Shown here piece after piece: positions 1-64,000 of a stretch of DNA of 64,000 nucleotides (position 1 is its first letter; every line of letters starts with the position of its first letter). Made by a program: the position numbers and the translations under genes. Where the stretch lies: the NCBI RefSeq assembly GCF_023920225.1, contig NZ_CP092588.1, positions 1-64,000 on the forward strand, given 5' to 3'. This DNA is from Vibrio gazogenes (GTDB lineage Bacteria; Pseudomonadota; Gammaproteobacteria; Enterobacterales; Vibrionaceae). The notes under the pieces were generated by a model. The model made no database searches. It was given only the letters and a program-made list of their open reading frames with translations, and was not told where the DNA came from.

Positions 1-22
1 ATAACGAAGGAAGTTTCACAAG

Positions 23-1081
23 ATGACCCCTGATCAAAAATTTGCACGCTGGGTGAAATACGCCAGTGCGCTTTTCATCGTCCTTTTTGCCTATTTTTTA
101 CTGGCAGATACAGTGATGCCACTGACGCCACAGGCGATGGCAACCCGCGTCATTACGAAAATTGCCCCCAGAGTCAGCGGACAAATCAATCAAGTTTATG
201 TCCATAACAACCAACAAGTTCAGCAAGGCGATCTCTTGTTTGAAATCGATCCGGTGCCCTATCAGCTCGCGGTCGAACAAGCCAAAATAGATTTGGAAAA
301 AGCCATTCAGGACAATCAACAATTAGATGCTTCGATCGCAGCAGCGCAAGCAGATGCCGAAGCCAATCAAATTGTATTTAACCAAAAGGTCCGGGAGGCC
401 AAACGTTTAGACCAACTCTTTACCCGTAATGGGGTTTCCCAGCAACAACGCGATGATGCATTAAGTAATGCGACTGCGGCAAAAGCAAACCTGATGGCCG
501 CCCAAGCCCGGCTGAAAGAGCTCCAGGTTCGTCGCGGGACGACAACCCATGAGAATGTCACAGTGAAAATGGCGCAAAACCGCCTTCAGCAAGCAGCATT
601 GAATCTCTCTTACACCCAAATCAAAGCCGAACATGCCGGCATTATCACCAACCTGCAACTCATGGTCGGAACTTACGCCAATAAAGGCACACCATTGATT
701 GCACTGGTCGATAAAAAACTGGATATCATTGCGGATTTCAGAGAGAAGAGTCTGCGCAATTTTAATCATGATACTCCGGCACTGATTACCTTTGATCGCG
801 ATCCGGGCCGCCTTTATACCGCCAAGGTCAGTACCATCGATGCGGGTGTCAGTAGCGGCCAGTTTGATGCCAACGGTTCTCTTGCTTCTCCGACAAGTTC
901 GAATCGTTGGGTCAGAGATGCTCAACGGATCCGACTCCATCTGACGCTCAATCAACCACTGCCAGAGAATCTGCCATCCGGTGCCAGAGCAACGGTACAA
1001 CTGATCCCCCATCAATCCGTGCTTGCTTGGTTTGCGCGGATGCAAATTCATGCGTTGAGCTTATTGCACTACATTTACTGA
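23..1081 (+). CDS. HlyD/EmrA-AaeA family membrane-fusion (periplasmic adaptor) protein
   Basis: Periplasmic adaptor of an efflux system, linking an inner-membrane transporter to an outer-membrane channel. The 352-residue product has an N-terminal signal-anchor (about residues 13-32), a lipoyl-like half with the motif SGQINQVYVHNNQQVQQGD (about 51-69), a Gln/Ala-rich alpha-helical hairpin (about 80-190), the second lipoyl half and a beta-barrel region. This is the EmrA/AaeA layout and a usual length. The ATG follows GAAGGAAG. The next gene starts 13 bp downstream and encodes a DUF2955 membrane protein, so the two form an efflux operon resembling AaeA-AaeB, which exports aromatic carboxylic acids in E. 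coli. The substrate here is inferred only from that resemblance. Family call is secure. Confidence 0.9.
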   Translation: MTPDQKFARWVKYASALFIVLFAYFLLADTVMPLTPQAMATRVITKIAPRVSGQINQVYVHNNQQVQQGDLLFEIDPVPYQLAVEQAKIDLEKAIQDNQQLDASIAAAQADAEANQIVFNQKVREAKRLDQLFTRNGVSQQQRDDALSNATAAKANLMAAQARLKELQVRRGTTTHENVTVKMAQNRLQQAALNLSYTQIKAEHAGIITNLQLMVGTYANKGTPLIALVDKKLDIIADFREKSLRNFNHDTPALITFDRDPGRLYTAKVSTIDAGVSSGQFDANGSLASPTSSNRWVRDAQRIRLHLTLNQPLPENLPSGARATVQLIPHQSVLAWFARMQIHALSLLHYIY

Positions 1082-1094
1082 TCCGGAGAACAAG

Positions 1095-2129
1095 ATGCGC
1101 TTATGGACTCATCCTCTCAATGACAACGATCTCCGGCAGTGTTTACGGATTGCGACGGGTGCGACCCTCGGTTTTGCCTTCAGTAAATATTTTGGCTGGA
1201 ACTTTGGGGTCTTTTTTACCGTCGTTCCGATGCTATTGCTGGGGATGATTCCGGTACTCAACGGACATATCGCCCGACAGATGATCGCATCAGCGGTGAT
1301 CTGCACACTGGAAGTTGGCCTGCTCGCTGGCTTATTCGGCGGGCATCCGGGAATCATGACCATCATTGCGTTGTTATTGTTCCTCTCCAAGTTTGCCTGT
1401 ATGGCTCGCGGACCGTTATTCCTGTTCGGTGCAAACTGTGTGTTGAATCTGAGTATCATGTTGCATTTCGCCAGTTATTCAACCACCGATATTAACGACA
1501 TGATTAGTTGTAACATGGCCGCGAATTTCCTTGCGATTGGGATTGCATACCTAATGCACTATCTCATTCCTGATGTGGCTCCCAGACAATCGCCACCACC
1601 ACCGGCAGAACCCAAACGCTCTCACCGTTTCCGCCATGAAACACTGTTAGGAACCGGTGTCGCAACGTTATCGTTTCTCGTGTTCCAGACCTTCAACCTC
1701 AGTGATTCGATGTCTGCACAGTCCACCAGCCTGTTACTCCTGTTTCCGATGAACTGGAATGGCGCTTTGGGCTATGCCAGAAAAAGGGCGATGGGGACAA
1801 TTTTAGGCGTTGTTTTTGGCCTGAGCTGTCAGATCCTGTTATATGATCGCTCGAACCAGTTGATCTTAGTCATCCCATTGCTGTGGATCGGAACGATGTT
1901 GTTTGGCTATCTGCACATGAAAGAAGCGAGCGGCTCCGGGGTAGGATTTGGCGGATTAACCACGTTAGGGATCTTATTCGGTCAGTACCTGACACCGACC
2001 AGTGACTTAACATTCAATGCGTTATACCGCATTAGCAGTATCTTATTTGCCATTGTTGCCACTTTGATTGCAACTTATATGCTCCATCGTCTCTTGAATA
2101 CCATTGAAGCGACCAAATACGGGCACTGA
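1095..2129 (+). CDS. DUF2955 / FUSC-like inner-membrane transporter
   Basis: A 344-residue polytopic membrane protein with two blocks of hydrophobic segments (about residues 20-165 and 190-335) separated by a Pro-rich linker rich in PPPPAEP. This two-block layout fits the DUF2955 family, related to the FUSC/aromatic acid exporter group. The start is preceded by CCGGAGAA and lies 13 bp after the membrane-fusion gene, indicating co-translation as a pump pair. It probably exports small organic acids or toxic aromatics, but the substrate cannot be read from the sequence. No terminator is seen directly after the gene; the next gene is convergent. Confidence 0.85.
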   Translation: MRLWTHPLNDNDLRQCLRIATGATLGFAFSKYFGWNFGVFFTVVPMLLLGMIPVLNGHIARQMIASAVICTLEVGLLAGLFGGHPGIMTIIALLLFLSKFACMARGPLFLFGANCVLNLSIMLHFASYSTTDINDMISCNMAANFLAIGIAYLMHYLIPDVAPRQSPPPPAEPKRSHRFRHETLLGTGVATLSFLVFQTFNLSDSMSAQSTSLLLLFPMNWNGALGYARKRAMGTILGVVFGLSCQILLYDRSNQLILVIPLLWIGTMLFGYLHMKEASGSGVGFGGLTTLGILFGQYLTPTSDLTFNALYRISSILFAIVATLIATYMLHRLLNTIEATKYGH

Positions 2130-2233
2130 CACACACTCAAGGGTTGTCTTGACTCTATCTGGTGTGTTCAAAACATGGTGTTTTTAAAAACATAGCGTGT
2201 TCAAAAATATCGCGAGCCCCCCAAATGCACCGT

Positions 2234-2246
2234 TTTACACTGTAAA
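2234..2246. other. parS2-type centromere site
   Basis: The 13-bp palindrome TTTACACTGTAAA matches the ParB2 recognition form of Vibrio chromosome II (TTTACANTGTAAA). It lies between two convergent genes. The same sequence recurs at 13257, 32999 and 33045, and variants with a different central base at 37617 and 55854. Confidence 0.85.
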
Positions 2247-2251
2247 GTCAC

Positions 2252-2285
2252 AAAAAAGGATTGAGGTCTAATGACACTCAATCCT
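2252..2285 (-). terminator. Intrinsic terminator of the beta-glucosidase gene
   Basis: Inverted repeat AGGATTGAG / CTCAATCCT (2257-2265 and 2277-2285) with an 11-nt loop. Read on the minus strand it is followed by a run of six T. It can also serve the plus strand, where the T tract is weaker. Confidence 0.7.
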
Positions 2286-2399
2286 GTATTTTGTGGCTGC
2301 CGAGTTGCAATCATCCGTTCAAAGACAAACGCGACAGGCTCACTTCTGCCCTGACATTCAGCAACCAGAACCAACCATATCTACAGCAATTTGACGACC

Positions 2400-3809
<1,410 letters not shown>

Positions 3810-3841
3810 CTATTTTCTCCTGTTTAATCCTGATGTTGACC

Positions 3842-3978
3842 CTATGATTCAGTCACTGATGCAGCACCTTCATTCAGATTGATCTGCATTTCCTGCTGCT
3901 TTCGCTTCATCAAAACAACAAACCAATCCCAACAAATGCTCCGATAATCGCAATCGATAGGGTTATATCAACCTCAAA
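3842..3978 (-). pseudogene. Remnant 3' end of a membrane permease gene (probably PTS EII)
   Basis: On the minus strand one frame reads FEVDITLSIAIIGAFVGIGL followed by LF and a stop, a membrane helix. The next frame continues VLMKRKQQEMQINLNEGAAS and four more residues to a TAG at 3842-3844. Joining the two frames with a single-base shift gives a plausible transmembrane helix plus charged tail. An in-frame stop lies just upstream. The TAG sits about 36 bp before bglA, normal operon spacing, and the antitermination leader is immediately on the other side. I infer the last 45 or so codons of a beta-glucoside PTS permease left after an internal deletion. The exact family is not recognisable from so little sequence. 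Confidence 0.55.
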
Positions 3979-4016
3979 TCATGATTTAGAAATTCAGCAC
4001 CACAAAATTGAGAACC

Positions 4017-4094
4017 AAAAAAACCCGAAAGAACAGTCTCACCATACGGTCAGTTATGTCTTTCAGGTTTTGCCCGCGAACGCGGTAACAATCC
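4017..4094 (-). promoter_or_regulatory. BglG/LicT-type ribonucleic antiterminator overlapping a terminator
   Basis: On the minus strand a 29-nt element (4094 down to 4066) begins GGATTGTTACCGCG and ends GCGGGCAAAACC, the signature of the RAT hairpin bound by BglG/LicT antiterminators. Its last bases AACC also begin the 5' arm AACCTGAAAGA of a terminator whose 3' arm TCTTTCGGGTT (4032-4022) is followed by a T run. The two folds are mutually exclusive. When the PTS signals beta-glucoside supply, the antiterminator protein would stabilise the RAT and let transcription proceed to bglA. No bglG-like gene is in the window. Confidence 0.85.
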
Positions 4095-4207
4095 CAATTT
4101 TTAGTTATAAAAACCTGACACTCTGGAAACGCCTGTCTGATCTTCGTTCCGTATACGTCAGGTTATTCCTACACAGAGGAAATAACAAAATCTAATCTGT
4201 CCTGTGT

Positions 4208-4269
4208 TTATACCGACCCTCATTCAGACAAACAATACCCCCCTCTGATTGATTGTGACATAGGTCAGA
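4208..4269 (-). promoter_or_regulatory. bgl promoter with CRP site
   Basis: On the minus strand TTGTTT (4236-4231), a 17-bp spacer and TATAAA (4213-4208) form a good sigma-70 promoter with a predicted start near 4201. TGTGACATAGGTCAGA (4254-4269) resembles a CRP site (TGTGA-N6-TCACA, one mismatch). It is centred about 61 bp upstream of that start, the class I CRP position. It could also influence the divergent chemoreceptor gene. Confidence 0.6.
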
Positions 4270-4399
4270 AAATTTTATCCATGCCTGATATCGGCCTGTG
4301 AATAAAGGCAAACGTTCAGCCTCACAATGACTATGCTTAAAAATACAATAGAAGCAAACGCTTAAAGATAATCATATCAGCAAACAAAGGGGAAATAGC

Positions 4400-6049
4400 A
4401 TGGGATACTTTTCTGGTTGGAAAATTAAGTATCAGATTTTCACACCCATAGCTTTCTTATTGATCGCAATTTTAACAGTCGCTGCACTCGGGTTGAAAGT
4501 GAACCATCAGATTGCCCAGAATACTCATATGTTGACAGATTACCTCTCCCCGGCAACAGCCACGGTATTAAATGCAGATCGAGATCTCTACCAGTCCGTT
4601 GTTGCATTGCGAGACTATATGTATCTGTCCTCACAACAGCAGAAAACCAAAGAACAACTCGACACATATCATGAAAATCAACAGCAAGCCTATGACAGAA
4701 TGTTAAAATCGAGAGAGCTCGGAGAAAAAGCCGGGATCAAACTCATCCCTCAGGAACATCAAACTTACATTAACACCTTTAACCAGTGGAAAAACCTGTC
4801 AGAAAAGGTCATCCGTTTAGTGAATAACGGACAATACCAACCCGCCTATGCCATCCTCACCCAAGATCAGGAAAAAGCGTTCGCTACACTGCGTTTATAC
4901 TACGACAAATTCGGTGAGAAGTTAGAGTCTCGTCGTCAAGCCGTCGCACAGGAAATTCACTATTTAGAGGCGCAACAAGAATTATATACGACTGTTGCTT
5001 GTCTCTTTGCTGTTGTCGTCGGTCTTTGGTTCTTATTCTATATTCCACGCTTAATTTCAACTCGGTTACAAGCATTGACCGCTAAAATGAAAGAGCTCAG
5101 TCAGTCCGGTGGTGATTTAACACTCAGGCTTCCGGACACAGGCAACAATGAGCTGTCACAACTGGCGAAATCAACCAATGAATTCATCATGTATCTGCAC
5201 AACATGTTGCTGACCATCGAAGATGAGGTCTCGGGAATCCATAACCATGCCAACCAGCTAAAAATCCTGACATCCAAAACCGGGACGAGTGCTACGCATC
5301 AAAATACGGCCCTCGATGATATTGCCCATTCAATTTCCGAGCTCAATACGGCAATCTCTGAAGTTGCCCAACAATCTCAACGCTCATCCGATGAATCCAA
5401 TCACGCCAGAACGGATGTCACCAATTCCCATCAGGGAATTCAAAACGCAATTCACCAGATCACCGCACTTGTTCAAGAGATGGAGGGTGCAGCGAGTGTC
5501 ATCAGTAAGTTAGAGCAGGACAGCCAGAGTATCAACTCCGTCGTTGATACGATTCTCGGTATCGCAGAACAAACCAACTTACTGGCACTCAATGCCGCCA
5601 TAGAAGCGGCTCGGGCTGGTGATTCCGGGAGAGGCTTTGCTGTGGTTGCCGATGAAGTCCGCGCTTTGGCCCAGAAAACGCAGGAGTCCACACAAAGTAT
5701 TCAAACGACGCTATCGGAGCTGAATACCGGCGTAACAAAAGCAGTTGATACGATTAAATCCAGTACCGAAAAAGCCGTTGAAACATCAGGCTATACCGAT
5801 TCTGCGGGAGCTGATATGAATCTGATTATCGAAAGAGTCAATAGTATTACTGACTTTTCCGTTCAAATAGCAGCCGCAACCGAAGAACAAAGCATGGTCG
5901 TCAATCAAGTCAATAACAATATGGAGCAAATGCGTGAAAGCTCAAGAGAGGTAGAGGTAAACGCATCTGAAGCGAATAATGCGATCAATGAAGTCACCTT
6001 ATCCATTCAGAAACTCTCTCAACAGGTAGCATCATTTAAGCTTTCCTAA
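4400..6049 (+). CDS. Methyl-accepting chemotaxis protein
   Basis: Transmembrane chemoreceptor feeding the CheA/CheW kinase complex. The 549 residues comprise TM1 (about 10-32), a periplasmic all-helical sensor (about 35-193), TM2 (about 196-216), a HAMP domain (about 217-270) and a long cytoplasmic coiled-coil rod. The conserved hairpin tip reads [18 protein letters not shown] and then [16 protein letters not shown] (about 392-425). The ATG is preceded by AAGGGGAAA. It stands alone and is divergent from the bgl leader. The ligand is not predictable: the sensor looks like a four-helix bundle rather than a Cache domain. No C-terminal CheR/CheB pentapeptide is visible. Confidence 0.93.
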
Positions 6050-6152
6050 ATGAGAATCGAATGATGGATGGTGGCGCAGCACAAGCATAAATCAAGATAA
6101 CCGGGAAGAAAAACGAGCTGTGTCAACGACATATAGTACGCAATTATGTGTG

Positions 6153-6545
6153 CTATTCCGTCGGCGTGTCAGGCACAGTTCGTACCCAGATATTGCTCAG
6201 ATGATATTTCGCACAGGCACTGCATGTCAGTACTTCACCATCACCATGAATACGCATAACGATGTCTTCTCTTTTCTCTTTCGAACTTTGCCTGACCTGG
6301 ATGTAGATAAAGTTGTCATCAACCTCAAAAGGAACAACCATCGATTTCCCTTTACTCTGAATTGACGCTTTCGCTTCACGAAAATCGATCAGATCAGCGT
6401 TGTGCTGATTTTTATAAGTTCCCTGAAACGCATAAGTTTCCTGATTCACCCAATGCTCTAGCTCTTCCTGAAAACATCCATACAGCGACAGAGAAGACAA
6501 TAGAACGACCAGATACGACTTCACAACATATTTGAATTGATACAT
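6153..6545 (-). CDS. Small hypothetical lipoprotein
   Basis: About 130 residues starting at the ATG at 6545, chosen because AGGGGAGGA stands just upstream; an earlier ATG at 6617 has no such site and would bury the signal peptide. The N-terminus (KYVVKSYLVVLLSSLSLYGC) is a lipoprotein signal with lipobox LYGC. The mature part is polar and contains a CSAC motif near the C-terminus (TCSACAKYH) that could bind metal or form a disulfide. I do not recognise the family. It is flanked by the chemoreceptor (convergent) and DoxX (divergent). Confidence 0.65.
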   Translation of the reverse strand: MYQFKYVVKSYLVVLLSSLSLYGCFQEELEHWVNQETYAFQGTYKNQHNADLIDFREAKASIQSKGKSMVVPFEVDDNFIYIQVRQSSKEKREDIVMRIHGDGEVLTCSACAKYHLSNIWVRTVPDTPTE

Positions 6546-6821
6546 ATCTATTCCTCCCCTTTCATCAGAGTACGCTATTTCCAAACAAAAAAACGTACCA
6601 ACTACCTCACAAATCATTCATGATTTATATGAACATAAGTTACAGACAATATAGCTATTGATGATCTCGACTTGCATATCATGACCGTTGGTCTCGTTCT
6701 ATTATTCAATTTTTTAAAACAAGTTCGTTCAAAATGACACATTTATCGATAATGAATTTCATCTTCTAATAGTAAACACAGGCTTCAAGATAAATTCAAC
6801 TTTTTTGATATAGGAAATAAT

Positions 6822-7265
6822 ATGCATTTTTTACGTAAATTACTGAGTTCAAATGCTCAATATGCGCCACTGATGCTTCGTGTTCCGGTCGGCATCATTC
6901 TCATGGCCCACGGTGCGCAAAAACTCTTCGGCTGGTTTGGTGGGTATGGTCTCGAAGGAACAGGCAAATGGATGGCCTCCATCGGTATCGAGCCTGGTAT
7001 GCTCATGGCAGGCCTTGCCGGTAGCGGAGAGTTCTTCGGTGGCATGTTCTTGTTACTCGGACTACTGACTAGGCCGGCTGCATGTGTCACCGCTTTTACA
7101 ATGGTGGTTGCGATTTTTTCCGTACACATCAATAACGGTCTGTTTCTGTCCAATAATGGTTATGAGTATGCACTTACCCTCCTTGCAGTCTCGGCCTCAC
7201 TCATTTTCTCCGGCTCCGGAAAACTGAGTCTCGACCAAGCCATCCTACGCACCAACAAATCATAA
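6822..7265 (+). CDS. DoxX family membrane protein
   Basis: A 147-residue inner-membrane protein with four hydrophobic segments. It carries the DoxX-family features RVPVGIILMAHGAQKLFGWFGG near the N-terminus and GEFFGGMFLLLGLLTR in the middle. Members are linked to redox or quinone-dependent functions in some bacteria, but the biochemical role of this type is not established. AGGA lies before the ATG. The gene ends 10 bp from the convergent hdfR stop, so the two transcripts must overlap. Confidence 0.88.
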   Translation: MHFLRKLLSSNAQYAPLMLRVPVGIILMAHGAQKLFGWFGGYGLEGTGKWMASIGIEPGMLMAGLAGSGEFFGGMFLLLGLLTRPAACVTAFTMVVAIFSVHINNGLFLSNNGYEYALTLLAVSASLIFSGSGKLSLDQAILRTNKS

Positions 7266-7275
7266 CCAATTGATA

Positions 7276-8166
7276 CTAATCCCTGCCGATATCGCCCGCT
7301 TGCTGCAATGAGAAAGCCGTCAGCGGGTCGATATCTTTGACCAATAGCTCAACTTGCTCGATCGCATCAACCGATGAACTGTTTTTGCGATAACTGAGAT
7401 ACACCGGCCTTTTCCATTCTGATCCCCCGTCAATACAGTGTAGCTGACCTGTCCTTAGGAAAGGTTCAACAAGCGATGAAGGTAAGTAAGCACTTCCTTG
7501 CTTTTCAAGAATGAAATCAAGGGCAATTCTGGCCGTTGACGTCCTTAAAAATGGTGTCGTTACACCGGGATGCCGCTCCGCATGTTCAGCAGCAAATCTG
7601 GCTCCCCAGTCCACATAAACATAGTGATGTTTGAAAGCATCATCGACTGACTGTGGCTGAGTTGAAACAAAGAGCAGTGTCAGATCCGTGACTTTCCGGC
7701 AATGCAGCTCTTCAGCCTTAATCGGGTCGAATACAAATGCCATGTCCAGAGTACGCTCAAGCAATCCACGGCTCAGTTGCTCCCGTCCCATGACTTCCGC
7801 GATAAACCCGTAGCCGGTAAACGTATCCGTGACTTTACTCAGGCAGTGTTGTAAATAAGCATCCCAAATATTTGGCGTCCCGCCAATCGTTAGCTGGAGC
7901 GCTTTACCACTTTCCAGTGACAGCTCGAACTTCGCCTGTTGTAAGGTCGTAACCATGACTTCTGCATAACTAATCAGCCGCTCTCCGGCTGAAGTCAACT
8001 TGATATTATTGCGATCTCGGGTAAACAACTGAGTATCAAAATAACTTTCAAGTTGCTTAATACGCGCACTGACTGCTGCCTGCGTTAAATATAAATTTTC
8101 TGCTGCTCGGCCAAAGTGGCGCACCCGAGCCAATTCCAGAAAAGTACGAAAGACTTTGACGTCCAT
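7276..8166 (-). CDS. hdfR: LysR-family regulator HdfR
   Basis: DNA-binding regulator. The 296-residue protein opens with a LysR winged helix (VKVFRTFLELARVRHFGRAA, then LTQAAVSARIKQLE), followed by a substrate-binding domain. The N-terminal sequence and its divergent arrangement with maoP match HdfR of enterobacteria, where it represses flhDC. The two genes are separated by 176 bp holding both promoters. Its stop lies 10 bp from the convergent doxX stop. The HdfR assignment rests on recognition of the sequence plus the conserved neighbour; the regulon in this organism is unknown. Confidence 0.85.
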   Translation of the reverse strand: MDVKVFRTFLELARVRHFGRAAENLYLTQAAVSARIKQLESYFDTQLFTRDRNNIKLTSAGERLISYAEVMVTTLQQAKFELSLESGKALQLTIGGTPNIWDAYLQHCLSKVTDTFTGYGFIAEVMGREQLSRGLLERTLDMAFVFDPIKAEELHCRKVTDLTLLFVSTQPQSVDDAFKHHYVYVDWGARFAAEHAERHPGVTTPFLRTSTARIALDFILEKQGSAYLPSSLVEPFLRTGQLHCIDGGSEWKRPVYLSYRKNSSSVDAIEQVELLVKDIDPLTAFSLQQAGDIGRD

Positions 8167-8342
8167 AGCAACCCTTTATTCTCACTGAAACTGCATCTTA
8201 AAATTATTTAGGACATATGCATATACATAATGAAATGCAATGATGACGATAAAAAATTTTTGTTTTTCTTTTCTCTAGATTACGCCTAACTTTCGCCGTA
8301 ATTCAATACAAAAGTGTAACGCTGCATTGATGCGAGGTTGAT

Positions 8343-8699
8343 ATGTCTGAGACTGAATTCCGCTACGGAAAGAAGCGTTTTTACGACAACAAAAAATTCC
8401 CACGGGGATTTGCTAAATCAGGTGATTTTACGCTAGCTGAAGAAGAACTACTCATTCAGTTTGGTGAGACCATGTCCCAGTTGGAGTCAGGCGCCCTTGA
8501 GCCTGTAAATGCCGATGAAAGACGATTTCTTCTCGTGCTTGATCACCCCGAGAAAGCTACAACAAAACTTGAGCGAGTTTGGTTGAAATACGTGCGTCTA
8601 GCACGTGGCCGAAAACGCTTCCATACCCTGAATGGTCGTAACAAACCGGATGTACTCGACGAATTTGTTGATGATTCAGATATCGAGACAGAAAGCTGA
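8343..8699 (+). CDS. maoP: MaoP (YifE/DUF413), macrodomain-organising protein
   Basis: A 118-residue basic/acidic protein starting MSETEFRYGKKRFYDNKKFP, the hallmark of the DUF413/MaoP family. In E. coli MaoP acts with the cis site maoS, in the intergenic region next to hdfR, to organise the Ori macrodomain. GCGAGG precedes the ATG. The hdfR-maoP divergent pair is conserved here, but in this window it lies about 30 kb from a chromosome-II type origin rather than oriC of chromosome I. A maoS-like site could not be assigned by eye in 8167-8342. Confidence 0.88.
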   Translation: MSETEFRYGKKRFYDNKKFPRGFAKSGDFTLAEEELLIQFGETMSQLESGALEPVNADERRFLLVLDHPEKATTKLERVWLKYVRLARGRKRFHTLNGRNKPDVLDEFVDDSDIETES

Positions 8700-9109
8700 G
8701 TGCCGGCACAATCTGTTATACATACACAATCACAATATGTCGTATAAAAGGAGTAGAGTGCACCTCTGCTCTTTGTGATTCAGTTTTTCCGAACCCTCGC
8801 TTGCTGCGAGGTGATCTCTTTTGCCTATCTCCGTCTGTCATGAAGTCGCGATACTCTGGCTTTACTCTGGTCACTTAAAGCAAATCTGCGTCACTTAAAG
8901 CAAACCAGACCATCTTGAGCTTTCCATAAGCAACCCGTGCATACTCATTAACCCCACGATACAAACAGCGATGAACCGTGACAAAAATGTACATTTCTTA
9001 CAAAACCCACGCCCATTTCTTAGTCAATTTATTTTTCTTATCAAAATAAATATCGCAGAGAGATCTATGTCACACTTAAATTTTTATCGTAGAAAATAAC
9101 TATTTAAAA
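8700..9109. other. Intergenic region with hairpin and 20-bp-spaced direct repeat
   Basis: No convincing gene. It holds a hairpin CCTCGC-TTGCT-GCGAGG (8795-8811) followed by a T-rich stretch, a possible maoP terminator. A tandem direct repeat GTCACTTAAAGCAAA lies at 8870-8884 and 8890-8904. The remainder is AT-rich. Confidence 0.6.
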
Positions 9110-9125
9110 TGTGATGATTATCACT
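9110..9125 (+). promoter_or_regulatory. Distal CRP site upstream of mtlA
   Basis: TGTGATGATTATCACT fits TGTGA-N6-TCACA with one mismatch. It lies about 217 bp upstream of the predicted mtlA start, so it may act by looping or serve another promoter. Confidence 0.6.
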
Positions 9126-9269
9126 ATAAATATAAAATTCAAAATATCAAAAAAGAGATATTCGTCATTAAAAACAGATTGACTTTTTATAAAAACCCAC
9201 TTTGTAACAAAATTACAGAGCCAAAAGTGGATTCAAATCACTAAAAAGACATTTGCAACCCTACCAATT

Positions 9270-9328
9270 TTTGATGCAAGTCACAAAAAACCCGCTCTCA
9301 GTGGAATTGAAAAGTTGTGTGCTAGATT
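9270..9328 (+). promoter_or_regulatory. Predicted mtlA promoter and proximal CRP site
   Basis: TTTGATGCAAGTCACA (9270-9285) is a CRP-like site. An extended -10, TGCTAGATT (TAGATT at 9323-9328), has no good -35, which suits an activator-dependent promoter. A start near 9335 places the CRP site at about -58 and gives a 5' leader of roughly 75 nt. The leader contains the hairpin ACGGCT-TTGCCG-AGCCGT (9350-9367). Confidence 0.5.
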
Positions 9329-9402
9329 GATTTAGAACGATTCAATTCAACGGCTTTGCCGAGCCGTCAACACAACAACATCAAATACTACATCGAACGG
9401 GG
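9285..9402 (-). ncRNA. mtlS: Candidate MtlS antisense RNA
   Basis: V. cholerae makes a roughly 120-nt RNA, MtlS, antisense to the mtlA 5' leader, which lowers MtlA synthesis. At the same place here the minus strand has TTGACC followed 14-16 bp later by TATCAT/TCATAT inside the first mtlA codons, predicting a start near 9400. A short hairpin CCACT-GAG-AGCGG is followed by a T run ending at 9285. The predicted RNA is about 118 nt and would pair with the whole predicted mtlA leader. The promoter and terminator are individually weak; position and size are the main support. Confidence 0.5.
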
Positions 9403-9409
9403 AATCCAT

Positions 9410-11299
9410 ATGATATCACCAGATGCAAAGGTCAAGATACAAAATTTTGGCCGGTTCTTGTCCAACATGGTTATGCCGAACATTGGGGCATTTATCGCAT
9501 GGGGGTTTATTACAGCACTGTTCATTCCAACAGGATGGACACCCAATGAAACATTGGCTGCACTTGTTGGCCCAATGATTACCTACTTATTGCCATTGCT
9601 GATTGGTTATACCGGGGGGAAACTCGTCGGTGGTGAACGCGGCGCTGTCGTGGGTGCGATCACAACCATGGGCGTTATCGTCGGTGCAGATATCCCGATG
9701 TTTATGGGTGCAATGATTGCAGGTCCAATCGGTGGATGGGCAATTAAAACATTTGACAAAAAAGTCGATGGGAAAATCAAAAGCGGCTTCGAAATGCTGG
9801 TCAACAACTTCTCGGCCGGTATTATTGGTATGATCTTCGCGATCATCGCTTTTTTCCTGATTGGCCCATTCGTCAAAGTCCTCTCTACTGCTCTTGCAAC
9901 GGGTGTAGACGTCTTAGTAAAAGCGCACCTACTCCCTTTAACTTCACTTTTTGTCGAACCCGCTAAGATTCTATTTCTGAACAATGCCATCAACCACGGT
10001 ATTTTCTCTCCATTGGGTATTCAACAAGCCAGTGAAACCGGTAAATCGATCTTCTTCCTGATTGAAGCGAATCCGGGGCCAGGATTGGGTATTCTTCTGG
10101 CCTATATCGTGTTTGGTAAAGGGACAGCAAAACAAACAGCCGGTGGTGCAACCATCATTCACTTTTTGGGCGGGATCCACGAGATTTACTTCCCATATAT
10201 TCTGATGAACCCTCGTTTGATTCTCGCAGCCATTGCTGGCGGGATGACCGGTGTCTTTGTATTAACAGTATTTGGTGCCGGTTTAGTATCGCCCGCATCA
10301 CCCGGTTCGATTTTTGCCGTATTACTGATGACGCCGAAGAGCTCACTCATCGGCGTACTTTGTTCAATCACCGCCGCGACTGCCGTCTCATTTACGGTTG
10401 CGTCACTGTTGATGAAAACACAAAGAAATCAAGAAACCGATGATGAAGATTCTTTGGAGAAAGCAACAACGCAAATGCAAGAAATGAAAGCTGAATCCAA
10501 AGGCTCATCACACGCTCAGCCATTCACAGGTGATGTCAAAAAGATCATTGTCGCATGTGATGCTGGCATGGGTTCCAGTGCGATGGGTGCCAGTATGCTG
10601 CGTAAAAAAGTACAAGCAGCGGGATTGGATATTCAGGTCACCAATCTGGCCATTAATAATCTTCCCCAAGATGTTGATATCGTCATTACTCATAAAGACT
10701 TAACTGATCGAGCCCGCAAACATGCGCCATCGGCACACCACATCTCTTTAACCAACTTTCTGGATAATGAGATGTATAACAATCTCGTCAATGAGATAAA
10801 AAAGTCTGATGCCGGTCAATCTGTCGCGCCACAGAGCGCTGATACGGAGGCTCAACCGGCATTCCAAATAGAAGCCCGTAACATTCACTTAAACCTCAAA
10901 GCAAGTAACAAAGAAGAAGCGATCCGTTATGCAGGAGAACAACTCGTCGCACTCGGATATGCAGACGCCAGCTACATCGATGCCATGTTTGAAAGAGAAA
11001 AAATGGTGTCAACGTATCTGGGTGAATCCATCGCGGTGCCACACGGTACGATTGAAGCGAAGAATCATGTTCTGAAAACCGGGATTGTCATCTGTCAATA
11101 CCCAGATGGTGTTCAGTTTACCGATGACGAAGATGGCATTGCCAAACTGGTCATCGGTATTGCAGCACAGAACGATGAACATATGGGGGTCATTTCGACG
11201 ATCACCAATGCGCTTGATGACCCGGATGCGATTGCGATACTCACGTCAACAAATGACGTTAACGCCATTCTAGACGTGTTAGGTCATACCACTGCATAA
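9410..11299 (+). CDS. mtlA: PTS mannitol transporter EIICBA
   Basis: Takes up mannitol and phosphorylates it to mannitol-1-phosphate; inner membrane. The 629-residue form starts at the ATG at 9410, preceded by AACGGGGAA. Upstream in-frame codons from 9356 lie in the leader and lack a ribosome site. Domains: EIIC membrane part (about 1-340), EIIB with phosphocysteine motif VACDAGMGSSAMG (about 380), a linker, and EIIA with the histidine motif AVPHGTIEA (about 540). Followed by mtlD and mltR in the classical order, with a terminator-like hairpin between mtlA and mtlD. Regulation is probably by CRP, MltR and the antisense RNA. Confidence 0.97.
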   Translation: MISPDAKVKIQNFGRFLSNMVMPNIGAFIAWGFITALFIPTGWTPNETLAALVGPMITYLLPLLIGYTGGKLVGGERGAVVGAITTMGVIVGADIPMFMGAMIAGPIGGWAIKTFDKKVDGKIKSGFEMLVNNFSAGIIGMIFAIIAFFLIGPFVKVLSTALATGVDVLVKAHLLPLTSLFVEPAKILFLNNAINHGIFSPLGIQQASETGKSIFFLIEANPGPGLGILLAYIVFGKGTAKQTAGGATIIHFLGGIHEIYFPYILMNPRLILAAIAGGMTGVFVLTVFGAGLVSPASPGSIFAVLLMTPKSSLIGVLCSITAATAVSFTVASLLMKTQRNQETDDEDSLEKATTQMQEMKAESKGSSHAQPFTGDVKKIIVACDAGMGSSAMGASMLRKKVQAAGLDIQVTNLAINNLPQDVDIVITHKDLTDRARKHAPSAHHISLTNFLDNEMYNNLVNEIKKSDAGQSVAPQSADTEAQPAFQIEARNIHLNLKASNKEEAIRYAGEQLVALGYADASYIDAMFEREKMVSTYLGESIAVPHGTIEAKNHVLKTGIVICQYPDGVQFTDDEDGIAKLVIGIAAQNDEHMGVISTITNALDDPDAIAILTSTNDVNAILDVLGHTTA

Positions 11300-11307
11300 G
11301 GTTCACA

Positions 11308-11337
11308 AGCAGAGGTCGTTATCGACCTCTGCTTTTT
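11308..11337 (+). terminator. Hairpin between mtlA and mtlD
   Basis: AGCAGAGGTCG-TTAT-CGACCTCTGCT followed by TTTTC is a strong intrinsic terminator shape 8 nt after the mtlA stop. As mtlD lies 36 bp further on with no obvious separate promoter, it probably acts as a partial terminator that lowers mtlD and mltR expression. Confidence 0.75.
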
Positions 11338-11369
11338 CTTCTTGTTTCTTAATTGGTAGGTAAAAGTCT

Positions 11370-12515
11370 ATGAAAAAGGCAATTCATTTTGGTGCCGGTA
11401 ACATCGGCCGGGGATTTATTGGCAAACTTCTGGCGGATGCGGGAATCCACGTTATTTTTGCAGACGTCAATCAGGAAGTCGTCCGGAAACTGCGCCAAGA
11501 CGGGCAATATCAAGTGAAAGTTGTCGGATCAGAATGTCAGTGGCAAACGGTTAAACATGTCACGGCCGTTAATTCAACCGATGATGAAATTTATCAACAC
11601 ATCACTCAAGTTGACTTAATCACGACAGCGGTTGGACCAAACGTTCTGGATATTATCGCTAAAACTATCGCGACGGGTATCCAACAACGCATTGATAGCG
11701 GCAATCCCACCCCGCTGAATATCATTGCTTGTGAAAATATGATTCGGGGTTCTTCACATCTAAAAGAGCAAGTCTATTTGCATCTGGCGACAGACTATCA
11801 TCACAAAGCAGATACCCTGATTGGCTTTGTTGATTCAGCGGTTGATCGCATCGTCCCACCGGCTGAAGCATCAGACAATATTCTCGATGTCACTGTTGAA
11901 AGTTTCAGTGAATGGATCGTCGATAAATCGCAATTCGTCGGTGACATCCCTGATATTCCGGGCATGGAAAAAACCGATAACCTGATAGCTTATATCGAGC
12001 GAAAACTGTTTACGCTCAATACTGGCCACTGTATTACGGCTTATCTGGGCTGTCTCAAAGGTCTTCAGACCGTCAAAGAAGCCATTGAAGATGAAGCGAT
12101 CTATGCTGACGTCAAACAAGCGATGACCGAAAGTGGCGAAGTTTTAATCCAACGCTACCAGTTTGATCGTCAAGCCCATGCGGCTTATATCGAAAAAATT
12201 CTATCCCGATTTGCGAATCCATATTTAATCGATGACGTTGAACGGGTTGGGCGTCAACCAATCCGTAAGCTCGGAGAAAATGACCGTTTAATCAAACCAT
12301 TACGTGGTACAATAGCGTACGGTATTGCAAATACAGCGCTGTTAAAAGGCGTTGCGGCTGCATTAAAATACACAAACGCTTCAGATCCTCAGGCCGTTGA
12401 ATTACAGGCATATCTGAGTCAGCATGGTGTTCTGGCAACATTAGCTCACTATGCAAATCTGGATGAACACGGGACAGAAGCTAAGCAAGTCGAAGCTATC
12501 TATAACACCCTCTAA
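11370..12515 (+). CDS. mtlD: Mannitol-1-phosphate 5-dehydrogenase
   Basis: Oxidises mannitol-1-phosphate to fructose-6-phosphate with NAD+, feeding mannitol into glycolysis. The 381 residues begin [20 protein letters not shown], the family's Rossmann dinucleotide motif GAGNIGRG. They also carry the conserved segment [11 protein letters not shown] and the catalytic-domain sequence [11 protein letters not shown]. The length is that of the E. coli enzyme. It is second in the mtl operon, after the hairpin at 11308-11337. Confidence 0.97.
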
Positions 12516-12581
12516 AAATAACAAGCGAGGCTGGGGGCCTGCTCCTGCTCCCTCCTCCTTTTTAACTATGATGCTTTCTTT

Positions 12582-13121
12582 ATGGTAGAGAAAATTAACG
12601 AAGCAGACATTATTGAACAGTTGAATGTAGCCCCATCGGTCAGAGGTTTTTTCATCGCAGCTGTCAACATCTTTGAAAAATCTATCGACTCATTGGTACA
12701 ACGAATTTTCCGCAGTGATTATCTCGCTGTCAAAGCGGTGATTAATCCACTGCTGGAGTCTTCCGGCCCACTTGGTGATTTAAGCGTCCGGATCAAACTG
12801 TTGTTTGGATTGGGTGTGATACCGGATGATGTTTATCATGATATCGAGACAATCATCCGTCTCAGAAACCAGTTGAACAAAGACGGGGCTGAGTATCGTT
12901 TTACGGATCCAAATATATTAGATTCGATTCACAAAATTAGCGCTTTCAAAAAAATGGGAATCTTTCAATTAGCACCCGCGCTAATCGATGATAAAGAGAT
13001 CGATGCAACACTTTATCAATTACAGTTGGACCGCCAGCAACAAGTGATTAAATCGAGTCTATCGCTCGCTATTGTTGAGATATGTAATAAGCTCAATGTT
13101 GAAAGCCCTTTTACTACGTAG
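12582..13121 (+). CDS. mtlR: MltR family mannitol operon repressor
   Basis: A 179-residue all-helical MltR-family protein; in enterobacteria and Vibrio it lowers mtl expression, although it has no recognisable DNA-binding motif. Sequence features include SVRGFFIAAVNIFEKSIDSL and LLESSGPLGDLSVRIKLLFG, the conserved family core. It is the third gene of the mtl operon, 66 bp after mtlD. An inverted repeat CGTAGCACG / CGTGCTACG (13117-13150) overlaps its stop and may form a 3' hairpin, though no T run follows. Confidence 0.92.
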   Translation: MVEKINEADIIEQLNVAPSVRGFFIAAVNIFEKSIDSLVQRIFRSDYLAVKAVINPLLESSGPLGDLSVRIKLLFGLGVIPDDVYHDIETIIRLRNQLNKDGAEYRFTDPNILDSIHKISAFKKMGIFQLAPALIDDKEIDATLYQLQLDRQQQVIKSSLSLAIVEICNKLNVESPFTT

Positions 13122-13256
13122 CACGCCAAACGGGAATATGTCGTGCTACGACAATAATTTAAATGTCCCATTATCTAAAATGAGAGGCTCTTCAAATCAT
13201 TATATGAGGGAGTCTTCTAAAGTTCGTCAAGCGAACCATGTATGTCATGGCTCTGA

Positions 13257-13269
13257 TTTACACTGTAAA
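13257..13269. other. parS2-type centromere site
   Basis: TTTACACTGTAAA, identical to the site at 2234, in the gap between mtlR and a convergent small gene. An 80-codon open frame spanning it looks non-coding. Confidence 0.85.
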
Positions 13270-13310
13270 GAGTCAGAGGAAAGCCTTAGCCTAAGCGATG
13301 AACTTATAGA

Positions 13311-13553
13311 TTAAGAAACTCGGGGCTCATTCTGGGGACTGTTCGGGAGGACGAGAACCGGTCTGACGTTCTGGTGGTTGCACACCCGGCAAAAGTGTTG
13401 TCTTTCCATTTTATAATAATGCTTACCACGTATTAGTAAGGAAATGAATAGCTGGATCTCTTTCCATCGTGTGCATTGATCAGTCTGACAACGTCGCATA
13501 ATTGATTTATGTGGAGTCACTTTTCGACACACGGGACAATATGCTTCAGACAT
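13311..13553 (-). CDS. Small zinc-ribbon-like hypothetical protein
   Basis: About 80 residues, starting at the ATG at 13553, which has GAGG 6 bp upstream; the alternative start at 13568 lacks one. It contains CPVC near the N-terminus, a CQTDQC pair and a CRVC motif, so up to six cysteines in two ribbon-like knuckles, with a basic middle segment. This suggests a metal-binding protein, possibly nucleic-acid binding. I do not recognise a named family. Its stop codon faces mtlR. Confidence 0.6.
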   Translation of the reverse strand: MSEAYCPVCRKVTPHKSIMRRCQTDQCTRWKEIQLFISLLIRGKHYYKMERQHFCRVCNHQNVRPVLVLPNSPQNEPRVS

Positions 13554-13741
13554 GATAAACCTCATCAAGTAAATTACTTATTGCTAATAATAAGCATAAT
13601 TATCCATATAGAAACACTTTCTCAAAGGTCAACATCAAAGTTGTGGCACAGCTCACTAAATGATCATTGATTATTCCCAAAAACTTCTCATTACTCAAAC
13701 CCGCAACCATTTATCAATTGCTTTGTTCATTATTCCGCAAC

Positions 13742-13765
13742 AAAAAACCCCTCAATAAAGAGGGG
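13742..13765 (-). terminator. putP terminator
   Basis: CCCCTC-AATAAA-GAGGGG with a run of A on the plus strand, giving a stem followed by six T on the minus strand, 22 bp downstream of the putP stop. Confidence 0.85.
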
Positions 13766-13787
13766 ATCTCAATATCATTTTGTTTCT

Positions 13788-15278
13788 TTAATCCAGTTCT
13801 TTAAGCTGTTTCAAGAATGTCTGATGTTGTAATTGAACGGTTTTTTCCGGCTCACGACTCAGCAGTGTGCCAACGACAATCGCAAGAGTAGAGAAGATTA
13901 TCCCCGGTACAATTTCATAGATATCAAAAATACCACCGGTTAATTGCTTCCAAACGACAATGGTCACTCCACCGACAACGATTCCCGCTAAGGCACCATT
14001 ACGATTCATACGAGACCAGAATAGACTGATCACAAGTGCAGGCCCGAATGCAGCGCCAAATCCGGCCCATGCATAAGAAACAAGTCCCAGAACGGAACTA
14101 TCCGGTGTCATCGCCAACACCAAAGCCAGTATAGAAACTGCCATCACAGAGAGACGACCAACCCGAACAATCTGTTCAGACGTTGCATCTTTCTTAATCA
14201 CTTGTTTATAGAAATCTTCTGCTAATGCAGATGAGCAGACTAACAGCTGAGAATCCGCTGTACTCATAATTGCAGCTAGAATTGCCGCCAATAGAATACC
14301 GGCAATAACCGGATGGAAAGCAGCATTGACCAATAGCATGAAAATCTTCTCACCATCTTCCAATGTCAGTGTGGGGTGATTCGTGGTATAAACCAAGCCG
14401 ACTAACCCAACCATCACAGCACCAAACATTGCTAATGCAGACCAGCCGATCGCAATACGACGCGCTGTCCGGAGAGCTTTATTGGAACGCGTGGCCTGAA
14501 AACGGGCCAGAATATGTGGCTGACCAAAATATCCAAGACCCCAAGCCGCCAGAGAAATGATAGCGATCGCGCCTAATGGTTGCCCATCCATCCCACGCCA
14601 AATGGTCAGTAACTCTGGGTTAATCGCCGTTAAGTTATCGCCCAACACAGAAAAACCATCTTGCATCATGGCCATTGGTACAATCAGCAAAGCTGCCGCC
14701 ATCAACAGACCCTGAACTAAGTCGGTCCATGCGACGGCAAGGAATCCACCAAACAGCGTATATGACACAACACAAATCGTACCGATAATCACCGCAGTGG
14801 TATAATCGAGACCAAAGACTGTTTCAAACAGTTTCCCGCCAGCCACGAGGCCAGAGCTCGTGTAGAAGAGGAAAAACAGCAAAACGAAAAATGCAGAAAT
14901 TGTTTGAATCAGCTTCGACTGATCATTAAACCGGCGAGATAGAAACTCAGGAATTGTAATCGCGTCGGTGGTTATACTGTATGTTCGGAGACGTTTTGCT
15001 GCGATAAACCAGTTGAGCCAGTTTCCGAGTAGCAATCCCCCGGCTAACCATATCGATTCCAATCCAGCGGCATAAGCGTAGCCGGGCAGCCCCAACAACA
15101 ACCAACCACTCATATCGGATGCACCGGCTGATATAGCCGCAGGCCAAGGACCTAAAGATCGTCCACCGAGAAAGTAGTCGGTTGAGTTTTTCGTTCGTAC
15201 ATATGCATAGACCCCTATCGCCAACATCATCACGAGGTACACGATAAAGGTCGTTGTAATAGCAAAGCTATTTTCCAT
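13788..15278 (-). CDS. putP: Sodium/proline symporter
   Basis: Imports proline with Na+. A 496-residue inner-membrane protein of the solute:sodium symporter family with about 13 hydrophobic segments. Typical PutP sequences are seen: DYFLGGRSLGPWPAAISAGASDMSGWLL near the N-terminus and FGGFLAVAWTDLVQG in the middle. It is the third gene of the put cluster, 89 bp after the PutA C-terminal-like gene on the same strand, and has its own terminator at 13742-13765. The gap may contain a secondary promoter, but none is obvious. Confidence 0.96.
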   Translation of the reverse strand: MENSFAITTTFIVYLVMMLAIGVYAYVRTKNSTDYFLGGRSLGPWPAAISAGASDMSGWLLLGLPGYAYAAGLESIWLAGGLLLGNWLNWFIAAKRLRTYSITTDAITIPEFLSRRFNDQSKLIQTISAFFVLLFFLFYTSSGLVAGGKLFETVFGLDYTTAVIIGTICVVSYTLFGGFLAVAWTDLVQGLLMAAALLIVPMAMMQDGFSVLGDNLTAINPELLTIWRGMDGQPLGAIAIISLAAWGLGYFGQPHILARFQATRSNKALRTARRIAIGWSALAMFGAVMVGLVGLVYTTNHPTLTLEDGEKIFMLLVNAAFHPVIAGILLAAILAAIMSTADSQLLVCSSALAEDFYKQVIKKDATSEQIVRVGRLSVMAVSILALVLAMTPDSSVLGLVSYAWAGFGAAFGPALVISLFWSRMNRNGALAGIVVGGVTIVVWKQLTGGIFDIYEIVPGIIFSTLAIVVGTLLSREPEKTVQLQHQTFLKQLKELD

Positions 15279-15367
15279 AGTTCATTCCTCTTTACATTGA
15301 TCGCCTTCCCTGTTCTTCTCCGAACGTCTATCGGCCCAAAGACAGATAGACGACGGGAAAGCAGGTT

Positions 15368-16066
15368 TTAGTGGTTTGAGCTTCCCATTTCTAATAAAGA
15401 AGCATTTCCCCCTATCGCTGTTATATTTATAGTGCGTGTCCGTTCCGTGATGAAACGTAACACGAGTGCTGCATCATGAGCCATCGGGAGCTGATCCAAA
15501 TCCGTTTCAATAACCGGACTAATAATCACCCCCGGACGCTTGGACAGTTGTTGATTCACCTGCCGAGCATCTTGCGGCTCACAAATCATTCCGACCTGAC
15601 GCACGTCGCACGTCATGATCTGATTAAATGCCTCAACCGCCACGATTTGTACCAGATGAATGGGAAAACGACTGTTTTCCAATGCTGACGCCAAACGTGA
15701 ATTCAGCGTCGTATCATCCGAACAAAGTAAAATGCTGTTTCCGGCAATTAAAGCTGCTGCTAACTGGGCAACGACAGCCCGTGAAGCATTTGCACCACTT
15801 TGCTTGTGGAGAAGCACGACAACACCTCGGCCAGAGCAGTACAGTTCGTTTGTCTCCCCTGTCGGACCGACTAAAAGCTGTCCCTCAGCAATCCGTGTTC
15901 TCGCACTGTTGAGGTGATAAGTGATGACCTGAGCTAAGTCAGCAGCATTGTGTTCCAAAGATTGGGCAAGACGAAGTAAATGCTCACTTTTAGAACTAAA
16001 ATCGGTTAAGTTCCATTGCTGCCATGCCAAAGCAGCATCAGAAAAATGTGTTGTTTTATTCACCAT
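15368..16066 (-). CDS. Stand-alone PutA C-terminal (ALDH-superfamily-like) domain protein
   Basis: A 232-residue protein resembling the non-catalytic C-terminal ALDH-superfamily domain that long PutA proteins carry after their P5C dehydrogenase domain. It includes SGANASRAVVAQLAAALIAGNS, a Rossmann-like aldehyde dehydrogenase piece, and ends with TRTINITAIGGNASLLEMGS, like PutA C-termini. There is no catalytic cysteine motif. Its ATG overlaps the putA stop by 11 bp, with AAGGAGCGG inside the end of putA as ribosome site, so translation is coupled. In long PutA this domain helps seal the substrate tunnel or the oligomer. I infer that the separate chain docks on PutA. Confidence 0.75.
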   Translation of the reverse strand: MVNKTTHFSDAALAWQQWNLTDFSSKSEHLLRLAQSLEHNAADLAQVITYHLNSARTRIAEGQLLVGPTGETNELYCSGRGVVVLLHKQSGANASRAVVAQLAAALIAGNSILLCSDDTTLNSRLASALENSRFPIHLVQIVAVEAFNQIMTCDVRQVGMICEPQDARQVNQQLSKRPGVIISPVIETDLDQLPMAHDAALVLRFITERTRTINITAIGGNASLLEMGSSNH

Positions 16067-19000
16067 GATCCGCTCCTTGTTTTACCGCTGTTTCACTCTG
16101 TTTTACCGCTGTGTCACGATAAAAAGGGCGGGTAAACCGGTAGAGATAATGAGGCCCGCCAGCTTTCGGCCCAGTCCCTGACAATCCTTGCCCCCCAAAC
16201 GGCTGAACGCCGACAACAGCACCAACCTGATCACGGTTGATATAACAGTTTCCGACCCGGGCATGCGCTTCAATCCACCGATACGTTGTTTCGTTCCGGC
16301 TATGAATCCCTAAGGTCAAACCAAAGCCAGTCTGATTTATCTGTTCAACAATATGTGGTAAATCTTTTGCCCGATAACGAACAATATGTAATACCGGACC
16401 AAAGTGTTCTTCTTTCAGACATTCAATCCCACTAATTTCAAATGCCGTTGGTGGAACAAACATGCCATGCGCACATTCATCATCCAATACCAGTTCAGCA
16501 ATGAGAGTTTGAGTCTGTTTCATATGTTCAATATGCGCCAATAACCGATGCTGTGCTGCTTTATCGATCACCGGCCCCACGTCAGTACGATGAAGTTTTG
16601 GATCACCGACGGAAAGCTCCTGCATTGCTCCTTCAATCAATGTCACCACCCGATCCGCGACATCCTCTTGGATAAATAACACGCGTAACGCTGAACAACG
16701 TTGTCCGGCTGATGCGAATGCTGAACGCAAAACATCTCTCACAACCTGTTCAGGCAATGCCGTACTATCAACGATCATGGCGTTTTGCCCGCCCGTCTCA
16801 GCAATCAAAGGAACCGGATCACATGGTCTTGCTGCTAATGTTTGGTTGATTTGTTGTGCTGTTCCTGTTGAACCAGTAAAAGCAACACCGGCAATCGAGG
16901 GATTAGAGGTAAGTAAGTGACCGCTTTCTTTACCATTACACGGCAACAAATGGATCACATCGGTAGGAATCCCCGTATCCAACAGCAGTTGAATCGCACG
17001 AAATGCGATGAGGGACGTCTGTTCCGCTGGTTTAGCAATCACCGTATTCCCCGCAGCCAAAGCCGCAACCACTTGTCCAACAAAAATCGCTAAGGGGAAA
17101 TTCCACGGGCTGATACAGACAAACACACCACGTCCCAGATACTGCGTATGCCGTTCGGCGCCATCGAAACCGATATGTGATGTTGGGGTGAGTTGCATAA
17201 TCTGAGTGGCATAATAACGACAGAAATCGACCGCCTCCCGGACTTCATCAATACTGTCATGGATCGTTTTACCCGCTTCTTGATGACACAATGCAACAAA
17301 CTCTGGCAAATGTGATTCCAGCAGGTCAGCAAAGTGCGTCAGATAAGCAGCCCGCACAGCAAGTTCAGTGTCCCGCCATTGAGGAAACGCTTGCTGTGCA
17401 ATCTCAATCGCTGTCGTAATCTGCTGCGCATTTGCCATGATCACGTTTCCGACCTCGATACGATGGTCATAAGGCACAGTAACCGCAGTCACCACGGCAT
17501 TCTCCTTGATCATGCTTTCGTATTGATCTTCACCTTGAATAATCGGTGCGGCGTACCATTGCTGATATAAATACTCAGATACTTTGTGCTCAAAAGGGGC
17601 AGCTTCACTTTCAATATCAATGTTGGCACCGTAGGAATTGCGACGGTCGGGGTAGATATCCAGCGGTAACGGAATCGCAGCATTATGCAATGTTTCAAAC
17701 GCCTGTAGTGCCTCCACAGGATGACGATTCAGTAAATCAATCGGACAGCGGGCATCGACCAGCCGGTGAACGAAAGAACTATTGGCACCATTTTCTAACA
17801 AACGCCGCACCAGGTAAGGTAATAAATCCTTGTGATTACCCACCGGCGCATAAATTCTGATTGCGGGGCGATAAGCCTCCATCACCTGATGAAACAGTGC
17901 GTCACCCATGCCATGTAAACGCTGGAATTCATAATCATGGTGTGTTGCCATCACAGCAACGGCGGTCACTGTCTGAGCATTATGACTGGCAAACTGAGGA
18001 AATAAAGCACCTCGGACATGCTCCGATAACAAAAAGCGAGCACAGGCCAGATAAGAAACATCTGACGCTTCCTTGCGGGTAAATACCGGATAACCTGCGT
18101 AACCTTTTTGCTGTGACCACTTGATCTCACTATCCCAATAGGCACCTTTAACCAACCGGACCGGAATCAAATCCCCTTGATCTTTTGCTAAACCAGTCAG
18201 CCAAGTGAGTGCAGGTAATGCGCGTTTTGAATAAGCCTGAACAACAATCCCCAGCTTACCCCAACCGCGGTTAACATCGTGGCGGTATAATTTCTCAAAC
18301 AGTACCAGAGAAAGTTCCAACCGATCGGCTTCCTCGGCATCAATCGAGATACCAATATCAAACTCTCTCGCCCGTTTAACCAGCACCACCAGCGTCTCCA
18401 GCAACTCGGTCATGACCCGTTCCTGATTCGCGACTTCATAGCGAGGGTGCAATGCAGACAGTTTGATCGAGATAGAATGCGATGACTGAAGCGTTCCCGA
18501 TCCAGAAGCTTTACCCACCGATTCAATCGCTGACAGATAATCCTGACAATATTTATTTGCATCAGCACTGGTCAGTGCTGCTTCACCAAGCATATCGAAA
18601 GAATATGTATATCCTTTATCACGCATTGACTGGCCATTTTTCTGCGCTTCATCAATCGACTGACCCAACACAAACTGGCGCCCCATGACTTTCATGGCTT
18701 GATTCATCGCTTGACGGATCACTGGCTCTGAGAAACGGTTGACCAATCGGTTTAATGCCTGCATCGGGCTGGTACTCTGAATATCTGATAACTCAAGCAC
18801 TTTGCCAGTAATCATCAACCCCCATGTCGAAGCATTGACGAAAACCGAGTCAGAGTTCTTCAAATGAGAACGCCAGTCAGCAACACTCAATCGATCTTTA
18901 ATAAAGGCATCTGCCGTTTCAGCATCAGGGATACGCATCAGCGCCTCTGCAAGGCACATCAGCAAAATACCTTCCTGCGTATCCAGACTATATTCCAGAA

Positions 19001-19232
19001 GCAGCGCGTCAATCATTTGCACCGACTTCTTATCGGCTCTGATTGCCTTGATCAACTGAGTCGTCTTGTCCGTGATTTCTTGTTTTTCTTGATTAGTCGG
19101 TGTTGCCAGCGGTAACAACTCCTGTAGCCATTGTGACTCATCAGCCATATATAATGGCGAGATAAGTGCCCAAAGTTTGTTCAGTGGCTGCTCAACAAAC
19201 TCCGACTTCAACACATCATTTGCAGTAAACAT
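16056..19232 (-). CDS. putA: Bifunctional proline dehydrogenase / P5C dehydrogenase
   Basis: Converts proline to glutamate in two steps (FAD proline dehydrogenase, then NAD aldehyde dehydrogenase with channelling). The 1058 residues contain a helical N-terminal arm (1-110), the PRODH barrel (about 180-480, with LIPVRLVKGAYWDSEIK and a C-terminal RRLLENGANSSFVHR) and the ALDH domain (about 550-1030) with the cysteine motif SAGQRCSALR. It lacks the N-terminal ribbon-helix-helix repressor domain of E. coli PutA, so it should not repress its own operon. It also lacks the C-terminal ALDH-like domain, encoded by the next gene. The C-terminus has a duplicated TAVKQ caused by a 21-bp-period repeat (16078-16112). 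Confidence 0.95.
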   Translation of the reverse strand: MFTANDVLKSEFVEQPLNKLWALISPLYMADESQWLQELLPLATPTNQEKQEITDKTTQLIKAIRADKKSVQMIDALLLEYSLDTQEGILLMCLAEALMRIPDAETADAFIKDRLSVADWRSHLKNSDSVFVNASTWGLMITGKVLELSDIQSTSPMQALNRLVNRFSEPVIRQAMNQAMKVMGRQFVLGQSIDEAQKNGQSMRDKGYTYSFDMLGEAALTSADANKYCQDYLSAIESVGKASGSGTLQSSHSISIKLSALHPRYEVANQERVMTELLETLVVLVKRAREFDIGISIDAEEADRLELSLVLFEKLYRHDVNRGWGKLGIVVQAYSKRALPALTWLTGLAKDQGDLIPVRLVKGAYWDSEIKWSQQKGYAGYPVFTRKEASDVSYLACARFLLSEHVRGALFPQFASHNAQTVTAVAVMATHHDYEFQRLHGMGDALFHQVMEAYRPAIRIYAPVGNHKDLLPYLVRRLLENGANSSFVHRLVDARCPIDLLNRHPVEALQAFETLHNAAIPLPLDIYPDRRNSYGANIDIESEAAPFEHKVSEYLYQQWYAAPIIQGEDQYESMIKENAVVTAVTVPYDHRIEVGNVIMANAQQITTAIEIAQQAFPQWRDTELAVRAAYLTHFADLLESHLPEFVALCHQEAGKTIHDSIDEVREAVDFCRYYATQIMQLTPTSHIGFDGAERHTQYLGRGVFVCISPWNFPLAIFVGQVVAALAAGNTVIAKPAEQTSLIAFRAIQLLLDTGIPTDVIHLLPCNGKESGHLLTSNPSIAGVAFTGSTGTAQQINQTLAARPCDPVPLIAETGGQNAMIVDSTALPEQVVRDVLRSAFASAGQRCSALRVLFIQEDVADRVVTLIEGAMQELSVGDPKLHRTDVGPVIDKAAQHRLLAHIEHMKQTQTLIAELVLDDECAHGMFVPPTAFEISGIECLKEEHFGPVLHIVRYRAKDLPHIVEQINQTGFGLTLGIHSRNETTYRWIEAHARVGNCYINRDQVGAVVGVQPFGGQGLSGTGPKAGGPHYLYRFTRPFYRDTAVKQSETAVKQGADHGE
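17506..17517 (+). other. Origin-type 12-mer inside putA
   Basis: TTGATCATGCTT, identical to the RctB-type 12-mers at 38344, 38466 and 38563, within the 18-bp sequence TCCTTGATCATGCTTTCG (17503-17520), which recurs exactly at 23373-23390. It lies in putA codons for a SMIKE segment. Candidate distal RctB site. Confidence 0.45.
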
Positions 19233-19285
19233 GCGTTTTCCCTCAACGTCATCCCGAATGGGCTTTTTACAATAGCTAGCAGTGT

Positions 19286-19343
19286 ATTCTGGGCATCTGA
19301 GGATTACTTGTCAAAAACTCCGTTTTTTTTGTGAAAAGCTCCG
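19286..19343 (-). promoter_or_regulatory. putA promoter with AraC-type direct-repeat operator
   Basis: Two 13-bp direct repeats, GTCAAAAACTCCG (19310-19322) and GTGAAAAGCTCCG (19331-19343), start 21 bp apart, i.e. two helical turns, the pattern bound by AraC-family proteins. On the minus strand a perfect -35 TTGACA (19314-19309) overlaps the promoter-proximal repeat. CAGAAT (19291-19286) follows after 17 bp as -10. This is the class II activator arrangement. The rest of 19233-19538 shows no gene. Confidence 0.6.
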
Positions 19344-19538
19344 ATATTTAACAAATTAAAAACACAATCACATCAATTAAACTAACGTATCGACATATTT
19401 TTTTAGCGAACAGCGAAAGATATAAACACATTAAGACCGCTGAAAAACAGACCCAAACGGATCAGTCCATATCAGCAATGGTGTGGGAAACAAATAAGAA
19501 AGAAAAAACGATGGTAGGGTTGATTTAGGATCAACGCC

Positions 19539-20354
19539 TTATTTTTGGTAACGTTTTTTGTAAGCAGACGGGGATAGGCCAACGAGTCGAATAAATGCAT
19601 GAGAGAAAGAGCTCTGCCCTGAGAAACCGGTAACATCCGCAATCTGTCCCAGCGTATATCCGCCCTGTTGAATGAGCCGTTTTGCCATTTGAACTCGCTT
19701 ATCCAACACATACTGATACGGTGTGACACCAGTCGTTGCTTTAAAATGTGAGTGGAATTGACTTTCTCCGAGAAAAACACGGCCGGCAAGTTGGGCAACC
19801 GTGATCGGTCGTCCTATATTTCGATCGATATAATGATCAATGATGTCCATATCGAAGCGAGACTCTTTGACGTGTGGAACATAACCGGTGATATGACGAG
19901 GTAAGATCGAGACGAGCGTATCATGACAAGCCTGACTCAGCAGATAATCTTCCGGAGCTGTGGCAATCTCCTGCCCCAGAATTCGAATCAGATTCTTAAA
20001 TGGTTCATCGAGGCAAAAATAGCATCCAGAATTCGACAGATCATTGAATTGTTGCATCATCAGTGGTGCTTCTGTCGCAAAAAACGGTAAATTGAGAACC
20101 ATGATATCAGCACTTTCAACAATCCCACCGAAAGCGTGGTTGACTCCCGCGTGGACAATACACCCCTGCCCCGGGCCAACTCGGTTACCATAGCCACTAA
20201 TTTCAAATTCCGTCATTCCATTAAGGCATACGACAATTTGTGTATAAAAATGAGCATGGCAATCCATCCCCGATGGCAACGTCATCACTTCCGCCGGTCT
20301 CGGCGTCGGCGTTTGATCGGACACCGATAAGGAAGCTTTTTTTTGCATAGACAT
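19539..20354 (-). CDS. AraC-family transcriptional activator, probable proline-use regulator
   Basis: A 271-residue regulator: an N-terminal cupin-like ligand-binding domain (about 15-150) and two C-terminal helix-turn-helix motifs (about 170-268, including PITVAQLAGRVFLGESQFHS and GYTLGQIADVTGFSGQSSFS, ending SPSAYKKRY). The ATG at 20354 has GAGGAGG seven bases upstream. The gene is directly upstream of putA on the same strand, and a matching direct-repeat operator lies in front of putA. It is therefore the likely activator of putA-putP in response to proline (a PutR role). That role is inferred from context. Confidence 0.85.
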   Translation of the reverse strand: MSMQKKASLSVSDQTPTPRPAEVMTLPSGMDCHAHFYTQIVVCLNGMTEFEISGYGNRVGPGQGCIVHAGVNHAFGGIVESADIMVLNLPFFATEAPLMMQQFNDLSNSGCYFCLDEPFKNLIRILGQEIATAPEDYLLSQACHDTLVSILPRHITGYVPHVKESRFDMDIIDHYIDRNIGRPITVAQLAGRVFLGESQFHSHFKATTGVTPYQYVLDKRVQMAKRLIQQGGYTLGQIADVTGFSGQSSFSHAFIRLVGLSPSAYKKRYQK

Positions 20355-20604
20355 CCCACATCCTCCTCAAAATCCGGTGCGACAATTGCGATACGCAATA
20401 TAGTATCAATCATATGAATAGTTGATTTTTACCTTAGAACCGCTATTTTTTCAAACACAACGACACAAGATAAGCATACAGATGATTATCAGAAATGATG
20501 AATCCAAATCTGTAACTAATTCCGTGAAAATAATTGCCGTTCATGTATATTAGGCATGTTGATAAATCTCGAAAGAGTATGACGCTGAGCGTTTGAGCGA
20601 AATC

Positions 20605-20642
20605 CGGAACAATGATCAAGTGCACATAAATTACGGAGAATG
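20605..20642 (+). other. Distal RctB 39-mer-like site
   Basis: Starts with CGGAACAATGATCAAG, identical to the start of the inc-region element at 38189. The second arm CGGAGAATG ends at the same distance (38 bp in all) as CGGAAGCATG does in the origin copy. It lies in the 535-bp gap 20355-20889 between the AraC gene and the PEGA-domain gene, 18 kb from the origin. Nothing else recognisable is in that gap. Confidence 0.6.
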
Positions 20643-20889
20643 TTTGTTCAAGCGCAAACCAGAGCAGAGATTGAGGTGAAGTACTTGCATATTTTCTCAT
20701 TCGGCTCAAAATGGAAGTTGCATGTTTAAAATATACAAAATCAGAGACCTAAGTTAAATTTTGTGTTATTCATGCTTCCAATAGAGTAAGAATTATGAGA
20801 CAGCTACTTCATTATTTTTCTAGTTGTCGAGTCATTGTCTTCTCCACAGAGTTACTGTGGCTAAACGTTAAAAATTGTTGCAGGGACCT

Positions 20890-21996
20890 ATGATAGTACG
20901 TCACATCCCAGCGCTCGTATTGGCGCTTATCCCTCTTTTGGGACCAGCATTTGTATATGCTGATGAAGCAAATGTCGCACAGACTGATCCTGTTGCGACG
21001 ATTGATGCAAAAATAGATACAAAGCAAGGTGAAATAAAATCTATTTCATCCAAGTACGATACTGAGATCACGAAACTCCAGCAGTTGAAAAATGATCAAG
21101 ACCGTTTGAAACGCGAGGGCGGTAAGCTGGAAACGAAAAGAAATCGTGCCAAATCCGATCTGGACAAACAATATAGCCAACTTCTCGAAGATCCGGACAT
21201 CGATTTAACAACCTTTCAGAAAAAGTATCAGGAAGTCTGGAATGAGTTAAAGCAAAATCAGGCAGCTCGACTGGATAATGAACAGACGATTACTGAAAGT
21301 GAAATGCGTGTTTCCCAGCTCAAACAGAAGCAAGCCCGTCTGAAAAGTGAGCTCGACAACCTGAAAGAGTCTCGGGTTGAAGCTCGGGTCAAACGCATTA
21401 ATGCTGAGTTGATGGATAGCAACACGATTGAAGCGAACTATAAGACAACGTGTTCTACGACGATGACGTTGGGTGAATGTGCGAATCAAGGTGTTTATCT
21501 AACCAAACAGAAAGCAGTCTCCGCCTTTCAGGATAAACTACTCGATAATCTGACAGAGTCTGTCATCGCCAAGCAAAATCTTAAAAATATCGATCTGAAT
21601 GTATCAATTCAGGATAGCCAGATTTTGTCGAGCGGTTTTCAGGGTAACAATGATTACTACACGAAGATTCAAGCACAACTTCAGGCTCGGCCAGAAACAA
21701 CTACCGGATGTAAATTGTTGGGTGTATCAACACGGTACTGTCTGCAAGGACAGAAAAACTATAAGCCGAAAAAAGAAAAGCAGTGGGCAAACATAACCGT
21801 CCGCTCTGACCAGTATCAAGATTCTGTGACGATTGACGGAGTCAGTTATGGTAGTACTCCAGTTGAGATTGTTCTACCACACGGTCGCCATCAGTTTACA
21901 GTGTCCAAAGACGGGTATGAGACATATAATCAAGTCATTACAGTCAATAGTAATGATACGGTATGGGTCAAACTTCGTCCGAATAAGCAAAGCTAA
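20890..21996 (+). CDS. Coiled-coil and PEGA-domain envelope protein
   Basis: About 368 residues. The chosen ATG at 20890 follows GCAGGGA; an upstream in-frame TTG at 20875 has no ribosome site. A signal peptide (LVLALIPLLGPAFVYA) leads into a long Lys/Gln-rich coiled coil (about 35-170), a middle domain with paired cysteines (TTCSTTMTLGEC, GCKLL, RYCLQ) and a C-terminal PEGA domain (VTIDGVSYGSTPVEIVLPHG). It probably sits in the periplasm or is anchored to the envelope. It is a paralogue of the first 370 residues of the next gene. Function unknown; the lap secretion genes nearby make a role in surface structure or adhesin handling possible. Confidence 0.8.
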   Translation: MIVRHIPALVLALIPLLGPAFVYADEANVAQTDPVATIDAKIDTKQGEIKSISSKYDTEITKLQQLKNDQDRLKREGGKLETKRNRAKSDLDKQYSQLLEDPDIDLTTFQKKYQEVWNELKQNQAARLDNEQTITESEMRVSQLKQKQARLKSELDNLKESRVEARVKRINAELMDSNTIEANYKTTCSTTMTLGECANQGVYLTKQKAVSAFQDKLLDNLTESVIAKQNLKNIDLNVSIQDSQILSSGFQGNNDYYTKIQAQLQARPETTTGCKLLGVSTRYCLQGQKNYKPKKEKQWANITVRSDQYQDSVTIDGVSYGSTPVEIVLPHGRHQFTVSKDGYETYNQVITVNSNDTVWVKLRPNKQS

Positions 21997-22153
21997 ATGC
22001 CAATTTGTGAATTATTTTTTGGGTACGATTCACAAAGATATGGTTACGACGCCATTTTGTCTGTAAGTTATTGATATATGACTTATGGTCGAATGGCGTT
22101 TTCGTTTACAATCGATCAGACGACTTGACGATCCAACATTGAAGTACAAAAGC

Positions 22154-23986
22154 ATGCGACAAGGAATAACTGCTCTATTATCAACCCTCCTGCTTGGTTT
22201 CGTATCATTCAGCGCTTTTGCTGAGGATGCGACATTGCCAGAAGAAGCCGCACCTTTAGTCAACCAAATTGACGATGCACTTTTCAGTAAAAATACTGAG
22301 CTGGAAAAAGCCCAGAAAGTTTTACAAGAAAAACAACAGACTGTCGCAAACCAACACACCGAGCTCAACAGACTTCATCAACAAAATAAGGAACTTTCAG
22401 CCAAGCTGAACCAAACAAAAAAAGATTTGGAAAATGCCTATCAAAAGATGATCTCGGATCCCAAACTGGATATCAGCGCTTATCAGTCTACCTACCAAAA
22501 TGCATGGTCAAAATACAAGCAAAATCAGAAGAGTTTGTTTGATATGGATAACCAACTGGAAGAACAGAAAGGGTTACTCAAAGATCAGGAAACAAAGGTT
22601 TCTCTACTCAAAAAGAACATTGCCGATCTCCAGAGAAATAAGTTGAAAGCCCGGGCAAAACGTTTGAGGATCGAACTGTTAAAAGAAGGGGTGGAGAAAG
22701 TCAGCTTCACCAACCGTTGTCACCCATCAATGACAATTGCCGCATGTGAACAACAAACCATAAAACTGGCTCTGCAAAAAGCTGTCAAACAGTTCCAGAC
22801 ATCTTTACTGAACAGTGTTAGCGAGTCTCCAACGGCAATGAAACATGCTTCGAAAGCGTCCCTGAATATTCATGTCCTTCAGCATCAGACAATTCAGTCG
22901 GGTTTCTCTGATGCCAGCCGGTATCAAACCATTGTTGAAGCGCGGTTGGGAGCACGGCCTAGCAATGCAGCGCCTTGCCAACTTTTAGATATTGATGCCC
23001 AGTACTGTATCATTGATGATCAACAACCAATTCAGCAGGAAGTCGCTTGGTTTAATCTGACACTTCGTTCCAATCTATATGACGACCAAGTGATCATTGA
23101 TGATGTTCGTTATGGTCATACACCACTGACATTAACGCTACCGGAAGGTGTTCATCAGGTCCGGATCGAAAAAACAGGTTATATTCCGTATCAAACAGAG
23201 GTTAATCTGAAGTCAGACAGCCAACTTCGGGCTGTTTTGAAAGAAGAGCATAATCAGTTGAAAACTGGCTATGCATTTGCGGATGCATTATCACCAAGCC
23301 TCTCAGGGCCCGAGTTGGTCACGATAACGCCAGGGAAATTCTTTATCGGGGAACATGCATCGACCCAAGTGTTCCTTGATCATGCTTTCGCGATTTCATC
23401 AACCCCCATCACCGTTGGACTGTTCAAAGCATTTGTCACTCAGACCAATTACCGTTCAGATGCAGAATTGATGAAAACGTGTGTGGCGATGATCAATAAC
23501 CAAATGACCCCCCAGTCTGGCCATTACTGGCGTAATCCAGGATTTAAACAATCTTCGCAATCTCCGGTTGTTTGCGTCAGCCAAAATGATGCGAAAGCAT
23601 TTACAGACTGGCTTTCAAAACAAACAGGGTTTAAATACCGCCTCCCAACGGAAGATGAATGGGAAATTGCAGCTCGGGCTGGTACTCAAACCGACTACTG
23701 GTGGGGCGATGATTTTGCTACCGGCTTAGCCAATACCGGGTGGAGTGGCTCTTTCTGGGCAAACAAAAGCACATCTCCGGTCAAATCATTCCCTGCTAAT
23801 CCTCTCGGACTGTATGACGTTATCGGAAACGTCTGGGAATGGACCAGCGCGCCTCAAGGTCTCCTTAAAGGCGGAGCTTGGAGTTTCTCACCACTCAATG
23901 CAGTGGTCTATAGCCAACTCTTCTCTGAGCCATCAACAGCCGCTAATTACATCGGTTTTCGAGTTGTAAGAGACATTAAAGAGTAA
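22154..23986 (+). CDS. Coiled-coil, PEGA and formylglycine-generating-enzyme-like domain protein
   Basis: About 610 residues from the ATG at 22154, chosen because it begins the signal peptide MRQGITALLSTLLLGFVSFS; the ribosome site is weak. Layout: coiled coil (about 35-175), cysteine-bearing middle domain matching the preceding gene (NRCHPSMTIAAC, PCQLL, QYC), PEGA domain (about 315-385) and an FGE-sulfatase/SUMF1-like fold (about 400-608; YRLPTEDEWEIAARAG, GLYDVIGNVWEWT, LLKGGAWSFSP). The C-terminal fold lacks the catalytic cysteine pair expected of true formylglycine-generating enzymes, so it is likely a binding rather than an enzymatic module. An intrinsic terminator follows. Confidence 0.85.
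   Translation: MRQGITALLSTLLLGFVSFSAFAEDATLPEEAAPLVNQIDDALFSKNTELEKAQKVLQEKQQTVANQHTELNRLHQQNKELSAKLNQTKKDLENAYQKMISDPKLDISAYQSTYQNAWSKYKQNQKSLFDMDNQLEEQKGLLKDQETKVSLLKKNIADLQRNKLKARAKRLRIELLKEGVEKVSFTNRCHPSMTIAACEQQTIKLALQKAVKQFQTSLLNSVSESPTAMKHASKASLNIHVLQHQTIQSGFSDASRYQTIVEARLGARPSNAAPCQLLDIDAQYCIIDDQQPIQQEVAWFNLTLRSNLYDDQVIIDDVRYGHTPLTLTLPEGVHQVRIEKTGYIPYQTEVNLKSDSQLRAVLKEEHNQLKTGYAFADALSPSLSGPELVTITPGKFFIGEHASTQVFLDHAFAISSTPITVGLFKAFVTQTNYRSDAELMKTCVAMINNQMTPQSGHYWRNPGFKQSSQSPVVCVSQNDAKAFTDWLSKQTGFKYRLPTEDEWEIAARAGTQTDYWWGDDFATGLANTGWSGSFWANKSTSPVKSFPANPLGLYDVIGNVWEWTSAPQGLLKGGAWSFSPLNAVVYSQLFSEPSTAANYIGFRVVRDIKE
23376..23387 (+). other. Origin-type 12-mer inside the FGE-domain gene
   Basis: TTGATCATGCTT within TCCTTGATCATGCTTTCG (23373-23390), identical over 18 bp to the copy in putA (17503-17520) although reading frame and protein context differ. 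Candidate distal RctB site. Confidence 0.45.
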
Positions 23987-24008
23987 GAATAATTTACCGA
24001 CCAAACCA

Positions 24009-24034
24009 AAAAGGGAAGCCATTGCTTCCCTTTT
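24009..24034 (+). terminator. Intrinsic terminator after the FGE-domain gene
   Basis: AAAAGGGAAGC-CATT-GCTTCCCTTTT, 11-bp stem, 22 bp after the stop codon; nearly symmetrical, so it can also stop transcription from the convergent pdxH. Confidence 0.85.
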
Positions 24035-24086
24035 CTGTATCTGTTGCCATCTGATGGTTAATGAGGGCGATAACAAGCTCAATAGA

Positions 24087-24737
24087 TTAAGGTGCCAATC
24101 GGTTAATCTCCCACGGTTCGCCACCTTGACCCATCTCTTGTTGAGAATAAAGGAACCGATCATGCAAACGATGTTCCCCACCCTGCCAAAATTCGAAACT
24201 CTCAGGAATCACGCGATACCCTCCCCAAAAGCTAGGGACAGGAATTTCTCCTTGGGTAAACTTTTGCTTTAACTCCAGAAACTTCCCTTCCAATATACCC
24301 CGGGCAGAGATTCGCTGGCTTTGATGGCTGGCAATGGCAGCCAACTGACTATCTTTCGGACGAGAGGAAAAGTATTTAAAATTTTCCATCGCTGAAAGTT
24401 TCTGGGCCCGTCCGGTGATATGCACCTGACGATCTAACATATGCCACGGAAAATGAAGACTAATGCGATTATTGTGTTCAATATGCTGTGCTTTACGGCT
24501 ACCCAGATTGGTATAGAAAATGAACCCATGTTCACCAGAATCTTTCAGCAATACAATCCGCTGAAAAGGTTGACCATCGGGAGCAACTGTCGCAACTGTC
24601 ATGGCTGTCGGATCAGAAATATTGGCATCAATCGCCTGTTGTAGCCAATGCTCGAATTGATGAAAAGGATTCTGTATTAAATCTTTTTTTCTCAAACCAC
24701 CTTGAATATATTCTCGACGAATATCAGAGAGTTTCAT
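24087..24737 (-). CDS. pdxH: Pyridoxamine 5'-phosphate oxidase
   Basis: FMN enzyme making pyridoxal 5'-phosphate from PNP or PMP; cytoplasmic. The 216 residues show the family pattern: [18 protein letters not shown] at the N-terminus, [24 protein letters not shown] (FMN binding), [10 protein letters not shown], and the C-terminal signature [14 protein letters not shown]. Length is standard. It is divergent from lapC, with about 247 bp between them holding both promoters. PLP is needed by glycogen phosphorylase elsewhere in the window, but there is no operon link. Confidence 0.97.
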
Positions 24738-24984
24738 GAGCGCTCCTGCGTTTTTTTCGTGATTGTGCGCCTTTCATATCGATAAGACAAGTGTCACATT
24801 ACTCCCCCGACAAAACGGCAACAATTTTCAGAAAAACCAAGCAATCTCGTAAAGGTATGGTACAGTTTCTAACGAAAAGAGAGGAATTCAGCGATTTTCA
24901 GCATCTATCTGGTGCCAATTCTTAACATTTCATCAGACTAGTAATAAAATCAACAGAGTAATCCGAACCGAATAGGATGTCTTG

Positions 24985-26376
24985 ATGCGTAAAGACAGCT
25001 ACAGCGAGCTTTCATCAGAAGAACTGGAATATGTTGACGATAAAACTGCGGCACTTCTGCTGAATACCCCCAATAGTGCTCGGATTATGTTATGGGTTAT
25101 GGTTGTTTTTTTTGTTACTGCAATCATTTGGGCATCTTTTGCTGAAATAGATAAAGTCACTGTCGGAAATGGGAAAGTCATCCCCTCCTCCCAAGTTCAA
25201 GTCATCCAAAACTTAGAAGGCGGGCTGGTCAAAAAAATTCTGGTCAAAGAGGGTCAGCACGTCGAAAAAGGCCAACAACTGATACTCCTTGATAAAACTC
25301 GCTTCTTGTCCGATTACCGCGAGCGAGAGCAGGAGGTTGCCAACTTAACAGCAAACGTCGTCCAACTGTCCACCGCCATTAACAGTGTGCAAATTAATGA
25401 AAAATTCGACGAAACCAACTGGCAGAAAAATGTTGTCGTAACCTACCATCATTTGAAATTCCCCCAAGCCTTGGTTGAAAAAAAAGCCAAATTAGTGAAA
25501 CGACAAGAAGCACAGTACACGCAGTCACTGGATAATTTGAGAAACCAGCTTTCGGTCGTCGATCAACAAATCAAACAAAAAAATCAGGATCTGATTGAAT
25601 TACAAGCCAGAGTCGCGAATTTGGAGCAAAGCTATAAGTATGTTCAAAAAGAGCTACAAATGACTGAACCACTGGCAAAAGAAGGCGTTGTACCAGAGAT
25701 CGAGATTCTAAAATTACAACGACAAGTGAATGATATCCGCCGAGATATGACATCTGGCCAATTAAAAATCCCACTGGCAAAAGCGGCTTTCAAAGAAGCG
25801 ATGTATAGCCGTATCGATACCGCACAAACCTTCCGCTCCGAACAGCAGGACAAGTTAAATCAAGCTCAGGATAAGCTATCAGCGCTCACCGAGTCAGCAG
25901 TCGGGCTGGAAGACCGAGTCAACCGGACGGTGGTCGTTTCTCCAGTCAACGGCACGGTCAAAACACTCAATGTCAATACTGTGGGTGGCGTGATTCAACC
26001 GGGGATGGATATTGTTGAAATTGTCCCTTCAGAAGATACATTACTTGTTGAAGCAAAAATTGCCCCTCAAGACATTGCTTTCCTTCGTCCGAATTTACAT
26101 GCTATCGTCAAATTTAGTGCCTATAACTTTAGTAAATATGGCGGATTGGAAGGCACACTTGAACACATCAGTGCCGATACCTCTCAGGATGAAGAGGGCA
26201 ACAGTTTCTATATTGTTCGGGTCAGGACGTTTTCCACCACATTGCATCATGATGGAGACCTCCCTATTATCCCGGGAATGACCGCATCAGTAGATATCAT
26301 CACCGGGAAAAGAACCGTGATGGAGTATCTTTTACAGCCGATACTTGGTGCACAGGAAAACGCACTGAAAGAATAA
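24985..26376 (+). CDS. lapC: Type I secretion periplasmic adaptor (LapC/HlyD family)
   Basis: Membrane-fusion subunit that, with LapB and an outer-membrane TolC/LapE-type channel, exports large repeat adhesins. About 463 residues from the ATG at 24985 (AGGA 7 bp upstream; a TTG three bases earlier is less likely). It has a cytoplasmic N-terminus, a TM (about 35-52), a lipoyl motif (VIQNLEGGLVKKILVKEGQ), a long coiled coil (about 110-310) and the C-terminal HlyD barrel (VVSPVNGTVKTLNVNTVGGV, about 315-335). Its stop overlaps an upstream ATG of the next frame. The four genes lapC-lapG-lapD-lapB form one tight operon. Confidence 0.92.
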   Translation: MRKDSYSELSSEELEYVDDKTAALLLNTPNSARIMLWVMVVFFVTAIIWASFAEIDKVTVGNGKVIPSSQVQVIQNLEGGLVKKILVKEGQHVEKGQQLILLDKTRFLSDYREREQEVANLTANVVQLSTAINSVQINEKFDETNWQKNVVVTYHHLKFPQALVEKKAKLVKRQEAQYTQSLDNLRNQLSVVDQQIKQKNQDLIELQARVANLEQSYKYVQKELQMTEPLAKEGVVPEIEILKLQRQVNDIRRDMTSGQLKIPLAKAAFKEAMYSRIDTAQTFRSEQQDKLNQAQDKLSALTESAVGLEDRVNRTVVVSPVNGTVKTLNVNTVGGVIQPGMDIVEIVPSEDTLLVEAKIAPQDIAFLRPNLHAIVKFSAYNFSKYGGLEGTLEHISADTSQDEEGNSFYIVRVRTFSTTLHHDGDLPIIPGMTASVDIITGKRTVMEYLLQPILGAQENALKE

Positions 26377-26426
26377 TGGAGCCGATATCTGCCCATGAAC
26401 AATCCGATCAGAAAAATAGAGGCATT

Positions 26427-27095
26427 ATGAAACGCTGGCTGACAGTCATCTCAATGCTATTAATACTGATGGTATCGTCATTACAGGCCCTTGATACCAC
26501 GGAACAGAAGTGGGTAAATGCCGTCACCCGAGTTTACGGTGAGCGGGCAGGAAAACGAGTAGCCGCTTGGCGAAATGCTCTGGCCGAATATAAACCGCTC
26601 TCAACACAAGAAAAACTGGAAAAAGTGAATGCCTTTTTCAATCAGCTCTACTTCGTCAGCGATATTAAGTTATGGGGTAAACAAGATTACTGGGCAACAC
26701 CGCTGGAATTTCTGGGAGCCAATGCCGGTGATTGTGAAGATTTTACGATTGCCAAATATTTCTCTCTCAGAGAAATTGGCATACCGGACAGTAAACTGAG
26801 ATTAGTCTATGTTAAAGCCATTAAACTCAATCAGTTTCACATGGTTCTGGCCTATTACAAAACACCAGATGCAGAGCCTCTCATCCTCGATAATCTGATA
26901 CCTCAAATCAAGCCAGCAAGACGCAGAACTGATTTATTGCCGATCTACAGTTTCAATGGTCGGAATCTATGGCTGATGAAATCGAAAAATAGTCAGTTGG
27001 CGGGCGACTCATCTCGTTTGAGTCTGTGGAATGACTTAAGGAATCGGGAACGGGAACTCATTTTGAATAAACCGATAATTAGCTACGATGGGTAG
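26427..27095 (+). CDS. lapG: LapG-type periplasmic cysteine protease
   Basis: Calcium-dependent transglutaminase-like cysteine protease (BTLCP) that cleaves the retention module of LapA-type adhesins and releases cells from surfaces. About 222 residues from the ATG at 26427, which has AGAGG upstream and starts the signal peptide MKRWLTVISMLLILMVSSLQ; the overlapping ATG at 26376 has no good site. The catalytic triad is visible: Cys in NAGDCEDF, His in QFHMVLAYY and Asp in LILDNL. It precedes lapD, whose periplasmic domain sequesters LapG when c-di-GMP is high. Confidence 0.92.
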   Translation: MKRWLTVISMLLILMVSSLQALDTTEQKWVNAVTRVYGERAGKRVAAWRNALAEYKPLSTQEKLEKVNAFFNQLYFVSDIKLWGKQDYWATPLEFLGANAGDCEDFTIAKYFSLREIGIPDSKLRLVYVKAIKLNQFHMVLAYYKTPDAEPLILDNLIPQIKPARRRTDLLPIYSFNGRNLWLMKSKNSQLAGDSSRLSLWNDLRNRERELILNKPIISYDG

Positions 27096-27101
27096 GGAAA
27101 T

Positions 27102-29015
27102 ATGACTCTTTACAAGCAAATCGTTATGGGAATGATTGCGCTGTTTATTTTGCTGATTAGTTCTGTATTTATTATTGAATTTAATACGACACGCAGCAAC
27201 CTTGAACAACAGCAACGTTCAGAAGTCAGCAACACCATCAACACTGTCGGGCTGGCACTAGCTCCGTATTTGGAAGATAAAGACACGGTTTCAGCCGAGT
27301 CGGTTATCAATGCATTGTTTGATGGCAGCACGTATTCGCTGGTCAAATTAACCTTTTTCGATAAGCGGCCAGCGATTGTGCGCACTTATCCCATTACACC
27401 AAACGGTGTCCCGAAATGGTTCACTCACTTTGGTTTGTTTAAACCAATCCATGAAAGCCGTGTGGTCACCAGTGGCTGGATGCAGCTCGCCAAGGTAGAA
27501 ATTGTTAGCCATCCGGGCGAAGCATATCGGCAGCTATGGGATGCCCTCATTCGACTGAGCATTGTTTTCGGCTGTGTTTTCCTATTCGGACTGATCGCAA
27601 TTTCGCTGATTATCAAACACTCTCTACGACCACTTCATGCGATAGTGATAAAAATGGAGCAGGTTGCGCGCAGCCAGTTTGGTAAGCCATTACCTCCGCC
27701 CATGACGAAAGACCTCATCCATGTCGTTGATGGGATCAACCAGATGTCTTCTCAGATTGAAAAGGCTTTTATGGCTCAGGCAAGAGAAGCGCAACAACTA
27801 CGAGATCGGGCTTATCTCGATCCGGTCTCAAAACTGGGGAATCGTTCTTACTATATGAATCAGTTGGAAAACTGGTTAAGTGAAGGTGGATACGGTGCCG
27901 TTGCAATGCTTCAGGCAACCTTCATCGAAGAAAGCTATGATGTTCAGGGTTACGAGAGCGGAGACATGCAAGTAAAAACACTGGCAGAACGTCTCAAACT
28001 GTCGGTGAATGCACCGGGAACGATCCTTGCACGCCTATCAAGTAATGAATTCGCCTTTCTCTTCCCTCATGCTGAAGATGATGAAATTCAGACCATTGCT
28101 GAAGATATTATAAACTGTGTCTCAGACATGACACCGGATCCGACGGGGATCGTATCTCCGGAAGCTTATCTGGGATTAGTACTGAATGAATCTAAAACCA
28201 CAACCTCCAACATTCTGTCGCTGCTGGATAATGCTTTGGCGTCCGCAAAAGCGGATCGGACGAAGCCATATAGCTATATTAATAGTAACGAGAATCGCTT
28301 AGTCATGGGTAAACAGCAGTGGAAAACGCTGGTTGATCAAGCAATGAAAGATGATTTGGTTCGTTTTCGATTTCAGGCTGCATGTGACAAGGATGGTAAG
28401 GAACTACATAAAGAGGTGTTCTCCTCAATCGAAAAAGATGGTCAACGATACAGTGCGCCACAATACCTGTTTGCGTTGGAGCAACTTAACGTCAGCCATA
28501 TTTTCGATGAGTATGTGATTCAGCAGATGTTCGACAAATTAGCTCGGGACGAAAACGGTAAGGACATTCTGGCGGTCAACATTTCCGGCAACAGTATTTC
28601 AGATCCAAGCTTTATTCGCTGGATATCTCAGTTACTGACGCAGAATCTATCGGTCGCGAAACGATTCCATTTTGAAATTCCGGAAGCCTGTTTCATCGAA
28701 AACGCCAACTATACAGCACTATTCTGCCATGCCATTCGGGATGCCGGCGCGGACTTTGGTGTCGATCACTATGGCCGAAATTTCCAAACATTGGATTACC
28801 TCAACGAATTCAGACCACATTACGTGAAACTGGACTATTTATTCACGCATAATCTGAAAGATGAGAAACAGACATATACACTTGCGTCGATTTCAAGAGC
28901 CGCGCATAACCTAGACATTACAACGGTAGCGTCAAGGATAGAAACACAAGAGCAGCTAGACTTTCTGGCTGAACACTTTATTGATGTATTCCAAGGCTTT
29001 ATTGTTGATAAGTGA
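27102..29015 (+). CDS. lapD: LapD-type c-di-GMP receptor with degenerate GGDEF-EAL domains
   Basis: Inside-out signalling receptor: binds c-di-GMP in the cytoplasm and holds LapG in the periplasm. The 637 residues have TM1 (about 10-28), a periplasmic LapD_MoxY_N-type domain (about 30-145) containing a Gly-Trp loop (TSGWMQL) as in the LapG-binding loop, TM2 (about 152-172), HAMP, GGDEF (about 240-400) and EAL (about 415-637). The GGDEF signature is SSNEF and the EAL motif is EVF, so both active sites are broken, as expected for a receptor rather than an enzyme. It lies 6 bp after lapG and 26 bp before lapB. Confidence 0.94.
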   Translation: MTLYKQIVMGMIALFILLISSVFIIEFNTTRSNLEQQQRSEVSNTINTVGLALAPYLEDKDTVSAESVINALFDGSTYSLVKLTFFDKRPAIVRTYPITPNGVPKWFTHFGLFKPIHESRVVTSGWMQLAKVEIVSHPGEAYRQLWDALIRLSIVFGCVFLFGLIAISLIIKHSLRPLHAIVIKMEQVARSQFGKPLPPPMTKDLIHVVDGINQMSSQIEKAFMAQAREAQQLRDRAYLDPVSKLGNRSYYMNQLENWLSEGGYGAVAMLQATFIEESYDVQGYESGDMQVKTLAERLKLSVNAPGTILARLSSNEFAFLFPHAEDDEIQTIAEDIINCVSDMTPDPTGIVSPEAYLGLVLNESKTTTSNILSLLDNALASAKADRTKPYSYINSNENRLVMGKQQWKTLVDQAMKDDLVRFRFQAACDKDGKELHKEVFSSIEKDGQRYSAPQYLFALEQLNVSHIFDEYVIQQMFDKLARDENGKDILAVNISGNSISDPSFIRWISQLLTQNLSVAKRFHFEIPEACFIENANYTALFCHAIRDAGADFGVDHYGRNFQTLDYLNEFRPHYVKLDYLFTHNLKDEKQTYTLASISRAAHNLDITTVASRIETQEQLDFLAEHFIDVFQGFIVDK

Positions 29016-29041
29016 TGGAAAAATAGAAAAGGTCAGCTCGA

Positions 29042-31153
29042 ATGCAAGATACATTACTCAATTCGCTGATTTATATCAGTCGGTATTATGGCTTAGCGAA
29101 CTCTCCGGAAGCGCTGATTAATGGATTACCGTTATCAGATGGGAGACTCACCCCATTTTTGTTCCCTCGGGCAGCAGAAAGGGCTGGATTGGTTGCCAAA
29201 GAAAACCGCGCAAAATTGAGCGATATACCTCGACTGATATTCCCCGTCGTGCTCTTGCTGAAAGGTGGCGAATCATGTGTATTACTCAGTATTAATGAAG
29301 AGCAACAAGAAGCTGAAGTCGTCACAGAGTCATCCGGTATGGTCCCGATCTCCTATTCTTTTCAGGATCTGGAAGAACGCTATATCGGCCGCTATTTTAT
29401 GGTCAAAAAGCAGTTCAGTTATGATGAAAGATCTCCGGAAGTCTTAAAAACAAATCAAGGTCACTGGTTTTGGAGTACCATTTGGCAGTCGAAAAAAATT
29501 TACCGGGATGTACTGATAGCGTCACTGCTGATCAATGCTTTCGCAATTGCCGCACCAATGTTTTCCCGCTTAGTATATGACAAAGTCGTACCGAATCTCG
29601 CATTTGAAACACTCTGGGTTCTTTCCAGCGGTATCGTCTGTATTTTTCTGTTTGATATCACCCTGAAAATGCTCAGAAGCTATTTCATTGATGTCGCAGG
29701 AAAAAAATCAGACATTCTGATCTCTTCAAAACTCTACAGTAAGGTGCTGGGCATCCGTATGGAAAACCGTCCCCCTTCTGTCGGAGCATTTGCCAGACAC
29801 CTACAAGAATTCGAGTCAATCCGGGAGTTTTTCACCTCTGCAACGATTTCGTCACTGATTGATTTGCCGTTTGCCTTCTTATTTCTATTTCTCATCTGGT
29901 TAATGTCAGGCCCATTGGTCATTGTTCCGATTGTCGGTGTGATGATGTTAGCATGTTACTCTTACCTGATTCAGCCCAAACTCAAAGTCGCAATCGAAGA
30001 AGGCTCCAGACTCGCGTCTCAGAAATATGCCAATCTGATTGAAAGCCTTTCCGGTTTAGAAACCGTCAAACTATTCGGTGCACAAAGTCAATTCCAATAT
30101 CGCTGGGAAGAAGCGGTTGCACATATGGCGAATTGGAATATAAAAAGCAGAAAAATAACCAATGGTATTCAGAACGCTGCGGGTTTTGTCCAGCAGGTGA
30201 GTAACATCGCGATGATTATTGTCGGTGTTTATTTGATTTCTGAAGGTGACTTGACCATGGGGGGCATGATTGCAGCTACAATGCTCAGTAGCAGAGCAAT
30301 TGCGCCAATGATTCAGCTCTCTTTACTCTCGACTCGGTATACGCAGGCCAAATCAGCTTTCACGTTAATCGAAGGCATTATGGCGATGCCTGATGAGCAA
30401 GAGGAAGGGAAACGCTATATTCATCGCCCCATCTTTAAAGGCAAAATCGAATTAGACAACGTGACTTTTCACTACCCTGGCTCTGCGACCGCATCGATTC
30501 GTGATGTCAGTATCACCATCAATCCCGGAGAAAAAGTCGCAATTATCGGCAGAGTAGGCTCAGGAAAGACCACATTAGAGCGCTTAATCATGGGATTGTA
30601 TAAGCCCACAGAAGGCCACATTCGTATTGATGACACCAATATTTCTCAGCTACATCACATTGATATTCGTAGAAATATTGGCTGTACGCCACAAGATAGT
30701 CTGCTATTTTTCGGGACAATTCGAGAAAATATTACACTCGGAAGACCATTAGTTGATGATCGAGATATGCTCGATGCAGCAAATCGTGCCGGTGTAACGA
30801 TGTTTACTCAACAGGATGCAGCCGGAATGGAACGGCAAGTCGGGGAAGGTGGACAATTACTTTCCGGTGGTCAAAAACAAGCAGTAGCAATTGCTCGAGC
30901 CTTGTTAGGTCGCCCTCCCGTACTATTAATGGATGAACCGACCAGTGCTATGGATAACCGTTCAGAAATGCACGTGAAGCATCAATTGAAACAGTTAACC
31001 CCCAATGAAACACTGATACTCATCACGCATAAAACATCAATGCTGGATATTGTCGATCGTATTATCGTGATGGAAAAAGGTTATGTGATTGCAGATGGCG
31101 CGAAAGAGGAAGTGCTAAATAATCTGCGTCAAGGAAACGTCCGGGCTGTTTAA
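29042..31153 (+). CDS. lapB: Type I secretion ABC transporter (LapB)
   Basis: Inner-membrane ATPase that exports the LapA-type giant adhesin. The 703 residues contain an N-terminal C39-like domain without the catalytic cysteine (about 1-125), an ABC transmembrane domain (about 150-440, five to six helices) and the nucleotide-binding domain with Walker A GRVGSGKTT, signature LSGGQ and Walker B VLLMDEPTSA. The inactive C39-like domain is typical for transporters of RTX-type and Lap adhesins. No TolC/LapE gene follows; the next gene is convergent. Confidence 0.94.
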   Translation: MQDTLLNSLIYISRYYGLANSPEALINGLPLSDGRLTPFLFPRAAERAGLVAKENRAKLSDIPRLIFPVVLLLKGGESCVLLSINEEQQEAEVVTESSGMVPISYSFQDLEERYIGRYFMVKKQFSYDERSPEVLKTNQGHWFWSTIWQSKKIYRDVLIASLLINAFAIAAPMFSRLVYDKVVPNLAFETLWVLSSGIVCIFLFDITLKMLRSYFIDVAGKKSDILISSKLYSKVLGIRMENRPPSVGAFARHLQEFESIREFFTSATISSLIDLPFAFLFLFLIWLMSGPLVIVPIVGVMMLACYSYLIQPKLKVAIEEGSRLASQKYANLIESLSGLETVKLFGAQSQFQYRWEEAVAHMANWNIKSRKITNGIQNAAGFVQQVSNIAMIIVGVYLISEGDLTMGGMIAATMLSSRAIAPMIQLSLLSTRYTQAKSAFTLIEGIMAMPDEQEEGKRYIHRPIFKGKIELDNVTFHYPGSATASIRDVSITINPGEKVAIIGRVGSGKTTLERLIMGLYKPTEGHIRIDDTNISQLHHIDIRRNIGCTPQDSLLFFGTIRENITLGRPLVDDRDMLDAANRAGVTMFTQQDAAGMERQVGEGGQLLSGGQKQAVAIARALLGRPPVLLMDEPTSAMDNRSEMHVKHQLKQLTPNETLILITHKTSMLDIVDRIIVMEKGYVIADGAKEEVLNNLRQGNVRAV

Positions 31154-31199
31154 CGCCCCCATCAGCAAACAATAAAATTGATGTTGCCGTGATATGAAA

Positions 31200-32879
31200 T
31201 CAAATTTCAGAGACAACATCATTTTCATCTAATAGAGAACTACATTTAATTTCGTACTGGGTGAAATTAAAAATACTAGGGCCATGAGATCGCTTGATCA
31301 CAATACGCTCATCGCCGAATTGAACAATCACATGACTGAACACTTTACTTTTGACTTCAATGGTATTCTCCCTCAACATATCTTCAAATTCATCTTCCAT
31401 CACTGCGAGCTTATCTTTCTCTTTAACCATCTGCTCACTCGTTTCTTGTTTCAGACGTTCGATCTCTTCTCGCTCTTCTTCAGTTCGTTTTTCTTTGGGT
31501 CTCTTATTAAATTCTAATTCCCGACGGACAATGTCCATCGTTCTGGCCTGTGTCTGTTTGTATTGTTCTTTATATTGTTCCAAGCGCTCTCTGTAACTCG
31601 CATAGCAGCCAAACGCTTCAACACGCGTTGCTGTATCTCCCTCAACCCCAAGATTGACACAGATGAGTTTACCGCCGACTTTAGCCATGCCCCCACTTAA
31701 CGTTCCTTGCTTCTCTTTCTCATCGATGACATACAGATCCTGCCCACAACGAATATTATTGCTAATGCTATGCACGGCCAGATGAATATCATCATGTGCC
31801 TGAATTTCAGAATACTGCGCATAATTGGCTTTAATTGTCGTACCAGACTTTACCGTGCAAGTGCGCTTCTCGTCATCGGCAGTCGTATGACCAATGATCC
31901 CTTTCCCAACTTGAATATCGCCCTGAGCCTGAACATCTGCAGATTCAATAAATCCGCCAACGGTGATAGACCCGGTCGCACGGACAATCATTCCGGATTC
32001 AATATTGCCAGCGACAATCAAGGCCCCTTTAAATTTTACATGCCCCGTCCCCACATTGATATTTTGCATACATAATGCATTATCAACATCGATACTTCGT
32101 TCCTTGATCAACGGCATTCCGGAAGTCGTCGAGACTAAAATATTGGGGTCTTTCGCAGAAAAGGTGGTGCCTTTGCCTTCTTTCATGGGGGAATCATTCC
32201 CCGGTTTTGCCGGAATAATCGTCCCTTGAACCGTATAACCGGGCGTCCCTTTGGTAGCGGGTATCCGGCGCATCACTTCATCGCCTTCTCCCACCGTAAT
32301 GGTCTCCCCCAAATTTCTCATGTCGAGTTTTGACGAGTTTTTTTTCTGTTGTGGCGCCAACACACGCTTATTCACATCATCAACTAAAGGAATAAATTTC
32401 GTATCGACACCGTTGACAGGATTTTTCCCTCGTGCGATAGGCTGAACAAACACCTCTCCGGGGGAGAGCGTTCTGCTCACGATTAAAACTTTTTTCAGTG
32501 CTGTCTTATTAATACCTTTGGTCACTTTTGACTGAGCAAGTGCATAAACTAAATCACTACCAAGCAATCCTCGGCCACCATATGCGCCCACAACCACCAT
32601 ACTCGCAAGCATGTCTTGATCTGCTAACTCAACCCTCACTTGCGCATGAAGACGCTTCGCAACGACAGTGTCCTTATAAGCATCGCCTTTGCCTTCATTA
32701 GCAACATTGATAAACCGTTCTAATACATCCTGATCCAAATAGAACTTAGAGGCACCTATATTTGCTAAAGCTTCCATGATTCCGCTTTTCGATAATTTCT
32801 TACTCAGCGTTTCTATCGGTTTCAGATTCGCGATGACTGATTTTTTATCTTCTGTAATAGATAAGATTCTCTTCCACAT
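31200..32879 (-). CDS. FapA family (DUF342) protein
   Basis: A 559-residue cytoplasmic protein. The centre (about 190-400) is a Gly/Val-rich repeat region predicted to form a beta-solenoid (GHVKFKGALIVAGNIESGMI, GGFIESADVQAQGDIQVGKG), the FapA/DUF342 hallmark. An N-terminal FapA-type domain precedes it, and a highly charged coiled coil (about 430-510; KEKRTEEEREEIERLKQE) with a short C-terminal domain follows. DUF342 proteins occur widely in Vibrio and Shewanella, but their role is unsettled; polymerising or polar-localised scaffolds have been suggested. It is convergent with lapB, 46 bp apart. Confidence 0.85.
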   Translation of the reverse strand: MWKRILSITEDKKSVIANLKPIETLSKKLSKSGIMEALANIGASKFYLDQDVLERFINVANEGKGDAYKDTVVAKRLHAQVRVELADQDMLASMVVVGAYGGRGLLGSDLVYALAQSKVTKGINKTALKKVLIVSRTLSPGEVFVQPIARGKNPVNGVDTKFIPLVDDVNKRVLAPQQKKNSSKLDMRNLGETITVGEGDEVMRRIPATKGTPGYTVQGTIIPAKPGNDSPMKEGKGTTFSAKDPNILVSTTSGMPLIKERSIDVDNALCMQNINVGTGHVKFKGALIVAGNIESGMIVRATGSITVGGFIESADVQAQGDIQVGKGIIGHTTADDEKRTCTVKSGTTIKANYAQYSEIQAHDDIHLAVHSISNNIRCGQDLYVIDEKEKQGTLSGGMAKVGGKLICVNLGVEGDTATRVEAFGCYASYRERLEQYKEQYKQTQARTMDIVRRELEFNKRPKEKRTEEEREEIERLKQETSEQMVKEKDKLAVMEDEFEDMLRENTIEVKSKVFSHVIVQFGDERIVIKRSHGPSIFNFTQYEIKCSSLLDENDVVSEI

Positions 32880-32998
32880 CTACGCGCCCTTATCGTACAT
32901 ATCGCAATCCATTCTGTTTGCTCATATTTTACTCATCTCATGACAGCAACTAAATAAGCGCTATTGAAAATTCAGTGCTGGGTCACCAACTTAGCAGA

Positions 32999-33011
32999 TT
33001 TACACTGTAAA
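32999..33011. other. parS2-type centromere site
   Basis: TTTACACTGTAAA in the gap between tmcA and the FapA gene, 33 bp from another identical site. The start-to-start distance is 46 bp. Confidence 0.85.
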
Positions 33012-33044
33012 TAGGCAAATTTGGTTGATGGACTATAACTCAAA

Positions 33045-33057
33045 TTTACACTGTAAA
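33045..33057. other. parS2-type site overlapping the tmcA stop
   Basis: TTTACACTGTAAA covers the codons for the last Phe-Thr-Val and the TAA stop of tmcA (minus strand), so the protein's C-terminus is partly dictated by a centromere sequence. Confidence 0.85.
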
Positions 33058-35070
33058 CTCGCGAGTGATAATAGATGAAAGATTATCTCGGATTATCTGC
33101 TCAATTTGTTTCCTGCCAGTGACAGAGGAATGAGCAACTATCGTTGACCACGCCTGATTCTGTAATACTTTCTCTATCAATAAGTCGTCAAGCATGTCGA
33201 CATACTCAGGCGAAAGGGCTGACATATAGAGAGATATCCATACAGCGACACTCTCATAGTTGGAACCGCCTTGAGCATAATTTCGAATCAATGCGACGGG
33301 TATATCGACTATCGGTAAATTGACGCTCATCTTTAACAATTGCCGGACGACATCAGGTTCTAATCGAGTCAGCTCTGTTTTTAAGGCATGTAAGAAATAG
33401 TATGAAAATTGTTTTCTCGCAGACTCAAACCACGAATACGAATTATGGTAAATCATCACGATGGAATAACAGCCACTCGCTTGATCTCTACGCGAACCAA
33501 TCTTCACTGGATGAAAACCATTTTTTCCCCAAAACTGCAGAAGCGCTGAAGTCGCACCAAAGCTGGTAGCGATATAGTCAGTCGGGCATTGACGAGTTAA
33601 TTCAGAAAGTAGTGCAGCGCCATATCCTCGACCTTGCCAAGCAGGATGAATCGCAATACGCATCACTCGACAACAAGTCAAACCAGCCGCATCCGATAAT
33701 CCGAGTTGGTTCACCAAAGATGTCGGTACAAGATGTCCTTTAGGACGATGCTGACCGCGTTGAATTCTTTCAACTGCATCTGGCGATAACGGACCTTCCT
33801 GTATTGCAAGAATGCATCCCACAAGATGATGCGCTCTTTGCGCAATAAAGACTGTGATATTCGAATCAGAAAGAATACCCATTAAATCATTCGGTGTAGT
33901 TTGATAGTGGGCATTGATGAGTAAAGAAAAGAGATTGGCGAACAACGCTGGCTCATTCAGCAACTCGTCACGCGTAAGGTGACGATACTGAACTGGGCCA
34001 TCGGAGACATCCTCGATGGCGGGTAACTCAGCATCAAGCAAAAAAGTCTGATATTGCCACTTCTCAAGTGGATCGCCTTCAGCCCAGCGGATCGGTGTTG
34101 ATAAGGTCTGATGTATTAAACCGGGTCGATTGTGTTTTAACCACGGTAAAAATTTAAGCGTGAACCCTCTGCCACATCCTTCATAACCATGAATCGTGGT
34201 CGAAAAAACGAGACGATGATAGTGATGGGTTAAAGAAGTAAGCATCGATATCGGCATTGCAGCGGCTTCATCAATCAAGAGTAGGTCACAGCCCGGACGT
34301 TCATAAATGAGTTCATCCGGGGCGATGAACTGAAGTTTGGCTTGCTGATAAATAAATGCCTTCCCCTGTATTTGTCCTTCTGGCAGCATTCGTTGAAGAT
34401 GGCTGAAGATCGGGTCAACCGACGAAAAGGCAGGAGCAGTAACAATGATTTGAATGGATGAACGACGCTTCATTAAAACGGATGCTGCAATGCCCAGTGC
34501 ACTGCTTTTCCCCCGCCCACGATCCGCAGTCAATACGAAGGGGCGTTTACGGTGCCCTTCGACGACATGAACAATTGACTCAATCGCTTGTTCCTGTTGC
34601 TCAAACCACTCAACTCGCGTCGATGGTTGCGGTGGAAAATCGATTTTAACAGACGGCTGTAACTCATCCACCAATATCAGTTTATCCAAGGCACGTCGTA
34701 ACCACTGTTGGGCCGGATTTAAATTTTCAGCCCACTCAGGGGCATCAACAACGACTAAAATCCCGCCACCTTGTAGCGTTCCAAGCGCGGCATTAAAACT
34801 GTCGGCATCAAACCCAATCGATAAATCAACCAATAACAGCCCACATTCCTGACCCAGTAAGCGCCGACCGGACTTAACATCAAACCAGTCATATCTTTCT
34901 CTGGAATGGCCGCCAAGCTGTATATGCCGACCACCAAAATGGTCTTTTAATTGCAATAGTCGGGCTTCAGTCCATTCTGGCGCCCCTCTCAACACAATAC
35001 CGGCACGGCAGAACGTTTGTGTCAAATAAGACCGTAATGGAGAAAGAACCTCAGAAAAAGCACACATCAT
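33046..35070 (-). CDS. tmcA: tRNA(Met) cytidine acetyltransferase
   Basis: Acetylates the wobble cytidine of elongator tRNA-Met using acetyl-CoA and ATP. The 674 residues have an N-terminal DUF1726-like part, an RNA-helicase-like ATPase with Walker A TADRGRGKSSALG (about 183-195) and Walker B LLLIDEAAAMP, then a GNAT acetyltransferase domain (about 400-560; RIAIHPAWQGRGYGAALL) and a C-terminal tRNA-binding tail. Length agrees with the family. No strong ribosome site is visible before the paired ATG codons at 35070. The stop codon lies within a parS2 palindrome. Confidence 0.95.
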   Translation of the reverse strand: MMCAFSEVLSPLRSYLTQTFCRAGIVLRGAPEWTEARLLQLKDHFGGRHIQLGGHSRERYDWFDVKSGRRLLGQECGLLLVDLSIGFDADSFNAALGTLQGGGILVVVDAPEWAENLNPAQQWLRRALDKLILVDELQPSVKIDFPPQPSTRVEWFEQQEQAIESIVHVVEGHRKRPFVLTADRGRGKSSALGIAASVLMKRRSSIQIIVTAPAFSSVDPIFSHLQRMLPEGQIQGKAFIYQQAKLQFIAPDELIYERPGCDLLLIDEAAAMPISMLTSLTHHYHRLVFSTTIHGYEGCGRGFTLKFLPWLKHNRPGLIHQTLSTPIRWAEGDPLEKWQYQTFLLDAELPAIEDVSDGPVQYRHLTRDELLNEPALFANLFSLLINAHYQTTPNDLMGILSDSNITVFIAQRAHHLVGCILAIQEGPLSPDAVERIQRGQHRPKGHLVPTSLVNQLGLSDAAGLTCCRVMRIAIHPAWQGRGYGAALLSELTRQCPTDYIATSFGATSALLQFWGKNGFHPVKIGSRRDQASGCYSIVMIYHNSYSWFESARKQFSYYFLHALKTELTRLEPDVVRQLLKMSVNLPIVDIPVALIRNYAQGGSNYESVAVWISLYMSALSPEYVDMLDDLLIEKVLQNQAWSTIVAHSSVTGRKQIEQIIRDNLSSIITREFTV

Positions 35071-35160
35071 CGCAAAGCCATAAAAACAGAAGTATTGGTA
35101 TCACATCATACAAATCATCTGAGGAAAGGGAAGTGTTTCTCATGAGGAATTCAGGATTCA

Positions 35161-35190
35161 AAAAAGCCCGGTGAATCACCGGGCTTTTTT
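35161..35190 (-). terminator. parB2 terminator
   Basis: AAAAAGCCCGGTGA-TCACCGGGCTTTTTT type hairpin, 23 bp downstream of the parB2 stop and symmetrical enough to act both ways; it shields tmcA from par transcription. Confidence 0.9.
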
Positions 35191-35212
35191 ATTTCAAGCA
35201 TAAATCGAGACG

Positions 35213-36184
35213 TTAGTTCATCTTACTCTGGATAAATTCAAATAATTCATCCATGAGCTGATCATCAACCCGCTTTAGATTCAGCACTAACTGGCTACCT
35301 TTGCGAGTATAACTTGCGCGCCCTTTGACTAACTCAATTTTATGAGAGGCAGCTTTCTGCTTCGGTGCCAGAGAAGCCATCCACTGTTCCAGTGTTTCCG
35401 TCACTTCTTTGGTCAATCGAGCAACACCTTGAACCTCACTTTTTTGCCAGACAAATTCCCCATCGGCACGGCATTTATCTAAGAGTTGCGCCCGCTGTTC
35501 CTCATCTAACACACTATATTGTTTATGAAGTTTTACGATCGTCGGGCGACCAAGCTCAACAACATTCGGGTAAGCCTGAAGTAACTCAAGCGGCAAAGCG
35601 GCAGCTTTCAAAGCACCACTCACGAGCGCTTCACTACATTGAAACATCTTCGCTAAAGCTTTTTGATCATCCGCCTCACCACTATCCAGTTTCGCCTGCA
35701 TCTCTTTACCTTTTTCGTAAAGAGATAACGGCTTGTGCGCGTTCGCCACGTCAGACAAGAATTTGGCATGATCTTCATTGATTCCGGCCGCCACATAAAC
35801 GAGGAAGTCCTGCTTTGCCAGGAGACATGCCATACGACGTCGGCTACCATCGAGCACTTCAATCATACCGTCAGTTGAACGTCGTCCAACGGCTGGATAC
35901 TGTTGCCCCCGGTCTTGCAGTGTACTCAAAATATCAGACAATGCATGTTCATTCAGAAACGACTGTTCACGGGCATTCCGTTCAAAAACGGTCGTTTGGG
36001 TCGCAATACGATCTGCTGGTATACGCTGTAATTCAAAGGTGACTAAATCTTTGCCAGCCACAGCCAATTCGATGACATGTGCTTTTTCTTTTGCAGCGTT
36101 TTGCGCCTCTTGTGGGGTTGTTGCCCGGCGCTTATCGGCTTTACCAAACAGTTTTGCGTTTAATTCTGATGTTTTCATTGCCAT
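35213..36184 (-). CDS. parB2: Chromosome II partition protein ParB2
   Basis: Centromere-binding protein that loads at parS2 sites and segregates the origin region with ParA2. The 323 residues include the ParB motif region RNAREQSFLNEHALSDILST, the conserved LDGSRRRMACLL, a helix-turn-helix (KALAKMFQCSEALVSGALKA, about 175-195) and a C-terminal dimerisation part. The size matches V. cholerae ParB2. The first of two ATGs is used, with AAGAGA upstream. It is 6 bp after parA2, in an operon. The six parS2-type palindromes in this window are its expected targets. Confidence 0.95.
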   Translation of the reverse strand: MAMKTSELNAKLFGKADKRRATTPQEAQNAAKEKAHVIELAVAGKDLVTFELQRIPADRIATQTTVFERNAREQSFLNEHALSDILSTLQDRGQQYPAVGRRSTDGMIEVLDGSRRRMACLLAKQDFLVYVAAGINEDHAKFLSDVANAHKPLSLYEKGKEMQAKLDSGEADDQKALAKMFQCSEALVSGALKAAALPLELLQAYPNVVELGRPTIVKLHKQYSVLDEEQRAQLLDKCRADGEFVWQKSEVQGVARLTKEVTETLEQWMASLAPKQKAASHKIELVKGRASYTRKGSQLVLNLKRVDDQLMDELFEFIQSKMN

Positions 36185-36190
36185 ATTCTC

Positions 36191-37414
36191 TTACCCCTGA
36201 TTCAACGATGGCCAATGTGTATGTAGCACTCTCTCAAGCTCTAATGCACTTTTTTGAACAGCATCTTGCGCTGTCGCCAGTGTTTTCTTCCCTCCTTCAA
36301 AATCACCGGAAGTTAAATCAAACACCGTGCTATAGGTATCAGCGCAGGTTTCAAATGCCCGACTCCGTGGTATCGTTGCCATCATCACCTGCTCTCCGAG
36401 CAGATAATTCATCTCCGTCAAAACAGAAACTTGCTTCTTATTATCATCCTCGAACATCGTCGGTACCAAACGAACAAACTCAAGTCCCTTCCAATCTTCA
36501 GGAAACATTTCATAAACGGTTGGTAAATGCTGGAAAAAGTTAACCGTTGATGCCCAATCCAGACGTTTTGCTGCACATGGTATCAAAAGCGCATTAGACG
36601 CATACATCGCATTCCAGACTAAAGGATCAACATGCGGTCCCGTATCGATGACAATAATATCAAAATCATCAGCAATTTTATCAATCAACTTTTCTTTCAA
36701 GAGACGGACAATGTCCAGTGACTGGTTTTGTGATAAATATTGCCATGCCTCAGCATTAAACATCGCATCTTCAGGAAAAGCAGAAATGGTTTTCAAGTTC
36801 GGGTACTGGGTCGACATCAATACATTCTTATTCAAAAAAGAACGATCCACCGTCGTATTCTCCGGCACATTGTCCAGCATGATATCCACCGCAGAGAAAA
36901 TACTTTCATTTTCTTCTGTACTGATCTGAGGATTCAAAAATAGCCGTAATGAGCCTTGAGGATCTAGATCGATTAAGCAAATACGATATCTTTTATCCAA
37001 ATTTAAGGCCAAGCAGGCAGACAGATGAACTGCGGTCATCGATTTTCCCGTACCACCTTTTTGATTCTGAACATTAATAATCCAAGGCTTATTCTCATTA
37101 TTCTTTTTACGTTGATGGAAAGTAGACACGCCGGCCGCATCCATCAACATATGCGCTTCAGCAAGAGAGATAGAATAATGATTGGCATTATTTTTCGTAA
37201 ACTGATGCCCCTCAGCTTCCATTTTTGCAATAGCTTCATCCAGTTTTCGGCGCGTGAGACCGGAACGTGTTTCCATCAATGCCTTAGACATTGGGGGAAA
37301 GTGATCGTCTTTACGTTCTTCAAGAACGATTTCAATCCGATCCGCCTGAACTTGTTTGGTTTGTTCAGCGAGTTGGTAGAGATTATCTATGGTTTGTTCT
37401 CTCTTCATTGCCAA
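36191..37414 (-). CDS. parA2: Chromosome II partition ATPase ParA2
   Basis: Walker-type ATPase driving segregation of the chromosome II origin. The 407 residues resemble plasmid P1/P7 ParA rather than chromosomal ParA: an N-terminal helix-turn-helix extension (about 35-105; SGLTRRKLDEAIAKMEAEGH) for autorepression, then the deviant Walker A QKGGTGKSMTAVH (about 117-129) and Walker B IIVIDTGPHVDP. It starts 19 nt after the predicted transcription start and is transcribed away from the origin. Confidence 0.96.
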   Translation of the reverse strand: MAMKREQTIDNLYQLAEQTKQVQADRIEIVLEERKDDHFPPMSKALMETRSGLTRRKLDEAIAKMEAEGHQFTKNNANHYSISLAEAHMLMDAAGVSTFHQRKKNNENKPWIINVQNQKGGTGKSMTAVHLSACLALNLDKRYRICLIDLDPQGSLRLFLNPQISTEENESIFSAVDIMLDNVPENTTVDRSFLNKNVLMSTQYPNLKTISAFPEDAMFNAEAWQYLSQNQSLDIVRLLKEKLIDKIADDFDIIVIDTGPHVDPLVWNAMYASNALLIPCAAKRLDWASTVNFFQHLPTVYEMFPEDWKGLEFVRLVPTMFEDDNKKQVSVLTEMNYLLGEQVMMATIPRSRAFETCADTYSTVFDLTSGDFEGGKKTLATAQDAVQKSALELERVLHTHWPSLNQG

Positions 37415-37439
37415 TATCCGTAATGAGTGACATGATGCT

Positions 37440-37467
37440 ATTGTACAGCAATTTTATTTGTTGACAA
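37440..37467 (-). promoter_or_regulatory. parA2-parB2 promoter
   Basis: Minus strand TTGTCA (37467-37462), 16-bp spacer, TACAAT (37445-37440). The predicted start near 37433 leaves a leader of about 19 nt. ParA2 autorepression would act here by analogy with P1. Confidence 0.65.
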
Positions 37468-37616
37468 TAAAAAGGTGTACGGTCAATTTTAGATTAATAT
37501 CACAGTTAAGTGTCCACTAAGAGACGATTTAATGAAAAAAATGAAATTTTACATCAAAAAATTGATTCAGCTCTACCTTAAAAACAACATTTCATAAAAG
37601 TGTTACATTGTCACAT

Positions 37617-37629
37617 TTTACAATGTAAA
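37617..37629. other. parS2-type site upstream of parA2
   Basis: TTTACAATGTAAA, 203 bp upstream of parA2, preceded by a related imperfect palindrome (TGTTACATTGTCACA, 37601-37615). It is the site closest to the origin. Confidence 0.85.
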
Positions 37630-38067
37630 TTTCATTTTCCCCATCAGACGAACTGCTTCCTTTATAACTAGAATCATATTTCATGGTGATGAGGTTCTGT
37701 CGATACTAAAACCATAGGTCGTAATACACCTCCTCGATGACCATAAATGACGATACCGGAACGATTGAAAGAAGCGTGATACTTACGGTGATTGCGATTT
37801 CAACTGCATACGATATTTCCAAAACCGCTATTATCAGCGTTGATCGCGAACATGTTTTACACTTCTTTTCTCTAAGACGCTGAAAATCCGAACATCTTAC
37901 CAGTCAAACGCCTTAAAAAAAGGGGCTCGTTCGTCTACAATGGATCTTATTCTGTCAAAAAAAATCTCAGAAATGCCAGAATAAAGAAAAATATCAGTCG
38001 TGAATCGTCATTCAATCAAGTCAATCACACATATGGATAATAAAACGAGAAGCAACCGACCGGAAGA

Positions 38068-38477
38068 ATGATCATGGCATGACCCCTTGATCATTTTTCC
38101 AAGAGTCAAAGAAGAAATAGAAGCATGATCAAGGGATATGAACAATGTAAATTCAGTGAATTCATTCATGATCTTATGATCAAATATTCGGAACAATGAT
38201 CAAGATGAATTTATCTCGGAAGCATGAGTTTTCTTGCTATAACTACGGGAGGTGTCAATTCAACAGGGGGATAGGTCGTATTTATCTGGATTTGTCGCTA
38301 AATTGAAATGACAGACATCCCGGAAAGTAGGGCATCACCACCCTTGATCATGCTTACGTAACGACAGAGCGTGATATATATCGAGTTCTCTCCCAAAAAA
38401 ATGTGTTTTTCGATGATCAAAAGTCTGCAAAATCGTTAGGAATGGAAAGTGAGAAACCAGATACCTTGATCATGCTT
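38068..38477. repeat. Origin incompatibility region with scattered RctB 12-mers and a 39-mer-like element
   Basis: RctB-type 12-mers centred on a Dam GATC site occur at 38068, 38087, 38121 (minus strand), 38344, 38413 and 38466. A 38-bp element at 38189-38226 starts CGGAACAATGATCAAG and ends CGGAAGCATG, resembling the inhibitory 39-mers of V. cholerae oriCII. This matches the negative-control (inc/rctA) half of a Vibrio chromosome II origin. The upstream part 37630-38067 has no gene or clear repeat; a 62-codon frame here looks non-coding. Confidence 0.75.
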
Positions 38478-38539
38478 ACGGTGTTGTCCAGAATTGAAGC
38501 AAAATGCCATCTGATTAATAATCACCAACAGACCAAGGA

Positions 38540-38548
38540 TGTGGATAA
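38540..38548 (-). other. DnaA box
   Basis: TGTGGATAA, i.e. TTATCCACA on the minus strand, a perfect DnaA box 15 bp before the first 12-mer of the regular array. Confidence 0.9.
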
Positions 38549-38562
38549 GTTGTGAGTCCATC

Positions 38563-38688
38563 TTGATCATGCTTCAAAAAAGACAATGATCATGATTCCG
38601 AAATACAAATGATCATGCTTCAGCCAATTAATGATCATGCTTTCAATATCTTATTGATCATCGTTCCTGACCAACCATGATCATGCTT
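38563..38688 (+). repeat. oriCII core: six regularly spaced RctB 12-mers
   Basis: Six 12-mers start at 38563, 38586, 38609, 38631, 38654 and 38677, i.e. every 22-23 bp (two helical turns), all in the same orientation. The consensus is WTGATCATGCTT, each with a central GATC for Dam methylation. V. cholerae oriCII has the same six-iteron core, bound by RctB when fully methylated. Confidence 0.93.
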
Positions 38689-38696
38689 TCAGCAGC

Positions 38697-38880
38697 TCAA
38701 TAAAAATATTGTTTTATAACAGATAATTACGAGCATTTTCTTGCCCAGATCATAAGATCATATAAACATATTAGATCATTAATAATCATAAAGATCAGTT
38801 TTTAAGAGCCATAATTTTTTTCTTTATTTATAGAATCTTTTTCTATAAGCTCGGAAAAATATCAATATTACATCAAATGT
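38697..38880. other. AT-rich DNA-unwinding region and rctB leader
   Basis: Strongly AT-rich stretch directly after the iterons. It carries repeated AGATCAT elements (near 38747, 38755, 38772) and other ATCA motifs, as expected of the unwinding element that opens at oriCII. A TATAAG (38844-38849) could be an rctB -10, but no good -35 is seen. Confidence 0.7.
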
Positions 38881-38895
38881 GATATGGACAGGAAT

Positions 38896-40872
38896 ATGAG
38901 CACCCACGAAAAAATATTAATTAAAGCTCCCAGAAATCATAAAGATGGACATCTATTTCAAGTATCAGAATCATCGATCAATTGGATAGAACAGTATCAG
39001 CACTTTAAAGGGGTAACCAGAAGCATCATTGAACTACTAAATTTAGTTTCTTTAAAAGGCATGAGTAGTAAAGATGGTTTAGTTTCAACAACAGAGCTGA
39101 TTGAGGCCGCAGATGGACAGTTGACCAGAGCCGCAATTCAACAGCGGTTACGTGCAGCTGTCAGTGTTGGTCTCTTCGAACAAATTCCTGTCCGGTTCGA
39201 GGAAGGTCTTGCGGGCAAAACAATGCTGCATAAATTTATTAACCCCAGTCAGTTGATCTCATCATTGGGAGCCACCAGCCTGATTACCGAATCGGTAAAA
39301 CAGTCAGAGAAACAAAAACGTTCAAAAGCGCTGGCACAAACACAAGTTAATCAACGCCTGTTAAATGAATATGGGTTAAATACCCCCCCTGCAATCAAAG
39401 ATGAAGCCGATCAATTTGTGGTTTCACCAACCAATTGGGCTGGGATTATTGACCAGGCATTAGCACCGCCAAGAACACGTAAAAATTACCAGAAGTCAAT
39501 GGTTTCAATTTCTGGGACTCGTGCTGTGATCGAAACAAGATCATCCAAAAATATTATGACGGTTGATGATCTGATGACACTGTTTGCCCTGTTTACATTA
39601 ACCGTTCAATACCATGATCATCAGCGTGAAGAATATCATTTGAACGCGAAACAGATTCCGAATAAGACACCACTGTATATCACGGATATCTTGTCACTTC
39701 GGGGCAAGAAGGATAGCGGGCCGGCGAGAGACTCAATCCGAGACAGTATTGATCGCATTGAATTTACTGATTTTCAGCTCCATGAACTCACCGGGCGTTG
39801 GCTCAGTGAAAATATGCCGGAAGGATTTAAAAGTGATCGTTTCCGCTTTCTGGCCCGAACGATCACGGCTTCAGAAGAAGCTCCGGTTGAAGGGGCTGAT
39901 GGTGAGATTAAGATCAAACCCAATCTCTATATCCTGGTTTGGGAACCTTCATTTTATGAAGAACTGCTGACGCGGGACTACTTTTTCCTGTTTCCACCAG
40001 AAATTCTGAAACAGCATACGCTGGTATTCCAACTTTATTCTTATTTTCGGAGCCGGATGTCTCGTCGACATCATGAAACCATGCTGTTGTCTGAACTGAA
40101 TCAGAAATTAGCCCGTAATATCGAATGGCGACGCTTTTCGATGGATCTAATCCGTGAGTTACGGCGTTTATCCGAAGGGAAAGGGGATGATGATCTATTT
40201 GTCGTCAATCTATGGGGATATCACCTTTCTGTCCGATCAATCTATGCCAAGGGTAAACTTTCGGATTATGAAGTAGACATTAAATGCGATGTTGAAGAAG
40301 TGTTGCGTTTCTCCAGAGCGAGAACAACCAATGCCGGCAAACGCAACATGGCGCCAACTTTACCGAATCCACTTCGCCATGAGATGGTCTCTAAGCAAAA
40401 ACTGGAAGAGCTTGCTTCAATTATTGATGGTGAGTTTGAACCCATCCAACGTAAAGCGCCATCTCCCAGAGGCAATTTAGGCCGCCGGGTCAAATTACGT
40501 AAACATCTGGTAGAGATCAATGCTGATGAAATTACGATAACCTTATCAAAATATACCTCACAGGAGGCGCTGGAACGCAGCATAAGCGCTTTATCTGCGA
40601 TGACCGGACACTCCCCATCATTAATCCGAGAAGAGTGTCAGGAGTTGATTGATAAGCTCGATTGGCTAAAGGTTGGCGATACAGTGCTCCCTTACGAAAT
40701 CCTGAGCAAGACGATTGAGCTGTATAATTCCCGTAGTCGTAATAAACATTTGTCAATTGAACGATTAATCTCAGGATTGGCGGTGCGGCGCAAAGTGTGT
40801 AAACAGATTAGTGAAGGGCATTTGGACGAGTCGGTGTTTTTAGTGCTTGATGAAGTGGCGATTGGTATCTGA
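38896..40872 (+). CDS. rctB: Chromosome II replication initiator RctB
   Basis: Vibrio-specific initiator that binds the 12-mers to start, and the 39-mers to limit, chromosome II replication. Starting at the ATG at 38896 (MSTHEKILIKAPRNHKDGHL) gives 658 residues, the V. cholerae length; an in-frame ATG at 38884 would add four residues. The ribosome site is poor for either. Recognisable segments are WIEQYQHFKGVTRSIIELLN, GQLTRAAIQQRLRAAVSVGL (first winged helix), the central RepE-like winged-helix part (about 150-480) and a basic C-terminal domain. It faces away from parA2 across the origin. Confidence 0.97.
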   Translation: MSTHEKILIKAPRNHKDGHLFQVSESSINWIEQYQHFKGVTRSIIELLNLVSLKGMSSKDGLVSTTELIEAADGQLTRAAIQQRLRAAVSVGLFEQIPVRFEEGLAGKTMLHKFINPSQLISSLGATSLITESVKQSEKQKRSKALAQTQVNQRLLNEYGLNTPPAIKDEADQFVVSPTNWAGIIDQALAPPRTRKNYQKSMVSISGTRAVIETRSSKNIMTVDDLMTLFALFTLTVQYHDHQREEYHLNAKQIPNKTPLYITDILSLRGKKDSGPARDSIRDSIDRIEFTDFQLHELTGRWLSENMPEGFKSDRFRFLARTITASEEAPVEGADGEIKIKPNLYILVWEPSFYEELLTRDYFFLFPPEILKQHTLVFQLYSYFRSRMSRRHHETMLLSELNQKLARNIEWRRFSMDLIRELRRLSEGKGDDDLFVVNLWGYHLSVRSIYAKGKLSDYEVDIKCDVEEVLRFSRARTTNAGKRNMAPTLPNPLRHEMVSKQKLEELASIIDGEFEPIQRKAPSPRGNLGRRVKLRKHLVEINADEITITLSKYTSQEALERSISALSAMTGHSPSLIREECQELIDKLDWLKVGDTVLPYEILSKTIELYNSRSRNKHLSIERLISGLAVRRKVCKQISEGHLDESVFLVLDEVAIGI

Positions 40873-41059
40873 GCAACTTAAAGGCAGGCGAACGGTAAAT
40901 GGAACGAAGGCGACAAACCCTGATTGTCTTTACATAGCTCTGACATCTTCCTGACAGAAGCGAGTGTTGAGACCGCTATTCTCTACTTCGAAAGACAACC
41001 GATATCCTACCGATGTCATTGGTTAGGTTCACGTTGTTATATTCATACTTAGCATTTTC

Positions 41060-41088
41060 GCGAGCACCCCATGCTCGCTTTTTTTTTG
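41060..41088 (+). terminator. Intrinsic terminator downstream of rctB
   Basis: GCGAGCA-CCCCA-TGCTCGC followed by nine or more T. It lies 188 bp after the rctB stop; no gene is seen between. Confidence 0.85.
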
Positions 41089-41174
41089 CCTGTCAGAAAA
41101 TGAGCGTATTCACTATCAACTCGGTCATCAAATCAATTGAATATGACGAATCACTTCATGAATACAATCACATC

Positions 41175-41190
41175 CTTGATCATTGTTCCG
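41175..41190 (-). other. RctB-site core (inverted) downstream of rctB
   Basis: CTTGATCATTGTTCCG, the exact reverse complement of the 16-bp core at 38189 and 20605. The second CGGA-type arm is not conserved at the expected distance, so it may be a half-site or a 29-mer-type element. It lies in the otherwise empty gap 40873-41432. Confidence 0.55.
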
Positions 41191-41432
41191 CATATGATGT
41201 GGATCAGGAAAATTATTGAGGAAAGTCGGGGGAAATGGTTAAGCAAAAGATCGAGAGTAATCCTTCAAAAGTACCGTGCTGTTCGAGTAGACGCAAAATT
41301 TTATTTTTACATCTGTCAATATTTTTACAGAACTATAGCCATTATCACAATCTTAGATAATTTTGCTTAACAAGGTTTTTCAGCTTCGCTATAGAATACG
41401 TGTCCCTAACATGGTTTGTCCGGAGGTGATTT

Positions 41433-41630
41433 ATGTCTATCAATTCAATCGACCATGATGAAATGACGAACATCGCAAATAAATGGGACTTCACGGACGA
41501 AGTTGAATTGCAACAACCTACGAAAACCCTCAAGTCAGCCGAAGCCCGACGCCGGATTGAAGTGATGAGAGAAATTCGTGAAAGTGGTTTAACGCTTGAA
41601 GAAGCTAGGGAACTTGGCTTACTTCATTAA
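41433..41630 (+). CDS. Small conserved-looking hypothetical protein
   Basis: A 65-residue acidic N-terminus / basic C-terminus protein: residues 35-65 contain SAEARRRIEVMREIRESGLT and the helix LEEARELGLLH. Translation is well supported by GGAGGTGA eight bases before the ATG and by a strong terminator 16 bp after the stop. The ARRRIE stretch recalls small PA3496-like proteins of gamma-proteobacteria, but I am not sure of the family. Function unknown. Confidence 0.75.
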   Translation: MSINSIDHDEMTNIANKWDFTDEVELQQPTKTLKSAEARRRIEVMREIRESGLTLEEARELGLLH

Positions 41631-41644
41631 GTTTTATATTGGAT

Positions 41645-41673
41645 AAAAAAGGGCAGCTTCGCTGCCCTTTTTT
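41645..41673 (+). terminator. Intrinsic terminator
   Basis: GGGCAGC-TTC-GCTGCCC flanked by A and T runs, directly after the 65-residue gene. Confidence 0.92.
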
Positions 41674-41770
41674 TCTGAATGAGAGCGACTAGTGAACCCT
41701 CAGTTAGCGCTTAATTTTCTTGATTCCTGTGGTATATTGCATGACTTGTTTATAAATGGCGGGTGATTTC

Positions 41771-41980
41771 ATGTCTTTTAATCTTGCAGAATTGAGTGCT
41801 GAAGAGAAGAATCGGATCGAGTTGGATAAGCAGGCTGCCTTTTTAGTCTGGAAACTGAAACAGGGAAAGGCAGGGCCTGAAGTCTTCACTCAGCATCAGG
41901 AAACGTTGCGAACAACCGATGAACAGACATGCTTTCAACAATCAGTGGATAAATATAAAAGGGTCATGGGCGTGATGTAA
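41771..41980 (+). CDS. Small DUF3283-like hypothetical protein
   Basis: A 69-residue soluble helical protein starting at the ATG at 41771 (GGGTG upstream; an ATG 15 bases earlier is less well placed). Sequence: [20 protein letters not shown] and then [14 protein letters not shown]. This looks like the small Vibrio family DUF3283; I am moderately confident. It lies between a terminator and the YebC-family gene, possibly co-transcribed with the latter (86 bp gap). Function unknown. Confidence 0.65.
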
Positions 41981-42066
41981 GCCGCTCCCTGAACTGGCAG
42001 AAATTGAAATGGTTCTGTGTTTTTTCTACAATCCGTCACGTTCAATTAATGAGAGAGAATATCCCG

Positions 42067-42786
42067 ATGGGAAGAAGTTTTGAAGTGCGTAAAGCTTCCA
42101 TGGCGAAGACTCAAGGCGCAAAGATTAAAGTTTATTCCAAATACGGCAAAGAGATTTATGTGTGTGCAAAAAATGGGGGGGCCGATCCGGAAACCAACCT
42201 TTCTTTGCGACACTTGATCACTAAAGCGAAGAAAGATCAGGTTCCCGGACATGTGATCGACAAAGCGCTGGACAAAGCCTCGGGAGGATCGGGTGAAGAT
42301 TACCAGCCAGCTCGTTATGAAGGGTTTGGCCCCGGTGGTGTGAGTGTGATAGTCGACTGTTTAACGGATAACGGCAATCGAACTTATCAGGATGTCCGGC
42401 AGTGCTTTGTGAAAACGGGGGCAAAAATTGGCAGCCCGGGGACTGTTGCGCATATGTTCGATCATCAAGCCGTATTCCAGTTTCAGGGTGATGATGAAGA
42501 AATGGTGTTAGAAGCATTAGTCATGGCTGATGTTGATGTAACCGATATTGAACTGGAAGATGGTGTGATGACTGTATTTGCACCCCACACAGAATTCTTC
42601 AAAGCGAAGACTGCGCTGACTGAGGCTTTCCCTGACGTCACTTTGGATGTGGAAGAAATTACGTTCGTGCCACAAAACCGGACTGAAATTGCCGGAGAAG
42701 ATGCTGAGAAATTCCAGAAGTTTCTTGATCTGTTGGATGATAGCGATGACGTACAACAGGTTTATCATAATGCGGAGATTGAGTAG
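42067..42786 (+). CDS. YebC/TACO1 family protein (YeeN type)
   Basis: A 239-residue protein from the ATG at 42067 ([20 protein letters not shown]), with GAGAGA upstream; an upstream in-frame TTG at 42004 is unlikely. It has the family motifs [20 protein letters not shown] and [19 protein letters not shown]. YebC-family proteins act as transcription factors or, as shown more recently, help ribosomes through proline stretches. The short YeeN branch is distinguished by the MGRSFE start. A terminator at 42821 closes the unit. Confidence 0.9.
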
Positions 42787-42820
42787 CCGCTCATTCTCGC
42801 TTTCATGACAAACGGATTGC

Positions 42821-42854
42821 AAAACGCCCCTTGTATAACTCGGGGCGTTTTTTT
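42821..42854 (+). terminator. Intrinsic terminator after the YebC-family gene
   Basis: AAAACGCCCC / GGGGCGTTTT arms with an 11-nt loop and a seven-T run. Confidence 0.9.
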
Positions 42855-43138
42855 ATGTCTTTCGGATTCGATTGGCATCACAAATCATGATTTTTCATTC
42901 GCTCAGTATTCATCGATTTATAAAAGAAGTTGCATTGTGTTCCGTGATAGAGCTCATAAATTATAACGAAAAAAAGAAACACTGTTGGGAATGTCTGGCA
43001 GAAAGTGAAATCTATTCTAAAAAGTATATAGATAACAAGAAATTATGTATTCAATTTCGTAGATGCGGTGGATTCACTTTTTCTGGACGTCAGATTTGCG
43101 TAACTTAAGATTGCACTTTAATATAGTGCCCCTCGACG

Positions 43139-43230
43139 TATTGTTACTATGATGTGTCGGATGTAACAAAGTGTTATTTCTTGTAACAAATATATTTATC
43201 ATCTCGATGAGCTGGATGTGAAATATCACA
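43139..43230 (+). promoter_or_regulatory. Probable control region of the cyo operon
   Basis: The 517-bp gap before cyoA has no convincing gene. It contains three GTTAC/GTAAC elements (TTGTTACTA near 43140, ATGTAACAAA near 43161, TTGTAACAAA near 43181) reminiscent of ArcA half-sites. It also has a symmetric TGTGAAATATCACA near 43216. In E. coli cyo is repressed by ArcA and Fnr; the binding proteins here are a guess. Confidence 0.35.
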
Positions 43231-43371
43231 ATTTCGTAGAGTTGAAATAATTTGTATCAGGTAAGGATAATTTGTTGCAGATTCAAATACTCTTATTAAA
43301 AACAACTGCGGAGTCTTGATAAGGAAATGTCGGTTATCAGGGTCTCTGCCAAAAAGAGAAAGTATAAGTAA

Positions 43372-44307
43372 ATGGAAGCCTCACGATATAAAAGCATCAT
43401 ATCGAGACTCGGACTGTTACTCACAGTGCTGATGCTCTCAGGGTGTAAGTTTGCGCTACTTGATCCCAAAGGAGAGGTGGGTGTTCAGGTAAAAGAGTTG
43501 ATCATTACAGCTCTGTTCCTGATGTTGATCGTTGTTATCCCTGTGATACTGATGACGATCTACTTCTCATATAAATATCGATCAAGTAATTCGAACGCAG
43601 AGTACACACCAGAATGGTCCCATTCAACAAAGATTGAGTTTGTTGTTTGGACGATCCCAATCATTATTATCGTCATTTTGGCGACAATCACTTGGCGTTC
43701 AACGCACCATCTTGAACCTTCTCGGCCTTTAGCAAGTGATGTGAAGCCGATGACAATTGAAGTGGTGTCGCTTGACTGGAAATGGCTGTTCATTTATCCG
43801 GAACAGAAAATTGCAACGGTGAATTATGTTGCATTTCCAAAAGATGTTCCGGTGAAGTTCAAGCTGACTTCAGATAACATTATGAACTCTTTCTTTATCC
43901 CTCGATTGGGCAGCCAACTCTATGCGATGCCCGGTATGGTGACTCGTCTGCATTTGATTGCCAATCATGCTGGGGATTATAAAGGTATTGCTGCAAGCTT
44001 TAGTGGTGACGGATTCTCACATATGAAATTCACCGCGACGGCAACACCGGACATGGCCAGCTTCGAACAATGGGTTGAGAAAGTGAAGTCTTCTCAACAG
44101 CAGATTCATGATTTCGCCGATTATCGTGCCTTAGCGAAGCCAAGCATCGATGTTCCCGTCACTTATTATTCTCATATTCCAGATGGCCTATTCAACGATG
44201 TGGTAACCCAGTTCCCTGGTAGTATGAATATGCATATGGGAGATGGACTGGATATGGATATGGATAAACCAATGAGTCATCATTCGATGGCTGAGCATGA
44301 AGGGTGA
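43372..44307 (+). CDS. cyoA: Cytochrome o ubiquinol oxidase subunit II
   Basis: Quinol oxidase subunit II, 311 residues, lipoprotein with lipobox LSGC (residue about 24). It has two TM helices (about 40-65 and 85-105) and a periplasmic cupredoxin domain (about 125-280) without the CuA ligands, as in quinol rather than cytochrome c oxidases ([19 protein letters not shown]). The C-terminal tail is Met/His-rich ([20 protein letters not shown]), which could bind copper. First gene of cyoABCDE; the next starts 7 bp after. Confidence 0.95.
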
Positions 44308-44314
44308 TGAGATT

Positions 44315-46339
44315 ATGTTTGGAAGATTAACACTGGACTCCATTCCATACCATGAGCCCATTATCATGATTACCCTCTCGGTAATTGCGGTTGTCGGTTT
44401 GGCCGTCGTGATTTGGGTAACGCGGCTTGGTAAATGGCAGTATCTATGGAATGAATGGTTTACTTCGGTAGACCACAAAAAATTAGGCTTTATGTACATT
44501 GCGGTCGCATTGGTCATGCTCATCCGTGGCTTTGCCGATGCGGTGATGATGCGAAGTCAGCAAGCGCTTTCTGCTGCTGGTGAAGCCGGTTATCTGCCGC
44601 CACATCACTATGACCAGATCTTTACTGCTCACGGTGTCATCATGATTTTCTTTGTGGCAATGCCACTGGTTATCGGTTTGATGAACATTGTTGTGCCGCT
44701 ACAGATTGGAGCGCGTGATGTTGCTTTCCCGTATCTGAATAACCTGAGCTTTTGGTTGTTTGTTGTGGGTGTGATTTTGACTAACCTGTCCTTGGGTTTG
44801 GGTGAATTTGCCCGTACCGGTTGGTTGGCTTATCCGCCGCTGTCAGGTATCGGTGCGAGTCCGGGGGTCGGGGTTGACTACTGGATTTGGGCACTACAGA
44901 TATCGGGTGTCGGGACCACGCTGACCGGGGTGAACTTCTTTGTCACCATTATGCGGATGCGTACACCGGGAATGCCACTGATGAAGATGCCAGTTTTCAC
45001 TTGGGCTTCATTGTGTGCCAACATTCTGATCATTATTTCATTCCCAATTCTTGCTGTTTCGATCGCACTATTGACGTTAGACCGTTATCTGGGTTTCCAC
45101 TTCTTCACCAACGATATGGGTGGGAACATGATGATGTATATCAACTTGATCTGGGCATGGGGTCACCCTGAGGTATATATCCTTATTCTGCCTGTTTTCG
45201 GTGTGTTCTCTGAAGTGACCGCGACCTTCTCGCGCAAAAAGCTGTTCGGGTATACGTCTCTGGTGTGGGCAACGATTGCCATCACGATTCTGGCCTTTAT
45301 TGTCTGGCTGCATCACTTCTTCACAATGGGCGCGGGTGCGAATGTAAACGCCTTCTTTGGTATCGCAACCATGATCATATCGATCCCGACAGGGGTGAAG
45401 ATCTTTAACTGGTTGTTTACGATGTACAAAGGACGCGTTCAGTTTACATCACCGATGATGTGGACAATCGGATTCCTGATTACATTCAGTGTTGGTGGGA
45501 TGACTGGGGTTCTGATGGCTGTTCCCGGTGCAGATTTCGTGCTACACAACAGTGTATTCTTGGTTGCGCATTTCCATAACGTCATTATCGGTGGTGTGGT
45601 CTTCGGCTGCTTTGCTGCAATTACTTACTGGTTCCCGAAAGCAACTGGTTTCACTTTGAATGAAACATGGGGACGCCGTGCCTTTTGGTGTTGGTTGATT
45701 GGCTTCCTGATGGCCTTCCTGCCATTGTATGCACTTGGCTTTATGGGGATGACGCGTCGTTTGAGTCAGGATATCAGCTCTGATTACTTCCCACTGCTTG
45801 CGACAGCTGCGATTGGGACAGCGATTGTTGCTCTTGGTGTATTGTGTCAGGTGACTCAGATCGTTGTTAGTATCAGAGATCGTGAGCAAAACCGTGATGT
45901 CACAGGCGACCCGTGGGATGGCCGGACGCTGGAATGGTCTACTTCTTCTCCACCACCGTTTTATAACTTTGCGGTGATCCCGAAAGGGGATGAGATCGAT
46001 GCTTTCTGGTATCAGAAACAGAAAGGAGAGCATTCGCTTGATGAAGAAATCGAATATGAACCGATTCATATGCCGAAAAACACCCCGACAGGTATGTATG
46101 TCTCTGCATGTTCTCTGGTCTTTGGTTTCGCAATGATCTGGTATATCTGGTGGCTGGCAGCGATTGGCTTTATCGGTATTGTTGTCACGAGTATTTGGCA
46201 TAGTTTTAACGACGACGTTGATTATTATGTTCAGGTGGATGAAATCAAAGCGATTGAAGATGAGCACCGCGCTCAAGTTGCGAAAGCAAAGGCGGCATCT
46301 CAATCGAAAGATGATATGGAGGTGAAGTATGCAGGCTAA
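44315..46339 (+). CDS. cyoB: Cytochrome o ubiquinol oxidase subunit I
   Basis: Catalytic subunit of the proton-pumping bo3 oxidase: low-spin haem b, high-spin haem o3 and CuB. 674 residues starting at the ATG at 44315 ([15 protein letters not shown], as in E. coli CyoB; GGGTGATGAGA upstream). About 15 TM helices; CuB/haem ligand motifs [17 protein letters not shown] and VAHFHNVI are present. The stop overlaps the cyoC start by 11 bp. Confidence 0.97.
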
Positions 46340-46934
46340 TTCTGTTGCAGCTCACGCACATGATCACCACCATGATACCGGTGGTAACAAGCTGTTCGGT
46401 TTCTGGATTTATCTAATGAGCGACTGTATTTTGTTTGCATCGTTGTTTGCAACTTATGCAGTGCTGTCTAATGCAACCGCTGGTGGTCCCAGTGGTAAAG
46501 AAATCTTTGAGTTACCATTTGTTTTTGTCGAAACCATGTTGCTACTGCTAAGTAGTATTACTTTTGGTTTTGGCATGATTGCGATGAAACGCAAACAGAT
46601 CGGTGCCCTGAAGTTGTGGATGGTGATTACCTTCTTGTTTGGGGTCGGCTTTATCGGGATGGAAATCTATGAATTCCATCATTTGATTGTCGAAGGCTAT
46701 GGACCTGATCGCAGTGCGTTCCTGTCTGCATTCTTTACGCTGGTTGGAACCCATGGTCTTCACGTGACCTTTGGTTTGATTTGGTTGTTCGTATGTTTCT
46801 GGCAATTGAATACCAAAGGGCTGACTGACATGATCGAAACTCGATTTGGCTGTCTAAGCTTGTTCTGGCACTTCCTTGATATCGTCTGGATTTGTGTATT
46901 TACATTCGTTTATTTAGTTGGGGTGACATCATGA
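46329..46934 (+). CDS. cyoC: Cytochrome o ubiquinol oxidase subunit III
   Basis: A 201-residue five-TM subunit III of the haem-copper oxidase. It has a His-rich start (AHAHDHHHD), [20 protein letters not shown], and [16 protein letters not shown]. Overlaps cyoB by 11 bp and cyoD by 4 bp (ATGA), indicating coupled translation. Confidence 0.95.
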
Positions 46935-47245
46935 GTAACCAACACGCTGACTCAGGAGTGAAGGGATATGTGATTGGCTTTGTTGCCTCTCTGATCTTAA
47001 CGATTATTCCTTTTTACTATGCTGCGACACAAAGCCTATCGACCGGGACGACATTTGCTGTTCTGTTCGGTTGTGCCATTGTTCAGGTGATTGTTCACTT
47101 TGTCTACTTCCTGCATATGGAAACCAAGACGAGTGAAGGTCGCTGGAATTTTATTTCACTGGTGTTTTCCGCGATTGTTGTTCTGATCCTGATAGCGGGT
47201 TCTATCTGGATTATGTGGAACCTGAACATCAATATGATGATGTAG
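46931..47245 (+). CDS. cyoD: Cytochrome o ubiquinol oxidase subunit IV
   Basis: A 104-residue three-TM subunit IV ([28 protein letters not shown]). The ATG at 46931 overlaps the cyoC stop; an upstream in-frame ATG at 46892 lies deep inside cyoC and lacks a ribosome site. It stabilises the CuB centre in the E. coli enzyme. Confidence 0.94.
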
Positions 47246-47255
47246 GCGCAGACTG

Positions 47256-48122
47256 ATGATTAAAGGGTATCTGTCGATCACCAAACCGGGCATTATCGTT
47301 GGGAACCTGATTTCTACGGCTGCGGGATTTTTTCTCGCAGCTAAGACTGAATCAGCAACATCAATGTTACTGCTTTGTACGCTGGCCGGTGTAGCTTTGA
47401 TCATCGCGTCAGGGTGTGTCATCAATAATATTTTTGACCGTGATATTGATAGCAAAATGGCACGTACCAGCCAAAGATTGTTGGTACGTGGTGAGATTAA
47501 TGTCGATCATGCATTTATCTACGCCATTGTCTTGCTACTTGCCGGAACAGCACTGCTGTACCAACAGACCAACCCACTGACCGCTGTTGTGGTTTTATTG
47601 GGTTATGTCTTTTACGTATTCTTTTATACGATGTGGTACAAGCGGATGTCTGTCTACGGCACACTGGTTGGGAGTATTTCTGGCGCAGTGCCACCATTGG
47701 CTGGTTATCTGGCAGTCGCCAATTACATCAGTCTCGAAGGTGTTTTGCTGTTTAGCTTATTCTGCCTATGGCAAATGCCGCACTCTTATGCGATTGCGAT
47801 GTTCAGGCTTCAGGACTACCGTCAGGCGGGGATTCCGGTACTGCCGGTGGTTGCAGGGATCGATAAAGCTCGCAAACATATGATGGCTTATGTGGTTGCC
47901 TTCAATGTGGTGGCGTTGGGGTTATACCTCGTCGGCAATACAAGTTACGAATACTTGGTCGTTGCTTCGGTTGTTTGCTTTATGTGGACCCGAGTGACGT
48001 TCCGTCGCATGACGTCGGATAACTTCGAAGCATGGTCAAAAACGGTGTTCAAGCACTCGTTGATTGTGGTGATGAGCTTCAGTGCCGTCCTCGGTATTGA
48101 ACTGATTCCACTGAGTTTCTGA
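47256..48122 (+). CDS. cyoE: Protohaem IX farnesyltransferase (haem O synthase)
   Basis: Makes haem O for the oxidase by attaching a farnesyl group to haem B; inner membrane. The 288 residues have about nine hydrophobic segments and the polyprenyl-diphosphate motif NNIFDRDIDSKMART (about 54-68), plus RLQDYRQAGIPVLP in a conserved loop. Last gene of the operon, 10 bp after cyoD, with a terminator (48151-48180). Confidence 0.96.
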   Translation: MIKGYLSITKPGIIVGNLISTAAGFFLAAKTESATSMLLLCTLAGVALIIASGCVINNIFDRDIDSKMARTSQRLLVRGEINVDHAFIYAIVLLLAGTALLYQQTNPLTAVVVLLGYVFYVFFYTMWYKRMSVYGTLVGSISGAVPPLAGYLAVANYISLEGVLLFSLFCLWQMPHSYAIAMFRLQDYRQAGIPVLPVVAGIDKARKHMMAYVVAFNVVALGLYLVGNTSYEYLVVASVVCFMWTRVTFRRMTSDNFEAWSKTVFKHSLIVVMSFSAVLGIELIPLSF

Positions 48123-48150
48123 GTCGCATAGATCGTCATATAAGCATTGT

Positions 48151-48180
48151 AAAGGCATCATTTGATGCCTTTATTTTTAT
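48151..48180 (+). terminator. cyo operon terminator
   Basis: AAAGGCATCA / TGATGCCTTT hairpin with TT loop followed by ATTTTTAT. Confidence 0.85.
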
Positions 48181-48371
48181 CACCTTCAATCACACATCTG
48201 TGAATTTTCTTGTCTATATGCTTTTCTGAATAGAACGCAACTGATTGTAAGTGTTTACTTACATTCTGATATTGTAACTTTGGAAGCCGTTGACTAAGTC
48301 TGGTTAAGACGAAAAATTGAGAAAAAAATATTATATCACTGGCACTTTGATTAGATATTATGTTATCAATA

Positions 48372-48387
48372 TGTGATATTTGTCACT
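48372..48387 (+). promoter_or_regulatory. CRP site upstream of malP
   Basis: TGTGATATTTGTCACT matches TGTGA-N6-TCACA with one mismatch, in the 527-bp gap 48123-48649. No clear MalT boxes (GGGGAKGAGG) could be assigned; a GGCGGAGGCGG at 48601 is only a weak resemblance. Nothing else is seen in the gap. Confidence 0.6.
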
Positions 48388-48649
48388 TTTTGTAGACTTT
48401 ATTGACTGGAAAAGACACAAGGAGTTCAATTTTACGACTAAGGTTACTATCTAAAGGTATTGTGAATCATGCCCAACACAGAAGTTGACATGCATCACAT
48501 TTCAACATGGTAAGGCTGCTGTATACCATATGATTTTTATGACTGAACGGAAGTGACTGCAACAGTCTCTTCATATCTGACATATCTTCGTTCCTAGACT
48601 GGCGGAGGCGGATTTCAGTCAGCTCGTTACCTGTTTGGGAGGGGTTACG

Positions 48650-51103
48650 ATGAAAGCAGTATTGCAGAAGTCGTTTGATAAGACGTTATTTCTGGAGAAT
48701 GTTAAGCGTCATCTGACATCAACTTACGCGACAACCGTCGAAAATGCGACTAAGCGCTCTTGGTATTTGGCCATGTCCCGCGCGTTAGCAGAACTCACCA
48801 CATTTGACCTATTGGAAACTGAGCAGGATGAGCGGATTCTGAATGCGAAAAGTGTCAATTATCTTTCTCTGGAATTTCTGGTTGGCCGTTTGACCGGTAA
48901 TAACTTACTCAATATGGGCGTTTATGAAGCTATTGCTGACGCCGTGGCTGATCTGGGGCTTGATTTAACCGACCTGCTTGAAGAAGAACGAGATCCGTCG
49001 TTGGGGAACGGTGGTTTAGGACGTTTGGCTGCTTGTTTTATGGATTCACTGGCGGCACAGGAATTTCCGACAGTCGGTTATGGACTGCATTATGAATATG
49101 GTTTGTTCAAACAGTCGTTCGAAGAGTGCCACCAGAAAGAAGCTCCGGATGCCTGGTGTGGGATTGAAGGATATCCGTGGGAAGTTGCACGACCAGAACT
49201 GGCACAGGAAATCGGTTTCTACGGTTATGTCACCACCGAAACGGTTGACGGGCAGGAAAAACGCAAATGGGTTCCGGGCATGACGGTTAAGGGGATGCCA
49301 TGGGATATTCCGGTGGTCGGATATAAAAGTGAGACGGTGTATCCGCTGCGTTTATGGGAATGTCGGGCGATTGCACCATTTTCTTTAGAAAGCTTTAACA
49401 ACGGCAACTACTTTGAGGCACAGCACGGTTTGATTGATGCCGGCAACATTACCAAAGTGCTCTATCCGAATGATAACCATGAAAAAGGGAAGACACTGCG
49501 TTTGATGCAGCAGTATTTTCACAGTGCTGCTTCTGTCCGGGATATTCTTCGCCGTCATCAGGCGGCAGGACATCAACTGGCAGAGTTGCCCCAGTATGAA
49601 ACAATTCAGCTCAATGACACCCACCCAGCTATTGCCATTCCTGAACTGATGCGGATTTTCGTCGATGAACAAAACATGTCTTGGGAAGATGCATGGGGCA
49701 TTTGTCGCCAGACATTTGCCTATACCAATCACACTTTGTTGCCTGAAGCGTTGGAGACATGGGATGAGGTGTTGATTCAGCGTCTGTTACCGCGCCATAT
49801 GGAAATCATCTATGAAATCAATCACCGCTTTTTACAGGAAGTTCGGGGAAAATGGCCCGGAGATGGTGATAAGCAGCAAAAGCTTTCGATTATTCAGGAA
49901 GGCTTTCACCGGATGGTGAGAATGGCAAACCTTTCTGTTGTCGGATCCTATGCGGTCAATGGCGTTGCCGCACTCCACTCTGCGTTGGTGAAACAAGACC
50001 TATTTCCCGAATTTAATGAACTGTATCCGAATCGGCTGAAGAATGTCACCAATGGCATCACCCCCCGGCGCTGGTTGCAGTATTGTAATCCGGGATTATC
50101 CCATCTCATTACCGAAAAAATAGGGGATCACTGGCCAGTTGCGCTGGATGAGCTCGCACAACTCACTCAATGGGCTGATGATAGCGAGTTTCAGCAGGCA
50201 TTTATGGCGGTCAAAAAAGACAACAAAGTCCGTCTGGCTAAGTGGGTCAAAGCCAATATGGACATTGAGCTGAATACCGACGCTATTTTTGATGTGCAGA
50301 TTAAACGGCTTCATGAATATAAGCGGCAACATTTGAATATGCTGCATATTCTTTCGCTGTATCACCGATTGCTCAATCATCCCGATTTTGACATGGTGCC
50401 CCGAGTGTTCATTTTCGCGGCTAAAGCCGCTCCGGGCTATTACCTTGCCAAAGAGATTATCTATGCGATTAATAAGATCGCGGAGAAGATCAACAGTGAT
50501 GAGCGGGTGAATGACAAATTGAAAATTGTATTCATTCCCGATTATCGGGTCAGTATGGCTGAGATCATCATTCCGGCAGCGGATGTGTCTGAGCAAATAT
50601 CAACGGCAGGTAAAGAGGCATCCGGGACCGGCAATATGAAAATGGCGCTGAATGGCGCGTTGACGATCGGAACGATGGATGGGGCAAACGTTGAGATTCG
50701 GGAAGAAGTTGGTGATGAGAATATCTATATTTTTGGATTAGAAGTCGAGGATATCAATCGTCTCAGAGTTAGCGGATACAACCCATTTGATTATTACAAT
50801 GCGGATCCGTTACTCAAAGCTTCGCTTGATTTACTGAACGGTGAAGAATTTACTCCCGGAGAACCGAGAAAACTCAGAGCCACCTATGAAAGTCTTTTGG
50901 ATGGCGGTGATCCTTACTTGGTGCTTGCTGATTTTGCTTCCTATATCGAAGCGCATGGTCAGATTGATGCGCAGTATCGCGATACGGCAGGGTGGGCGAA
51001 AAAAGCGATCTTGAATACAGCCTTGGTCGGTAAATTCAGTTCAGATCGAAGTATTCGTGATTATGTCGACCATATATGGAAGCTTAAATCGGTCCCACGC
51101 TAA
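48650..51103 (+). CDS. malP: Maltodextrin/glycogen phosphorylase
   Basis: PLP-dependent phosphorolysis of alpha-1,4-glucans to glucose-1-phosphate. 817 residues from the ATG at 48650 (GGGAGGGG upstream; an in-frame TTG at 48635 is less likely). GT35 features: NDTHPAIAIPELMRI, RIFVDEQNMSWEDAW, and the PLP-lysine region KEASGTGNMKMALNGALTIG. Followed by malQ and glgB. The order malP-malQ-glgB is the Vibrio chromosome II arrangement, so malP rather than glgP is the better name. CRP control is likely. Confidence 0.95.
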   Translation: MKAVLQKSFDKTLFLENVKRHLTSTYATTVENATKRSWYLAMSRALAELTTFDLLETEQDERILNAKSVNYLSLEFLVGRLTGNNLLNMGVYEAIADAVADLGLDLTDLLEEERDPSLGNGGLGRLAACFMDSLAAQEFPTVGYGLHYEYGLFKQSFEECHQKEAPDAWCGIEGYPWEVARPELAQEIGFYGYVTTETVDGQEKRKWVPGMTVKGMPWDIPVVGYKSETVYPLRLWECRAIAPFSLESFNNGNYFEAQHGLIDAGNITKVLYPNDNHEKGKTLRLMQQYFHSAASVRDILRRHQAAGHQLAELPQYETIQLNDTHPAIAIPELMRIFVDEQNMSWEDAWGICRQTFAYTNHTLLPEALETWDEVLIQRLLPRHMEIIYEINHRFLQEVRGKWPGDGDKQQKLSIIQEGFHRMVRMANLSVVGSYAVNGVAALHSALVKQDLFPEFNELYPNRLKNVTNGITPRRWLQYCNPGLSHLITEKIGDHWPVALDELAQLTQWADDSEFQQAFMAVKKDNKVRLAKWVKANMDIELNTDAIFDVQIKRLHEYKRQHLNMLHILSLYHRLLNHPDFDMVPRVFIFAAKAAPGYYLAKEIIYAINKIAEKINSDERVNDKLKIVFIPDYRVSMAEIIIPAADVSEQISTAGKEASGTGNMKMALNGALTIGTMDGANVEIREEVGDENIYIFGLEVEDINRLRVSGYNPFDYYNADPLLKASLDLLNGEEFTPGEPRKLRATYESLLDGGDPYLVLADFASYIEAHGQIDAQYRDTAGWAKKAILNTALVGKFSSDRSIRDYVDHIWKLKSVPR

Positions 51104-51199
51104 GGTGATGGCGTGGTATGCCGGCGGTGGTTGAGAACGGCTGACCATCGGACGCGAACGGTGACTAGAGTGTCATCACTTCATATCAGGGGAGCACCC

Positions 51200-53377
51200 A
51201 TGGAAATTGAACAAGACTGCTTATTGGCGGTCGCCCGTCAAGCCGGGATTGCCGAACGTTATACCAGTAATTTAGGCAAAGAATCGGTTGTCAGTCGTCA
51301 GACGCTTGAATACTTACTCAATGCGTTAGGTTACGAGACGCAGTCACAGGAAGCATTACTTCATTCGGCGGAGAGAATTCATAAACAACCGATACTGGAG
51401 CCGGTTTTGTTTGGTCAGGCCGATCAAGTCATCGAAGTGCCGTTGCATCTTGGCAGTAGTGCAAGAGAAAGTGATTTTCAGTGGACGCTGGAAACAGAGC
51501 AAGGAGAGCGTTACGAAGGTTACCTTCAGTCGCAGATTGTCAGCGATGCGCGTGATGAAGGCGGGCCGTTGGTTTTTTCTTTATCGACCGTGCTTCCCAT
51601 GGGGTATCACACCTTATTTGTGTTACGCAAAGGGCGTCAGAGCCCTTATCAGGCTCGAATCATTGTGGCTCCCCCTGCGTGTTTCAAACAACCCGCATTA
51701 CAGCAAGGAAAGAAATTGTGGGGCCCCAGTGTGCAATTGTATACCCTGCGCTCACAGCAGAACTGGGGGATCGGTGATTTCGGTGATTTGAAACGGCTTG
51801 TGATCAAAATGGCGGAATTGGGCGCAAATTTTGTCGGCTTAAACCCTATTCATGCTTTGTTCCCGGCTTATCCTGAAAGTGCTAGCCCATACAGTCCTTC
51901 TTCTCGTCGTTGGATGAACATTTTATACATTGATGTAAGTGCGATTCCTGAATTGAGCGACTGTCCAGAGGCACAGCAACGGATATCGAGTCCCGATTTC
52001 TGCCAACGCCTGAGTGCGGTCAGAGCCAGTGAGTGGGTTCAGTATACCGATGTTACTGCGCTGAAAATGTCCATTCTGCCGCTGCTCTATGCGACCTTCA
52101 AACATCAGCATTTGGATTCACTGACTGAACGTGGACAGGCATTTCATGATTTTGTTGAGCAAGGTGGTGAGTCCTTACTATCGCAGGCAGCCTTTGATGC
52201 CATTCATGCTGACCTGTGTGAGCAAGATGCCGATATTTGGGGATGGCAGGTTTTCCCCGAGCACTATCGGCATTTTCACTGTGCAGCGGTACAAGATTAT
52301 CTGCGCGAAAATCAGGAGCGCATCAATTTGTATCTTTACATGCAATGGATCGCTGATGAACAGATTCAGGAAGTCCAACGTGCTGCTGAAGCGCAGGGGA
52401 TGGTGATTGGACTCTATCGCGATCTTGCGGTTGGTGTTGCTGAATCCGGTGCTGAAGTTTGGGCGGATCAGGGCGATTTATTACTCGATGTCAGTGTTGG
52501 TGCGCCACCGGATGAACTGGGACCACTTGGGCAGAACTGGGGCTTGCCCCCACTCAATCCGCTGACGCTTAGACATCAGGCTTATGAACCCTTTATTCAG
52601 CTTCTACGTGCCAACATGAAATCTTGTGGCGCCTTGCGGATCGATCATATTCTGGGATTGCTGCGACTTTGGTGGATTCCCCGGGGAGAAAAGGCGACGG
52701 AAGGGGCTTATTTTTATTACCGCGTCCATGAACTACTCGCCATTTTAGCACTCGAATCTCACCGCCATCAGTGCAGTATCATTGGTGAGGATTTAGGCAC
52801 CGTCCCACAAGAAATCGTTGCTCTGTTAGCGGATGCCGGTATTTATTCCTATAAAATTTTCTTTTTTCAAACGGCTGAGGACGGGGGATATTTTTCTCCG
52901 GCCCATTATACCGTTCAGTCGATGTCTGTACTATGTACTCATGACATGCCGACGTTACGAGGGTTTTGGCACTGTCTTGATCTAAAAATGGGGCACGACA
53001 TCGGTCTTTATCCTGATGAGGCGCAATTCAAATTCAGAATGGATGTCCGCTTACATCATAAACAAGCGATTTTGGATTCGATCGCTGGGCATGGTTTGCT
53101 GCCTGAAAGTGTCGGACGGGATGCGATGACCGTACCGATGAGTGACGCGCTGTGTGAGGCCATGCATTTACATATGGCTGCCGGTGCATCGGCACTGATG
53201 AGTGTTCAACTGGAAGATTGGTTACAAATGGATAACCCCGTCAATATTCCGGGAACGGTTGAGGAATATCCCAATTGGCGACGTAAGCTCAGTCAACCGT
53301 TAGAAACATTACTTTCACAGCCCGAGATACAACGGCTGGCAGCACGCATTTCGGCGATGAGAGCACAACAACGGTAG
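51200..53377 (+). CDS. malQ: 4-alpha-glucanotransferase (amylomaltase)
   Basis: Transfers maltodextrin chains, releasing glucose and lengthening substrates for MalP. 725 residues from the ATG at 51200 (MEIEQDCLLAVARQAGI), preceded by AGGGGAG; an upstream in-frame ATG at 51113 lies directly after malP and would add 29 non-conserved residues. GH77 signatures: LYTLRSQQNWGIGDFGDLKR, GLYRDLAVGVAESGAEVWAD, the acid/base region GEDLGTVP and the C-terminal NIPGTVEEYPNWRRKL. It lies 96 bp after malP. Confidence 0.95.
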   Translation: MEIEQDCLLAVARQAGIAERYTSNLGKESVVSRQTLEYLLNALGYETQSQEALLHSAERIHKQPILEPVLFGQADQVIEVPLHLGSSARESDFQWTLETEQGERYEGYLQSQIVSDARDEGGPLVFSLSTVLPMGYHTLFVLRKGRQSPYQARIIVAPPACFKQPALQQGKKLWGPSVQLYTLRSQQNWGIGDFGDLKRLVIKMAELGANFVGLNPIHALFPAYPESASPYSPSSRRWMNILYIDVSAIPELSDCPEAQQRISSPDFCQRLSAVRASEWVQYTDVTALKMSILPLLYATFKHQHLDSLTERGQAFHDFVEQGGESLLSQAAFDAIHADLCEQDADIWGWQVFPEHYRHFHCAAVQDYLRENQERINLYLYMQWIADEQIQEVQRAAEAQGMVIGLYRDLAVGVAESGAEVWADQGDLLLDVSVGAPPDELGPLGQNWGLPPLNPLTLRHQAYEPFIQLLRANMKSCGALRIDHILGLLRLWWIPRGEKATEGAYFYYRVHELLAILALESHRHQCSIIGEDLGTVPQEIVALLADAGIYSYKIFFFQTAEDGGYFSPAHYTVQSMSVLCTHDMPTLRGFWHCLDLKMGHDIGLYPDEAQFKFRMDVRLHHKQAILDSIAGHGLLPESVGRDAMTVPMSDALCEAMHLHMAAGASALMSVQLEDWLQMDNPVNIPGTVEEYPNWRRKLSQPLETLLSQPEIQRLAARISAMRAQQR

Positions 53378-53561
53378 GTTGTGACAGGCGTCATCGATAA
53401 ATTGAATTGCTGTCACTCAATCATATCGGGTTGTTTTGTACACTGCAGATTAGGTTGTTTTATCAACAGATCGATTTTATCAACAGATTGACCGCGTCAA
53501 GATAGGGTATCGGTTTGCTTACGGGTAAACAGACAGGTTCGTTAGGCTAGGAGTAAGGATA

Positions 53562-55757
53562 TTGAAAACCGTTCAGAAGCAGAAGTTGACAAAAAAACAG
53601 CAGACTTATCAGAAACTGGTACAGGCTTCATTTGCTGATCCATTTGCCTTTTTAGGGCCATTTATTTCTCCCGAGCAAGGGGTTCTTCGCGTGTGGATGC
53701 CCGGTGCGCTCCAAGTTTTTGTGTTACTCGATGAACAAGACCCGATTGAAATGTCGCCGGAAGAGAGTGGTGGTGGTTTTATTCTCCAGTCGGAAACGGG
53801 GTTACGTTTGACCCACTACCGTTTGTTGGTGCGCTGGAAAGGGGGAGAGCAGATCCTTGATGATCCGTACCAGTACCATGCAATCTATGCCGAATATGAT
53901 GATTTACATACTCCAATTGAGATGTATCGACATCTTGGTGCGCAGTTCGTCACGCTGGAACGAGGCGGTAAGCAGATCGAGGGGATTCGCTTTTTAGTTT
54001 ATGCGCCTCACGCTTCATCTTGTTCTCTGATCGGTAACTTTAACCAGTGGGATGGACGGCGTCATCCGATGCAGCGACTTGATTATGGTATCTGGGGCAT
54101 CTTTATTCCGGACATGACGGAAGGTACACAATACAAATTTGAGCTCAAAGGTCCGAATGGTGAAGGGTTACCCCATAAAGCCGATCCGTGGGGATTCTAC
54201 GCTGAACAGTTTCCGTCATTGTCTTCTGTGACTTATGATCATGAGCGTTATGTCTGGCAGGATGAGGCTTGGCAAAACCGACCAATCACGGAAAAACGCA
54301 AAGAAGCATTGTCATTTTATGAATTGCATGTCGGTTCATGGAAACTTGGTCCTGATGGGCAATTTCTTAACTATCGGGAGCTGGCTGATCTGTTGGTTCC
54401 TTACCTGATTGATATGGGGTATACCCATGTTGAGCTGATGCCGGTGGCCGAGCATCCTTTTTACGGGTCGTGGGGCTATCAGCCGATAGGCTTGTTTGCA
54501 CCAACCAGTCGTTATGGTTCACCGGATGACTTCAAGTATTTTGTCGAGCAGTGTCATCAAGCGAATATCGGTGTGGTATTGGATTGGGTGCCGGCACACT
54601 TCCCGGCTGACGGACATGGTCTGAATAATTTTGACGGGACGCCGCTCTATCACGATCCGGACCCACGTCGTGGCTGGCATCAGGATTGGAATTCTTATAT
54701 CTATGATATGGGGCGTGAACATGTGCGCCGTTTTCTGGTTTCCAACGCGTTGTACTGGTTTGACCGATTCCACATTGACGGCATTCGGGTTGATGCCGTG
54801 GCTTCCATGCTCTATCTCGATTATTCGCGCAGCCATAATCAATGGATTCCGAATATTGATGGGGGACGGGAGAATTATGATGCCATCGCGACATTAAAAT
54901 GGATGAATGAGGAAGTATATAAACATTTCCCCAATGCCATGACCATTGCTGAAGAATCGACTGCGTTTCCCGGGGTTTCAATGCCGACATTTGTCGGTGG
55001 GCTAGGGTTCGGTTTTAAATGGAATATGGGCTGGATGCACGATAGTCTTGAGTATATTCAGCACGACCCGGTACACCGCAAATACCATCATAATGTGGTG
55101 ACCTTCCCACTGTTGTATGCATTCAGCGAAAACTATATTCTGTCGCTTTCTCACGATGAAGTGGTTTATGGCAAGCGATCCCTGCATAACAAAATGCCGG
55201 GGGACGAATGGCAGCAGACCGCCAATCTCAGAGCTTACCTTGGTTATATGTATGGTCAGCCGGGTAAGAAGCTCAACTTTATGGGCACAGAATTCGGGCA
55301 AACCGGAGAGTGGCAACATGAAAGCCAGCTCCAATGGTTCTTGTTGGAATATGAACGGCATCAGGGCGTGCTGAAACTGACTCAGGATTTGAACGCCCTA
55401 TATCGTCAGGAAAAAGCATTATATGAGAGTGACTCTGAGCCGGAAGGATTCGAATGGCGTCTCGCGGATGCTGCAGAGATCAGTATTTTGGCTCATGAAC
55501 GTATCAGTGAATCCGGTGAACGGATTCTCATCGTCAGTAATTTTACCCCGGTCCCTCATGATGCTTTCCGTTTGGGAATGCCGGTACAGGGGAATTACCG
55601 TCTGATTTTGAACTCAGATGATCAGGAATATTGCGGTAGTGGGTACAAGGTAGTCAGTGCTGCGACGACTGAACCGGTGGAGAGTCAGGGATTGACACAC
55701 TCACTATTGTTACGGATTCCGCCATTGGCGACGGTCTATTATAAATTAGAATCCTAG
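53562..55757 (+). CDS. glgB: 1,4-alpha-glucan branching enzyme
   Basis: Introduces alpha-1,6 branches in glycogen. 731 residues with a TTG start; AGGAGTAAGGA stands just before it and there is no competing ATG at the right spacing. An N-terminal region (1-115), CBM48 (about 135-220; [15 protein letters not shown]), the GH13 barrel with [15 protein letters not shown] (nucleophile Asp), TIAEESTAF (acid Glu) and [10 protein letters not shown], then a C-terminal beta domain. Separated from malQ by 184 bp that contain a 17-bp-period repeat (53458-53488) but no terminator. Confidence 0.95.
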
Positions 55758-55842
55758 GGTCATTTGCTTAGGATTCTAAGCGGCATGCCCCGCGCCGCGA
55801 TCAATACCCGTTCAGATTGAACAAAATTCAACCACGAAAGGT

Positions 55843-55877
55843 CAACAGCCCGATTTACATTGTAAATCGGGCTGTTG
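55843..55877. terminator. Perfect 35-bp palindrome with an embedded parS2 site
   Basis: Two 17-bp arms, CAACAGCCCGATTTACA and its exact complement, around a single T. The centre TTTACATTGTAAA (55854-55866) is a parS2-type site. It sits between the convergent glgB and dld genes and probably folds as a two-way transcription terminator as well as binding ParB2. T runs beside it are short. Confidence 0.75.
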
Positions 55878-55881
55878 TTTA

Positions 55882-58719
55882 TCAAGCGCTGATCTTATCG
55901 GACACTTCATCTACCAGATACAGGATGGATTGATAAGGAATACCGCTGTGGTGTGAAAGACCAATTTCACAGGTCAGGCTATGACTGAAGCCTCGTTTAC
56001 AATCCGGCGGTATCTGACTTTTCAACGGTTGTAATGCAGCCTGATTCAATTCTGGTGTGGTGAAGCCTTTGTCTCCGGCCCAGCCACAACACTGAATATG
56101 TTCCGGGACGATGACCTCACGGGCACAGGCCTGAGCCAATTTTAACATCACATCTTCCAATCCCATTTTTCGGGCACTACAGGTAATGTGGAGCATAATC
56201 GTTTCTTCGGTTGGGGTGATGGTCAGCAATTCCAACAGGTAGCGACTGACAAACTCAGCCGGTTCGTAGAGTGGTATCGTTGAACTCAATTCAGTTTTCA
56301 GCCGCTGCACACACGGGCTGGTGTCCATCAAAACCGGATAGCGACCCTGTTCAGAGGCATCGAGTAAAGCCAGCTCTAACTGATGAGCTTTGTGTTGGGC
56401 GTGTGGTGTCATCCCTTTACTGTCATAGGGCATTCCGCAGCACTGTTCGTTTAAATGATCAGGGATGATAATTTCAAATCCTGCTTTATTCAGTAACCGA
56501 CGTGTGACCTCCGTGAGAGAGCGTTGATCCTCGCCTTGTGGTGTTGTTCCCATCGCTCGACTGGCACAGGACGGGAAATAGACGACCTTATTGTTCGCTG
56601 GCGTGTCACGGTATTTAGCGATGGCATCACGATTTGGTGTCGGGATTTCTGGTAACCACTTGGGTATTGGTACATGGTGACGTAACCGTTGATTCCAGTG
56701 CTGCATTCGTTCCGTACCAAGCAGACGTGTTGCCGATGCGTTCAGTTTTAGTCCGGTTCTGGCAAGTTGCGTTGTGGCGGTGAAATGGTTCGCGGTCCAC
56801 CGGGCAATTGAATCATAGCGGCTGTATTTCTCGGTTCTCAGCTGCTTCACCAAATCACCGGTATTAATGCCAACCGGACAACGCGTCGCACATAAGCCTG
56901 TGGCGGCACATGTATCGATTCCCTGATATTCAAAGGCTTGTTCTAGCGCCTGAATGTCGGCGCTGTCTTCAAGCGTTCGGCGGTGCTGCAATTCCCGGTA
57001 CAGAACAATTCGTTGCCGCGGGGAGAGTGTCAGTGTTCGGGACGGGCAGACTGCCTCGCAAAAACCGCATTCAATACAGCGATCAACCAATGGGTTGGCT
57101 GGTGGCATGGGTTTGAGATGTTGGACATGTGCCTGCGGATCGGCATTGAGAACCACTCCGGGGTTCAGCCTGCCGGTGGGGTCAAATAATTTCTTTATCT
57201 GTTGCATCAGCGCGTAACCGGATTTTCCCCATTCCAGCTCAACATAGGGTGCCATGTTTCTCCCGGTACCATGTTCTGCTTTCAGTGAACCGCCGTATTT
57301 CACCGCGACCAGTTGCGCGACATCATCCATAAACGCGCTATATCGTGCAATTTCTTCCGCTTGGTCAAACCCCTGTGTAAAGACAAAATGTAAATTGCCT
57401 TCCAGTGCATGACCGAAAATAATCGCTTCATGATAGTGGTGTTTGTTAAATAGTGTCTGCAAATCACGCACACCTCCGGCCAGATGTTCAATCGGGAAAG
57501 CAACATCTTCAATAATGACCGTCGTGCCGGTTTCTCGCACCGCACCAACCGCCGGGAAAAGCCCTTTCCGAATGCCCCATAGCGTTGTGACTGTCTGTTG
57601 ATCTGAGGTAAATGGCACGGATTCCAGAATCGCATAAGCGGCGAGCTGCTGCATAATCTGTTCACATTGCATCGTAAGCTGTTCTTCATTGTGGCTATGA
57701 GACTCAATGAGTAATGCGGTCGCATGTTCATCCAGCGTGGCGATGAAATCCGGCATTCCCGGTTCATCGGCGATAGCCCGGAGTGAGCGGCCATCCATCA
57801 TTTCCACAGCAGCCACAGGCGTTGTTTTGAGTGTCGTGACGGCCTGACTGGCTTGCTCGATGTCGGGAAAGACCAGCAGCGCTGAAGCTTTAAACGGATG
57901 TTCTGCCACGGTGTGGTAGGTGATTTCGGCAATGAATCCCAGTGTTCCCTCGGAACCGATCATCAAATGCTTAATTACGTCAATCGGGTCGGTATAGTCA
58001 ATCAGCGCATTGAGCGCATAACCGGTGGTATTTTTCAGGCGGTATTTATGTCGAATCAAATCGGTTAGCTGGTGGTTTTGCCGTGTTTGTTCGCAGAGTG
58101 TTTGAATCCCGCTGATGAGCGTCGGATTTCGTTGTTTGAACGCTTCAATGCTCTCAGAGTCTGCCGTATTGAGCGTACTCCCGTCAGCAAAAATGATATG
58201 GATGTCAGCAATGGTCTGATACGAGTTCTGCGCAGTGCCACAGCACATACCGCTGGCATTGTTGGCTGCGATACCCCCGATCTTACATGCGTTGATTGAT
58301 GCCGGATCCGGCCCGATTTTTCGTTGGTAGGGGGCCAGATAGCGATTCGCATCCGCACCGATCACGCCGGGTTGTAACTTGATTTTATGGCCCTGTTCTG
58401 AAATCTGATAGTTGCGCCAGTCATCGGTTAGGGTAACCAGCACTGAGTCTGAAACCGCCTGTCCGGACAGGCTGGTACCGGCTGCCCGAAATGTCAGATG
58501 AATATTGAGTTCATAGCAAATGCGCAGGGTGAATATGACTTCATCGACATCTTTCAGCCGAAGTACAACTTGTGGAATTAAACGATAAAAGCTGGCATCG
58601 GTGCCATAAGCTAAGCGTTGTTCCGGCTGCGTGATAATACATTCAGGCGCAAGCCGAGAGGATAAGCGGGTGATGAGATTCTGGTATGGCGCAGAAACTT
58701 CCGGGGGCTGACATTGCAT
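55882..58719 (-). CDS. FAD/Fe-S D-lactate dehydrogenase (Dld-II type)
   Basis: Large membrane-associated, quinone-linked oxidase of D-lactate or a related 2-hydroxy acid. The 945 residues comprise an FAD-binding PCMH domain (about 35-265; FRAAGTSLSGQAVSD, GGIAANNASGMCCG), an FAD-oxidase C-terminal domain (about 270-520), a 2x[4Fe-4S] ferredoxin part (CIECGFCEAVCPS, GLCATRCPVGI; about 555-625) and two CCG cysteine-rich domains (EQCCGMPYDSKG, CCGWAGDKGF). This architecture and length match Dld-II of Shewanella; YdiJ-type 2-hydroxyglutarate dehydrogenases are longer but related, so the substrate is not certain. Monocistronic. Confidence 0.88.
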   Translation of the reverse strand: MQCQPPEVSAPYQNLITRLSSRLAPECIITQPEQRLAYGTDASFYRLIPQVVLRLKDVDEVIFTLRICYELNIHLTFRAAGTSLSGQAVSDSVLVTLTDDWRNYQISEQGHKIKLQPGVIGADANRYLAPYQRKIGPDPASINACKIGGIAANNASGMCCGTAQNSYQTIADIHIIFADGSTLNTADSESIEAFKQRNPTLISGIQTLCEQTRQNHQLTDLIRHKYRLKNTTGYALNALIDYTDPIDVIKHLMIGSEGTLGFIAEITYHTVAEHPFKASALLVFPDIEQASQAVTTLKTTPVAAVEMMDGRSLRAIADEPGMPDFIATLDEHATALLIESHSHNEEQLTMQCEQIMQQLAAYAILESVPFTSDQQTVTTLWGIRKGLFPAVGAVRETGTTVIIEDVAFPIEHLAGGVRDLQTLFNKHHYHEAIIFGHALEGNLHFVFTQGFDQAEEIARYSAFMDDVAQLVAVKYGGSLKAEHGTGRNMAPYVELEWGKSGYALMQQIKKLFDPTGRLNPGVVLNADPQAHVQHLKPMPPANPLVDRCIECGFCEAVCPSRTLTLSPRQRIVLYRELQHRRTLEDSADIQALEQAFEYQGIDTCAATGLCATRCPVGINTGDLVKQLRTEKYSRYDSIARWTANHFTATTQLARTGLKLNASATRLLGTERMQHWNQRLRHHVPIPKWLPEIPTPNRDAIAKYRDTPANNKVVYFPSCASRAMGTTPQGEDQRSLTEVTRRLLNKAGFEIIIPDHLNEQCCGMPYDSKGMTPHAQHKAHQLELALLDASEQGRYPVLMDTSPCVQRLKTELSSTIPLYEPAEFVSRYLLELLTITPTEETIMLHITCSARKMGLEDVMLKLAQACAREVIVPEHIQCCGWAGDKGFTTPELNQAALQPLKSQIPPDCKRGFSHSLTCEIGLSHHSGIPYQSILYLVDEVSDKISA

Positions 58720-58957
58720 GATTTACCTATTTGATTTTTTTTATGATGGGGTTCACGAATTAATATAGCTGTTTTTCGATGCTTTGATATACCGTTTGTT
58801 GCACAGTTTGTTTTTCAGGTCAGGGAAATGTTTGATTCCTTACACAATTAGTACGAACTCTTGACCTGAAATTTGAAATCTTTTCCATGTGATTTATTAC
58901 ACTGGCCTCACTGAATTTAATGTGTGAACGCTCAGCCGTTCAAATAGGAGAGAAGTT

Positions 58958-59269
58958 ATGTCTAAACTATCAAACCCGATTGCCATGATGCTACTGACAA
59001 CTGCAATTGCTTTTGGTCTGACGGCATGTAACGACGATAACGCTGCCACTGAAAAAACCACAATGGGTAGTGAGCAAACAGATTCTGCAACCATGGATGC
59101 GGGTCAAGAGTCTGTTGATCCAGCGACAATGGATAATGATGGTCAGGGCTCACATGATCAAGCTGCACCGAAAACTGATCAAGAGATGATGGGAGACGCG
59201 CCTGAAATGAGTCAGGGTGTGGTCGGAGAAACGCCTGATGCCGACAGTAAGCAGCATCAAGATAAATAA
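58958..59269 (+). CDS. Small acidic hypothetical lipoprotein
   Basis: 103 residues: signal peptide ending at lipobox LTAC (Cys about 24), then a low-complexity, Asp/Gln/Met/Thr-rich tail with loosely repeated SVDPATMDND / SATMDAGQE-like units. No domain recognised. AGGAGAGAAG precedes the ATG. An inverted repeat (59299-59330) after the gene may be its terminator. Probably an exported, unstructured lipoprotein. Confidence 0.75.
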   Translation: MSKLSNPIAMMLLTTAIAFGLTACNDDNAATEKTTMGSEQTDSATMDAGQESVDPATMDNDGQGSHDQAAPKTDQEMMGDAPEMSQGVVGETPDADSKQHQDK

Positions 59270-59298
59270 TACGCCTCACTGATTGTTCATCCTGAGTC

Positions 59299-59330
59299 AT
59301 CGGCTCTCACGTGAATGCGTGGGAGCCGAT
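59299..59330. terminator. Hairpin between convergent genes
   Basis: ATCGGCTCTCACG / CGTGGGAGCCGAT, 13-bp stem with one G-T pair and a six-base loop; no long T run, so termination is possible rather than proven. Confidence 0.6.
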
Positions 59331-59342
59331 GTCATTTCATCG

Positions 59343-59615
59343 TTACTCGTTATTGTAGCGATTTTGAATGCGATAAAGATGAACCAGACTGGTTAGTTTG
59401 ATAAATGGTTTAATCAGGAGCTGAGCACTGCCGGCGATAAATAGCCAAGTCCCGCTTTCAACCAACGAATCGTTTAAGAAAAAGAAGCTGCCGATCAGAA
59501 ACCAGATCGCAATGAGCAGATCATTGAAGGCACTCAATGCCTCATAACGTTGCTGGATGACCAGATGTTCGCCCCCGATATTGATGTCCAGTTTTGCCTT
59601 TGTTGTATTAATCAC
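59343..59615 (-). CDS. YrhK-like membrane protein
   Basis: About 90 residues with a predicted GTG start at 59615 because GGAGG lies four bases upstream; in-frame ATGs at 59633 and 59654 have no site. It begins with a beta-like stretch (KLDINIGGEHLVIQQRYEAL) followed by two TM helices (LLIAIWFLIGSFFFL and GTWLFIAGSAQLLIKPFIKL), the pattern of YrhK domain proteins. Function unknown. The 372-bp gap to the next gene shows no further gene. Confidence 0.7.
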   Translation of the reverse strand: MINTTKAKLDINIGGEHLVIQQRYEALSAFNDLLIAIWFLIGSFFFLNDSLVESGTWLFIAGSAQLLIKPFIKLTSLVHLYRIQNRYNNE

Positions 59616-59987
59616 TATGCCTCCATCGTGCATTGATTGAGCTGACTGAAACAATCTGAGTTGCTCAGGCGTGTATCTTGATTGTCAGAGTAACATTTGC
59701 ACAACAAAAACAAACACTCTCCCCCCTGAATTGTGGTTTATTTTTCATTATTCCAGGCATCCGTTCTCCTCGAACCCACACGCAAGTCCATACAAACTAT
59801 CCGTTCTAACAAACGATGAGACTTTACACGCCGTATACTTGTCACTACGATGCAAATCGTATGAGAAATACTGATCGTTTGCGCTTGATTAGACATGATT
59901 AGCCTGTCGGTACATGGTCGGTGATAAAAGCCTCGGGCAATGATAGTCAATCATTGAAAATAGGAAGACAAAATAGGAAGACATAGT

Positions 59988-60383
59988 ATGACGCCATATT
60001 CATCAGATCACATTGTACAGTTAGCGCTGGAATCTGCGGGGATCGTGATTGAGTTAGTCGCTGTTATCGTGGGCCGGGATTTGCTGGTGACGATCCACGG
60101 TGGTGATGCCGCACATATTGGTGCTGTGGCACTGGCGCAACCGCGGGCAAGTTTGCAAGATGCATCAAAGGTAAGTGCATCGACGTCGGTGCTGTGTGTG
60201 TTAGGCCATAAAGAAGATCTGCTTGCGCATCGTACCGCTCAGGTGATTGCTTCCGCTCTCAATTGTGTTGTTTCGGTCAGTTGTGGGATTCATATCGATC
60301 AGGCTAAGCCGGCGCATCTCACGCAGATTGCTGACATGGTGGATAGCTTGGTCCATCAATTGATTGATCGTTTGCAAGTCTGA
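59988..60383 (+). CDS. LpdD-like subunit of a hydroxyarylic-acid decarboxylase
   Basis: 131 residues resembling the small D subunit (LpdD/VdcD/EcdD type) of prenyl-FMN-dependent gallate/4-hydroxybenzoate decarboxylases; Pfam describes this domain as a prenylated-flavin chaperone-like fold. Visible features: ELVAVIVGRDLLVTIHGGDA, IGAVALAQPRAS and SVLCVLGHKEDLLA. AGGA precedes the ATG. The B (UbiX-like) and C (UbiD-like) genes lie 2.1 kb downstream on the same strand, separated by an MFS gene and hosA. Context supports the assignment. Confidence 0.75.
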   Translation: MTPYSSDHIVQLALESAGIVIELVAVIVGRDLLVTIHGGDAAHIGAVALAQPRASLQDASKVSASTSVLCVLGHKEDLLAHRTAQVIASALNCVVSVSCGIHIDQAKPAHLTQIADMVDSLVHQLIDRLQV

Positions 60384-60652
60384 TTGAAAAGCGATTGATT
60401 GGTTGATTTTTATAAAAGATAATTTTTATCGTGATAGTTTTTATGCTAAAAAGCACCGCATAAAATCATTTAGTTAGTGTTTTCAACTGCCTTTCTCCGT
60501 TTCATTAATGAAAAATGTCTGTTCATCTGTTTGATAAAAATTATTAATCGTTAAGACTATGATTTTTCATTTTATCTTTTGATGAGTTAGCGCGATATTC
60601 GCCGCGAAAATTTCCGATTCCTGTTGTTCTATCTGATTTCGAGGCTATTCAG

Positions 60653-61804
60653 TTGGAGACTTCCTCTATTGCTACTCAGCGCATTGCGGTGCCTGTGATC
60701 GCTTTGGCCCTGTATGCGATTGCGTCCGGTTACCTCATGAGTTTGATCCCACTTATTCTGACTCATTATGGGCTAGACACATCGCTTGCGAGCTGGCTTG
60801 CCAGTGTTTTTTATGCCGGTCTTTTGTTAGGCGCGGTGATGATGGAACCTTTTGTGAACCGTTGCGGGCATCGACTGGCATTTATCTGGTGTTTGGTGAT
60901 CTTGCTACTTTCCATTGTGGTATTGCCATTACTGCCTTATGCCGCGATCTGGCTTGCTGCACGTTTTGTGGCCGGGGTTGCGGTTGCCGGTGTCTTTGTG
61001 GTGGTCGAATCTTGGCTGTTACATGGTGATGCGTCTCGACGTGCAAAGCGTTTAGGCATTTACATGGTGGCTTTATACGGCGGGACTGCAATTGGTCAGT
61101 TCGGTATTGGTTTGGGGGTCTCCGGTGTGATCCCATTTACGGTCATTATTGTGTTGTTGGTTCTGGCTTCTGTGGTTTTGATTTATGGCGACATGGATCA
61201 GCCGCCTGCACAACAAGCGATAAGTTTATCCTGGAAACAGATGACCAAGCTTAACCATGCTGCATTGATCGGGTGTCTGGTTTCTGGACTGATGCTGGGG
61301 GCCATTTATGGTTTAATGCCAGTTGAACTCGCAAATCGTGGCATTCCGACGACACATCTTGGTAGTTTGCTCGCATTGGTTATCCTCGGCGCAATGGCCG
61401 TACAGCCGATCATTCCTTGGTTGTCAAAATTTCTGGGGCGTAAACTCCTGATGGCCATGTTTTGTTTGGTTGGTGCCGGCGCATCCGTTTTACCGGTCCT
61501 TTACTCTGGAATGAGTACGTTGGTACTTGGGTTATTTCTGTTGGGTGTTGCAACGTTTGCGCTCTATCCGATTGCGATCAATCTCGGATGTGACAAGTTA
61601 GATGCTAACTATATTGTGTCGGCAACGCAGGTGATGCTGTTTAGTTACAGTGTGGGTTCGGTATTGGGACCGCTCATGGCGAACTGGTTTATACAAGGCA
61701 ATCAGGGGCTGCTGGGCTATTTATTTGTGATTTCACTCAGTACCTGCTTCTATATGCTGATTTCCAGTATCAAAACCAAGCATCAGTGGGTTGCCGGGGG
61801 CTGA
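60653..61804 (+). CDS. MFS transporter (YcaD-like)
   Basis: 383-residue, 12-TM major facilitator. A TTG start is used, with GAGG eight bases upstream; no ATG fits. The first half contains an MFS loop-like segment (AGLLLGAVMMEPFVNRCGHR) and the second half starts about residue 200. It resembles the YcaD branch whose substrate is unknown. Being between lpdD-like and hosA genes, it may import hydroxybenzoates or export the phenol product, but that is inference. Confidence 0.85.
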   Translation: METSSIATQRIAVPVIALALYAIASGYLMSLIPLILTHYGLDTSLASWLASVFYAGLLLGAVMMEPFVNRCGHRLAFIWCLVILLLSIVVLPLLPYAAIWLAARFVAGVAVAGVFVVVESWLLHGDASRRAKRLGIYMVALYGGTAIGQFGIGLGVSGVIPFTVIIVLLVLASVVLIYGDMDQPPAQQAISLSWKQMTKLNHAALIGCLVSGLMLGAIYGLMPVELANRGIPTTHLGSLLALVILGAMAVQPIIPWLSKFLGRKLLMAMFCLVGAGASVLPVLYSGMSTLVLGLFLLGVATFALYPIAINLGCDKLDANYIVSATQVMLFSYSVGSVLGPLMANWFIQGNQGLLGYLFVISLSTCFYMLISSIKTKHQWVAGG

Positions 61805-61828
61805 TATTTTCTCAAGAAGCGAATCATG

Positions 61829-61859
61829 CAAAAGCACTGACAAACCGTCAGTGCTTTTG
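61829..61859. terminator. Bidirectional terminator between the MFS gene and hosA
   Basis: CAAAAGCACTGAC-AAACC-GTCAGTGCTTTTG, 13-bp perfect stem with A/T flanks. Confidence 0.88.
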
Positions 61860-61876
61860 ACGTTTTGGGGCGGTGC

Positions 61877-62293
61877 TTAACGGCTGGCGGATAATGTATT
61901 CAGAATACGCAACAATTGTTGATGCTCCGCTGCTGAGATACGGCTCAGAAACCGCATATCGAGTGATTGAACGACTGCCATTGAATCATGGTAAAGCCTT
62001 TCGCCTTCCGTCGTTAAATAAACAAAACGGCGTCTTTTATCTTGTGTGCCATGCTGCCGGTTAATCAGCCCCCGTTTTTCCATTCTGCCCAGTAGTTCTG
62101 CCAATGTTGCTTTGGTCGTAATGGCCGCTTCCACCAGATCAACTTGTTCAATTCCCGGAGATTGGGCAATCGCATGCAAAACGGAAAACTGTGGTTTTGT
62201 CACATGGGGTAATGCTTCTTGCCAATAGGATGTGTGTTCTTGAAATAGTTTCCGCATTAAGTGAAATACAGCTGAATCTAATGGTTGAGTCAT
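61877..62293 (-). CDS. hosA: MarR-family regulator HosA
   Basis: 138-residue winged-helix repressor. The sequence VTKPQFSVLHAIAQSPGIEQ, then VDLVEAAITTKATLAELLGR and DKRRRFVYLTTEGE, closely follows E. coli HosA, which represses the adjacent hydroxyarylic-acid decarboxylase operon until 4-hydroxybenzoate binds. It is divergent from the UbiX-like gene, and a near-perfect HosA operator lies between them (62479-62502). Confidence 0.9.
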   Translation of the reverse strand: MTQPLDSAVFHLMRKLFQEHTSYWQEALPHVTKPQFSVLHAIAQSPGIEQVDLVEAAITTKATLAELLGRMEKRGLINRQHGTQDKRRRFVYLTTEGERLYHDSMAVVQSLDMRFLSRISAAEHQQLLRILNTLSASR

Positions 62294-62393
62294 CTGTTCA
62301 GGTTATCCTTGCTCTTAATGAAAGAAGGGCACGATGTTATACAAAATATCGTCATACAAAATACCCATTCATTACGTATTTTTGCTAATTATA

Positions 62394-62425
62394 TACCCAA
62401 GTTGCTGCAAGGGAACTTAGGTATC
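62394..62425. repeat. Small inverted repeat of Vibrio intergenic type
   Basis: ATACCCAAGTT and AACTTAGGTAT (one mismatch) around a GCTGCAAGGG loop. It resembles the short TACCCAAGT-N-GCAAG palindromes dispersed between genes of many vibrios. Confidence 0.5.
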
Positions 62426-62478
62426 ACTGATTTGAAATTTTAACATTGCTTTTTGTGTGTATAAGATTTAGTTTAACC

Positions 62479-62502
62479 ATATTGTTCGTATGCGAACAAT
62501 AT
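62479..62502. promoter_or_regulatory. HosA operator
   Basis: Perfect 10-bp arms ATATTGTTCG and CGAACAATAT around TATG. The inner TGTTCGTATGCGAACA closely matches the TTCGTATACGAA-type palindrome reported for E. coli HosA. It lies 25 bp before the UbiX-like gene and 186 bp from hosA, so it should control the decarboxylase and possibly hosA. Confidence 0.85.
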
Positions 62503-62526
62503 TTTCAATCACAATTTTGAGGGTGT

Positions 62527-63132
62527 ATGAGGCTAATTGTTGGAATGACAGGTGCTACCGGGGCCCCTTTGGCTGTTACGCTATTGCAAGCATTACAGCA
62601 AATTCCGGATGTAGAAACACATTTTGTAATGTCGCGTTGGGCAAAAACAACGATTGAACTCGAAACGTCAATGACTGCCAGAGACGTCAGTCTTCTGGCC
62701 GATGTCACGTATCATTCTGCGGATCAGGCGGCGGCGATTTCATCCGGTTCATTCAGAACAGACGGCATGATCATTATTCCTTGTAGTATGAAGACTTTGG
62801 CTGGTATCCGTTCCGGATATGCTGAGGGTTTAATTGGTCGTGCTGCTGATGTGATCTTAAAAGAGCAACGTCGACTAGTGCTTGTTCCCCGTGAAATGCC
62901 GCTCAATCCTATCCACTTAGAGAATATGCTCGCGCTTGCCAGAATGGGCGTCTCGATGGTGCCCCCCATGCCTGCGTGGTACAACCGACCTGAGTCTGTC
63001 GAGGATATTAAACAGCATATTGTCACGAGAGTGCTGGATCAGTTTGGTCTGGATGCGCCGTTTGCGAAACGTTGGCAAGGTCTTTCTCAAAGAACCAATA
63101 GACATGATGAGGAAATCGTTAATGATTTTTGA
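62527..63132 (+). CDS. UbiX-like flavin prenyltransferase (decarboxylase subunit B)
   Basis: Makes prenylated FMN, the cofactor of the UbiD-type decarboxylase encoded next. 201 residues: RLIVGMTGATGAPLAVTLLQ (FMN binding), IIPCSMKTLAGIRSGYAEGL and LVLVPREMPLNPIHLENML, which are UbiX/Pad1 signatures, here of the EcdB/ShdB/BsdB kind. The ATG follows TTTGAGGGTGT. The stop overlaps the next gene by 11 bp. No UbiX role in ubiquinone synthesis is implied, since the genomic context is catabolic. Confidence 0.93.
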   Translation: MRLIVGMTGATGAPLAVTLLQALQQIPDVETHFVMSRWAKTTIELETSMTARDVSLLADVTYHSADQAAAISSGSFRTDGMIIIPCSMKTLAGIRSGYAEGLIGRAADVILKEQRRLVLVPREMPLNPIHLENMLALARMGVSMVPPMPAWYNRPESVEDIKQHIVTRVLDQFGLDAPFAKRWQGLSQRTNRHDEEIVNDF

Positions 63133-64000
63133 TGATTTAAGAAGTTATTTAAATGCGTTAGAAGAGCAAGGACAACTGCTGAGAATTACCGAGCAGGTGA
63201 AAGCAGAACCGGATATTGGCGCTGCGGCCAATGCGGCTGGGAGAATTGGTGACGGTGCACCGGCACTTTGGTTTGATAATATCGAGGGGTTTACCGACGC
63301 CAAAGTGGTGATGAATACCGTTGGGTCGTGGCCAAATCACGCGATATCAATTGGGTTACCACCCAATACACCGGTGAAAAAACAGATCGATGAATTTATT
63401 CGTCGTTGGGATAATTTTCCTGTGGCACCTGTTTATCGGGACAACCCGCCTTGGGCAGAAAATACCGTTGATGGTGAAGCGATCAATTTGTTTGATATTC
63501 TGCCGCTTTTCCGGCTCAACGATGGGGATGGCGGATTCTATCTCGATAAGGGGTGTACAGTTTCTCGGGATCCGACGGATCCAGACAACTTTGACAAGCA
63601 AAATGTCGGAGTTTATCGGCTGGAAGTCAAAGGTAAAAGAAAGTTGGGTTTGCAGCCGATTCCGATGCATGACATTGCGATTCATCTGCATAAAGCAGAG
63701 GAGAGGGGCGAGGATCTGCCTGTGGCGATTGTGCTCGGTAATGATCCAATCATCACACTGATGGGGGCAACACCACTTAAATATGATCAGTCTGAATACG
63801 ATATGGCAGGGGCGCTCAGAGAAGCACCGTATCCGATTGTAAAAGCACCGTTGACCGGATTTGATGTGCCTTGGGGATCTGAAGTCGTGCTCGAAGGGGT
63901 TATTGAATGTGGTGTCCGTGAGATCGAAGGACCATTCGGTGAGTTTACCGGACATTATTCCGGTGGTCGGAGAATGACCGTTGTCAGAATTGATAAGGTT
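63122..64000 (+). CDS. UbiD-family hydroxyarylic-acid decarboxylase subunit C (partial, runs off the end)
   Basis: First 293 codons of a UbiD-type prFMN decarboxylase; the gene continues past the window. It starts MIFDDLRSYLNALEEQGQLL at the ATG at 63122 with GAGGAAA upstream, overlapping the UbiX-like stop by 11 bp. Conserved pieces: VGVYRLEVKGKRKLGLQPIP, GEDLPVAIVLGNDPI, then IEGPFGEFTGHYSGGRRM. With HosA and LpdD-like neighbours it most likely removes CO2 from 4-hydroxybenzoate, vanillate, gallate or a similar acid to give a phenol. Confidence 0.92.
   Translation, partial: MIFDDLRSYLNALEEQGQLLRITEQVKAEPDIGAAANAAGRIGDGAPALWFDNIEGFTDAKVVMNTVGSWPNHAISIGLPPNTPVKKQIDEFIRRWDNFPVAPVYRDNPPWAENTVDGEAINLFDILPLFRLNDGDGGFYLDKGCTVSRDPTDPDNFDKQNVGVYRLEVKGKRKLGLQPIPMHDIAIHLHKAEERGEDLPVAIVLGNDPIITLMGATPLKYDQSEYDMAGALREAPYPIVKAPLTGFDVPWGSEVVLEGVIECGVREIEGPFGEFTGHYSGGRRMTVVRIDKV

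What the first reader, a model, noticed from the sequence alone, without database searches (positions are those of the whole stretch)
20605..20642. 39-mer-like RctB site 18 kb from the origin
It shares the 16-bp core CGGAACAATGATCAAG and a CGGA-type second arm at the same 38-bp span with the inc-region element at 38189. In V. cholerae 39-mers are inhibitory and a remote locus titrates RctB. This copy lies in a gene-free gap.
Basis: partly seen in the sequence, partly recalled or inferred. Interest (0 to 1): 0.68.

Follow-up and report, generated by a model that had tools for sequence, protein, structure and literature searches.

The report
Conserved off-origin RctB control site
A 38-base DNA site 17.6 kb from the replication origin of this Vibrio's second chromosome looks like the counterpart of a known cholera-bacterium site that soaks up the replication starter protein RctB, and such a site is kept in most Vibrio species examined, in some cases after genes beside it were lost.

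Summary
The site is real and not chance. Window 20605-20642 holds a Dam-methylatable RctB iteron (CGGAACAATGATCAAG) nested in a full 39-mer: 9-bp box, 19-bp spacer, 9-bp box with the TTACGG core. A matrix built from 141 ori2 39-mers of relatives scores it above the two 39-mers of this genome's own ori2. It is very probably the ortholog of V. cholerae chrII-10, published as an iteron nested in a 39-mer that binds RctB and inhibits ori2: length (38 bp), neighbours in close relatives and spacing to flanking sites fit the published coordinates within about 20 bp. The window also keeps one iteron inside putA (17505) and one inside the FGE gene (23375). The composite pattern occurs in 210 of 227 Vibrio genomes. 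In some genomes it stays although the put genes beside it are missing, and in one genome two putA iterons survive the loss of putA, so selection acts on the sites. Most likely job: RctB titration and bridging that restrains ori2. New: breadth of conservation and persistence after gene loss. Binding and copy-number effect in this species are untested.

The parts
20605..20642 (+). Composite RctB site: iteron nested in a 39-mer; probable ortholog of V. cholerae chrII-10
   Evidence: Exact 39-mer grammar; top matrix score 33.3 bits; chrII-10 deletion of 38 bp
20605..20620 (+). Iteron CGGAACAATGATCAAG with TGATCA core; its GATC (20614) is the only one in the gap
20606..20614 (+). 39-mer box A GGAACAATG
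   Evidence: 9-19-9 layout described in PMC3688505 (passages); box register is my assignment
20615..20633 (+). 19-bp spacer, 14 of 19 A/T
20634..20642 (+). 39-mer box B CGGAGAATG, preceded by TTA to give TTACGG
   Evidence: TTACGG reported as the 29/39m ChIP-seq motif
17505..17520 (-). Iteron-like site inside putA (codons E-S-M-I-K), counterpart of one of V. cholerae chrII-5/-6
   Evidence: Second of 849 synonymous-conservation windows; spacing in a relative
23375..23390 (-). Iteron-like site inside the FGE-domain gene (codons L-D-H-A-F); position fits the right end of the published V. cholerae locus, perhaps chrII-11
   Evidence: First of 332 synonymous-conservation windows; spacing; the number chrII-11 is inferred
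37757..37794 (+). ori2 39-mer, parA side
38217..38254 (+). ori2 39-mer, central
38189..38204 (+).
41175..41190 (-). Iteron downstream of rctB, third exact copy
38884..40872 (+). rctB, chromosome 2 replication initiator
   Evidence: PF11826, PF18622
19539..20354 (-). AraC-family regulator gene beside the site
16056..19232 (-). putA

Best explanation
20605-20642 is an extra-origin binding site for RctB, the initiator of chromosome 2, combining both kinds of RctB site in one 38-bp element. The nested iteron would bind RctB when its GATC is methylated, and the surrounding 39-mer would bind RctB regardless of methylation. With the iterons inside putA (17505) and the FGE gene (23375) it forms a cluster that here is duplicated soon after ori2 fires. 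It takes RctB away from the ori2 iterons, and may bridge to the ori2 39-mers, so that ori2 is less likely to fire early or again. Shown here: the sequence, the 39-mer grammar, conservation, and retention without neighbouring genes in some genomes. Strongly supported but by coordinates only: orthology with chrII-10. Shown by others in V. cholerae: RctB binding and inhibition by chrII-10. Inferred: that it acts the same way in this species, and the bridging step.
For: Grammar: in up to 2 kb before rctB in 81 regions, [CT]GGAA-to-YTACGG pairs sit at offset 29 (147) or 19 (53), other offsets 6; 20605 has offset 29. A matrix from 141 ori2 39-mers (this genome and its two sisters left out) gives 33.3 bits at 20605, 26.0 and 22.8 at the ori2 39-mers, nothing else above 8; maximum over 100 Markov sequences 9.1. 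Conservation: the composite pattern at up to one mismatch in 210 of 227 Vibrio genomes; araC adjacent in 59 of 60 Vibrio genomes inspected; majority-base identity 0.79 in the site against 0.41 and 0.43 in flanks over 42 genomes; the iteron windows in putA rank 1 and 2 of 849 and in FGE 1 of 332 for synonymous conservation. Gene independence: composite kept in G106 where no araC or putA was found in 19.5 kb, and in 5 of 5 enlarged loci of another genus with no put gene found in 18 kb; two putA iterons kept 91 bp apart where putA is missing. Site and rctB on one contig in 49 of 49 hand-picked genomes.
Against: No binding or copy-number data exist for this species. In V. cholerae, deleting chrII-10 alone gave no growth phenotype; the paper reports an opposite marker-ratio change in one place and no significant effect on oriII activity in another. 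A 2025 study found minimal effects from mutating three prominent sites named by VC (chromosome 1) genes, though one had a weak significant negative effect. Nine of the 49 genomes carry the composite 126-434 kb from rctB, so early duplication is not general. Fourteen Vibrio genomes with rctB lack a match at one mismatch. In the family sample two genera have almost none: g89 1 of 18, g96 0 of 8. This lineage has lost one of the two putA iterons.
Confidence: 0.82

Rival explanations
1. A transcriptional operator: RctB, or the adjacent AraC-family protein, binds here to control the regulator or the put genes.
For: An araC gene ends 77-494 bp from the site in 52 of 53 composite hits (42 genomes) and in 18 further Vibrio genomes, including all nine in which the site is over 70 kb from rctB. 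RctB represses its own gene through a 29-mer.
Against: Distance to araC varies; no araC or putA was found near the retained site in G106, and no put gene in 5 of 5 enlarged loci of another genus. Similar sites lie inside coding sequence. The 2025 V. cholerae study concludes that RctB appears to regulate only its own transcription, apart from a weak effect at VC1803.
Confidence: 0.08
2. The site is an iteron only; the TTACGG half is fortuitous.
For: The 16-mer is identical to an ori2 iteron and to the one after rctB.
Against: Iteron and TACGG half at fixed spacing, at up to one mismatch, are in 210 of 227 genomes, the phase equals that of ori2 39-mers, and the matrix score exceeds theirs. V. 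cholerae chrII-10 binds RctB unmethylated.
Confidence: 0.06
3. Relic: a leftover RctB site with no present role.
For: Weak deletion phenotype in V. cholerae; one putA iteron lost here.
Against: Sharp conservation against diverged flanks, synonymous constraint, and retention after gene loss.
Confidence: 0.04

Closest known systems
V. cholerae chrII-10 (Baek and Chattoraj 2014, PMC3937223; passages read)
   Same: 38 bp, iteron nested in a 39-mer, same replicon as rctB, spacing to flanking iterons fits that measured in a close relative
   Different: 17.6 kb from ori2 here against about 40 kb given for the V. cholerae locus; function untested in this species; the chrII-10 sequence itself was not available to me, so orthology rests on coordinates and on relatives
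ori2 39-mers
   Same: 9-19-9 boxes, TTACGG core, spacing
   Different: Contains GATC (1 of 141 ori2 39-mers of relatives does); outside the origin
ori2 12-mer iterons
   Same: TGATCA core with Dam site
   Different: Nested in a 39-mer, isolated, not in an array
E. coli datA (comparison drawn in PMC3937223)
   Same: Initiator-binding locus near the origin that restrains initiation
   Different: RctB, not DnaA; the paper found RctB's ATPase activity not changed significantly by chrII-10

Membership tests
chrII-10-type composite RctB site | Iteron core TGATCA nested in a 39-mer | tested here: met
chrII-10-type composite RctB site | Same replicon as rctB, parAB side, near ori2 | tested here: met
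   Window map; in 49 hand-picked relatives 49 share the contig and 41 are on the parAB side
chrII-10-type composite RctB site | Flanking iterons about 3.0-3.1 kb and 2.76 kb away | tested here: inconclusive
   17505 and 23375 present; the second putA iteron is lost in this genome and its two sisters
chrII-10-type composite RctB site | Binds RctB with and without methylation; lowers ori2 copy number | not testable with these tools
   Known for V. cholerae only
Plain RctB 39-mer | Two 9-bp boxes with 19-bp A/T-rich spacer in phase | tested here: met
   layout
Plain RctB 39-mer | TTACGG core | tested here: met
   motif
Plain RctB 39-mer | No Dam site | tested here: not met
   GATC at 20614; so filed as composite, not plain 39-mer (rule)
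RctB iteron | TGATCA with GATC | tested here: met
RctB iteron | Methylation-dependent binding | not testable with these tools
   Needs EMSA

The most novel reading that the evidence does not exclude
The put-locus cluster is an old Vibrionaceae replication-control locus kept independently of its host genes. The composite is a methylation-sensitive switch: after the fork from ori2 passes, hemimethylation disables the iteron mode and leaves the 39-mer mode, turning the locus briefly into a purely inhibitory partner for the sister origins.
Probability: 0.2. Interest if true: 0.8.

Novelty: new member of a known kind. Interest (0 to 1): 0.55.

Why it matters
RctB sites outside ori2 were found in V. 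cholerae, but deleting chrII-10 alone did little, leaving their importance open. Conservation in most Vibrio genomes, synonymous constraint on iterons inside genes, and survival of sites where the genes are gone argue that they matter for fitness, and point to whole-cluster deletion as the right experiment. The nested design also offers a natural test of how RctB chooses between stimulatory and inhibitory modes.

Tried and rejected
Rejected: 38189 as a second 39-mer, since its second arm is box A of the 39-mer at 38217 and it has no YTACGG. Rejected: the AraC/put operator reading as the main role. Rejected: protein-level conservation as the sole cause of the sites inside genes. Not resolved: window 20253-20267, first for synonymous conservation in araC, matches an iteron-like site with TGATCA in five relatives (L115, L118, L123, L130, L131), possibly a further V. 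cholerae site (inference); it has no TGATCA here.

Literature: the searches, and the passages read, showed me no report of genus-wide conservation of chrII-10. One search was too broad to be of much use. Only open-licence papers are searched and no supplement could be read, so this is weak evidence of absence.

Limits. Shuffles and identities are not corrected for relatedness. The 210 of 227 counts any match in the genome; position beside araC was inspected in 60 Vibrio genomes only (42, after dropping 11 hits from genomes held twice, and 18 more); in 59 araC is adjacent, G106 being the exception. Sites with a variant box (L129/L158, L170) were outside the strict pattern and so outside those counts; one search used a looser pattern. 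The 49 genomes were picked by hand from those shown in the two truncated listings: nearly all have 5 contigs or fewer, G069 and G163 have about 10, and some others of about that size (such as G154, G157, G182) were left out; drafts in which site and rctB lie on different contigs (such as G109, G117, G133, G135) were not counted, so '49 of 49' says nothing about them. Contig length, needed for circular distance, was used for 17 of the 49. Box register (which 9 bases are A and B) is my fit to the published 9-19-9 description. One search listed no sites because of a faulty pattern of mine; one search repeats it.

Full report
What is there. The 16-mer CGGAACAATGATCAAG is exact at 20605 (+), 38189 (+) and 41175 (-), and these are its only copies at up to one mismatch in the 4.71-Mb genome. 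The first lies in a gap of 520 bp between an AraC-family gene (19539-20354, -) and a PEGA-domain gene (20875-21996, +); beyond araC lie putA and the SSF symporter gene (putP), and rctB is at 38884-40872. It is 17.6 kb from the 16-mer at 38189 in the ori2 region.

Two kinds of RctB site in one. Published work describes iterons (TGATCA, Dam-dependent) and 39-mers (two 9-bp boxes, 19-bp A/T-rich spacer, TTACGG core, no Dam site) (passages). In up to 2 kb before rctB in 80 named loci plus the window, [CT]GGAA-to-YTACGG pairs occur at offset 29 (147 times) and 19 (53 times, the 29-mer) and at other offsets six times. The 20605 site has offset 29: box A 20606-20614, spacer 20615-20633, box B 20634-20642. 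The perfect grammar has three matches in the genome, 20605 and the ori2 39-mers 37757 and 38217; one mismatch adds three on the other contig, while the reversed control gives 14 at up to one mismatch, so only the perfect matches carry weight. A matrix from 141 ori2 39-mers, leaving out this genome and its two sisters, scores 20605 highest in the window (33.3 bits against 26.0 and 22.8; nothing else above 8; maximum over 100 Markov sequences 9.1). Unlike 140 of those 141 it contains GATC.

Orthology. Baek and Chattoraj (PMC3937223, passages) describe chrII-10 as an iteron nested in a 39-mer, deleted between flanks ending at 1,027,995 and starting at 1,028,034, with two iterons (chrII-5, -6) around 1,025 kb and a locus that ends at 1,030,773. 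V. mimicus (L017, L131) and V. metoecus (L018, L130) carry the composite in the same gap. If chrII-10 starts with the composite and has the same orientation, this predicts 1,024,875, 1,024,966 and 1,030,754-1,030,769. The fit is close, but I did not have the N16961 sequence. In the window the counterparts are 17505 (one of the putA pair; the other is lost here and in both sister genomes) and 23375.

Conservation. The 16-mer at up to two mismatches is in 98 of 99 Vibrio genomes, but the reversed control also hits many of them, so this survey served only as a lead. The composite pattern at up to one mismatch is in 210 of 227 Vibrio genomes; in the table I saw one hit of the reversed control. Of the 17 genomes without it, 14 have RctB and 3 do not. 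At two mismatches 10 of those 14 have some match: three beside putA (G148, G083, G222; G083 also at ori2), six at ori2 only, one beside neither. In the order, 18 of 247 genomes match, 17 of them Vibrio. In the family 154 of 197 match, in 9 of 13 genera; g89 has 1 of 18 and g96 0 of 8. Of 20 loci of other genera read for context (L218-L237; all g2) lie beyond the 3' end of rctB, two (g2) at ori2, three beside putA, two of those also beside araC (L234-L236), and three beside none of the genes tried. Of 20 further loci fetched from g94 (18) and g92 (2), 12, all g94, have a composite beside the put araC, nine of them with two convergent composites. Over 42 Vibrio genomes, majority-base identity is 0.79 across 50 bp of the site and 0.41 and 0.43 in the flanks. 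In putA (25 genomes) the two iteron windows rank first and second of 849 for synonymous conservation, and in FGE (17 genomes) the iteron window ranks first of 332; the first-ranked putA window reflects the other species, since that iteron is lost here.

Selection on the sites, not only the genes. In 52 of 53 composite hits (42 genomes) araC is adjacent, and in 18 more Vibrio genomes. But in G106 no araC or putA was found in 19.5 kb, and the composite remains with an iteron-like site 195 bp away. In five enlarged loci of g94 no putA, putP or araC was found in 18 kb, yet a composite lies beside PNPOx, the gene next to it in several put-bearing relatives (5 of 5); that it is the same ancestral site is inference. 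In L125 no putA was found in 18 kb; in the 437-bp spacer the best matches to putA are 23 and 16-17 bp, at the two iterons, which remain 91 bp apart as in intact putA.

Place. In 49 genomes picked from those with both coordinates listed, composite and rctB share a contig in 49; 41 are on the parAB side, 40 within 70 kb, median 25.8 kb, and nine are 126-434 kb away, all nine still beside araC. Selection of these genomes is told under limits.

Mechanism. In V. cholerae, chrII-10 binds RctB methylated and unmethylated, lowers mini-ori2 copy number even with more RctB, and lowers ori2/ter2 in multicopy; its deletion alone had no growth effect and is reported both with an opposite marker-ratio change and as without significant effect. 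The simplest account is RctB titration plus bridging to ori2 39-mers; RctB bridging of 29/39-mers within ori2 has been seen by electron microscopy (passage). Bridging from the remote site is inference.

Verdict. The thing is a new member of a known kind; the breadth of conservation and the gene-loss cases are the new information.

Noticed in passing
window 41175-41190 (-): Iteron about 300 bp after rctB; an iteron-like site (up to 3 mismatches) lies within 2.5 kb downstream of rctB in 70 of 80 regions, the window included.
   Followed up: partly
L125 9592-10028: No putA in this put locus, but its two internal iterons survive 91 bp apart.
   Followed up: yes
L119-L123, L126, L128, L129, L147: In these Vibrio genomes a second iteron-like site in inverted orientation starts 14 bp before the composite.
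   Followed up: no
L236, L242, L243, L246-L251, L256: In another genus (g94) two convergent composites spanning about 330-385 bp lie upstream of the put araC gene.
   Followed up: partly
L218-L228, L231: In genus g2 a composite-like match lies just beyond the 3' end of rctB instead.
   Followed up: no
window 20648-20654 and the same place in relatives: A TCAAT-like extension after box B is conserved at the put locus; its role is unknown.
   Followed up: no
G026, G118: Two genomes of about 1 Mb placed in the genus have no RctB match and no composite match.
   Followed up: no
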